Part shown: piece by piece, positions 1 to 37,603 of the stretch
Position numbering within the stretch: position 1 is the stretch's first letter
Layout of the letters: the number at the start of each line of letters is the position of its first letter
Assembly (NCBI GenBank): GCA_013816615.1
Contig: JACDED010000029.1
Span: 1 to 37,603, forward strand
Direction: 5' to 3'
From: Bacteroidota bacterium
GTDB taxonomy: Bacteria > Bacteroidota > Bacteroidia > B-17B0 > Aurantibacillaceae
Length of the DNA: 37,603 nt
Position numbers and translations under genes: made by a program
The notes under the pieces: model-generated
The model's database searches: none
What the model saw: only the letters and a program-made list of their open reading frames with translations
What the model was told of the DNA's origin: nothing

Positions 1-111
1 CCTTAGCGGGCTGCTATCGGCTCGCTACCGCTCGGTTTTTTGCCTTAACAGGCAAAAGAACTAAACCGTCCGCATCCCTGGCGCAGAGCGCTATACAAAA
101 AATCACACTAT
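1..111. other. G+C-richer non-coding segment at the island edge
   Basis: No coding region is supported here. The first 100 bases are visibly richer in G+C than the rest of the window. They contain a perfect 8-bp inverted repeat (TTTTGCCT at 38-45, AGGCAAAA at 50-57, 4-base loop). Bases 1-36 are built of similar CGCT/CGGCT-like modules. It could be a dispersed intergenic repeat or the edge of an inserted segment carrying the nuclease-HerA pair. A genome-wide copy count would decide; nothing here proves mobility. Confidence 0.35.
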
Positions 112-143
112 AAAAACACCTACTGCTGGCAGTAGGTGTTTTT
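112..143. terminator. Bidirectional intrinsic terminator upstream of the nuclease gene
   Basis: A perfect 14-bp inverted repeat (112-125 and 130-143) with a 4-base CTGG loop. It starts with A5 and ends with T5, so it can terminate in both directions. It isolates the nuclease-HerA pair from whatever lies to the left. Confidence 0.8.
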
Positions 144-269
144 GCATTGAAATAGTTATATCTTTACTCTGAAAACTACATCTAAACGACGACGAGTGCT
201 TATAAATGACAGCAAGTGGAAAAAGTACGCTTAGCGAGTAGATATAGGCAACCGTAAAAGGCAAACATA

Positions 270-1499
270 ATGACAACAAGAGCGGCAGACGCAACAATTA
301 AAGGTTATTACTACCAATTTGACACTTCAATTTTGACGCTATTAGGCTTACGGACAAATGCTGACTCAATTACCGTTGAAGGAATAGAAGATATTGACGT
401 TAGCACAGCGACAGAGGACACGACAATTCAATGCAAGTATTTATCAAAACCAAGATTCATCAATTCAGCAGTGAGAGAACCAATTGTTTTAATGCTTGAC
501 CATTTTGTAAATCCCACAAAACCGAACAATTACAAGTATGTTTTGTATGCTCATTTTGAAAACGAAATACAAGGAAATGAGCCAATAATTGACTTGGCAA
601 AACTCAAAGACATTTTAACCTATTCTGAAAACAAAGTTGAAAAGCATTATGAAATTGAAAAAAGCATCTCCGATCTTCAACTCAATGCTTTTCTCCTTCA
701 ATTCAAATTTACTTTTGGAATAGAATTTTATGCGCAACAGAAACAAGTCATTGATAAGCTGAAAGCCAAATTCAGCTGCACTGAATTTGAAGCCGACACT
801 CTTTATTATAATAACGCTCTACGAATTATAATTGACAAAGCTATTCAAAGAAACGCAACTCACCGAGTAATTACTAAAACAGAATTTATAAGCGGAATTG
901 ATTGCAGTAAAAAACTTTTTAATGAATGGTTTATAAAACTCCGTTCAAAAAAGGAGTATCTAAAATTAGCAGCACAAGGACTTAAATCTACAAGAGCACT
1001 TGATCCAATCAGAACAAAGGTGATTGTGATAGGAAAAGAGATTCTTACTGCTGACAATTCTGAATTATCAATTGAATCTTTTATTGAGAATTTAGTTTCA
1101 AGATACTACAAACTAAATTCGGCTTTGCGAAACGCAAAGCCTTTAACAGTAATTCTTGATTGTGATTCAACAACATTGCTTAGCATAAAAAGAGTTTTAA
1201 TAAACAACGAGCTTTCTTTCAATGACGGATATGAAGGAATAAGTTTTTCCAGTCACTATTTCAATAAAGAAGCAGTAATAAATACAACTGCTAACGCAGC
1301 GAAAATTTTGAAATCGTCATACTCTGTAAAGCTGATTTCAAGGGTTTGTTTGATTTCAAATATTGCAACAATACAGCAACCAAGTGTTTTACTCAATTTT
1401 TCTAAAGAAGATTTACCAAACACATTTACGAGTGGTCAATACTTCGATTTTAAATACTGTGAAAACTTAAAAGACATTTACAAACTATTAGCACCATAA
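270..1499 (+). CDS. Putative PD-(D/E)xK nuclease of a nuclease-HerA defence pair
   Basis: A 409-residue cytoplasmic protein with no signal peptide or membrane segment. The N-terminus has the layout of a PD-(D/E)xK nuclease: an aromatic helix (GYYYQFD, 12-18), then acidic residues in VEGIEDIDV (E37, E40, D41, D43), then the IQCKY strand (Q54, K56). This resembles the dsDNA-nuclease domain of DUF4297/Cap4-type effectors. The rest, roughly 100-409, is alpha/beta and not recognised; it may be a sensor or a HerA-contacting part. The stop codon is 4 bases before the HerA ATPase start, so the two are surely co-transcribed. Known nuclease-HerA pairs (DUF4297-HerA, SIR2-HerA) act as anti-phage systems in which HerA forms a hexameric motor scaffold for the effector. 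The nuclease assignment comes from motif shape, so the exact family is uncertain. Confidence 0.65.
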   Translation: MTTRAADATIKGYYYQFDTSILTLLGLRTNADSITVEGIEDIDVSTATEDTTIQCKYLSKPRFINSAVREPIVLMLDHFVNPTKPNNYKYVLYAHFENEIQGNEPIIDLAKLKDILTYSENKVEKHYEIEKSISDLQLNAFLLQFKFTFGIEFYAQQKQVIDKLKAKFSCTEFEADTLYYNNALRIIIDKAIQRNATHRVITKTEFISGIDCSKKLFNEWFIKLRSKKEYLKLAAQGLKSTRALDPIRTKVIVIGKEILTADNSELSIESFIENLVSRYYKLNSALRNAKPLTVILDCDSTTLLSIKRVLINNELSFNDGYEGISFSSHYFNKEAVINTTANAAKILKSSYSVKLISRVCLISNIATIQQPSVLLNFSKEDLPNTFTSGQYFDFKYCENLKDIYKLLAP

Positions 1500-1503
1500 T
1501 TTT

Positions 1504-3279
1504 ATGCCAACAAACACAGCAGATATTTTCAGAATCCTTACCGTAGCGCCAAACTTAATTCAGATTGAAGTATTGGATGCTGATCGATTCAAACAAGATT
1601 CAAGCGATTTTACAATTGGAAGCTATCTGAAAATTTCAGACGATTCAAATACATCAATCATTGCATTGGTTCAGAGTTTCAAAATAAAGGAAACAACTAC
1701 AGGTGGCACAGCAGATATCGCAAGACCTTCTTTTATTTTGGATGCACAGCCCATTGGCTTTTTAGACGAGGATGGCAAATTCAAAAGAGGCGGACAGCAA
1801 ATCGCAATTCCACCAAATAATGTTTCAATTGCAGATGATGCTATACTAAAAGGAATTTACGAATCAGTTGGTGAAGACAAAAAATTTTGCTTTGCAAACT
1901 TAGCTCAAAAGCCGAGTATTGAAATTGCCGTTGATGGAGATAAATTCTTTAGCAAACATATTGCTGTTGTGGGTTCAACTGGTTCTGGTAAGTCAGGAAC
2001 CGTTGCAAGAATTTTACAAGAAGGAATAAGACCATCTGCCGATCAAACACAACGGGGTGTTTTAAACAATACTCACATTTTGCTCTTTGATTTGCATGGT
2101 GAGTATAAAACTGCATTTCCAAAATCGAAGAAACTTGATGTAAGTAGCTTAGTCCTTCCTTATTGGCTAATGAATTCGGAAGAATTGGAAGAAATGTTTA
2201 TTGAAAGCAATGAAAACAATTCTCATAATCAAGTTTCTCAATTTCGCTTTGCGGTAATTCAAAATAAAAAGAAACACAACCCATCCGTCGTAAATCCTTC
2301 TTATGATTCACCTTTATATTTCAGTTTGAAAGAAGTTCATACTTTTATAACAAACTTGAACAATGAGGTGGTAGGCAAAGTAGACGGAGAAAACGCAAGG
2401 CCAAAACTTTCTGACGGAACATTGGTTGATGATAGATGTACGTACTACTTTGATGAAAAAAGAACCTTTGTTGTTCAATCAACAGCAGCAGCCACTAAAG
2501 CATCAAACGGTCCATTTAATGGGGAGTTTGACAGGTTTGTAATGCGACTTGAATCAAAAATCAATGACAACAGATTATCATTTTTATTAAAACCCAAAAA
2601 ATCAGCAACAGAAGAATTTAAAACCTCTGATTTTCCAGTAATTCTTAAACAGTTTATTGGTTATAATGAAACCGAAAAAGAAAAAGAAAACATAACCATA
2701 ATTGATTTAAGTGGAATTCCATTTGAAGTTTTAAGTATTGTTGTTTCACTAATAAGTCGTTTGGTTTTTGATTTTTGCTTTTACTACAAAGCCGTAAAAG
2801 CAGCATCAACAGAGGTTCCATTCCTTTTAGTATTGGAAGAAGCGCACAATTACATTCCACAAAGTGAAGGTGCAAAATATTATTCAGTAAAAAAATCCAT
2901 TGAAAGAATTGCAAAGGAAGGTAGGAAATATGGCTTGTCCTTAATGATTGTGAGCCAAAGACCATCTGAAATTTCCGAAACCATTTTTTCACAATGCAAC
3001 AACTTTGTGGCAATGAGATTGACTAACCCAACCGACCAACAATATGTAAAACGCTTAATGCCCGACAGTGTAAGTGCAATCACTGATACGCTACCGGTTT
3101 TAGAAAGACAAGAAGCATTGATTATTGGCGACAGTATACCAATTCCAACAATCGTAAGAATAAAAGATCTAACTGACAAGCCTGATTCAAACGACATTCA
3201 TTTTAGAACCGAATGGAAAAAAGATTGGGTTGATATTACTTTTACAGAACTGATTAACAAAATAAAAAAAGAAGAGTAA
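1504..3279 (+). CDS. HerA-type hexameric ATPase/translocase (DUF87), defence partner
   Basis: A 591-residue P-loop ATPase of the HerA/FtsK superfamily. An N-terminal beta-rich part (1-110) fits a HAS-barrel. Walker A is GSTGSGKS at 157-164, followed by FDLHGEY (195-201), typical of HerA proteins. Walker B is LVLEEAHNYIPQ, and the downstream stretch EGRKYGLSLMIVSQRPSEIS is the HerA sensor/arginine region. Length fits bacterial HerA, but no NurA gene is adjacent as it is in archaeal repair loci. The neighbour is instead the nuclease 4 bases upstream, the arrangement of two-gene HerA defence systems. The expected role is a hexameric ring that binds DNA and assembles with the nuclease. Family assignment is firm; the anti-phage role is inferred from context. 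Confidence 0.85.
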   Translation: MPTNTADIFRILTVAPNLIQIEVLDADRFKQDSSDFTIGSYLKISDDSNTSIIALVQSFKIKETTTGGTADIARPSFILDAQPIGFLDEDGKFKRGGQQIAIPPNNVSIADDAILKGIYESVGEDKKFCFANLAQKPSIEIAVDGDKFFSKHIAVVGSTGSGKSGTVARILQEGIRPSADQTQRGVLNNTHILLFDLHGEYKTAFPKSKKLDVSSLVLPYWLMNSEELEEMFIESNENNSHNQVSQFRFAVIQNKKKHNPSVVNPSYDSPLYFSLKEVHTFITNLNNEVVGKVDGENARPKLSDGTLVDDRCTYYFDEKRTFVVQSTAAATKASNGPFNGEFDRFVMRLESKINDNRLSFLLKPKKSATEEFKTSDFPVILKQFIGYNETEKEKENITIIDLSGIPFEVLSIVVSLISRLVFDFCFYYKAVKAASTEVPFLLVLEEAHNYIPQSEGAKYYSVKKSIERIAKEGRKYGLSLMIVSQRPSEISETIFSQCNNFVAMRLTNPTDQQYVKRLMPDSVSAITDTLPVLERQEALIIGDSIPIPTIVRIKDLTDKPDSNDIHFRTEWKKDWVDITFTELINKIKKEE

Positions 3280-3357
3280 AACGGCAGCATACAACAACCC
3301 GCTCGCGCAAATTTGCAACCTGTTCGCACGAATTTTCAATCCCTGCTTTTTAAACTT
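3280..3357. other. Intergenic segment with palindrome after the HerA gene
   Basis: Between the HerA stop and the convergent TonB-receptor stop. It contains the 10-bp palindrome GCAAATTTGC (3307-3316) in a G+C-richer context with CGCTCGCGC and TTCGCACG. No canonical terminator is present. The first part (GCATACAACAACCCGCTC) looks like sequences found after accessory genes in other Bacteroidota. The canonical attC core sites are not present. Confidence 0.3.
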
Positions 3358-5637
3358 CTAAAAGAAAAACGTCAAACTTCCTTTTACAAAAAATGGCGTG
3401 CCGGGTGTAAAATGTAATTCAGATACAGAAGTGTTCTCATTTTTTAATTTACTTTCTGTATCAAATTGTGCTTCGTTCCAATTCACGTTTGCTAAATTTT
3501 CCATTGATAGTCCTAATGCATATTTTGCTTTTGTAAAATTTATTACCGCATCGTAAAGCATATAACCTTTTGCAACTACGCTGTTATCTTCGTTCGCGGG
3601 CCTGTCGCCAACATAACGGTAACGCAAACCTGCGCTTAATCCATTTTTAAATTTTGTAGTTAATCCACCAATGCTTGTTAAGGTGGGCGCTAAAGGAATA
3701 AAATTTTCACCTTCCGGATCTTCTGTGGAGCGTGGTACTGTATAATTTGCATCCATATCCAAATACAACCAATCCACTAATTGATAACGGAAAGAAAGAT
3801 CAAAGCCGTAACGTCTTGTTTTACCACTTGGTTCAACAACAGCAGCATCGCCAACATACACAAATTCCTGTTCCAGGTCCAAACCCCAAACCGCAGCATT
3901 TACCAATAAACGTTTTACAGGCTTAAAGAACATTCCAAGATCTGCACCCACAGCGCGTGGTAACGTATTAGCAACGCTATCGGCCACAACAACACGTGTA
4001 TCGTTAGAGTGAAAACCGGTTCCGGTTTTTATATAAAATTGTACGTTTTGATTGAAGGTGTAATATAAATTCAACTTAGGACTAACAATATTACTTGTTT
4101 TAATTTTACGCTCGTAAAGCGTATCCAGATCATTTACATATTCAAACTGAAACTGATCAAAACGCGCGCCGGCATTAACAACAAATCTATCTGTTAAGCT
4201 GATCGTTTCATCAACATATAATCCTGCATTTACCTCGTTCACTTGTCCGAATGCTAAACGGTTCAAAGTAATTTTACGTTGTGCGGTATGCGAAAGCTCA
4301 ATGTCTTTTACGGCATCGTATCTTAATTGCAAACCTGCTTCTGATCTTAATCTTTTATTTCCAAGTTTAGAATATTTGTAATACGAACCATTATAACCGT
4401 AAATATTTCTTTTTTCTTTCTGGCGAATCTGGTCACCATTAATAGAGTCTTCAAGAAAAAAAGTAAAGTTTGAATACAATTCAAAATTATAGTTCGAGAA
4501 AAATAATTGATTTTTAAATACGCCGCCGTTATCTGCAATGCTGGTTAAAATAAAGTTGGCGTTCGTGCGACTTGTATTTCCTCCTTCTTTGTTATCAATG
4601 GCGCCAAAGCGTGTAATGATGTTTTGTTCGATAGCACGTTCAGGAACCTGTCCCGATGCTTCCCACTTGCTACTGAATGTAGATAATGAAATAGTTAGCA
4701 ATTTATTCTCGCTAATAAGGCCATGGTATTTACCCATTAAATTTATGCGGTTAAAATTTTGCGGACTTTCAAAATAACCATTCGTTGACATATATTCAGA
4801 AGAAATATAAGCGCTTTGATTTTTTGCTTTTAATTCTTTTCCTAATAGATCGAACATGCCAACTGTGCGGTACGAATCAAACATACCGCCTTCCATTTTT
4901 ATAGAGCTTTGATCTAAAGAATTCTTTGTATTGAAGTTGGCATAACCCGCAGTTGTAAAATCGCCTTGTTGTGCATAATAGGGCCCTTTATTAAAATCAA
5001 CATAATCAATTGCTTCAGGAGTTAAAAAATGAAGATCGGCATAACCTTGTCCGTGAGCATGCGATACCATGTTTACCGGCATACCGTCAACCGTTAGGCG
5101 AATGTCAGTACCATGGTCGATATCAAAACCGCGTAAATAAATTTGTTCCGCTTTACCTCCACCCGCGTGCTGCGCGGTTACAAGGCCGGGGATCATGCGT
5201 AAAATATCCTGTGATGATCTGGTAGGACTAAGATCTATATCAATTTTAGCAAGTGTTTGCATGGAAGTTCCTGTCTCCCCTTTTTGCGCCACTATTACTT
5301 CTGATAAGTTAATAGCAGCTGGATTTAAAAGTGCGGAGATCTGAATGGTTTGTTGTTCTTTTACCTCAACATTTAAAGTTTTTGCTTCAAAGCCAATAGC
5401 TGAGAATTTAATTTTATAAGTTCCGGGATGAATATCAGGAAAATAAAAATTACCTAAAAGATCAGTGGATGTTATTTGATTATTTTCAGTCAAATAAACA
5501 ACTGCGCCTACAATTTTTTCGTTCGACAGGGAGTCGGTTAAGTTACCTTTAATACCGCCCTGGTGCGAGTAAGCAGAAAAGCTGCTTAACAGAGTTATTA
5601 AAAAAAGAAATAGTTTGGTACGTATAAATGTTGCCAT
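3358..5637 (-). CDS. TonB-dependent outer membrane receptor
   Basis: A 759-residue outer membrane receptor. It has a Sec signal peptide (1-25), a carboxypeptidase-regulatory-like beta-sandwich (27-105, with PGTYKIKFSAIGFEAKTLNV), a plug domain (112-235, with QDILRMIPGL and IYLRGFDIDHGTDIRLTVDG) and a C-terminal beta-barrel ending in aromatic residues (TFFF). The plug contains a His-bearing segment, VSHAHGQGYADLHFL (H193, H195, H203), which could touch a metal ligand. It lacks SusC-specific features and no SusD is adjacent. It is the last gene of the DUF4331/TPR/HupE locus, so it probably imports that locus's substrate. A metal or metal complex is plausible because of HupE, but this is inference. 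Confidence 0.88.
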   Translation of the reverse strand: MATFIRTKLFLFLITLLSSFSAYSHQGGIKGNLTDSLSNEKIVGAVVYLTENNQITSTDLLGNFYFPDIHPGTYKIKFSAIGFEAKTLNVEVKEQQTIQISALLNPAAINLSEVIVAQKGETGTSMQTLAKIDIDLSPTRSSQDILRMIPGLVTAQHAGGGKAEQIYLRGFDIDHGTDIRLTVDGMPVNMVSHAHGQGYADLHFLTPEAIDYVDFNKGPYYAQQGDFTTAGYANFNTKNSLDQSSIKMEGGMFDSYRTVGMFDLLGKELKAKNQSAYISSEYMSTNGYFESPQNFNRINLMGKYHGLISENKLLTISLSTFSSKWEASGQVPERAIEQNIITRFGAIDNKEGGNTSRTNANFILTSIADNGGVFKNQLFFSNYNFELYSNFTFFLEDSINGDQIRQKEKRNIYGYNGSYYKYSKLGNKRLRSEAGLQLRYDAVKDIELSHTAQRKITLNRLAFGQVNEVNAGLYVDETISLTDRFVVNAGARFDQFQFEYVNDLDTLYERKIKTSNIVSPKLNLYYTFNQNVQFYIKTGTGFHSNDTRVVVADSVANTLPRAVGADLGMFFKPVKRLLVNAAVWGLDLEQEFVYVGDAAVVEPSGKTRRYGFDLSFRYQLVDWLYLDMDANYTVPRSTEDPEGENFIPLAPTLTSIGGLTTKFKNGLSAGLRYRYVGDRPANEDNSVVAKGYMLYDAVINFTKAKYALGLSMENLANVNWNEAQFDTESKLKNENTSVSELHFTPGTPFFVKGSLTFFF

Positions 5638-5701
5638 GCTTTATTTTTAAGCGAGGATGAATAAAAAATGTAAAGAGAAATAAAAACTGATCTGTTGGTT
5701 T

Positions 5702-6070
5702 TTACGCTTTTGGCGGAGGGGAATTGATGCGGAGAAATCCGGGTAAGACTTCCTGTGTTTGATGAAACGTTACAGGAATTAATGAACTGTTTGTTTGAAA
5801 GCTAAAATTAAAGTCTGCACTATTTTGGTGAGTATTTTCAGTTGTTTTTTCAGAAGCGGGTGCTTTTTGTTGCGTGTTCTTATTTTCCTTTTCAGAAATA
5901 TCACTTAGGTCGGCATGCACATGGTATTTACCGTTCTCATAATGCACGGTGGCCATATGCTGCATTTTCCAAAAAGTGTGTGCCAATACATCTTCCACTA
6001 CAACAGTAAGGGGTTTAAGCTGCGCGAACACGTAAAAAGAAAGTAAAATATATATGGCTGTTTTCTTCAC
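5702..6070 (-). CDS. Small exported protein of the TonB/HupE locus, unknown function
   Basis: 122 residues with an N-terminal hydrophobic signal (MKKTAIYILLSFYVFAQ). A short conserved-looking part follows: EDVLAHTFWKMQHMATVHYENGKYHVHADL, with several His and Met residues. The second half is charged and low-complexity (Lys/Glu/Thr/Gln), ending in a Pro-rich tail. I do not recognise a family. It sits 64 bases upstream of the TonB receptor and 42 bases downstream of the HupE-like gene on the same strand, so it probably serves that transport locus, perhaps as a periplasmic accessory. The His/Met content would fit a metal ligand role, but nothing proves it. Confidence 0.6.
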   Translation of the reverse strand: MKKTAIYILLSFYVFAQLKPLTVVVEDVLAHTFWKMQHMATVHYENGKYHVHADLSDISEKENKNTQQKAPASEKTTENTHQNSADFNFSFQTNSSLIPVTFHQTQEVLPGFLRINSPPPKA

Positions 6071-6112
6071 TCATACTATTTACGTACAAAAAGAGAGCCT
6101 GGATTTAAAGAT

Positions 6113-6790
6113 CTAAGGAAAAAATGCGCGCTCGATAGTCCAGTAAAGGGCAATTAAAGCTATGATGATGGATAAGGGATTAACAATACGCGTGCGGTAC
6201 CAGGGCTTTTGACTGAACCATTTGCCAAATAAGAACCAGGCAATAAGTATAACGGCAATTTGACCTAATTCTACACCCAGGTTAAAGCTGATAAGGGCAT
6301 TATAAAATTCTTTTTTTGGCAAACCTAATTCATTTAAAACACCTGCAAATCCTAACCCATGAATCAAACCAAAAGCAAATACAATGATGATACGTGTAGG
6401 CTTTAATTTATCGGTGATCACATTCTCTAATGCCACAAACATAATTGATAAAGCAATAATGGGCTCAATAATATGTGGCGGCGCAGAAATTACATCGTTC
6501 ATAGCCAAACCTAAAGTAATGGAATGTGCAATTGTAAATGCTGTGGCCTGCCATAAAATTGTTTTAAGTTTTGGACTCAGTAAAAAAAGAGAGAGAATAA
6601 ATAAAATATGATCAAAACCTAAAGGAATAATGTGTTTAAAACCTAATTGCAAATACACAAAAAAAACATCAGAGCGCGAGAGCTTTGCCATGGCTTCATC
6701 GTTAGCATGTGCGCTTGAAATAAACGGAATAAGAACCGAGATCAGTAAAAGTACATACCCTAAATTTTTATGAATGGAGTTTTTAAACAT
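6113..6790 (-). CDS. HupE/UreJ-family membrane protein
   Basis: 225 residues with a signal peptide (about 1-29, cleavage near SSAHA) and about six membrane helices. Family hallmarks are FKHIIPLGFDHILF (H53, D60, H61), AFTIAHSITLGLA (H89) and GLIHGLGFAG (H144), the conserved His residues in the HupE/UreJ_2 group. HupE/UreJ proteins are linked to nickel or cobalt entry near hydrogenases and ureases; this divergent subgroup is common in Bacteroidota next to TonB receptors and its substrate is untested. It starts 3 bases after the TPR gene ends, so the two are tightly co-transcribed. No hydrogenase or urease gene is in view, so nickel specificity should not be assumed. Confidence 0.8.
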   Translation of the reverse strand: MFKNSIHKNLGYVLLLISVLIPFISSAHANDEAMAKLSRSDVFFVYLQLGFKHIIPLGFDHILFILSLFLLSPKLKTILWQATAFTIAHSITLGLAMNDVISAPPHIIEPIIALSIMFVALENVITDKLKPTRIIIVFAFGLIHGLGFAGVLNELGLPKKEFYNALISFNLGVELGQIAVILIAWFLFGKWFSQKPWYRTRIVNPLSIIIALIALYWTIERAFFP

Positions 6791-6793
6791 ATA

Positions 6794-8116
6794 CTATGAA
6801 AGATATGGATTTACTTCCTGTTTTAATTCATATTCAATAAAAGGATTTGCTTCTACTCCACTTTTTATAAGTGCTTTTCCTTTATCCGCTTCACCAGCTT
6901 TAATTTTTATTAAACCTGCCCGGCATAATAACACAGGGTTTTTACTGTTTGTTTTAAGGGCAGTATTAATTAATTTATTTGCTTCGGCAAAAGCACCTTT
7001 TTTATAATACACCCAGGCTAATGTTTCGACAACATCAATATTATTAGGCCTGCGCTCGTATTCAACCAACGCATGCTTTAAAGCATTGTCTACATCATTC
7101 ATTTTTAAATAGGCATATGCTAATTCTTTATCGGCATAATGCCCGTGGCCTGTTTCACCTTCTACATTTGCATTTGGGCCTAACATGTCTATTACCTGTT
7201 TTGCATTTTCGTTTGCTTTTGCATTTTCTTTATTTAATCGGTACAGATCTGTTAATTCATCTGAAAATGAATATTCAATAATTAAGCCTTTTGCTTTTTC
7301 GTAATAAGCAACGGCTTCTTTATAATTTCCTTTTGCTTTTGCAATGCGTCCTAAGCCTGCAATTGCAAATGCGTAATCGGGTCTTTCGCTTAAAGCCATT
7401 TTATATTGAAACTCTGCACTATCCAGACTTCCTTTGTTTTCGTATAAATGTGCAAGAATGCAACGTGTCCATTCTGTTTGTTCTAAACCGGGATAACCCG
7501 CAGACACGGCTAATTTCATAACGCTGATCGCACCCTGTGTATCGCCATAAATCTCGCGTAAATAAGATACGCGTGAATAAGAACGAATGTCTGGTCTTAT
7601 TGAAACCATTTTATCCGCCATTTTTACGGCGTTATCATAATTTCCTAATTCTAAATTTGCATCACATAAAATACCATATACAAAAGCACTGTTTGGATTA
7701 AGCGGTAAAGCTTTTTGTGCTACATCCAATCCTTCTGCAAAATGATGTTGTGATAATAATACAGTTGCTTTGCAACATAAAGCATCAAAATTACCGGGTT
7801 GATTTTTTATAACCTTATCTAATAATTCTAAAGCTGCTTTATCATAGTATCCATGATCGCCGGTTTCTCTTCCTTCCTGGATATAAGCCTGCGATAGGGC
7901 AAGCATTGATTTGTAATCTTTTGGATCCTGTTCAATGGCGGCTAATAAACCTTCCATTGCTTTTTTTGAATTTAACCACTCACCAGATAAGGCAATAGTT
8001 CCCTGCCTGTTTTTAAAGGGTGGGATCTTTGTTTCGGGTTCTTTAGAGAATAAAAAAATACATGTGAGTAAAACTCCGGTAATAACAACTAAAATGAGAT
8101 AAAGATTTTTGCGCAT
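6794..8116 (-). CDS. Membrane-anchored tetratricopeptide repeat protein
   Basis: 440 residues. One N-terminal membrane helix or uncleaved signal (5-23) is followed by about ten TPR-like helical repeats covering most of residues 50-430. Recognisable units include EQDPKDYKSMLALSQAYIQE, AFAIAGLGRIAKAKGNYKEA and TLAWVYYKKGAFAEANKLIN. TPR arrays are protein-binding scaffolds. The protein is likely periplasmic and inner-membrane tethered, and may organise the HupE/TonB/DUF4331 components. An intrinsic terminator lies just upstream (8141-8175), so this gene and those after it are probably expressed less than the DUF4331 genes or by read-through. Confidence 0.85.
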   Translation of the reverse strand: MRKNLYLILVVITGVLLTCIFLFSKEPETKIPPFKNRQGTIALSGEWLNSKKAMEGLLAAIEQDPKDYKSMLALSQAYIQEGRETGDHGYYDKAALELLDKVIKNQPGNFDALCCKATVLLSQHHFAEGLDVAQKALPLNPNSAFVYGILCDANLELGNYDNAVKMADKMVSIRPDIRSYSRVSYLREIYGDTQGAISVMKLAVSAGYPGLEQTEWTRCILAHLYENKGSLDSAEFQYKMALSERPDYAFAIAGLGRIAKAKGNYKEAVAYYEKAKGLIIEYSFSDELTDLYRLNKENAKANENAKQVIDMLGPNANVEGETGHGHYADKELAYAYLKMNDVDNALKHALVEYERRPNNIDVVETLAWVYYKKGAFAEANKLINTALKTNSKNPVLLCRAGLIKIKAGEADKGKALIKSGVEANPFIEYELKQEVNPYLS

Positions 8117-8140
8117 ATTATTTTTTTGATATGTAAACTT

Positions 8141-8175
8141 AAAAAAAAGAACCGGGTAAACCTTACCCGATTCTT
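8141..8175 (-). terminator. Intrinsic terminator between the second DUF4331 gene and the TPR gene
   Basis: On the minus strand, AAGAATCGGGTAA (8163-8175) pairs with TTACCCGGTTCTT (8147-8159) across a 3-base loop with one mismatch, followed by a run of T (8141-8146 read in reverse). It lies 24 bases after the DUF4331 stop and 24 bases before the TPR start. Confidence 0.75.
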
Positions 8176-8199
8176 AATTAAAAAAAGAAAATTGATCAA

Positions 8200-10299
8200 T
8201 TATTTTACAACTGATATTTTAATAGATTGAACTGTTCTGTAACCTGAAGATAAAGTAGCGATATAAATACCACTTGCTAAATTATCAGCATTAAAAACAA
8301 CTTCATAAGTACCTTCAGTTTTTGTTTCATTAATAGCAGTACCAACTTTTTTACCTGCAAGATCATAAATTGAAATGGATACAGGTGAAGTTTCAGTAAC
8401 ATGATATTTGAAAGTTGTTTGACCACGGAATGGATTAGGGTAGTTTTGAACCAACGTTAATTTAGGCGCACTTAAACCAACACCGTATTCGCTTAACCCA
8501 ACTGTATTATTAATTGCACTTGGTCCACCGCATTTGCCATAACCGCTCCATGGCGTTTGCACGTAAGGAAAGTTAGCTTTAAAAGTTGTATCGTTATTTT
8601 GGATACCTGTACTGTAAGTTAAATTAGCTAATAAGTGAGGAGAAACTACAGCTGTGTATGGGCTAGGAACATCATCGTACCATAAACCAATTGCAGCTAA
8701 TACAACTCCACCTACTGCTTGTAATTCAATACGTGTTACATCATCTTCTAACCTTCTTCCGTTAGGAAAACCATCCATATTAGGGATCCATTGCATTGCA
8801 ATTGTACTGTATGTTGGATTGGTTAATCCTAAAACAGCAGCAGCAATTAAACCTTCAGAACTAAAGTCGGGATGATTACGAGGCGTTACCGGAACAGCCA
8901 TGTTTAAACGTAACATATCACCAAACGTTGGGATAAAGTTATTGATAAACGGCTTACCTGCTGCCAATGGATTACCTGCTGGTTTTCCTGTAGCTAATTG
9001 ATAAGGACGTAAATTAGGAACACCTGTATGAAAGATAGGAAGTAGATCTACTGAACGTGGCTTGTTAGCTCTTAATAAATAATTACCAAATGCAGCAGGC
9101 GATAAAGCCGTACCAGAAGTTGCTAGTGTATTAGATAATAAAGGGAATAAACCTTGTTGGCCATTAGCAAAGTTATAAGTACCTAACGATGCCGTTTGTG
9201 TACGTAATGAAGTTGATAATGCAGGAACTGCAGACGCAAAAGGATTATTACCATAATACAAAGCAAGCTCAGGATTACAGAAATAATTTTCGTGCCATGC
9301 AATTTCGTTATATGGTGTACGTGAATTCCAAACATCTTTTGATCCGATAGGAATAATTGCTTCGTTTGTTAACGGCATACCTACACGTGAAACCTGAACC
9401 CAAGATCCTGAGTAAGACTCCGAACCGTTAGTGTTTAAAGTTCTAACTTGTTGTCTGCTGGCCGAAGCCCAAACACCAATAATAAAACGGCTATCTAAAA
9501 TGTTTGTAGCTGAGTTAACAGATAAACCAGATTGTTGTAAGCTGCTGATAGGAATTTGTAAAGCAATGCTATGTACATTTTTACAAGCTACACCATCTTC
9601 AGGCTTATTGATACCTGTACCACCTTGTCTTGTTTGACCAAGATCGAAGATACCACCAAGATCAACAAAGAAAGGATCATCAGACGGACCGCAAAATACT
9701 TTTTCTCCACCACCACCGGTTGCATTTGCAATAGCGTTAGTAATTAAAGTATTATAGTTAGCCGTGTTTAAACCTGCAGCACCACTAATTGAGCGTGGCC
9801 CAATGTTTGGAGGAGGAACAGTGCCGGCAGGAACGATCGTTGTAAATGCACCACCGTTCACACTTTTTTCAGCCAGGTAGGTCATTTTTAAATTTTCTTT
9901 CCCTAAACGAATATTAAAGAAAGTTGTTGTATCCTGGTTTGTTTTTGTAAATGTAAAACGATACGTAATATCATCACCTGCAGTTGGCGTTAATGTACTT
10001 CCGTTTTCGATGTGAATTTCGTAACGTACATTTTCTCCAAACGATGCGTAGTTAGGTCCACCTTGCGGTAATTGCAAAGGAACGTAATTAGCGATGATGG
10101 TAATTTTAGTTGTATCATCCGGACTACGAAATGCGTAAAGATCCGTGTTATCTGCCAAAGGATCGCTTGCGATCAACGGCGCTTCCCTGTGACTTGAAGC
10201 CTGTAGGGTAGATTTCTGAGAATCCCAGGTATACATGGTAATTGCCGTAGCAACAACACACGATGCACCAAGAATTTTTGTTATTAATTTCTTATTCAT
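8200..10299 (-). CDS. DUF4331 protein with T9SS C-terminal sorting domain
   Basis: 699 residues from the ATG at 10297-10299. A longer reading to 10362 would overlap the upstream gene and precede the natural signal sequence, so it is not used. N-terminal signal region MNKKLITKILGASCVVATAI is followed by ASSHREAPLIASDPLADNTDLYAF, the DUF4331 hallmark, which continues to about 590. The C-terminal part (about 605-699, starting APKLTLVQNYPNPF) is a T9SS type A sorting domain, so the protein should be exported across the outer membrane and surface-attached or released. It is a tandem duplicate of the gene 29 bases upstream, which lacks this domain. DUF4331 function is unknown. Confidence 0.88.
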   Translation of the reverse strand: MNKKLITKILGASCVVATAITMYTWDSQKSTLQASSHREAPLIASDPLADNTDLYAFRSPDDTTKITIIANYVPLQLPQGGPNYASFGENVRYEIHIENGSTLTPTAGDDITYRFTFTKTNQDTTTFFNIRLGKENLKMTYLAEKSVNGGAFTTIVPAGTVPPPNIGPRSISGAAGLNTANYNTLITNAIANATGGGGEKVFCGPSDDPFFVDLGGIFDLGQTRQGGTGINKPEDGVACKNVHSIALQIPISSLQQSGLSVNSATNILDSRFIIGVWASASRQQVRTLNTNGSESYSGSWVQVSRVGMPLTNEAIIPIGSKDVWNSRTPYNEIAWHENYFCNPELALYYGNNPFASAVPALSTSLRTQTASLGTYNFANGQQGLFPLLSNTLATSGTALSPAAFGNYLLRANKPRSVDLLPIFHTGVPNLRPYQLATGKPAGNPLAAGKPFINNFIPTFGDMLRLNMAVPVTPRNHPDFSSEGLIAAAVLGLTNPTYSTIAMQWIPNMDGFPNGRRLEDDVTRIELQAVGGVVLAAIGLWYDDVPSPYTAVVSPHLLANLTYSTGIQNNDTTFKANFPYVQTPWSGYGKCGGPSAINNTVGLSEYGVGLSAPKLTLVQNYPNPFRGQTTFKYHVTETSPVSISIYDLAGKKVGTAINETKTEGTYEVVFNADNLASGIYIATLSSGYRTVQSIKISVVK

Positions 10300-10328
10300 G
10301 ATTTTTAGTTTTAATGTTGTTAATACGT

Positions 10329-12107
10329 TTATTGACCACTGTGATTTGCGTAACCACTCCATGGACTTTGTACATAAGGGAAATTAGCTTTGAAAGTGGT
10401 ATCATTATTTTTTACACCAGCTTCGTAACCAAGTACACCGCCTAATTTAGCAGTAACAGGGTTTGGTCCGCCGGCTGTATAATCATCATACCATAAACCA
10501 ATTGCCGCTAATACAACACCACCTACTGCCTGAAGCTCGATGCGTGTAACATCATCTTCTAATCTTCTTCCGTTAGGGAAACCATCCATATTAGGGATCC
10601 ATTGCATTGAAATGTTTGCGTAAGTTGGATTTGTTAATCCTAAAACAGCTGCTGCAACTAAACCTTCAGAGCTGAAATCAGGATGATTACGTGGTGTTAC
10701 AGGAACAGCCATATTTAAACGTAACATATCACCAAACGTTGGAATAAAATTATTGATAAAAGGTTTTCCTGCTGCAAGTGGATTGCCACCAGCTTTACCG
10801 GTAAATAACTGGTATGGTGGTAAATTAGGAACACCCGTATGAAAAATTGGAAGCAGATCTACCGAACGCGGTTTACCCGGTCTTAATAAATAACCACCAA
10901 AAGCACTTGGTGCAAATGCAGTACCAACCGTTGCAGCTGTGTTAGAAGCCAATGCAGATAAACCTGCTTTTGTATTTCTAAAATCGTAAGATTGTAATGA
11001 TAAACTTTGAATACGCAATGCCTGTAAAGCAGGAACAGCTCCACCAAATTGTGAATCATCCATGTATAAAGCTAATTCCGGATTACAGAAATAATTTTCA
11101 TGCCATGCAATTTCATTATAAGGTGTGCGCGAATTCCAAAGATCTTTTGAACCTATTGGAATAATTGCTTCGTTAGTTAAGGGCATACCTATACGTGATA
11201 CCTGAACCCAGCCACCGGTGTTATTTGGATTAGCCCCCGTACCACTTAATGTTTTAGTTGTTTGCCTGCTTGCAGATGCCCAAACACCGATAACAAATCT
11301 ACCATCTAAAATATTTGTTGCAGAGCTAACAGATAAACCTGTTTGTTGTAAAGTTGAAATAGGAATTTGCATAACTATGCTGTGCACATTCTTATGTCCT
11401 ACACCATCACGCGGTGCAGCAGTACCTGTACCGCCTGCGCGGGTTTGACCAAGATCAAAGATCCCGCCAAGATCAACAAAGAAAGGATCATCAGATGGAC
11501 CACAAAATACTTTTTCGCCACCAGCACCAGATGCGTTTGCAATTGCATTGGTTACTAATGTAGCATAGTTTGAAGTTAATGTTAAACCTGCAACACCACC
11601 AATTGAGCGTGGCCCAATGTTTGGAGGCGGAACAACTCCATTAGCAACGATAGTTGTAAATGCACCACCGTTCACACTTTTTTCAGCAGTGTAAGTTGTT
11701 TTTAAATTTTCTTTATTCAAACGAATATTAAAGAAAGTTGTAGTATCCTGATTTACTTTTGAAAAAGTAAAACGATAAGTGATATCATCACCTGCCGTTG
11801 GAGTTAATGTACTTCCATTTTCGATATGAATTTCATAACGGATGTTCTCACCAAAAGAAGCATAATTTGGTCCGCCTTGCGGTAATTGCAAAGGAACGTA
11901 ATTAGCTACGATGGTAATTTTGTTAGTATCGTCCGGACTGCGAAATGCATAAAGGTCCGTATTGTCGGCCAGAGGATCGTTCGCGATCAGCGGCGCCTCC
12001 CTGTGGCTCGAGGCCTGAAGGGATTTCTGTGAATCCCAGGCATAAAATGTAATTGCCGCAGCAACCACACAACTTATACCTAGTATCGATTTGGTAGATT
12101 TTTTCAT
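10329..12107 (-). CDS. DUF4331 protein without sorting domain
   Basis: 592 residues. Signal-like N-terminus MKKSTKSILGISCVVAAAIT, then ASSHREAPLIANDPLADNTD (32-51), the DUF4331 signature. Its body is very close to the next gene over nearly its whole length; both share for example WHENYFCNPELALY and RLNMAVPVTPRNHPDFSSEG. It ends at GYANHSGQ, just where its paralogue continues into the T9SS sorting domain. Either this copy lost that domain or it is meant to stay in the periplasm. It is the first gene of the DUF4331/TPR/HupE/TonB series and starts 96 bases after signal peptidase I ends. Biochemical function is unknown. Confidence 0.85.
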   Translation of the reverse strand: MKKSTKSILGISCVVAAAITFYAWDSQKSLQASSHREAPLIANDPLADNTDLYAFRSPDDTNKITIVANYVPLQLPQGGPNYASFGENIRYEIHIENGSTLTPTAGDDITYRFTFSKVNQDTTTFFNIRLNKENLKTTYTAEKSVNGGAFTTIVANGVVPPPNIGPRSIGGVAGLTLTSNYATLVTNAIANASGAGGEKVFCGPSDDPFFVDLGGIFDLGQTRAGGTGTAAPRDGVGHKNVHSIVMQIPISTLQQTGLSVSSATNILDGRFVIGVWASASRQTTKTLSGTGANPNNTGGWVQVSRIGMPLTNEAIIPIGSKDLWNSRTPYNEIAWHENYFCNPELALYMDDSQFGGAVPALQALRIQSLSLQSYDFRNTKAGLSALASNTAATVGTAFAPSAFGGYLLRPGKPRSVDLLPIFHTGVPNLPPYQLFTGKAGGNPLAAGKPFINNFIPTFGDMLRLNMAVPVTPRNHPDFSSEGLVAAAVLGLTNPTYANISMQWIPNMDGFPNGRRLEDDVTRIELQAVGGVVLAAIGLWYDDYTAGGPNPVTAKLGGVLGYEAGVKNNDTTFKANFPYVQSPWSGYANHSGQ

Positions 12108-12203
12108 GTTTTAATCAGGATTAGTTTTCATAATGATATACGTCGTTATGAGGGGTTTAGATTTTTTAGATTGAATTTTATACAACTGAAAATCAGCTGT
12201 TTA

Positions 12204-13199
12204 TTATTTAACAGAAGAAAAATTTCTTCCTGAGCGTTGAGATGAATACAGAACAAGATCAGCTCTTCCTATGATGTGGCTTTCAGGGATAAAGCCCCAG
12301 TTTCTTGAATCTATTGAGTTGTAGCGGTTATCGCCCATTACAAAATAATAATTTTGAGTGAACGTATAATATTTAGTGATCTTATCATTAATAAGCACCA
12401 CATCATTTTTAAAAGAAAATTTTCCTTCTTCAAAACGTTCAATAATGCGCTGGTAAATGGCAATGTTATTTTTATCAAGAAGAATGCTATCACCTTCGCG
12501 CGGAATATATAAGGGGCCAAAAAAATCAAAGTTCCATCTTAGCGTTGCATAATTTGGAAATACAGAAGGATGATAATAATCTTTTGATAAGGGTTGCAGA
12601 TTAATTGATTTAATGTAAGGTAATTTGTACAGCGAATCGGCCTGTGCGGCGCTCATTACAATAGTGTAATTTTTTTCATCAATTGTAGAACTGTTTTGTA
12701 AAATTCTTAATCGCTGCAATATAACCGTATCAATTGGTTTATCGCTTTGTACATTATAATTTTTATAAATAAAAACCGGTTCATCTAAATTAGAATTAAC
12801 GTACACTTTACCGTTTATTATTTTTAAACTATCGCCGGGCAATGCTACGCAACGTTTAATATACTCTTCGCGCATATCAATAGGCAATTCATCGGTTAAT
12901 GAATAATTAAACGCAATCACATCATTACGTTGTATTTCTGAAAAACCAAACACGCGTAAGTAAGATAAATGTAGCCAATCAACAAATTTTTTATTACCAC
13001 CAATACTTATGGATAAAGGCGTTATTGGTAAACGGGCGCCGTAAGCTAATTTATTTATTACAACGTAATCACCTTCATACAAAGTACCATGCATGGATGC
13101 TGAAGGAATATTAAATGTTTGGAAAAGAAATGTTCTAAAAAACAACCAAATGATAAAGGCCCAGAAAAAGATCTTGATTATTTTTTGAAAGATGATCAA
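12204..13199 (-). CDS. lepB: Signal peptidase I
   Basis: 331 residues. One N-terminal membrane helix (5-25) precedes the catalytic serine motif IPSASMHGTLYEGDYVVINK (Ser35). The lysine box is EEYIKRCVALPGDSLKI, with K115 the expected general base. The C-terminal box is YFVMGDNRYNSIDSRNWGFI. Between boxes there is a long insertion (about 135-275), usual for Bacteroidota signal peptidases, which are longer than the proteobacterial core. It removes Sec signal peptides at the outer face of the inner membrane. A Bacteroidota-type -7 element (TAGTTTTG, minus strand, 13232-13239) lies just upstream, so it may have its own promoter. Identification is firm. Confidence 0.93.
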   Translation of the reverse strand: MIIFQKIIKIFFWAFIIWLFFRTFLFQTFNIPSASMHGTLYEGDYVVINKLAYGARLPITPLSISIGGNKKFVDWLHLSYLRVFGFSEIQRNDVIAFNYSLTDELPIDMREEYIKRCVALPGDSLKIINGKVYVNSNLDEPVFIYKNYNVQSDKPIDTVILQRLRILQNSSTIDEKNYTIVMSAAQADSLYKLPYIKSINLQPLSKDYYHPSVFPNYATLRWNFDFFGPLYIPREGDSILLDKNNIAIYQRIIERFEEGKFSFKNDVVLINDKITKYYTFTQNYYFVMGDNRYNSIDSRNWGFIPESHIIGRADLVLYSSQRSGRNFSSVK

Positions 13200-13277
13200 A
13201 CTAATTATTTATCAAATTAAATTGTTGATCTCAAAACTAATAGAAATTTTTGTAAATAGTTTTGTAAACGCATAAAG

Positions 13278-13889
13278 TTATGCAGCAATACGCTGCAATA
13301 TTACTTTGCACGGTGTTTTAGAAGTTACTTTTACAATATGTCCCAAATTTAAAGGAAGAGAATAATAATCTCCCGGCACTAATGATAAAGTATGTGTATC
13401 GGTAATAATATCGCAGGTACCTTCAAGAATTAAGAATTTTTCAAATTCATTATCGTGCATTTCGTAAGGCGTGGCATCTTTTATCCAAACAATAGCTGTC
13501 ATTTCGCCCGGTTGGTGACCTATCAGTTTTATTTCAAAATCTTCAACTTCTTCAGTCAAGGCAAGATCCTTACGATCTAACCAGGGTGCAAAATCTTTGG
13601 CTTTTGAATTTTCATTTAAAATTGGGGGAACAGTGGGCGTCTCACCATTTTTTATGCGCTCCATATAATCAATTGTAGCCATGATCATAGGTTTTAAAGT
13701 TGGATCGATAGCCGGTGAAGTTGTTTCAGAATACATCAATAATGCTTTTGAAATAGCATCAATTTCATTTTTAATTTCAGGATGCGAAGCCGCTTGTACT
13801 TCCACTTCCTTATTTTCTTCAACTGAAGTTAAACCAAGAACGTACATTTCAAGAATGCCCGAGTTTATATATTGATTTACGTTTTTCAT
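13278..13889 (-). CDS. Cupin-domain anti-sigma factor
   Basis: 203 residues, cytoplasmic, no membrane helix. The N-terminal part (1-80; YINSGILEMYVLGLTSVEEN, then helices) resembles RskA/ChrR-type anti-sigma domains. The C-terminal part (100-200) is a cupin barrel (PGEMTAIVWIKDATPYEMHDNEFEKFLILEG, then SLVPGDYYSLPLNLGHIVKV). The His/Cys zinc signature of the ChrR anti-sigma domain is absent. Its start overlaps the sigma-factor stop by 4 bases (13886-13889), so translation is coupled, giving near-equal amounts. It should hold the sigma factor inactive until the cupin senses a signal; the signal is not evident. Confidence 0.75.
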   Translation of the reverse strand: MKNVNQYINSGILEMYVLGLTSVEENKEVEVQAASHPEIKNEIDAISKALLMYSETTSPAIDPTLKPMIMATIDYMERIKNGETPTVPPILNENSKAKDFAPWLDRKDLALTEEVEDFEIKLIGHQPGEMTAIVWIKDATPYEMHDNEFEKFLILEGTCDIITDTHTLSLVPGDYYSLPLNLGHIVKVTSKTPCKVILQRIAA

Positions 13890-14362
13890 TTAACTTTTTC
13901 AGCCCTGATCTTATCAAGTTCTTTTTTGAGATTTACCTTTACTTCTTCTATGGTTATATTCATGGCCTCTGCTACCATTTTTAATGAATACCCATTCAAA
14001 TAAATTAACGACAAAATCTCCTTATTATACAAATTTACGTTATTGTTTAATTGTTGGATTTGCAAACTAGTGTTAATTGCAGGATTTTTAATAACATCGT
14101 TTGTTTCATTTCGGGCAATTATTAACATCCAGGCTATCAATCGATGTTTTGAAGGGTCAAATAAAAAAATGCTTTGCCATATTTTAACAAAAATTTTTTG
14201 AAGAATCTCTTCAGCTAAATGCGGATCCTGAATTTGTTTGCTTATTACACTATAAATTACAGGAGAATAAGTATCGTATAAAAGACCAAATGCAGCTTTA
14301 TCCTTTTTTTGAATAGAACTCAGTAATTCCTCCTGCGAATATGGCTTTCTTGCACCGGTCAT
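13886..14362 (-). CDS. ECF-type RNA polymerase sigma factor
   Basis: 158 residues. Region 2 covers about 10-80: KAAFGLLYDTYSPVIYSVI, then HLAEEILQKIFVKIWQ and LIAWMLIIARNETNDVI. Region 4 is about 115-155, with NKEILSLIYLNGYSLKMVAE followed by MNITIEEVKVNLKKELDKIR. The linker is short and the length is at the low end for ECF factors. It is coupled by a 4-base overlap to the cupin anti-sigma factor. Targets cannot be read from the sequence; the signal peptidase and DUF4331 genes just downstream on the same strand are candidates. Confidence 0.88.
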   Translation of the reverse strand: MTGARKPYSQEELLSSIQKKDKAAFGLLYDTYSPVIYSVISKQIQDPHLAEEILQKIFVKIWQSIFLFDPSKHRLIAWMLIIARNETNDVIKNPAINTSLQIQQLNNNVNLYNKEILSLIYLNGYSLKMVAEAMNITIEEVKVNLKKELDKIRAEKVK

Positions 14363-14426
14363 GATATAAAGCTAATAATTTTACTTATCAGCACCAAATT
14401 GTTTTAACTCATAAAAGTGATAGATC

Positions 14427-15092
14427 TTAAACAGCTATACCGTTTTGAACGGCATATTTTACAAGGCCTGCAATGTTCTTTACCTTAACTTTTTTAATAA
14501 GGTTCTTTCGGTGGGTTTCTACAGTGTGTATACTTATAAATAATTTTTCAGCGATCTCGGAAGTAGTATTCTCCTGTACTATCAGCTTTAACACGTCAAT
14601 TTCCCTTTCAGTTAAACCATGTTGCTGATCCGGTAATAAAACTTCAGGATACTCATTATTTGTTTGTGCATTTAATAATTTTAAACCCACATCATTACTG
14701 AAACATTTTTTTCCGGACGCTACTAAAATAATTGCTTTTTCCAGTTCCACTATCTTTGTGTTTTTAAGAATATATCCTGAAACACCAATATCAATAAGCT
14801 CCTGAATATATTCTTTTTCAAGAAACATACTTAGGGCAATAATTTTAACAGAGGGGAATTTTTTTACAATAACCTTTGCGGCTTCAAAGCCATTCATTTC
14901 CGGCATATTAATATCCAGAAGTACAACATCCACTTTTTTCTTTTCAAGCAGTTCAATAAGTTCAGTACCTGTATTAGCACTTGCCTCAACTACAATCATT
15001 CCGTTTATGGCAAGTAATAAAGAAATACCTTCAATAAACATTTCATGATCATCAGCAATATAAATACTGATCTTTTCTTCCACCTTGTCCAT
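14427..15092 (-). CDS. NarL/LuxR-family response regulator
   Basis: 221 residues. Receiver domain (8-125) with acidic pocket D14/D15, phospho-acceptor D60 (VVLLDINMPEMNG) and conserved K110. The C-terminal LuxR-type helix-turn-helix (about 158-215) reads LTEREIDVLKLIVQENTTSE, then FISIHTVETHRKNLIKKV. It is a DNA-binding two-component regulator. No histidine kinase is adjacent, so it is an orphan in this window. It lies 64 bases upstream of the sigma/anti-sigma pair on the same strand and could be co-transcribed with it. Targets unknown. Confidence 0.92.
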   Translation of the reverse strand: MDKVEEKISIYIADDHEMFIEGISLLLAINGMIVVEASANTGTELIELLEKKKVDVVLLDINMPEMNGFEAAKVIVKKFPSVKIIALSMFLEKEYIQELIDIGVSGYILKNTKIVELEKAIILVASGKKCFSNDVGLKLLNAQTNNEYPEVLLPDQQHGLTEREIDVLKLIVQENTTSEIAEKLFISIHTVETHRKNLIKKVKVKNIAGLVKYAVQNGIAV

Positions 15093-15298
15093 TAAATTAG
15101 CTTGAAAAGCTATAAAATTAAAACATGAATCTAAGATAAATTTTCATTATAATTTAATTAAAAAATCATCCTTTTAATCTTCTGAAAATGAAAAAGATAT
15201 GTATGTTAAAGTAATTTTTTTACGTTTGAAACGTAGTGTTTTCAATAGTTGAAGCAAAATACACTGGAAATAATTTAAGATCCGGACCAAAAAGATAG
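15093..15298. other. AT-rich intergenic region, no gene seen
   Basis: Between the response regulator start (15092) and the end of the small exported protein gene (15299), both on the minus strand. It is strongly AT-rich. I see no open frame of useful length, no clear terminator and no TGGCAT motif. It must hold the promoter of the response regulator. Confidence 0.5.
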
Positions 15299-15715
15299 CT
15301 ACTTTTTATCTACCGCCAAAACCGAGGCGTTTTCATATTTGGCTGATAGTGTTTTACCAAAAGCAGTGAATGTTACAATACATCCGTAAAAGCCATTTAA
15401 ATTTTCACCTATAAATCCTCCATCCGTATGAGGTTTTAACTTTAAATTAAAGCTGGTACTATCGGGTAGTGAAAATTTTACATCGCAGGTAACTTCTTTA
15501 TTACTAATGGTGTTTAGTTTTTTATCAAGAAGATAAGTATAAATAAATTTGCCGGGCGTGTTGATCTCGATATAATAATTTTGGATTTTTTTTATGATAC
15601 CACCATGTGGCCCTTTTGTTTGCGTTTTACTCCAGGAAACAAATGCAATGAGAATACAGTATAAAAGTGCCAGAAAAACTATTTTTCCTTTTATCGATCG
15701 CAGAACTATTGGCAT
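15299..15715 (-). CDS. Small exported protein with GPHGG motif
   Basis: 138 residues with an N-terminal membrane/signal helix (12-28). The beta-rich mature part begins GPHGGIIKKIQNYYIEI (35-51). A PHGG start followed by a YxIE strand resembles the small domain at the N-terminus of some heavy-metal RND adaptor proteins, here standing alone; metal binding would be an inference. Two Cys residues in the mature part could pair. The gene is monocistronic, with a TGGCAT-type promoter motif at 15854-15867 and a terminator-like hairpin (15741-15764) inside its presumed leader. Specific function unknown. Confidence 0.6.
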   Translation of the reverse strand: MPIVLRSIKGKIVFLALLYCILIAFVSWSKTQTKGPHGGIIKKIQNYYIEINTPGKFIYTYLLDKKLNTISNKEVTCDVKFSLPDSTSFNLKLKPHTDGGFIGENLNGFYGCIVTFTAFGKTLSAKYENASVLAVDKK

Positions 15716-15740
15716 TTTATTAAGTTTTAAAATTTAAAGT

Positions 15741-15764
15741 AAAGCCCCGTTTTACCGGGGCTTT
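15741..15764 (-). terminator. Hairpin in the leader of the GPHGG gene (attenuator or small-RNA terminator)
   Basis: Perfect 9-bp stem (AAAGCCCCG 15741-15749, CGGGGCTTT 15756-15764) with a 6-base loop. On the minus strand it is followed by the AT-rich ACTTTAAAATTTT and then, 26 bases from the hairpin, the ATG of the GPHGG gene. It therefore lies between the promoter motif at 15854 and that gene. It may be an attenuator or the end of a short RNA of roughly 100 bases. Confidence 0.55.
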
Positions 15765-15853
15765 GTACTCTGATTATCCGTTATGGATCTTATTCACTTA
15801 GATCTCTCTTATGAAATCTCCTCCTTACAGATAATCTAATACACCTTTTATTC

Positions 15854-15867
15854 AAAATTTTATGCCA
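15854..15867 (-). promoter_or_regulatory. TGGCAT motif, site A
   Basis: TGGCATAAAATTTT on the minus strand, about 140 bases upstream of the GPHGG gene start. It is identical to sites B and D and resembles a sigma-54 -24 element. The position where a -12 GC would fall is TG. Confidence 0.55.
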
Positions 15868-15987
15868 ATATAATTACTCGTTTTTTAAACGAATTGCGGC
15901 ATTTATTTCACTTAATGTGTACTGTAAAAGGCAAAATTGGGTAAATCTGTCGCAGTTAAACTACCCTTATAAGATAAGAAGCGTTAG

Positions 15988-16001
15988 TGGCATAAAATTT
16001 T
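15988..16001 (+). promoter_or_regulatory. TGGCAT motif, site B
   Basis: TGGCATAAAATTTT on the plus strand, starting 56 bases upstream of the ATG at 16044. Identical to sites A and D. The -12 position reads TC. Confidence 0.6.
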
Positions 16002-16043
16002 CTTAGGCAACAAGTATATTCACAACTTAAAAAAAAACGAAAA

Positions 16044-16478
16044 ATGAAAAAAGTAGCATTTATTTTATTCATGGCAATTGCCGGAATAAGTAATTCAGTA
16101 GTTGCACAAACTAAAGTAGTATTAAGCGATAAAACAGGTTGGCACAAGATCGGTGAAACAACAGTTGATTTTGGTAAAGACCGTGATGAGGTTTCAGTTA
16201 TTGGTGCAGATAAATTTGCAGCATTGATCTTTAAAGTAGATGATGCGCCGATTGATCTTATTGATATTGAAGTTTTTTATGAAAGCGGCGATAACCAAAA
16301 AGTATCAGTTAACTTTCCTATTAAAGCTCCGGGACAAAGTAAAACGATCGATCTTAATGGCGGCGAACGCAGCATTAAAAAGATCGTTTTTGTTTACAAA
16401 ACATTGCCAAACAGAAAAGACGTAAAGGCCCATGTAGAAATATGGGGACTTAAAACAAACCCTGACAAGAAAAAGTAA
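16044..16478 (+). CDS. Small exported beta-rich protein (DUF2541-like)
   Basis: 144 residues with a Sec signal peptide (1-22, cleavage after VVAQ). The mature part starts WHKIGETTVDFGKDRDEVSV, continues with FAALIFKVDDAPIDLIDIEV, DLNGGERSIKKIVFVYKT and VKAHVEIWGLK. This pattern of a Trp-led strand, FG..RD, DL.GG.R.I and a final V.IWG strand is seen in small secreted proteins of the DUF2541 type. Function is unknown. It is monocistronic, with its own TGGCAT promoter motif upstream and a strong terminator downstream. Such proteins are predicted to be periplasmic or released. Confidence 0.7.
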   Translation: MKKVAFILFMAIAGISNSVVAQTKVVLSDKTGWHKIGETTVDFGKDRDEVSVIGADKFAALIFKVDDAPIDLIDIEVFYESGDNQKVSVNFPIKAPGQSKTIDLNGGERSIKKIVFVYKTLPNRKDVKAHVEIWGLKTNPDKKK

Positions 16479-16482
16479 TTTT

Positions 16483-16517
16483 AAAAAAAGACCGTTAGAA
16501 ATAGCGGTCTTTTTTTT
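16483..16517 (+). terminator. Intrinsic terminator after the DUF2541-like gene
   Basis: A 15-bp stem (16483-16497 with 16503-16517, one G-T pair), a short loop, A7 on the left and T8 on the right. It starts 4 bases after the stop codon. Confidence 0.9.
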
Positions 16518-16585
16518 ATGAGAAAATAGCTACACATAAATCCACAAAAGTGTTGCCAAGTGTTTAATATAACCCTTATTTATAT

Positions 16586-16599
16586 TGGCATGAAATTAT
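16586..16599 (+). promoter_or_regulatory. TGGCAT motif, site C
   Basis: TGGCATGAAATTAT, 59 bases upstream of the ATG at 16645. The -12 position reads TA. The sequence ACCCTTAT precedes it (16572-16579); the same 8-mer also occurs 17 bases upstream of site B. Confidence 0.55.
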
Positions 16600-16644
16600 A
16601 ACGCGTCACCTAAATAATCAATTTAAGAACTAAAAAAATAAAAC

Positions 16645-18951
16645 ATGAAAAAACAATTATTAAATTTAAAAATAGCAGCAATTGCAGTGGGAATTTTTTT
16701 CACTACAACGGCAAGTGCAGCTTTTACAGCTGTAACATCCGGTAACTGGAGCAGTGCTACAACATGGGGTGGAATTGCACCAACCGCAACAGTATTAAAC
16801 CAGGATATAACTATTCCATCAGGCATAACTGTAACATTAGATGCAGATGTAACATTTACAGGATTACTTAACAGCTTTGCTGTGAACGGAACTTTATCCA
16901 ACACAAGTTCAAACGGTATTACCATAACGCAAGGTGCGCTTTCAGGCAACGGAACGATTTCAGTAAACAGATTAAGTTTTACAACTTTAGGCACCTCATC
17001 GTTTTCGGGTAATTTAAATCTTAAACGCTTAATTAATTCGACTACTATTTTAGCTTTCACGGCTATTGCAAATGTTGCCGATACTTTAGAGCTTGAAGGT
17101 GGTAATATCCTTTTAAACACGAATGCCAATCTTACTATGCAATCTAACTCAACCATAAAAATTAATAATGGTTCCATAACAATTGGCGGAGGTATTTTTA
17201 ATACAAACAATGCCTATAACGTTATGTATGTGGGCACATCTAAAACAACAGGCATTGAGTTAAACACTTCAACATTACAGCATGTTTATTTACAAATGAA
17301 CAACAATAATCAAACTGTTACATTAAATAATAATATGATCGTTAATGGTAATTTGAATAGTAACTCAGGCAAATTGACATTGAATGGAAAACAATTAACA
17401 CTAAAGGGAAACCTTACCATGGGAGGCGGAAGCATTATTAATAGTGACGCATCAGCAATGATGACAATAGAAGGATCTGGTAGCTTAAACAGTATGTTAA
17501 TGTTTGATGCAGGATCAATAATAAATTCTTTAACTATCAACCGCTCAACAAGCGGACAAGTTAAATTAGGTAGCGCAATAACTATTGACGGGCATTTAAA
17601 CTTGATGGATGGCAACTTTAGCATTGAAGGTGGAGGCTTGGCAGTTGTGGCTTCAGGAAGCACTGTTCATGTAGAAAAAGGATCGGTAACATTAAACACA
17701 GGTACATTTAATGGCACCGCATCTTACAATGTAGAATACATGGGGAGCACTAACGCTAACACAGGTATTGAATTTATTGGTTCTGGTTTAAATAATGTTT
17801 GGGTAAACTATACAAACACCAGCAACAAGGTTACCTTAAGCAATCCGGCAAATATTTCAGGAAACTTAAATATGTCAAAAGGTAAAATAGATCTTAATGG
17901 TAAAAACATATTCCTTAATGGAACAATCTCTTCAAGTCCAAATGCAATGTTTGTTGGTAATTCAATTTCTGAAATGCATTTAAATTTAACTGCTACAACC
18001 AACGATACTATTTATTTTGATAACGCAAGTACAAACAGTCAAACTTTATATAAATTAAGATTAAATATTGGTGGAGCAAATCCAATGATCCATTTAGGTT
18101 CAAAATTAATTATCGATAGCGAATTAAACTTTGTAAAAGGTCAGGTTGCTTTGTCATCAAACAATGATCTTGAAATTGGTGCAGCTGCAGCAATTGTAGG
18201 TTTTGATGACACTAAATATGTTGTTACTTCAGGTAATACAAACGGCGCTTTGGTAATGAAAGTTAACGCAGGTTCGGCTTACGTAACCTTCCCTGTTGGA
18301 ACTAACAGTAATTACTCACCGGCTTTCGTTCAACAAGCTTCAGCAGCAACAAGCGGAAACTTTAATGTAAGAGCAATGAACACTGTATTAAGTGGTGGCA
18401 CTTATGGCCCTGTAAATTCAAACACTTTAAAAGTAGTAAACAGAACATGGTTTGTTAACTCAGGTGTTGCAACAATAAACGCTAACCTTAAATTTGGTTG
18501 GGTAGCTGCCGCAGAAGTAAATGGTTTTGACAGAACAAATGCCTATGTAAGCCACTATACTTCTAACGCATGGGATGTAATAAGCGGATCAAGTGCGACT
18601 GTTTCTGCCAACAATACTTATGAATTGTCAAGAACAGGTGTTACATCTTTAAGCCCGTTTGCTGTGACTGAAGTTGGCGAGCCATTAAAGATTAAAGAAT
18701 TGTCTAACTTAACTGGTATTGAGTTATATCCAAACCCATCAAAAGATTTTGTAACCATTAAAATGGCAAATTCAACGGATGATTTTACCTATGAACTAAC
18801 TGATATTACAGGCAGAACTATTTTAACAACATCAAATGCAAATAGCTTAAACAAATTTGATGTTTCAAATTTAAAAACAGGTTATTACTTTATTAAGATC
18901 ACGAATACAAATGATAACAAAACCATTACAAAACGTTTTGTAAAAGAATAA
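16645..18951 (+). CDS. Large T9SS-exported beta-solenoid protein with G8-like start
   Basis: 768 residues. Sec signal peptide (1-25). The start of the mature part (SGNWSSATTWGG, then DITIPSGITVTLDADVTFTG) is typical of G8-like domains that open surface beta-helices. Long Asn/Thr/Gly-rich repeats follow to about 500, with units like VNGNLNSNSGKLTLNGKQLT and ISGNLNMSKGKIDLNGKNIF, as expected of a right-handed solenoid. About 690-768 is a T9SS type A sorting domain (IELYPNPSKDFVTIKM, then LKTGYYFIKI and a C-terminal KRFVKE). It should end up on the cell surface or in the medium, perhaps as an adhesin. It has its own promoter motif (site C) and terminator. Confidence 0.82.
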   Translation: MKKQLLNLKIAAIAVGIFFTTTASAAFTAVTSGNWSSATTWGGIAPTATVLNQDITIPSGITVTLDADVTFTGLLNSFAVNGTLSNTSSNGITITQGALSGNGTISVNRLSFTTLGTSSFSGNLNLKRLINSTTILAFTAIANVADTLELEGGNILLNTNANLTMQSNSTIKINNGSITIGGGIFNTNNAYNVMYVGTSKTTGIELNTSTLQHVYLQMNNNNQTVTLNNNMIVNGNLNSNSGKLTLNGKQLTLKGNLTMGGGSIINSDASAMMTIEGSGSLNSMLMFDAGSIINSLTINRSTSGQVKLGSAITIDGHLNLMDGNFSIEGGGLAVVASGSTVHVEKGSVTLNTGTFNGTASYNVEYMGSTNANTGIEFIGSGLNNVWVNYTNTSNKVTLSNPANISGNLNMSKGKIDLNGKNIFLNGTISSSPNAMFVGNSISEMHLNLTATTNDTIYFDNASTNSQTLYKLRLNIGGANPMIHLGSKLIIDSELNFVKGQVALSSNNDLEIGAAAAIVGFDDTKYVVTSGNTNGALVMKVNAGSAYVTFPVGTNSNYSPAFVQQASAATSGNFNVRAMNTVLSGGTYGPVNSNTLKVVNRTWFVNSGVATINANLKFGWVAAAEVNGFDRTNAYVSHYTSNAWDVISGSSATVSANNTYELSRTGVTSLSPFAVTEVGEPLKIKELSNLTGIELYPNPSKDFVTIKMANSTDDFTYELTDITGRTILTTSNANSLNKFDVSNLKTGYYFIKITNTNDNKTITKRFVKE

Positions 18952-18968
18952 TTACCTTAACAAATAAT

Positions 18969-19004
18969 AAAAACCCCCTTCATGAATTCATGAAGGGGGT
19001 TTTT
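18969..19004. terminator. Long palindromic terminator after the T9SS gene
   Basis: A perfect 36-base palindrome centred in CATGAATTCATG, with stem AAAAACCCCCTT / AAGGGGGTTTTT. The T run downstream fits termination of the plus-strand gene. Being symmetrical, it may also stop transcription from the right. Confidence 0.9.
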
Positions 19005-19034
19005 TATTGATAGTAATTAGTAAGTTATTAAAAC

Positions 19035-19069
19035 AAAAAAGCCTTTGCAAATATTGCAAAGGCTTTTTT
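19035..19069 (-). terminator. Intrinsic terminator after the DUF1328 gene
   Basis: A perfect 16-bp stem (19035-19050 with 19054-19069), 3-base loop ATA, with A6 and T6 at the ends. It lies 22 bases beyond the DUF1328 stop codon. Confidence 0.88.
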
Positions 19070-19090
19070 GTAAACTTTAAAAAACCAACA

Positions 19091-19261
19091 TCATTTCTTC
19101 TTAACCAATAATGCACCGCCAAGTAAAGAGAGTACAAATAAAACCAGGAAAACAAAAAATAATATTTTAGCGATACCAGCCGCACTTGCAGCTATGCCTG
19201 TAAACCCGAATAGCGCTGCTACTAAAGCAACTACTAAAAATATAACTGACCAACGTAACAT
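19091..19261 (-). CDS. DUF1328 family membrane micro-protein (YtjA-like)
   Basis: 56 residues, read from the ATG at 19259-19261 to the TGA at 19091-19093. The start [20 protein letters not shown], followed by [20 protein letters not shown], a second hydrophobic segment and a short KKK end, is the standard DUF1328 pattern at normal length. It is a two-helix inner-membrane protein; relatives such as E. coli YtjA are small stress-related proteins of unknown mechanism. It is a single-gene unit with a TGGCAT motif 39 bases upstream (site D) and a strong terminator downstream. Confidence 0.88.
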
Positions 19262-19299
19262 GATTTTTAATTTTATTTTGTTAATATATTTTAATACAT

Positions 19300-19313
19300 A
19301 AAATTTTATGCCA
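19300..19313 (-). promoter_or_regulatory. TGGCAT motif, site D
   Basis: TGGCATAAAATTTT on the minus strand, 39 bases upstream of the DUF1328 ATG. Exact copy of sites A and B. The -12 position reads TA. Confidence 0.6.
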
Positions 19314-19450
19314 TGATAAAAATGTATGAATTGTTAGTGTTTAGTCATTTTTAATGATTTTTGTAGAAATAATTCCTCAGCAATTGTGTATCAAAAAGTA
19401 CGTACCCTAAATATTATCGTTAAATTAGAAACATAAAACAACCAAGTAAA

Positions 19451-21493
19451 ATGCCCGATAATTGTACAAACAATAATAAGCTTCACTTTAAACTCTTGCC
19501 CGATTATGCGACCTATTTATTAAATAATAAGCTAAGAGAATTCGTCAAAATACAATTAGGCCTAATGATTAAGATGGATGTTCCGATTCTTAAATATTAT
19601 GATCTTAGAGGCACAGAAGAGCAATTAGTAGAGCAATTTTTATCTTCTTATACTACATTTCTTACTTCGGTTATTAACAATACTTTGAATATAACCCTTA
19701 ATGAAACACTTAAAAAATGGGTCAACAATCAATTACCCAATATTTCAAAAGACCAGTTAGTTATAGAAGATATAACATTTGTAACTTATATCCGGAAACA
19801 GGCCTTTTTTAATTTTTTGCCTTCCTACACTTCTGATGTAAAACTGGCTTTAGATCTTGTAAAAGAAATAGAGGATTATTCTTTAGAACTCGTGGCAAGA
19901 TCGTTAAAAACCTTAATGGAAATACAACAGGAAAAATTTAACGAAGTAAATGAAACTTTAAAGAAACATGAAAAAGGGCTTTTAGAGGCGCAGGAAATTG
20001 CGAGTTTCGGAAGCTTTGAATGGGACCTTACGGGAAATGAAAAAAGCACCTATACGCCGCAGGTATTTAAAATATTTGAGATGGAATCAACCAACGGTTT
20101 GGAAGATTTTTTAAATTATGTACATCCGGGGGATAGGGAAAAACTCCAGGCCTCTATTGATAAAGCTCTTAAGGGAGGAGACGATTACGAATGTGAATAC
20201 CGCTTCAGAAGAAATGGGAAAGAAAAAATATTATGGACAAAAGGCGTAGTAAACTTTATTGAAAAAAAACCGGCAAGTATGGTAGGTACTATAATGGATA
20301 TTACCGACAGACATTACATATTACAACGTTTAGAGAGGAATGAAGAACTTTACAAACAAGCGCAAAAATTAACACATATTGGTAACTGGATCTGGGATAT
20401 TGAAACAGGAATTATTAAATATTCGGATGAGCTTTTGCGAATCTACGGCCTAAAACCAAATGAAGAAATGACATTTGACAAAGCTATCAAATTAGTACAT
20501 CCCAATGATCTTGAAAAAATGCATGAAGCGCTTAACTATTCATTAACCACTCACAAACCGCATGAAATTGAATTTAGGGTCATTCGCCCGGATGGGGATG
20601 AACGTATCATACGCCGCCATGCCGAAGTATTGCTTGATGAAAAAGGAAAACCTTATAAACTTGCTGGTACCGGCCAGGATATTACAAAAGAGGTATTGTT
20701 GAATAATGAGATAAAAGAAAGAGAAAAGCAATTAGCGGAATTAAATTTATCGCTCGAACAAAAAAACATAGCGCTTGAACGAAGTAATAAAGAACTTACT
20801 TCATTTAGTTATGTAGCCAGTCATGATCTGCAAGAACCATTAAGAAAGATAAAAACATTTAGTAATCTCATTCTTGAAAAAGAAAAAAATTTATCGGAAG
20901 AAGGAAAAGATTGTTTTGGAAGAATTATTATCAGCGCCGGACGCATGCAAACACTGATTGAAGATCTGCTTTCTTTTTCGAGAACACAACTTTTTGAAAA
21001 TACCTTAAAACCTGTTGATCTTAATAACGTATTGAATGAGATCAGGATATTACACAGTGAAACCATAAAAGAAGGAAGGTTGGTATTTAATATTTCAAAC
21101 TTGCCTGTAATAAACGCCATTGCTTTTCAGATCCAACAGTTATTTGAGAATATAATCAGCAATTCTATTAAATACAGTAAACCCGGTCAAAACACTGAAA
21201 TAATTATAACCTGTCAATTAGTGAACGGAGAACAACTTTCATTTTCAAATGATAAAATAAAAAAGTATTATAAAATAAGTATTTCAGATAACGGTATTGG
21301 CTTTGATCAAAAGTATGCCGATAAAATATTTGAGATCTTCCAGCGCCTGCATGGTAAAAACGAATACAGCGGCACCGGCATTGGCTTGTCAATCTGCAAA
21401 AAAATAGTTGAGAACCACAAAGGTTTTATAATTGCACAAAGCAAATTAAATATTGGCTCCACCTTTGATATTTTTTTACCACAAGAGAATTAA
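19451..21493 (+). CDS. PAS-domain sensor histidine kinase
   Basis: 680 residues, no clear membrane helix, so probably cytoplasmic. An unrecognised mostly helical N-terminal domain (1-180) is followed by two PAS folds (about 190-300 and 310-420), a coiled coil (425-450), HisKA with FSYVASHDLQEPLRKI (H458), and an HATPase domain ending in DNGIGFDQKYADKIFEIFQR and SGTGIGLSICKKIVENH. Its H-box and ATP-lid match those of the CHASE3 kinase at 34214, so the two are paralogues. It faces the NtrC-type regulator gene convergently, with a shared terminator between them. It may be a kinase for that regulator, but convergence is weak evidence. No TGGCAT motif precedes it. Confidence 0.9.
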   Translation: MPDNCTNNNKLHFKLLPDYATYLLNNKLREFVKIQLGLMIKMDVPILKYYDLRGTEEQLVEQFLSSYTTFLTSVINNTLNITLNETLKKWVNNQLPNISKDQLVIEDITFVTYIRKQAFFNFLPSYTSDVKLALDLVKEIEDYSLELVARSLKTLMEIQQEKFNEVNETLKKHEKGLLEAQEIASFGSFEWDLTGNEKSTYTPQVFKIFEMESTNGLEDFLNYVHPGDREKLQASIDKALKGGDDYECEYRFRRNGKEKILWTKGVVNFIEKKPASMVGTIMDITDRHYILQRLERNEELYKQAQKLTHIGNWIWDIETGIIKYSDELLRIYGLKPNEEMTFDKAIKLVHPNDLEKMHEALNYSLTTHKPHEIEFRVIRPDGDERIIRRHAEVLLDEKGKPYKLAGTGQDITKEVLLNNEIKEREKQLAELNLSLEQKNIALERSNKELTSFSYVASHDLQEPLRKIKTFSNLILEKEKNLSEEGKDCFGRIIISAGRMQTLIEDLLSFSRTQLFENTLKPVDLNNVLNEIRILHSETIKEGRLVFNISNLPVINAIAFQIQQLFENIISNSIKYSKPGQNTEIIITCQLVNGEQLSFSNDKIKKYYKISISDNGIGFDQKYADKIFEIFQRLHGKNEYSGTGIGLSICKKIVENHKGFIIAQSKLNIGSTFDIFLPQEN

Positions 21494-21500
21494 AGAAAAT

Positions 21501-21533
21501 AAAAAAGCCGGCTTAAAATAAACCGGCTTTTTT
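21501..21533. terminator. Bidirectional terminator between kinase and NtrC-type gene
   Basis: Stem AAAAAAGCCGG (21501-21511) with CCGGCTTTTTT (21523-21533) and an AT-rich loop. A6 and T6 flank it, so it can serve both convergent genes. Confidence 0.88.
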
Positions 21534-21551
21534 ATTGGTATGAATTTAAGT

Positions 21552-22970
21552 TTAACCGTTAACCAACAAATTAAAAGTTTTCATTTTATTATATAACGTC
21601 TTTCTGTCAATATTAAGTATTAATGCAGCCTTAGATTTATTAAAGTTCACCTTGCGCAATACTTCAAGTATTTTTTCATACTCAGCATGTAAAGCAGCAG
21701 ATTTAAGATCCGGCATATCTTTAGAATGAATGGTATTATCTTTACTATCTTCAATTAAATTAAATTTAGATTGAAAAATAATTTCCTGCGGCAATGTTTC
21801 AAGCGTGATAGTATCCTTGCTTGTTAATAAGGCTGCACGTTTAATAATGTTATTCATCTCTCTTAGGTTACCGGGCCAGTTATAATCTAAAAAGATCTTT
21901 TCTACTTCCGGCACAAAACCATCAATTTTTTTATTTAATTCTGCATTTGCATTTTTAAGAAAGAAATCCGCAAACAACATAATATCTTCATTTCTTTCTC
22001 TTAATGGCGGCAGATCGATCGAGAACTCGTTAAAACGGTGATAAAGATCTTCCCTGAATTTTCCTTTAGATGTAACCTCACTTAATTTTTCGTTAGAGGC
22101 TACAATAATTCTCACATCAATATTTGTTTCTTTTTGTGAACCAATTCTTCTTATTTTTCTTTCTTGTATTACCCTTAATAATGATACTTGTATATCATAA
22201 GTTAAATTTCCGATCTCATCCAAAAATATAGTGCCACCGTTTGCTAATTCAAACTGGCCAATTTTTGTTTGCATAGCACCGGTAAAGGAGCCTTTTTCGT
22301 GGCCAAATAATTCGCTCCCAGCTAATTCTTTTGTTAATGAACCGCAATCTACTGCAATAAAGGGTTTATCTTTTCGGGAGCTTTGCGTATGAATGCTATA
22401 AGCAACAGATTCTTTTCCTGTACCACTTTCACCATAAATAATTACTGAGTAATTAGTAGGCGCAACCAATTTAATTTGATTGTGCAATTTATCAGCTTCT
22501 TTACTTCTACCAATAACCAGGTTTTTTGGATCACCTACTACAAGTTTTTTATGTGGAATTGCTTCTACTTTGTTTTCATCGCCAGAATCTTCCTGTTGCA
22601 TTTTAGAGCTTTTCTGAGTTAATGCTTTATCAACAAGCATTAATATTTCTTCAGGTAAAAGTGGTTTTGTAATATAATCAAATGCACCATTTTTAATTAC
22701 CTCAACAGCAACTTTTACATCAGAATAACCTGTAATGATTATAACCTGCGTTTTAGGATTTAATTCCTTAATACTTATTAAAAGTTCTTTACCATCCGTA
22801 TCCGGTAATCTAAAATCACAAAAAACAATATCAGCCTCATTCTCTTTTAAATATGTTAAAGCTTTTTTGCCGCTGGTAACATAACTAGTATCATGCCCCT
22901 TTCTTTTTAAAAATCTGTCTAGTAATTGACAAATATCGGTGTCGTCGTCAATAATAAGAATTTTCGCCAT
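21552..22970 (-). CDS. NtrC-family sigma-54-dependent response regulator
   Basis: 472 residues. Receiver domain 1-120 with acidic D8-D10 and phospho-acceptor D52 (VFCDFRLPDTDG). The AAA+ sigma-54 interaction domain covers about 150-385: Walker A YGESGTGKE (179-187), the sigma-54 contact loop GSFTGA (227-232, Ser in place of the more usual Ala), Walker B GGTIFLDE (245-252), and FREDLYHRFNEFSIDLPPLR. The C-terminal Fis-type helix-turn-helix is about 430-470 (NFNKSKAALILNIDRKTLYN). It should activate RNA polymerase carrying sigma-54 by ATP hydrolysis. It begins 6 bases after the receiver-only gene at 22977, so the two form an operon. The window's TGGCAT sites are candidate targets. Confidence 0.94.
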   Translation of the reverse strand: MAKILIIDDDTDICQLLDRFLKRKGHDTSYVTSGKKALTYLKENEADIVFCDFRLPDTDGKELLISIKELNPKTQVIIITGYSDVKVAVEVIKNGAFDYITKPLLPEEILMLVDKALTQKSSKMQQEDSGDENKVEAIPHKKLVVGDPKNLVIGRSKEADKLHNQIKLVAPTNYSVIIYGESGTGKESVAYSIHTQSSRKDKPFIAVDCGSLTKELAGSELFGHEKGSFTGAMQTKIGQFELANGGTIFLDEIGNLTYDIQVSLLRVIQERKIRRIGSQKETNIDVRIIVASNEKLSEVTSKGKFREDLYHRFNEFSIDLPPLRERNEDIMLFADFFLKNANAELNKKIDGFVPEVEKIFLDYNWPGNLREMNNIIKRAALLTSKDTITLETLPQEIIFQSKFNLIEDSKDNTIHSKDMPDLKSAALHAEYEKILEVLRKVNFNKSKAALILNIDRKTLYNKMKTFNLLVNG

Positions 22971-22976
22971 GATAAT

Positions 22977-23348
22977 TTAGTTTATAGTTGTTGTATTTGT
23001 TTGCACTTGATTAATTACTTCTAATAATTGGCTTATTACAAATGGTTTCTTTAAAAACCCATTTGCGCCAAGTTCTTTGAATCCATCAGCCAGTTTATCG
23101 TTATCTGCGCTGATAAATATTACAATGTTTTTTTCATTCTTGAATTTTCTTGCATAATACAAACCACTCCCATCGGGCAGGTTTACGTCTAAAATAACTA
23201 TATCGGGATCGGTTTGAGTGTAAAGTTCTAATCCTTGTTTAAGATTTTCAGCTTCTACAACAGCATAATTGTGCGAAGTAAGAGCTCTTTTTAAGAGAAA
23301 CCTTATATCCGCTTCATCATCTACTATCAGAATTTTCTTATTTGTCAT
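22977..23348 (-). CDS. Single-domain response regulator
   Basis: 123 residues, only a receiver domain: acidic D10/D11, phospho-acceptor D54 (IVILDVNLPDGSG), conserved FISAD and KKPF segments. There is no output domain. It is co-transcribed with the NtrC-type regulator 6 bases downstream and could pass phosphate, compete for a kinase or act as an adaptor. No kinase is in this operon. Confidence 0.9.
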   Translation of the reverse strand: MTNKKILIVDDEADIRFLLKRALTSHNYAVVEAENLKQGLELYTQTDPDIVILDVNLPDGSGLYYARKFKNEKNIVIFISADNDKLADGFKELGANGFLKKPFVISQLLEVINQVQTNTTTIN

Positions 23349-23395
23349 ACTAAATATTTACATTCTTAGGAGCTAATTTAGGCAATAAAACCCAG

Positions 23396-23431
23396 AAAAA
23401 AAATCAACATGATATGATTCCTCATATCATG
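23396..23431 (-). terminator. Terminator at the end of the YtxH/lipoprotein operon
   Basis: A perfect 10-bp stem (CATGATATGA 23408-23417, TCATATCATG 23422-23431) with a 4-base loop. On the minus strand it is followed by a run of T (A8 at 23396-23403 on the plus strand). It lies 15 bases after the lipoprotein stop. Confidence 0.85.
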
Positions 23432-23446
23432 CTGATGATTTAATTT

Positions 23447-23692
23447 TTAGTTTGTTATATCACAGTTCCTGGTGTAGCTTCCGCCAAGGTCAGAACCTGT
23501 TTTATCGTTAGCATCGCATCTTTCGATAGCTTTGGGTTTTGTTTCTTTATAAGTGTATTGCCCATCATCAGATGTTACAGTTGTTGAATTTCCTGTATAC
23601 GTTTTTGTGCATTTGCACGTGTAATCTTTTTTGCAAGATGACATAGTTGCTCCAAGTCCTAGAGCCGCTACAAGAATGATTAGTTTTTTCAT
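23447..23692 (-). CDS. Small Cys-containing lipoprotein
   Basis: 81 residues. Lipoprotein signal with lipobox-like MSSC (C20). The mature part is only about 60 residues, polar, Thr/Lys-rich, with four further Cys (two in YTCKCTK, one near RCDAND, one near RNCDITN) that could form two disulphides. No known family recognised. It is the last gene of the minus-strand series YtxH, holin-like, 138-aa protein and this one, starting 26 bases after the previous stop, and is followed by a terminator. Confidence 0.7.
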   Translation of the reverse strand: MKKLIILVAALGLGATMSSCKKDYTCKCTKTYTGNSTTVTSDDGQYTYKETKPKAIERCDANDKTGSDLGGSYTRNCDITN

Positions 23693-23718
23693 GTTTTTTT
23701 TTTTGGTTCTTATTTATA

Positions 23719-24135
23719 TTACTCAGCAGATTCTGCTTCGTTTTCTTTATTTGATATTTTTTCTTTAAAAAAGCTTTCCACTTTATGTATTCCAGTTGCA
23801 ATAAGATCAGAATGATTATTTAAAACGTAATCGGTTGCTTTTCTTATTAATAAGGAAGATATAAATCCTTTAATTGAGCCACCTTTACCAAATAATTTTG
23901 CAATCAAAAAATCTTTTCCAAGGTTTAAGCCTATAGATTTAAGGTCATTTGTACTTTCCTTATCTGCTGAAAATTTACTTACAATATTTTTAAAAATCAT
24001 TGAAGGATGCATAGAGTAAACTACTTCCCGTACATTTCTCTTAATTACCAATTCCTGTTCTTCTTTCAGGTAATTAAGCTTCATTATACGCTGATGTAAT
24101 TCAGTATCATTTGTTATAACTATTCCCGTGCTCAT
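23719..24135 (-). CDS. Hypothetical protein of the YtxH/holin cassette
   Basis: 138 residues, no signal peptide. The first half is helical and charged (LHQRIMKLNYLKEEQELVIKR). A central part, FLIAKLFGKGGSIKGFISSLLIRKATDYVL, is amphipathic or weakly hydrophobic. The C-terminus is Glu-rich. I do not recognise a named family. Its position directly after YtxH and holin-like genes (10-base gap) is common in Bacteroidota stress cassettes, and it probably acts at the membrane with them. Confidence 0.7.
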   Translation of the reverse strand: MSTGIVITNDTELHQRIMKLNYLKEEQELVIKRNVREVVYSMHPSMIFKNIVSKFSADKESTNDLKSIGLNLGKDFLIAKLFGKGGSIKGFISSLLIRKATDYVLNNHSDLIATGIHKVESFFKEKISNKENEAESAE

Positions 24136-24145
24136 TTTTATTTAT

Positions 24146-24496
24146 TTATAAATTACTACTCTTAAATAACTCTTTAATGATCTTATTGCGGAAGGGTTTT
24201 GCAATTAATGTTTTCCGCACACAAATCAGAAAAAATGCTATCACAAAATACCCTCCTCCAACAACAAGAAATCCACAATATTGATTTTCAAAAACCGTAT
24301 TTAAATAAAATGCTAAACCAAAACTTAACATAAACGCAGTTAGTATTGTAAGAAAGATGATGGGTACAAATGATATTGTATTTGAACCAATATGTGCCAG
24401 TTTATCGGACGCTTTTAGCACCGCTAATTCATAACGCGTATTTACATAGTCTTTTATACTATCTACGGTCTCTTCGATCTTGGTTTGCTCTTCCAT
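24146..24496 (-). CDS. Phage-holin-like membrane protein (DUF1469/Holin-X type)
   Basis: 116 residues. The N-terminal amphipathic helix (EETVDSIKDYVNTRYELAVL) is followed by two membrane helices (about 40-66 and 72-92) and a basic C-terminal tail. This is the pattern of DUF1469, annotated as holin-like although such chromosomal genes are not phage lysis genes. It lies 22 bases after the YtxH gene in the same operon. Likely role is an inner-membrane stress or envelope protein; mechanism unknown. Confidence 0.78.
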   Translation of the reverse strand: MEEQTKIEETVDSIKDYVNTRYELAVLKASDKLAHIGSNTISFVPIIFLTILTAFMLSFGLAFYLNTVFENQYCGFLVVGGGYFVIAFFLICVRKTLIAKPFRNKIIKELFKSSNL

Positions 24497-24518
24497 AAAT
24501 TTTACGAGGTATTTTAAA

Positions 24519-24812
24519 TTAAGCTAAATCTGTTTTTGCTTTATCTGAAATAGATTTGTATTGGCTATCCATCTTTTGTTTTGCATTTCTAGCCATATCA
24601 TCTATTTTTTCTTCTGCCATTTGGCCCATGTCTTTTAACTTACTTGTGCCCTCTTTTACTTTTTCTTTTAAATCATCAGCAAGGTCTTTTGCACCATTGA
24701 ATAATTTTTTGCGTGTTTCTGTACCTTTATCCGGAGCAAATAATACCCCTAATGCTGCACCAACTGCTGCGCCTAATAAAAGCGCTCCTATAAGTTTTCC
24801 TGAATTTTCCAT
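24519..24812 (-). CDS. YtxH domain-containing protein
   Basis: 97 residues. One glycine/alanine-rich membrane helix ([20 protein letters not shown], 5-24) is followed by [13 protein letters not shown], the YtxH hallmark, and a long charged helix. YtxH proteins are small general-stress proteins in many bacteria. It is the first gene of the four-gene minus-strand cassette and has a TGGCAT motif 49 bases upstream (site E). Confidence 0.88.
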
Positions 24813-24860
24813 AATATTTAGTTTTTAAAAAGTTTATATAATTTAACTTCTGTTTCATGA

Positions 24861-24874
24861 CGAACATTATGCCA
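24861..24874 (-). promoter_or_regulatory. TGGCAT motif, site E
   Basis: TGGCATAATGTTCG on the minus strand, 49 bases upstream of the YtxH start. The -12 position reads GT (TTCGT), a partial sigma-54 match. Confidence 0.5.
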
Positions 24875-25050
24875 TAGTAAAAAAATATTCATAACAAATT
24901 AAAAATCAGATAATTACTAAAATTGAAGTTTTTACGCACTTTTAAAAAAGCGTAATGAATTACTCAAAATGGGGACAATTTTTTGAAATTTATTTTTTTA
25001 TGGGGAATTGGTTTTCATAAATAAATCCTCCCATGATCAAATAATGATAC

Positions 25051-25064
25051 TGGCATGATTTTGT
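25051..25064 (+). promoter_or_regulatory. TGGCAT motif, site F
   Basis: TGGCATGATTTTGT on the plus strand, 44 bases upstream of the ATG at 25095. TTGTA follows but one base short of ideal sigma-54 spacing. Confidence 0.5.
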
Positions 25065-25094
25065 AATGTTTTATGCAACTAACACCTTACTATT

Positions 25095-25571
25095 ATGGAA
25101 ATTATGACAAAGGAAAAAACCGAAAAAATTGTGGCTCAGTTAAATGATCTGGTTGAAATAAATAATGATCGCATTCAGGGTTACGAAAGAGCTATTTCTG
25201 AAACTGATGATGAGGATCTTACTTATCTTTTTACAAATATGGCTGCCCACAGCAGAGGATACAAAAGTGATCTTAGCCGAGAGATCCTTTTATTAGGAGG
25301 TGAACCAACTGAAGGGACAAAAAACTCAGGAAAATTATTTAGAGCATGGATGGATGTAAAGGCCGCATTAACAGGAAAGAATAGAAAAGAAATTCTTAGT
25401 TCGTGTGAATTTGGAGAAGATGCTGCCTTGGATACCTATAAAAGCGTTATTGCAAATGAAGATAATATTTTAAATGACGATCTTTTAAAACTCATTAAAC
25501 AACAAAAACAAGAAATACAATTAGATCACGATCGTGTAAAAGCATTACGCGACCTTGGTAAGAATTTGTAA
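25095..25571 (+). CDS. PA2169 family four-helix-bundle protein (DUF2383)
   Basis: 158 residues, cytoplasmic, all-helical. KIVAQLNDLVEINNDRIQGY, then NMAAHSRGYKSDLSREI, GEPTEGTKNSGKLFRAWMDV and ALTGKNRKEILSSCEFGEDA are typical of DUF2383, a ferritin-like bundle of about 150 residues. Translation may instead begin at the second ATG (25104, MTKEK). It is a single-gene unit: divergent from the YtxH cassette, with site F upstream and a strong terminator downstream. Relatives are stress-induced; the molecular role is unknown. Confidence 0.87.
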   Translation: MEIMTKEKTEKIVAQLNDLVEINNDRIQGYERAISETDDEDLTYLFTNMAAHSRGYKSDLSREILLLGGEPTEGTKNSGKLFRAWMDVKAALTGKNRKEILSSCEFGEDAALDTYKSVIANEDNILNDDLLKLIKQQKQEIQLDHDRVKALRDLGKNL

Positions 25572-25587
25572 GCTCAAAACCCTTTAT

Positions 25588-25618
25588 AAAAAAACGACCC
25601 GCAAATGGTCGTTTTTTT
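25588..25618 (+). terminator. Intrinsic terminator after the DUF2383 gene
   Basis: A perfect 12-bp stem (25588-25599 with 25607-25618), 7-base loop, A7 and T8 at the ends, 17 bases after the stop codon. Confidence 0.9.
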
Positions 25619-25765
25619 TGTTTATGAAATTTAAAAAGAGTGGATCCATTTTGTGGAAATTTTTCTACTTTTTTTGATTTCAGTACACACTCTTTATTTA
25701 TAGCACATTTCTTAATTCCCCGTGAAATACAAAGAGAATTTTAGGATTTTAGCTTTTTAACTCAC

Positions 25766-25779
25766 TGGCAAGATTTTTT
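25766..25779 (+). promoter_or_regulatory. TGGCA-type motif, site K
   Basis: TGGCAAGATTTTTT, 41 bases upstream of the ATG at 25807. The weakest of the nine sites: A replaces T at position 6 and the -12 position reads TA. Confidence 0.4.
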
Positions 25780-25806
25780 AATGGAAATAAATATAAAATT
25801 ACTGTT

Positions 25807-26760
25807 ATGAAAATAAATAAGGCAATTGATAAAGTTGATTCAATAAATATCAAAGATTTTAACAAAAATTATTTTAAGCCACAAAAACCTCTTTTGATAA
25901 AAGGATTGGCAGACCACTACCCTGCCGGAAAAAAATGGACCGTTGACTACTTAAAAGAACTTTGTGGCGACGTAACTGTAGATATTTTCGATAGTAATAA
26001 TAAAGATACATCCTCATCAGCTTTTACAACCCCGGATCTTAAAATGAAATTTAAAGAGTATGTGGATACGATCCTTAAAGATGAACCATCAAGCCTTCGT
26101 ATGTTTCTTTTTAACATGTTTAAATGCAAACCCGAGTTAAGAAAAGATTTTCCATGCCCTTATATGTTTAAAGGCCTACTTGGTAAAATTGGTTATATGT
26201 TCTTTGGAAGTAAAAATACAAAAGTGCGTATTCACCAGGATATTGACATGTCAAATGTATTGCTTACACAATTTCATGGCCGCAAAAGAGTAGTTTTAAT
26301 TTCGCCAGAATTTTCTGATCTTTTATACAGACTTCCCTTTAATACTTATTCATTAGTAGATCTTGACAATCCTGATTATAATAAATACCCGGGCTTAGCC
26401 TATGTTGAAGCAGATGAATATATTTTAGAACCCGGCGATGCTTTATATATGCCTAGCGGATACTGGCATTACATTACTTACCTTGATGGTGGCTTTGCAG
26501 TGAGTTACCGAAAGCTTGCTGCCAGTTTAAAAATGAAATTAATTGGTGCTTTCTCATTAACAGTTTATATGCCGATCGATAAATTATTGAATTCTATATT
26601 CGGTAAAAAATGGCTTTCGTATAAAGAACACATTGCAGAAGTTCGCGCAAATAAAGCTATCATAAAAAAAATACTTTCTGCAGGTTATGTAATTAAAGAA
26701 GAAAAAATGCAAAAGCCGTATTACGATCATGCATCACAATTACGCACAGATCATAGATAA
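25807..26760 (+). CDS. JmjC/cupin-8-like Fe(II) 2-oxoglutarate oxygenase
   Basis: 317 residues. The start NYFKPQKPLLIKGLADHYPA is the usual entry of cupin_8/JmjC-like proteins. The metal triad is visible: H143 and D145 (RIHQDIDMSN), H221 (SGYWHYI). LLTQFHGRKRVVLISPE lies between them, and ILEPGDALYMPSGYWHY is the typical last strand pair. The C-terminal 75 residues are helical. It should be a cytoplasmic Fe(II)/2-oxoglutarate hydroxylase acting on a protein or small substrate that cannot be named. It is a single-gene unit preceded by site K, ending 2 bases from the convergent LigD-POL stop with no terminator between. Confidence 0.85.
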   Translation: MKINKAIDKVDSINIKDFNKNYFKPQKPLLIKGLADHYPAGKKWTVDYLKELCGDVTVDIFDSNNKDTSSSAFTTPDLKMKFKEYVDTILKDEPSSLRMFLFNMFKCKPELRKDFPCPYMFKGLLGKIGYMFFGSKNTKVRIHQDIDMSNVLLTQFHGRKRVVLISPEFSDLLYRLPFNTYSLVDLDNPDYNKYPGLAYVEADEYILEPGDALYMPSGYWHYITYLDGGFAVSYRKLAASLKMKLIGAFSLTVYMPIDKLLNSIFGKKWLSYKEHIAEVRANKAIIKKILSAGYVIKEEKMQKPYYDHASQLRTDHR

Positions 26761-26762
26761 TT

Positions 26763-27683
26763 TTATTGATCTAAATTTTTAAGACATTTATTAAGATCAA
26801 TACCTTTTCCTAAAATACCGGTGAAAATATCGCCGGTTTTTTTTATGCGTTTTAAAACAGAATAAATAGTAAAATCCATCGGCGTTAAACCGCTTTTTAC
26901 TTCTTTCCAGAATAAAGGTGTTGAAACTGTTGCGCCTTCTTTTGGCCTTACACTGTAAACGCTTGCTATTGTTTGCCCGCGGCGGTTTTGTAAATGATCA
27001 AGATATATTTTATTATTGCCGCGTTTTTTTAAATTCCGTTCCAAAGTTGTAAACTTTGGCAATAACTCCTGGGTAAATATACAAACAAGATGTGCAAAAT
27101 CTTTTACCTGATCATAAGTATATTTTTTTTGCATAGGTATATAAATATGCAAACCTGTTGCGCCCGAGGTTTTGCAAAAACAGCTTGCTCCTGCCCTGTC
27201 TAAAACTTCTTTTACGGCATTCGCAGTTTCAATTACCTGTTCAAATGTGTTTTTTTCGGAAGGATCAAGGTCTATTACTAAATAATCAGGTTTATCCAAA
27301 GCTTTAGTGGTAGAATGCCAGGGATTTATTTCTATGCATCCTAAATTATTTAAATAAGCCAAAGTCGCTTTATTATTACATAAAATATAATCAATATCTT
27401 TTTTTGTTGATTCAGAATAGATCTTTATACTTTCAACCCAGCCTGGCGCCTCATCCCCGGCATCTTTGTGGTAAAACCCGGGTTTACCAATGCCGTTTGG
27501 TGTACGCATTAATGATTGAGGTCTACCTTTTAAATATGGCATTATATAATCACTCATACTTTGATAATAATTAATTACATCTCCCTTGGTGATCTTTTCT
27601 CTTGGCCAAAAGATTTTTGAAAGGTTTGTTACGGGTACCTTTATTTTTCCAAACGATAGTGTATTCTCTGCGGTTGTTTCCAT
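26763..27683 (-). CDS. ligD: LigD polymerase (primase-like) domain as a separate ORF
   Basis: 306 residues, the POL domain of LigD. It begins FGKIKVPVTNLSKIFWPREK, the usual POL entry. Catalytic residues are visible: D138 and D140 (LVIDLDPSE), H179 (GLHIY), D229 (YLDHLQNRRGQ). In NHEJ it adds ribo- or deoxynucleotides at break ends. It is in the same frame as the ligase ORF, from which only one TAA (27726-27728) plus 14 sense codons (a Lys-rich linker) separate it. It is therefore the C-terminal third of a PE-LIG-POL LigD made separate by one stop codon. The ATG at 27681-27683 has no clear ribosome site, so a separate start, read-through or coupling are all possible. Confidence 0.92.
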   Translation of the reverse strand: METTAENTLSFGKIKVPVTNLSKIFWPREKITKGDVINYYQSMSDYIMPYLKGRPQSLMRTPNGIGKPGFYHKDAGDEAPGWVESIKIYSESTKKDIDYILCNNKATLAYLNNLGCIEINPWHSTTKALDKPDYLVIDLDPSEKNTFEQVIETANAVKEVLDRAGASCFCKTSGATGLHIYIPMQKKYTYDQVKDFAHLVCIFTQELLPKFTTLERNLKKRGNNKIYLDHLQNRRGQTIASVYSVRPKEGATVSTPLFWKEVKSGLTPMDFTIYSVLKRIKKTGDIFTGILGKGIDLNKCLKNLDQ

Positions 27684-27725
27684 TTTCGAAACCTCTTTGG
27701 TTTTTTTTACGCTTGCTTTTTTAAC

Positions 27726-28655
27726 TTATTTCTTCTCGCTTTTTTTTGCAATTGTTTTTTTTGCTTTAATGGTTACTTCTTTTGCTTTTTTATCGTTTCT
27801 TAATCTTAAAAATATCGGGTGGCGCATATGTCCGTCCCTTGTAAATTCTGTATGTTTAATTTCACATACTAAAATGGGTTTAACCCAGGTTACAGGCATA
27901 TTGGTTTTTACTTTTTCTTTAAATGGAGATTCTTTTTGAATTAGAGGCTTTAATAACCTGCTCATTTTTTCCAGAGATTCATAATTGAATCCTGAACCTG
28001 TATGACCAACATATTTTAATTCTTTTCCATCACGAATACCCAGCACCAATGCGCCAAAATGTTTTCGTGAACCGGCTGGATTTGTAAACCCTGCAATTAT
28101 TGCCTCCTGCGAATGGTGGTGTTTTATTTTTAACCATTCTTTTGTCCTTACACCCGGATGATAAAAAGAATCGGCTTTTTTAGCCATTATTCCTTCCAGG
28201 TTACGCTCTTTCGCTATCTCAAAAAATTCTTCTCCATACTCTTCAATATGATCGGAGTATTTTATAACATCATTTGCTTTTAATAATTTTTTAAGAAGTT
28301 TTTTTCTTTCGAGTAACGTCAGATCGGTTGTACTTGTTTCATTAATGGATAGGACATCAAAAACATAATATAAAATAGGGTGATCAGAATCGCTATCGTA
28401 ATGTTGTAGTAATTGAAAACTTGGATCGCCATTATCATTCAACACAACGATCTCACCATCTAAAACGGCATTTATCTTTAATTTTTTAAGCTCTTGAACA
28501 ACTATCGGATAAGATTCATTAAATGTATATCCGTTTCTTGAATATAATGAAACGTTTGCTCCCTCTACTTCGGCTATAGCTCTGTAACCATCCCATTTAA
28601 TTTCATAGATCCAATCCTTATCGCTAAATACTGTTGAAGATTCTTTAGCCAACAT
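27726..28655 (-). CDS. ligD: LigD ATP-dependent DNA ligase domain as a separate ORF
   Basis: 309 residues from the ATG at 28655, at the MLAKE that normally follows the interdomain linker in LigD. The nucleotidyl lysine is K20 (YEIKWDGYR); later motifs include LDGEIVVLN, LEGIMAKKADSFYHPGVRTK and EWLKIKH, and the C-terminal OB-fold contains KYVGHTGSGF. It seals breaks in NHEJ. Its frame is open further upstream through 24 sense codons (reading KKVKYLPGKTRKLENYIQP), a typical LigD linker, up to the A10 tract at 28729-28738, where TAA (28737-28739) closes it. It joins the PE domain frame only by a -1 shift in that tract. The C-terminal end is Lys-rich. Confidence 0.92.
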   Translation of the reverse strand: MLAKESSTVFSDKDWIYEIKWDGYRAIAEVEGANVSLYSRNGYTFNESYPIVVQELKKLKINAVLDGEIVVLNDNGDPSFQLLQHYDSDSDHPILYYVFDVLSINETSTTDLTLLERKKLLKKLLKANDVIKYSDHIEEYGEEFFEIAKERNLEGIMAKKADSFYHPGVRTKEWLKIKHHHSQEAIIAGFTNPAGSRKHFGALVLGIRDGKELKYVGHTGSGFNYESLEKMSRLLKPLIQKESPFKEKVKTNMPVTWVKPILVCEIKHTEFTRDGHMRHPIFLRLRNDKKAKEVTIKAKKTIAKKSEKK

Positions 28656-28702
28656 GGGCTGAATGTAATTTTCCAGCTTTCTTGTTTTTCCCGGAAGGTA
28701 CT

Positions 28703-29389
28703 TTACTTTTTTGGATTCGCTTTCCGGCTTTTTTTTTTAATGGTAGCTGTCTTTTTGGCCGCTACCTTTTTCGGAGCAGATCCTGGCTTAGGTTCAGGTT
28801 TATCTTCGGCTTTTTTATTTTTTGCTAACCACTTATTTATAGGAGAACTTTTTGGTGTTTTATCTTCGCTATTGTATTCTTCATCAACGGCGTATTTATC
28901 TCTGTGCTTAATAAGTAGCCAGGCATTTTCCTGTTTACCTCTTAACTTAACAAGCGCAAATTCGCCTTTTAGTTTTTTTCCATGTAAGGTAAATTTAAGA
29001 TTGCCCGCTTTTAATCCTGCTTTTAATTTTTTTTCTGTTGTAGCGGTATCCGAATTATCAATATCCGAAAGTGCGCCTGTATCCCATACTTCAACAATAC
29101 CTGCTCCATAATTTCCTTCAGGAATAATGCCTGCAAAATTTCTGTAGCTATAGGGATGGTCTTCTACCATCATTGCTAAGCGCTTATCTTGTGGGTTTAA
29201 CGACGGACCTTTTGGAACAGCCCAACTTTTTAATGTGCCATCCATTTCCAATCTAAAATCGTAATGCAAATGAGATGCTTTATGACGCTGCACAACAAAA
29301 ATTAATTTTGAAGCAGATTTTTTCAGAGTTCCTGAAGGCTCGGGGGTATCCTTAAAATTTCTTTTTTTATTATATAGCTTTAAACTCAT
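28703..29389 (-). CDS. ligD: LigD 3'-phosphoesterase (PE) domain as a separate ORF
   Basis: 228 residues. PE domain about 25-165 with the metal site HKASHLHYD (H36, H42, D44) and H78 (EDHPYSYRN), matching in spacing the catalytic residues of Pseudomonas LigD; YGAGIVEVWDTG follows. It trims 3' ends before ligation. Residues 185-228 are a Lys/Pro/Ala-rich tail like the PE-LIG linker. The tail crosses an A10 run (28729-28738); in the -1 frame after that run the reading continues into the ligase ORF. Here it ends 25 bases later at TAA (28703-28705). It starts 1 base after the Ku stop, so is coupled to Ku. Confidence 0.92.
   Translation of the reverse strand: MSLKLYNKKRNFKDTPEPSGTLKKSASKLIFVVQRHKASHLHYDFRLEMDGTLKSWAVPKGPSLNPQDKRLAMMVEDHPYSYRNFAGIIPEGNYGAGIVEVWDTGALSDIDNSDTATTEKKLKAGLKAGNLKFTLHGKKLKGEFALVKLRGKQENAWLLIKHRDKYAVDEEYNSEDKTPKSSPINKWLAKNKKAEDKPEPKPGSAPKKVAAKKTATIKKKSRKANPKK
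28729..28738 (-). promoter_or_regulatory. A10 slippery tract at the PE-LIG frame junction
   Basis: Coding-strand A10 followed by GCC. The PE frame reads ATT AAA AAA AAA AGC; it contains A AAA AAA, a possible -1 slip site. A -1 shift, or one extra A, joins the PE frame to the LIG frame without a stop, giving PE-LIG in one chain. Seen directly; whether it is real slippage or a sequencing or mutational indel cannot be told. Confidence 0.6.
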
Positions 29390-29390
29390 A

Positions 29391-30170
29391 TTAAGATGCT
29401 TTTTTACGCTTGGTTCCTAAACTTGCTTTTAACTGGCTCATCAGGTCTTTTGATTTACTGTGTACGACTTTTAATTTTGAAGCCTTAACGGGCTTTCCTT
29501 TTGATTTCGCTTTAATAAGCTTCATCAGATCGGCACTGTAGGTATCCTTATATTTTGAAATATTAAATTTGCCGGTTAACTGACTTATTAATGAAACGGC
29601 CATTTTTAATTCGTTTGCTTTAACGGCTGTTTTTGCAGGCAATGAAAGATCGGCAGGATCACGTATCTCTTCGTGAAAACGAATACGGTTTAAAATAATT
29701 ACTTTTTCGTTGGCACGTAAAATAGCAAGACTTTCTTTACTTCTCATTACAAACGTTGCAACGCCAACCTTACCGGTTTTCATTAAAGCTTCCCTTAACA
29801 AAGCATATGCGCGTGCTCCTGATTTTTCAGGTTCCAGGTAATAAGGTGTTTCATAATAAACACTTTCTATTTCTTCTTCCTTTACAAAATCAGTGATTTC
29901 GATCGTTTTTGTTTTTTTTGCGCTGGCAGATTCAAAATCTTTATCTGTTAAAACCACATAATCATCATTTGGTAGTTTAAACCCTTTTACAATGTTAGCC
30001 CACTCTACTTCTTTTCCTGTTTTTTCGTTTACACGCATAAACTTGATATTTGAATGGTCTTTTTTATCGAGCATATCCAGGTCGAGCGTACTGGATTCTG
30101 TTGCGCTATATAATTTTACCGGTATATTTACAAGGCCAAAGCCTATTGCTCCTGTCCAAATTGATCTCAT
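29391..30170 (-). CDS. ku: Ku protein, non-homologous end joining
   Basis: 259 residues from the ATG at 30168-30170, giving [20 protein letters not shown], the canonical bacterial Ku start. A start at 30203 would add 11 residues that overlap the topoisomerase gene and is not favoured. The Ku beta-barrel includes [39 protein letters not shown] and RFHEEIRDP. The Lys-rich C-terminus (from about 220) matches the region that aids DNA sliding and LigD binding. It binds broken DNA ends as a homodimer and recruits LigD. It is encoded between topoisomerase IB (4-base gap) and the LigD PE domain (1-base gap). Confidence 0.95.
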
Positions 30171-30174
30171 ATAT

Positions 30175-31281
30175 TTATTTTTTTTGCATTGATTCTTTTT
30201 CAAATATTTTCATCAGTACTTTTTCTTCAGCCGTCAGATCTGTTTTGTTATCATTTACTTCTATCTTATCTAAGGATTTAAAATAATTCTCAATACGTTT
30301 ATCTTCAAATAATGAAATAACAATTGGGTGCACATAATATTTTTTACACACATTACGTGTATTACCTAGTTGTTCTGAAACTATATCCAAAGCCTCCACT
30401 ATTCTCTTTTTTGTTTCAGTTTGCGTATCGCAGCAACCGAGCGATCTGAATGCCAAAAATGCATGAATAGTGCCAGACCAGGTTCTGAAATCCTTAGCAG
30501 AAAAATCTTTACCGCTGATTTTTTTTATGTATTCATTCACCATACCTGAATCTATCGTATGGTGATTTTTATTTTCATCCAAATACTGAAACAATTCTTT
30601 ACCCGGAATATCGCGGCATTTTTTTACAAGTGAAGCCAATCGTTTATTATTAACGCTAATAGAATGATTAATGCCCTTTTTTCCTTTAAATGTAAATTGT
30701 ATTTTATTGCCGGAAAATCTTACATGTTTATCTTTTAATGTTGTAAGGCCGTACGAGCCATAAAGTTTTTCATATAAACCATTACCCACTCTTATATTTG
30801 TTCTTTCCATAAGGCTTACAACTAACGCAAGAATTTTCTCCAGCGGTAAACCGGGCAGCGAAAGATCTTTTTCTAACTGCAAACGTATTTGAGGTAAGGC
30901 AGTACCAAATTCATATAAACGATAAAACTTTGTATGATTTCGTAACGAATTCCATAGGCCGTGATACTTATATTGTTTTCTTTTTTTAAGATCAACACCC
31001 GTTGCCTGTAAATGACCATTATCCAGCAAACAGATCCAAACATTTTCCCATGCCGGTGGAATCACTAATTTTTTAATTCTTTCTAATTCTTTTTTATCGC
31101 TTAGTTTTTTATCTTTTAAAAGGTATTGAAAATTCTTTCCTTTTTTCACGCGGCGTATTCCGGGTTCAGCATCTTTTACATAAACCAGGTTAACAGCTTC
31201 AGCACTCTTTACGGAATTTTTAAGAATAGAAGTTATCTTTTTTGGACTGAGCTTAATTATTTCATCTGCAAGTGCTAACAT
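30175..31281 (-). CDS. DNA topoisomerase IB, poxvirus-like
   Basis: 368 residues. N-terminal DNA-binding part (30-115) with [14 protein letters not shown] and [14 protein letters not shown]; catalytic part with ERTNIRVGN (R164), [14 protein letters not shown] (K185), [12 protein letters not shown] (R266, H273) and the active tyrosine in VCKKYYVHP (Y316 most likely). These match the poxvirus-like bacterial topoisomerase IB enzymes, which relax both positive and negative supercoils through a 3'-phosphotyrosine. It is joined to Ku with a 4-base gap and follows SDR and oxidoreductase genes. Such enzymes are often found beside NHEJ or stress genes. Confidence 0.93.
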
Positions 31282-31292
31282 ATTCTTAATAT

Positions 31293-32159
31293 TTATGAGT
31301 TTACAATTTCGCCACCATTTGGATGCAACACCTGGCCTGTTATGTAAGATGAATCATCGCTGGCAAGAAATAAATAACAGGTAGCTACTTCTGCGGGCTC
31401 ACCAGCTCTTTTCATTGGCACTTCACTTCCGAATTTTGAAACTTTATCAGCTTTAAAGCTCGAAACTATGAGAGGTGTCCATATTGGCCCTGGCGCCACA
31501 GCATTTACGCGAATACCCTTATCTACAAGATTTGCTGATAAGCTCCTGGTAAAAGAAATAATAGCTCCTTTTGTTGAAGCATAATCAATTAAACCACCAC
31601 TACCACGATAAGCAGTGACAGAACTTGTATTAATAATTGAACCACCTTTTTTTAAATGTGGTAAAGCACTTTTAGTGATCCAGAAAAATGAAAAAATATT
31701 TGTTTGAAATGTTTTTAATAAATGTTCCGTACTTATATCATTCAGGCCTTTGCTTTCATAATGAATAGCTGCGTTATTAATTACAATATCGATATGTTTA
31801 AAAAATTTAAATGTTTTTGAAACTGCAATAATGCAATTTTTTTCTTTACTTATATCTGTTGAAATGAGAAGGCATTTTTGTCCATATTCTTCCACAGCTT
31901 GTTTTGTTTCATCCGCATCTTTATGCTCATTTAAATAAACAATTGCAATATCTGCACCTTCCTTTGCAAAGAGCGTTGCAACGGCTCTGCCTATTCCACT
32001 ATCACCACCTGTAATTAAAGCTATTTTGCCGGTTAATTTACCACTACCCTTAACTTTTTTAACATCGTATACCGGCTGCGGTTTCATTTTAAATTCCTTT
32101 CCCGGCCTGTTCTGATGCTGGGCTTTTCTTATTTGTTTTTTAGGATTAGACTTTTGCAT
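31293..32159 (-). CDS. SDR family oxidoreductase, stress type
   Basis: 288 residues. A Lys/Pro-rich extension (1-40; PGKEFKMKPQPVYDVKKVKG) precedes the Rossmann fold: TGGDSGIGRA (50-59), NNAA (128-131), SSVTAYRG (179-186), catalytic Y193 and K197 (YASTKGA). The N-terminal extension plus GGDSGIG is characteristic of the YghA / general stress protein 39 group of NAD(P)-dependent SDRs rather than FabG. The substrate is not known. It sits in the DUF892-NHEJ operon, 16 bases after the FAD oxidoreductase. Confidence 0.9.
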   Translation of the reverse strand: MQKSNPKKQIRKAQHQNRPGKEFKMKPQPVYDVKKVKGSGKLTGKIALITGGDSGIGRAVATLFAKEGADIAIVYLNEHKDADETKQAVEEYGQKCLLISTDISKEKNCIIAVSKTFKFFKHIDIVINNAAIHYESKGLNDISTEHLLKTFQTNIFSFFWITKSALPHLKKGGSIINTSSVTAYRGSGGLIDYASTKGAIISFTRSLSANLVDKGIRVNAVAPGPIWTPLIVSSFKADKVSKFGSEVPMKRAGEPAEVATCYLFLASDDSSYITGQVLHPNGGEIVNS

Positions 32160-32175
32160 AGTTTAAAAATTTTGG

Positions 32176-33372
32176 TTACCGGTCAAAGCTGAACATTTTG
32201 GGAATGCAATCCCTTTCACCTTTAATATGCCTGGTTATCATATCTGCAGCTAATGCACTAAATGTTATGCCATTGCCACCAAAGCCTAATGCAAAATAAC
32301 TATTCGGCTTTTTATCATAGGCGCCAATATATGGTAAACCATCTTTTGTAGAACCGAATGTACCCGCCCACGAAAACTGGATCTTAAATTCAATACCCGG
32401 AAACAGTTTCACAAAATCCTGTTTTAATCTTTCAGTCTTTTTATGTAAGAGCTTATCTCTTTTTTCGGGATCATAATAATTTTCGTCTCTGCCTCCAATA
32501 ATTATTCTTTGATCATCTTCTCTAAAATATAAATATGGGTCGTCGGTATTCCAAAATATTGTTTGTTTTAAAGCATCTGGAATAGTATCCAGGCGCTCAC
32601 TTACACAAGCGTATGTAGATTTTAATTTCACTATAGATCTGTCAACCTGTTTAACTGCTTCGTAGCCCGTAGCATAAATAATTTTTTGGGCTGTAATTAC
32701 ATATCCTTTATCAGTTGTTACTTCTATTCCTGTTTTATTATGCCGAATGTTTTTGATATTTGTGCTTTCATAAATTTTCGCGCCTCTATCCCGATTATAT
32801 TTGTGTAAAAAATGCGTAAATAAATAAGCATCTGTTTTTGCTGCCTTTCCTGAAAATATAGCTTCTTTAGAATGAAAGCCAAATTCTTTTAATATTTCTT
32901 CCTCGTTTAAATAGCGTACATCAAAACCTGCATCCCGCCGGCTTTCAAATTCATTTCTTAAAAAATTATTTTTACTTTTTGTATGTGAAAAATACAGACT
33001 GCTACAATACTTAAAATCAACAAAACCTATTTCTTCAGCAATTTCTTTCAACATATCAATAGCATTGCTACAAAGTGTATAAGCCTGAGATGCTTCCTGG
33101 TGACCAATTTGTTTTGATAATTGATGTAAAGGTGTATCAATTTCATATTGCAATAAGCTTGTACTTGCGCTTGTACTGCCAAATCCGATCGGTCGTTTAT
33201 CAATTACAATACACTCAATACCATTTTTTATTAAAGCGTATGCCATTAATGCCCCGCTTATTCCTCCACCTAGTATTACTACAGATGTTGAACAATTATT
33301 TTTTAAAGACTCGTAATTTTGGTTTAAACCATTTTTGAGTAAAAAATACGGATATCCGGATTTAAGGTCCAC
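32176..33372 (-). CDS. FAD-dependent oxidoreductase, DAO/glycine oxidase type
   Basis: 398 residues. FAD-binding Rossmann motif VVILGGGISGALMAYALIKNG (with GGGISG at 35-40), GFGSTSASTSLLQYEIDTPL next to the isoalloxazine site, and a C-terminal GLPYIGAYDKKPNSYFALGF / GGNGITFSA pair that closes the flavin site. This is the DAO superfamily (glycine/D-amino-acid oxidase-like). The precise substrate is unknown. It starts 5 bases after the DUF892 gene ends, so is co-transcribed with it. Confidence 0.88.
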   Translation of the reverse strand: MDLKSGYPYFLLKNGLNQNYESLKNNCSTSVVILGGGISGALMAYALIKNGIECIVIDKRPIGFGSTSASTSLLQYEIDTPLHQLSKQIGHQEASQAYTLCSNAIDMLKEIAEEIGFVDFKYCSSLYFSHTKSKNNFLRNEFESRRDAGFDVRYLNEEEILKEFGFHSKEAIFSGKAAKTDAYLFTHFLHKYNRDRGAKIYESTNIKNIRHNKTGIEVTTDKGYVITAQKIIYATGYEAVKQVDRSIVKLKSTYACVSERLDTIPDALKQTIFWNTDDPYLYFREDDQRIIIGGRDENYYDPEKRDKLLHKKTERLKQDFVKLFPGIEFKIQFSWAGTFGSTKDGLPYIGAYDKKPNSYFALGFGGNGITFSALAADMITRHIKGERDCIPKMFSFDR

Positions 33373-33377
33373 ACTAA

Positions 33378-33974
33378 TTATTCTTCCTCTGCGGCTTCAC
33401 ATTCATCTTCAGCTAATTCATCATCAACCTTAAATAACTCATCCATTAAAGTATCATTTTCTATAGCTATAAATGTTTCCTGCGCTTCCTCTTCTTCAAT
33501 TAGTGTTTCTTTGAGAATTGCCTCAATCTTTTGATGACCGTATACACCAGCTAAGCGCATTAATTTTCTGTAAACATTAATCTCATAATGTTCAAATTTT
33601 TGGGCTGTGCTTAATAATTCAAGATCTCTTGGCTGTGTGTTTTTTTTAGTACTCTTAATACGACTTTTAGCCTCAGAAATAATATCATTTATTATAGAAC
33701 ATTTTTTTGTAGCTCTTTTTTCATTCAAAAGATTAAAAACCTCTTCAATTCGTTTTACATGATCCTGGGTTGCTAAAAGATGTCCCGTAAAACTGGCCTT
33801 TAAATACCGGGTTGTAGCAGCACGGCGCAAGCCAGGCAGTAACTTAAGCATTTGCTTTTCAACCCAATAAATTGTTTTGAGTTCGTTTACATACAGCTTT
33901 TTTAAGACGGAATTTTGGCCAGTACTTTGGGCCTTTGTTTTTGCTGGTAACATAATAGCATTTTCCATAAGCAA
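33378..33974 (-). CDS. DUF892 ferritin-like protein (YciE/YciF type)
   Basis: 198 residues. VLKKLYVNELKTIYWVEKQM is the DUF892 hallmark, followed by helices with QDHVKRIEEVF, FEHYEINVYRKLMRLA and LKETLIEEEEAQE. The fold is a ferritin-like four-helix bundle with possible metal ligands in its Glu/His residues. Acidic C-terminus (EDECEAAEEE). An alternative start is MLPAKTK at residue 8. Members are linked to stress and stationary phase. It is the first gene of the operon through SDR, topoisomerase IB, Ku and LigD. Site H is 20 bases upstream, which implies a very short leader. Confidence 0.88.
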   Translation of the reverse strand: MLMENAIMLPAKTKAQSTGQNSVLKKLYVNELKTIYWVEKQMLKLLPGLRRAATTRYLKASFTGHLLATQDHVKRIEEVFNLLNEKRATKKCSIINDIISEAKSRIKSTKKNTQPRDLELLSTAQKFEHYEINVYRKLMRLAGVYGHQKIEAILKETLIEEEEAQETFIAIENDTLMDELFKVDDELAEDECEAAEEE

Positions 33975-33994
33975 CTAATTTGTAAACATTATTT

Positions 33995-34010
33995 TGCGAA
34001 TTGTATGCCA
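33995..34010 (-). promoter_or_regulatory. TGGCAT motif, site H, full sigma-54-like match
   Basis: TGGCATACAATTCGCA on the minus strand, 20 bases upstream of the DUF892 start. GG and GC are 10 bases apart, the required spacing for sigma-54 -24/-12 elements. The -12 reads TTCGCA. Confidence 0.65.
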
Positions 34011-34127
34011 CATAGGTAAAGATCAAATACCTTGATTACCAGGCACTTTTCTAAAAAAGAATAGGTAATACTTAATTAAATGGAATATTTAATTGGGGAA
34101 AAAATACCTCAGTCAAAAAAAGTCAAC
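34011..34127. promoter_or_regulatory. Candidate shared activator region between divergent promoters
   Basis: AGGTA half-sites at 34014-34018 and 34063-34067 and TACCT at 34028-34032 and 34105-34109, i.e. four related half-sites in about 96 bases. They lie between site H (minus) and site G (plus), at a distance behind each promoter that suits an enhancer-binding protein. The pentamer is short, so chance cannot be excluded. Confidence 0.35.
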
Positions 34128-34143
34128 TGGCATGATTCATGCT
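34128..34143 (+). promoter_or_regulatory. TGGCAT motif, site G, sigma-54-like match
   Basis: TGGCATGATTCATGCT on the plus strand. GG and GC are 10 bases apart, with TGGCATG and TGCT close to the sigma-54 consensus. It lies 86 bases upstream of the CHASE3 kinase start. Confidence 0.65.
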
Positions 34144-34213
34144 ATATTTACTGTTTAGTTTATATTTTTAAATTAAAAAACATTTATCAAAGTTTGTAGT
34201 CCAATAATAATTT

Positions 34214-35665
34214 ATGCCCCTTATTGACCTTAAAATATCAAATAAAAATTATTTTTATTTAATCGCCGCCTTTTCTATAATTATCATTTTAGCTTCTATT
34301 TTATTAGCGTTATACACTATTACAGATAATTACAGATCACTTTCTTACCTTGACAAAGCGTACGGTATCAATGCACGTATCGATAAGATCTATTCTATAA
34401 TGAAAGATGCCGAAAATCAACAACGTGGCTATCTTATAACTAAACGATCTGATTTTTTAAGAACATATGACCTTACAAAAAAAGAAATAAATCTTGAATA
34501 TGATGTTTTATATAGCATTTTAAAAGATGAAAAAGAACAGCAGGAAAATCTTATTATCTTAAGAGTTGAAATAGATCTTAAAATGAAAATTCTTGAAAAA
34601 GGTAAAAATTATTTTGAAGCTGGTAATATCAAAAACGATTCATTAAGAAGTATTATTGCAAAAGGCGATTTTATAATGGATAAAACCCGTGAAACGATAA
34701 ATAAAATGAAGAAGATCGAATATAAAAGATTCGCCCATCTTCGCGAAAATACATTTACAAAATCAGAACTTTCAATTTTTATCATTGCCTTAACATCAGG
34801 CATTTCTATTCTACTTTTAATTAGTATTCTTGTTGCGTTAAAACGCGAGCACGCTTCTAAAACATTGGTTGAGGAAAAGCTTATAGAGTCAGAAAAGCTT
34901 TTGCAGCAGCAGGTGCATATGCTTAACCTCTCAAATAAAGAATTAGAGCAGTTTGCTTACGTTGCCTCGCACGATCTAGAAGAACCATTAAGAAAGATAA
35001 GTTCGTTTAGCGAAAAAATACATTTAAAATTAAATAATTATCCTGATGAGGAAGTAATTGATTGCTTAAAACGTTTAAATACATCTGTAGCCAGGATGAA
35101 GATACTAATCAACGACCTGCTTAATTATTCGCGTGTAACGCGGTTGCTGGATGTAAACGAAAAAGTAAATCTTGATATAATATTTAAGCTGATCGTTGAA
35201 GATCTTGGCGTAGCATTAACAACAAAAAAGGCCCTGGTAACAATTACACCTCTTGACGAACTACAGGGAAATAATACCCAATTAAGACAATTATTTCAAA
35301 ATCTTATAAGCAATGCTTTAAAATTCAGCGATAAGCCTTCGCCACAAATCAATGTAAACGCAAGGTACTTAACTGTTGAAGAACTAACACATACAAACTG
35401 GATAAAAGATTTTAATCCTAAACACAAAAAATATTATTGTATTTTTGTAAAAGACAACGGAATTGGTTTTGAGTTACAGTATTTAAGGCAGATATTTATT
35501 ATCTTTCAAAGACTTCATGGTCGATCTGAATACGAAGGCACAGGCATTGGACTAGCCATTTGTAAAAGGATAGTAGAAAATCATGAAGGATTTATAACTG
35601 CTGAAAGTGAAGTTGGAAAAGGCACTACATTCATAGTTGGCTTACCTACAAATAATTTAATATGA
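34214..35665 (+). CDS. CHASE3-domain sensor histidine kinase
   Basis: 483 residues. Membrane helix 1 (14-37), extracytoplasmic CHASE3 domain (about 40-185; DAENQQRGYLITKRSDFLRT is its hallmark), membrane helix 2 (about 186-208), a coiled coil, then HisKA FAYVASHDLEEPLRKI (H253) and an HATPase domain with DNGIGFELQYLRQIFIIFQR and EGTGIGLAICKRIVENH. It is the first gene of a three-gene coupled operon; its last codons overlap the next gene by 4 bases. Signal unknown. Site G lies upstream. Confidence 0.93.
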   Translation: MPLIDLKISNKNYFYLIAAFSIIIILASILLALYTITDNYRSLSYLDKAYGINARIDKIYSIMKDAENQQRGYLITKRSDFLRTYDLTKKEINLEYDVLYSILKDEKEQQENLIILRVEIDLKMKILEKGKNYFEAGNIKNDSLRSIIAKGDFIMDKTRETINKMKKIEYKRFAHLRENTFTKSELSIFIIALTSGISILLLISILVALKREHASKTLVEEKLIESEKLLQQQVHMLNLSNKELEQFAYVASHDLEEPLRKISSFSEKIHLKLNNYPDEEVIDCLKRLNTSVARMKILINDLLNYSRVTRLLDVNEKVNLDIIFKLIVEDLGVALTTKKALVTITPLDELQGNNTQLRQLFQNLISNALKFSDKPSPQINVNARYLTVEELTHTNWIKDFNPKHKKYYCIFVKDNGIGFELQYLRQIFIIFQRLHGRSEYEGTGIGLAICKRIVENHEGFITAESEVGKGTTFIVGLPTNNLI

Positions 35666-36120
35666 GCGGCGAAAAACAAGAACCAGGATATTGCATTTTA
35701 ATTGCAGATGATGATATGGATGATCAGTACATGATCAAACAGGCGTTTTCGAGCATAAACTTAAACGAAAATGTGCATACTGTTAATGATGGTGTAGAGC
35801 TGTTAGATTATCTTAATAGGAGGGGGAAATATAAGGACGCTAACATTCTGATACCAAAAGTAATTTTATTGGATCTTAATATGCCAAAAAAAGATGGAAG
35901 AGAGTGCCTGAAAGAGATAAAAACAAATCCCAGATTCAATAAGATCCCAATAGTTATTTACAGCACCAGCAGCAACCCGGATGATATTTCATATGCTTAC
36001 GAAAATGGAGCAAGCAGTTACATAACAAAGCCTTATTCATACCAGGAGCTGGTAAAGATCATGGATACATTTAAACAATATTGGTTTAATATTGTTAAAA
36101 CTACACATACTATTATATGA
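35662..36120 (+). CDS. Single-domain response regulator (Rcp1-like)
   Basis: 152 residues, one receiver domain: acidic D16-D18, phospho-acceptor D71 (VILLDLNMPKKDG), TSSNPDD and ITKPYS around the conserved Thr/Lys. Loop length and LDLNMPKKDG are typical of receivers that serve phytochrome-like kinases. There is no DNA-binding domain. It overlaps the kinase upstream by 4 bases and the hybrid downstream by 4 bases (36117-36120), so it is made in stoichiometry with both and probably carries phosphate between them. Confidence 0.93.
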   Translation: MSGEKQEPGYCILIADDDMDDQYMIKQAFSSINLNENVHTVNDGVELLDYLNRRGKYKDANILIPKVILLDLNMPKKDGRECLKEIKTNPRFNKIPIVIYSTSSNPDDISYAYENGASSYITKPYSYQELVKIMDTFKQYWFNIVKTTHTII

Positions 36121-37544
36121 GTTCTACAAAATCAATACGCTTACTTGTTGTTGAAGATGACGAAGATGATTATTTTCTTTTTGAAAGCAGTTTAAAGTCT
36201 ACCTCTTTTGACAAAAAAATAATCTGGGCTGATACATTTAATAAGGCAAAGGAGATTTTAAAGTCGCAGCCAATTGATATAGTAGTTGTTGATTATCGTT
36301 TAGGGGTTCATACCGGAATTGAACTAGTTTCGTACATTAGCGAAACGCATCCTTTTGTTCCAACAATATTAATGACAGGTTTGCAAGCCGCAGCCATTGA
36401 TGAACAGGCCTTAGAATCCGGCGTATATGATTATCTTGTAAAAGGCCAATATACATCTGAAGATCTTGATCGAAGTATTCGCTATGCTCTTGAAAAATCC
36501 CGTGTATTAAAATCACTTAAAGAAAGTGAGAATAAATTTAAAAACCTTTTTGAAAACGCTGTTGAATATGTTTTTATAGTTGATGGCGAGCTGAATGTAA
36601 TTGACGCTAATAAAACGGCCCTTAAACTTTTTGAATGTACCAATAAAGAGGAACTGATAAATAAAAATATTTCTGAATATTTTTATCCAAAGATATTTGA
36701 AACAGAAAAATATACTAACCCTTCATTAGAAATTGAATTTACTTTACCCGAGCAAAACAAAAAATGTTATTGCATCTTAAATTTATCGGTAGTAGATGAT
36801 GATAAAAAGTTCTATCAATTAGTATTACATGATATTACTGAAAGAAGATCGAACGAACAAAAAGAAAAATTACTTGAAAAACAAACATTAACAGGCAAAG
36901 TAGCAAGGGTAATTGCCCATGAAATAAAGAATCCGCTTACTAATATCCACCTTTCTATTGCAGAGCTTCGAATGATATTAAGCGACAAAAATTCAACGGA
37001 AGACCCTGAAGATTTTATCAGTATTATTGAACGTAATGGCAAACGCATTAATATCTTGATAGAAGATCTTTTAAACGCAACGCGCTTTGACACAATTAAT
37101 ATTGGAGATCTTTACATTCATGATCTTTTAAATGAAACTTTTTTACACGTACTGGATAGGGCAAAACTAAAAGAGATAAGTATTGAAAAAGACATTCAAA
37201 ACGATATTTTAATTAAAGGCGATAAAGAAAAACTAATGATCGCTTTATTAAATATTTTAGTAAATGCAATTGAAGCCATCACTACCACAAGTGGAAAATT
37301 AAAAATAAGTACAGCTGTTAAGGATGGTAATGTTAATTTAACAATCAGCGATAATGGAAAAGGAATTCCGCAACAGGATATTAATAAATTATTTGAGCCT
37401 TTTTTTACTTCTAAGCAAGGCGGTACCGGACTTGGCTTAACCGCTACTCATACTATTATTTCAAAGCATGATGGCGCTATTAAAGTTCTAAGCGAGATCG
37501 ATAAAGGCACAACGTTCATCATTTCACTCCCCTTAAAGAAATAG
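36117..37544 (+). CDS. Receiver-PAS-histidine kinase hybrid
   Basis: 475 residues, soluble. Receiver 8-125 (acidic E13-D17 region, phospho-acceptor D59 in VVVDYRLGVHTG), PAS (about 135-245; NLFENAVEYVFIVDGELNVI), HisKA RVIAHEIKNPLTNIHLSI (H268) and HATPase with DNGKGIPQQDINKLFEPFF and GGTGLGLTATHTIISKH. A receiver before the kinase suggests it is regulated by phosphate from another kinase, presumably that at 34214. The HisKA subtype differs from that partner. No DNA-binding output is encoded in this operon, so the final target lies elsewhere, possibly the NtrC-type protein at 21552. Confidence 0.92.
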   Translation: MSSTKSIRLLVVEDDEDDYFLFESSLKSTSFDKKIIWADTFNKAKEILKSQPIDIVVVDYRLGVHTGIELVSYISETHPFVPTILMTGLQAAAIDEQALESGVYDYLVKGQYTSEDLDRSIRYALEKSRVLKSLKESENKFKNLFENAVEYVFIVDGELNVIDANKTALKLFECTNKEELINKNISEYFYPKIFETEKYTNPSLEIEFTLPEQNKKCYCILNLSVVDDDKKFYQLVLHDITERRSNEQKEKLLEKQTLTGKVARVIAHEIKNPLTNIHLSIAELRMILSDKNSTEDPEDFISIIERNGKRINILIEDLLNATRFDTINIGDLYIHDLLNETFLHVLDRAKLKEISIEKDIQNDILIKGDKEKLMIALLNILVNAIEAITTTSGKLKISTAVKDGNVNLTISDNGKGIPQQDINKLFEPFFTSKQGGTGLGLTATHTIISKHDGAIKVLSEIDKGTTFIISLPLKK

Positions 37545-37603
37545 TTATTTCATACTTTCTTCTTTTGTGATCAACTCCCAGGATTTTGATGGCTTAAGAA
37601 CAC
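37545..37603 (-). CDS. C-terminal end of a partial gene
   Basis: Read on the minus strand from the window edge, the last bases encode VLKPSKSWELITKEESMK followed by TAA (37545-37547). The frame is open to the window end and the composition is like coding DNA, but 18 residues are too few to name a family. It would be convergent with the hybrid kinase, with no gap between the two stops. Confidence 0.4.
   Translation of the reverse strand, partial: VLKPSKSWELITKEESMK

Follow-up and report, generated by a model that had tools for sequence, protein, structure and literature searches.

The LigD locus in the window, as the whole stretch of 37,603 nucleotides analyzed here is called, encodes its phosphoesterase (PE) and ligase (LIG) parts in two different reading frames. 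These are probably connected through programmed frameshifting at an A9/A10 tract, most likely by slippage of RNA polymerase, and the break between LIG and the primase-polymerase (POL) part would be a separate fission. Recoding of either kind, transcriptional or ribosomal, is very likely at the PE/LIG joint; transcriptional slippage as the main route of this recoding is the favored but somewhat less secure assignment. The two junctions differ in kind. Judged from the relatives, neither decay nor an assembly error accounts for junction 1 (PE/LIG), and the compared loci showed that the tract, the -1 relation of the frames, and the LIG-frame coding are kept across many species.

Layout of the LigD locus

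The domains PE, LIG, and POL and a neighboring Ku gene, which are the features of a LigD of bacterial NHEJ, were all present in the window according to Pfam (Table 1), and the models of the three domains were matched over nearly their full length. With the adjoining Ku and the order PE-LIG-POL, the locus resembles the conventional three-domain LigD of bacteria. Unlike in this conventional form, the reading frame is interrupted: a single continuous three-domain ORF was not found in the window, where a -1 frame change and a TAA break it. Ku is located directly upstream of PE also in L004 and L030, the nearest relatives found.

Table 1. Features of the LigD locus in the window
Feature	Position	Strand	Evidence
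Ku gene directly upstream of PE (a)	29391-30170	-	Pfam Ku 2.7e-50
PE (3'-phosphoesterase) ORF of LigD, 228 aa	28703-29389	-	ORF; Pfam LigD_N 9.1e-42
LIG-frame TAA straddling the tract start	28737-28739	-	Frame translation
A10 tract, proposed slip site	28729-28738	-	Sequence; A9/A10 in the PE/LIG overlap at 54/57 -1 loci
PE-frame stop TAA, 23 nt past the tract	28703-28705	-	Sequence
Segment from the tract to the first LIG Met, LIG frame open, without LIG-frame ATG/GTG/TTG	28656-28728	-	Ends in ...YLPGKTRKLENYIQP, relatives alike; codon-type substitutions
LIG (ATP-dependent DNA ligase), conserved Met of PMLA to TAA, 309 aa	27726-28655	-	DNA_ligase_A_M 6.7e-37, DNA_ligase_A_C 5.7e-29
In-frame TAA between LIG and POL	27726-27728	-	Missing in L004 and L030
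14 Lys-rich sense codons, TAA to POL ATG	27684-27725	-	Sequence
POL (primase-polymerase) ORF of 306 aa, own ATG	26763-27683	-	LigD_Prim-Pol 6.4e-88
a The ATG at 30170 was chosen by the authors as the start of Ku; the listed ORF opens at the TTG at 30203.

The preliminary description of this DNA had placed a -1 change between PE and LIG at the A10 tract, and this was exact by sequence and frame translation. The PE frame reads ATT AAA AAA AAA AGC across the tract, with A_AAA_AAA in phase, before it reaches its stop codon at 28705-28703. The LIG frame becomes open at position 28736, immediately past the TAA that had been described as blocking its extension and that was indeed seen at 28739-28737. 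Because this TAA straddles the start of the tract, the frame shift is confined to the tract or to the 34-nt overlap of the PE and LIG frames, which includes most of the A10 tract and within which the frame change must fall. By arithmetic, one extra A yields a PE-LIG chain of 554 aa, and ignoring the LIG/POL TAA as well yields 875 aa, as the earlier estimate of about 875 residues had it. The window contains three A/T runs of at least 9 nt (16029-16037, 23694-23704, and 28729-28738), of which the last is the sole one within a listed ORF of at least 100 aa. Its A10 is a homopolymer of at least nine at a frame transition, as in genes with programmed transcriptional slippage such as dnaX, mxiE, tssM, and IS genes.

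LigD loci used for comparison

A total of 242 LigD loci were gathered and 192 distinct ones were kept: 189 from Bacteroidota, two chlamydial (L060 and L061), and one archaeal, with a fused LigD (L064). Dropped were 34 loci with a LIG identity below 38%, one without a LIG hit, 13 duplicates with identical 200 nt in PE, and the archaeal L063 and L065, in which PE was not upstream of LIG. No PE hit was obtained in 14 of the 192 loci, some of which (e.g., L009 and L023) were clipped by contig ends. From the ranked match list, 30 places came as loci and 80 more were taken in rank order (four duplicates); G746 and a second place in G635 were passed over, and the sample leans toward relatives of the window LIG because lower-ranked and unlisted places were outside it. 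Repeated genome searching covered one set of 87 genomes.

The 11 pairs used for the segment and domain tests were picked by hand with no locus shared, and in some of their members the segment contains GTG or TTG; seven start-free pairs were also hand-picked with no shared locus. The pair sets for the substitution pattern of the segment include the window. The LIG tree was built quickly under LG+G4 from 178 LIG proteins, and support was weak for 57 of its 175 inner branches.

A tract and frame relation among the relatives

LIG was in the -1 frame with respect to PE in 57 of the 192 distinct loci, and 54 of these possessed A9 (n = 40) or A10 (n = 14), none longer, in the PE/LIG overlap, compared to 12.5 of 57 expected from codon usage; three had no tract of nine or more A's. 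The LIG-POL linkers of the same genes contained A9 or longer in 10 of 153 cases (17.3 expected), and in the domain bodies, over 373 kb, the numbers fell from 101 A8 to nine A9 and two A10 tracts. Counted against codon usage, a long A tract is above expectation at the PE/LIG joint and scarce elsewhere in the same genes. A9 or A10 was retained in 49 of 110 fused relatives. As in the window, the LIG frame of 10 further -1 loci opened 1 to 2 nt inside the tract.

Comparison of splits and A runs in sister genomes gave the opposite of a continuous LigD lacking a conserved A run. The nearest relatives L004 and L030 displayed the same -1 change at A10, and 51 further loci displayed it at A9 or A10, which renders the homopolymer error considered in the preliminary description unlikely. 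On the LIG tree, the -1 or fused state required 20 changes versus a mean of 47 in 30 label shuffles. An independent-pairs test of frame state versus tract, made with 13 pairs on starred branches, did not reach significance (median p 0.375) and neither supports nor refutes the association.

Segment between the tract and PMLA

By its substitution pattern, the stretch from the tract to the first Met of LIG evolves as LIG-frame codons, even in pairs without a start codon. Frame-blind alignments of the 11 pairs without an ATG there contained 66, 57, and 133 changes at the first, second, and third codon positions, and the seven pairs without ATG, GTG, or TTG in either member contained 48, 42, and 90 (p 1e-5). 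Between tract and PMLA, 27 of the 54 tract-bearing -1 loci had none of these three codons, 16 had GTG or TTG only, and 11 had an ATG. Among the split loci, an in-frame ATG was found in 10 of 12 without A9 or longer but in 11 of 56 with such a tract (Fisher 5e-5).

The PE-frame stop codon followed the tract at a median of 8 nt in the -1 class, versus 22 nt in the same frame of the fused A9/A10 loci (p 9e-4) and 24 nt for the control distance from AAA to a stop in LIG bodies. A short distance from slip to stop was not found in the fused A9/A10 loci (22 and 21 nt; LIG bodies, 28 and 29 nt), and stops within 10 nt of the slip were fewer there than in the control. This distance, not being short, was dropped as support for a two-state use of the fused loci, and selection for a free PE product is for the same reason indicated for the -1 class only.

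Transcriptional slippage and its alternatives

RNA polymerase may slip on the tract and add one A in part of the transcripts. The unslipped mRNA would yield free PE (228 aa in the window) as the default product and the slipped mRNA PE-LIG (554 aa in the window) or, in the nearest relatives, PE-LIG-POL. In relatives with an in-frame tract, the effect of slippage would be reversed, resulting in mostly full LigD and some free PE. At least nine A's at nearly every -1 locus and the use of all three codon phases argue for such a transcriptional event, as does the lack of excess RNA structure downstream. A broader view has about an even chance of being correct: in the Chitinophagaceae and related Bacteroidia, LigD may be a two-product gene in which selection keeps the A9/A10 tract, not the frame, and slippage of RNA polymerase determines how much free phosphoesterase is made relative to ligase. 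Slippage at an in-frame tract would then trim off free PE, and at an out-of-frame tract it would build the fused enzyme.

The less likely route, and a rather unlikely one, is that ribosomes shift by -1 on A_AAA_AA(A/G) inside the tract of a normal mRNA. This would explain the direction of the shift, and A_AA.A_AA.G is among the most efficient motifs in Escherichia coli when combined with stimulators (PMC4066793). Of the 40 A9 tracts at -1 loci, 28 were in the A_AAA_AAG phase, versus 16 of 36 in fused loci, a preference that hints at a ribosomal share; the motif was in phase in 34 of the 55 -1 loci whose overlap contains an A8 or longer tract, in 33 of the 60 fused loci with such a tract, and in 20 of 158 LIG-POL linkers. 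However, six A's and a G would be sufficient for this motif, yet 54 of the 57 -1 loci carry nine or ten A's, and 12 of the 40 tracts with A9 lie in one of the two other phases. A stimulatory RNA structure was looked for in the 60 nt downstream of the tract at the 54 loci, by a scan for structures other than pseudoknots, and no excess over the control was found: the mean z was -0.44 versus -0.14 in 114 control windows, and z was below -2 in 7.4% of the loci versus 7.0% of the controls. Alternatively, PE and LIG may be two genes, with PE ending and LIG being started separately by translational coupling, and the A tract would act as an A-rich region for initiation. Translation in Bacteroidota generally begins without Shine-Dalgarno sites, the PMLA Met itself could be the start of LIG, and overlapping starts would also yield a -1 relation. 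At some of the 11 loci with an ATG, this codon overlaps the PE stop as TGATG, TAATG, or ATGA (e.g., L035, L129, and L135), and plain translational coupling would do there. As a general explanation, two genes are nevertheless improbable: the other 43 tract-bearing loci have GTG or TTG at best, selection for the LIG frame acts on the segment ahead of PMLA also in pairs devoid of such codons, and the frame relation varies in the tractless split loci, where starts exist.

A change at the DNA level would be phase variation, in which the tract length differs between cells and LIG is switched on or off. A9 and A10 are homopolymers of mutable length, and the -1 loci L187 and L221 (A9) are one A apart from their near relative L188 (fused, A10). 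Random changes in length should, however, give +1 as often as -1, but the out-of-frame loci with A9 or longer were -1 in 54 cases and +1 in two (p 4e-14 on the assumption, not true here, that the loci are independent). Close relatives did not show frequent switches in tract length or frame: 30 of the 33 closest pairs agreed in state and tract presence, 20 having tracts of the same length and 10 having none. Phase variation is very improbable. Even less credible is an assembly error or a set of fresh inactivating mutations in the window genome. The window is one of 246 contigs in a draft assembly, and the LIG/POL TAA is missing in L004 and L030, but both share the -1 change at A10 and contradict such an origin of junction 1. 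The -1 relation with A9 or A10 occurs also in single-contig genomes (L109 in G371 and L138 in G839; L191 was left out as a finished-genome example because its POL match is late and out of frame with LIG), and PE, LIG, and POL all keep a third-position-biased pattern of change.

Comparison with known systems

Slippage at the LigD tract, as deduced here from sequence, would resemble that of dnaX from Thermus thermophilus, in which transcriptional slippage on an A9 within the coding region of a DNA metabolism gene leads to two products, tau and gamma (PMC1088944). In dnaX the long form is in frame, whereas a -1 LigD of the window type needs the slip for its long form. Frameshifting on poly-A in tssM leads to a longer protein in one and a shorter protein in the other of Citrobacter rodentium (tssM1) and Yersinia pseudotuberculosis (tssM3), with slipped fractions of about 20% and 15 to 25% and, in tssM1, an A11 28 nt ahead of the stop (PMC4256274). 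Going by the DNA alone, both of these tract arrangements occur in LigD over many species of Bacteroidia; tssM, unlike LigD, is a secretion-system gene. In the archaeal NHEJ of Methanocella paludicola, PE, Pol, and Lig are separate in one operon, and the free PE works with a separate ligase and polymerase (PMC4797286). Unlike these independent genes, LIG in half of the -1 loci with a tract has no start codon ahead of PMLA.

A survey assigned the conventional three-domain form to all Bacteroidetes with NHEJ (PMC7719229), a statement that would have to be amended with respect to the single chain if the proposed frameshift is true. A large group of environmental bacteria would then express a central enzyme of DNA break repair via programmed frameshifting, and gene callers may annotate such a LigD either as separate genes or as a pseudogene. 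It would also offer a natural system for understanding why free PE is needed beside the fused LigD and how slippage sets the domain ratio. A literature search at the level of titles, without supplements, returned no paper on LigD with frameshifting or transcriptional slippage; likewise by title, there was none on LigD and phosphoesterase in separate genes, and none on slippage or frameshifting for LigD with Chitinophaga. DNA ligase D did not appear in the main text, as distinct from the supplements, of the GeneTack survey (PMC3711429) or in the covered text of a recoding review (PMC5009743).

The LIG/POL junction

LIG and POL share a frame, and the TAA followed by 14 Lys-rich sense codons, as noted earlier, was seen in the sequence; the ATG of POL at 27683 is located 42 nt past the stop. 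Regulated slippage combined with stop read-through had been proposed for this locus. The slippage at A10 gained strong comparative support, but read-through of the TAA was rejected because LIG-POL is uninterrupted and without this TAA in L004 and L030 and because POL has its own ATG. LIG-POL was fused in 167 of 184 loci. The idea of one mechanism for both linkers was also abandoned, since junction 1 is common to many species and junction 2 is not found in the nearest relatives. We read junction 2 as a separate and recent fission in the lineage of the window, with POL starting at its own ATG, from which it would most likely be made by re-initiation on the same mRNA. Compared to L004 and L030, POL changes no faster than LIG.

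Layout of the LigD locus

The window is the whole contig C37 of a draft genome of 246 contigs. The frames of its phosphoesterase (PE) and ligase (LIG) domains differ, and all coordinates of the preliminary description agreed with the window sequence. A single additional A at the tract of the PE/LIG joint would yield a PE-LIG protein of 554 aa beside a PE of 228 aa and a primase-polymerase (POL) of 306 aa. A convergent cupin/JmjC-like ORF on the plus strand (25807-26760) ends 2 bases short of the POL end. Of all A/T runs in the window, the longest is a T11 at 23694-23704, located between listed ORFs. The same genome contains a second LigD, L002 (G000:C134:1509-2438; LIG identity about 45%), with LIG and POL in a 708-aa open frame and no PE match within 1.5 kb upstream.

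Features of the LigD locus in the window
Feature	Position	Strand	Remark
Gene order DNA topoisomerase IB, Ku, PE, LIG, POL		minus	ORF listing and Pfam
A10 tract	28738-28729	minus	traversed by the PE frame
PE-frame stop	28705-28703	minus	sequence
LIG frame, open	from 28736	minus	TAA straddling the tract start directly before
TAA between LIG and POL	27728-27726	minus	LIG and POL in the same frame
14 sense codons		minus	between this TAA and the POL ATG

Frame relation of PE and LIG in related loci

LigD loci were drawn from the family of the window, its class, two further families, a small related order and titled records, and 80 more stretches were added. The counted set comprised 192 distinct loci with a LIG identity of at least 38%, all but three from Bacteroidota. 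The label “Chitinophagaceae-like” for a large family rests on titled records of Segetibacter, Sediminibacterium, and Flavipsychrobacter, which contain loci that match those of the family without a difference along 200 nt of PE. PE and LIG were fused in one open frame in 110 loci, LIG was in the −1 frame in 57 and in the +1 frame in 7, 4 had a stop without frame change, and 14 had no PE match. The arrangement noted in the window, A10 with LIG in −1, was recovered in the nearest loci found, L004 (LIG identity 79%) and L030 (77%), which form one clade with it (SH-aLRT 99%).

Slippage as a class of mechanism is known from Thermus dnaX (PMC1088944, in the part concerned), and a passage on tssM (PMC4256274) describes a slip leading to the long form in Citrobacter and to the short form in Yersinia. 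A literature search on LigD with frameshifting or transcriptional slippage found no such report for LigD, and a survey of bacterial NHEJ, in its relevant section, calls all Bacteroidetes NHEJ conventional (PMC7719229). What is new about the proposed slippage is the gene, LigD, and its breadth, with both arrangements in many species of Bacteroidia.

The A tract is kept at the PE/LIG joint

Within the frame overlap, 54 of the 57 −1 loci had a run of 9 (40 loci) or 10 A (14 loci), with a G as the following base in 49 of these 54. Resampling of the linker codons from each gene's own codon usage predicted only 12.5 −1 loci with at least 9 A. In these genes, the linkers between LIG and POL, likewise Lys-rich, contained such runs in 10 of 153 cases versus 17.3 expected, and 373,050 nt of domain bodies held 101 A8 runs, then 9 A9 and 2 A10. 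This indicates that A9, scarce elsewhere in these genes, is retained at the PE/LIG joint. Among the fused loci, 49 of 110 had A9 or A10 versus 29.7 expected. Two loci inside a −1 clade, L184 (A8) and L197 (A7), were without the usual frame relation and without an ATG before the PMLA motif with the conserved LIG Met; they may be decayed alleles or assembly errors.

Among 33 closest pairs (LIG identity at least 75%, no locus shared), frame state and presence of at least 9 A agreed in 30, with tracts of equal length in 20 and no tract in 10. Two pairs disagreed by tract only and one by state, L187 (A9, −1) versus L188 (A10, fused). L187 and L221 (both A9, −1) are near relatives of L188; here a tract difference of one A seems to switch the gene from one arrangement to the other. 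On a quick LIG tree, the frame state changed 20 times compared to a mean of 47 in 30 label shuffles; an independent-pairs test of state versus tract was not significant. The agreement of the pairs and the few changes on the tree speak against a fast phase variation.

The −1 class and true fission

Among the 68 non-fused loci, an in-frame ATG before PMLA existed in 10 of 12 without a run of at least 9 A, versus 11 of 56 with such a run (Fisher, p 5e-5). A Chitinophagaceae-like clade (L145, L152, L153, L170, and L175) has no such run, three separate ORFs for PE, LIG, and POL, varying frame relations, and an upstream ATG for each LIG. In this clade, LigD seems to have truly split into three genes, a pattern which the −1 class does not resemble.

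From the tract to the PMLA Met, 27 of the 54 −1 loci had no ATG, GTG, or TTG, 16 had GTG or TTG only, and 11 had ATG. Eleven hand-chosen pairs of −1 loci, no locus shared and without ATG in this segment, although some members had GTG or TTG, differed 67/58/140 times at positions 1/2/3 of the LIG codons, and 66/57/133 times in 834 in-phase columns when aligned as bare nucleotides. Translation of the other two frames shifted the excess to other codon positions; 180 of 283 residues were equal in the LIG frame, versus 113 of 277 in one of the others and 110 of 264 in the second. Seven hand-chosen pairs, including the window, with neither member having ATG, GTG, or TTG, gave 48/42/90 changes in 513 in-phase columns (p 1e-5). 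Across the set, albeit not as proof for each locus, this is evidence that the segment codes in the LIG frame ahead of any usual start codon, which would call for entry from the PE frame.

RNA polymerase or ribosome

Such an entry may result from a slip of RNA polymerase on the A tract or from a −1 slip of the ribosome. RNA polymerase slippage would agree with at least 9 A in 54 of 57 −1 loci, more than a ribosomal heptamer requires, and with tracts of −1 loci in all codon phases. Nine is also the length at which, according to the part concerned of PMC1088944, a large share of bacterial genomes shows evident selection against A/T runs. No signal of downstream RNA structure was found (mean z −0.44 in 54 loci versus −0.14 in 114 control windows), again favoring RNA polymerase. 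The A_AAA_AAG phase, on the other hand, occurred in 28 of 40 A9 tracts of the −1 class versus 16 of 36 in fused loci, which argues for a ribosomal slip. Both routes may act together.

Only 2 of the 56 non-fused loci with at least 9 A were in +1. This near-absence would be expected if one A were inserted or if the ribosome slipped by −1, and does not agree with random drift of the tract length.

The LIG/POL joint

LIG and POL shared one open frame in 167 of the 184 loci having both and were broken in 17, including the window. L004 and L030 are unbroken, so the TAA of the window is absent from its nearest relatives. The POL of the window has its own ATG 42 nt past the stop with AAA directly before, and a similar Met-Glu-Thr begins POL in three other broken loci (L041, L042, and L197). 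Compared to L004, 242 of 300 residues were equal in POL and 234 of 296 in LIG; POL changes no faster than LIG. These sequence comparisons fit a recent fission with re-initiation at POL. The stop read-through suggested earlier for this TAA found no support, given the unbroken frame in L004 and L030 and the ATG of POL itself.

Free PE

In −1 loci, the PE-frame stop came at a median distance of 8 nt past the tract. The corresponding frame of fused A9/A10 loci had its stop at 22 nt (p 9e-4), and in LIG bodies, taken as a control, the distance past AAA was 24 nt. This suggests a short, selected end of the free PE in the −1 class. No short stop distance was seen in the fused A9/A10 loci, which weakens the case for a selected free PE there. 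In archaea, a free PE is functional, with PE, Pol, and Lig as separate proteins from one operon, according to the relevant part of PMC4797286. The Bathyarchaeota loci L063 and L065 have the order POL, LIG, PE, and their POL frame differs from that of LIG and PE.
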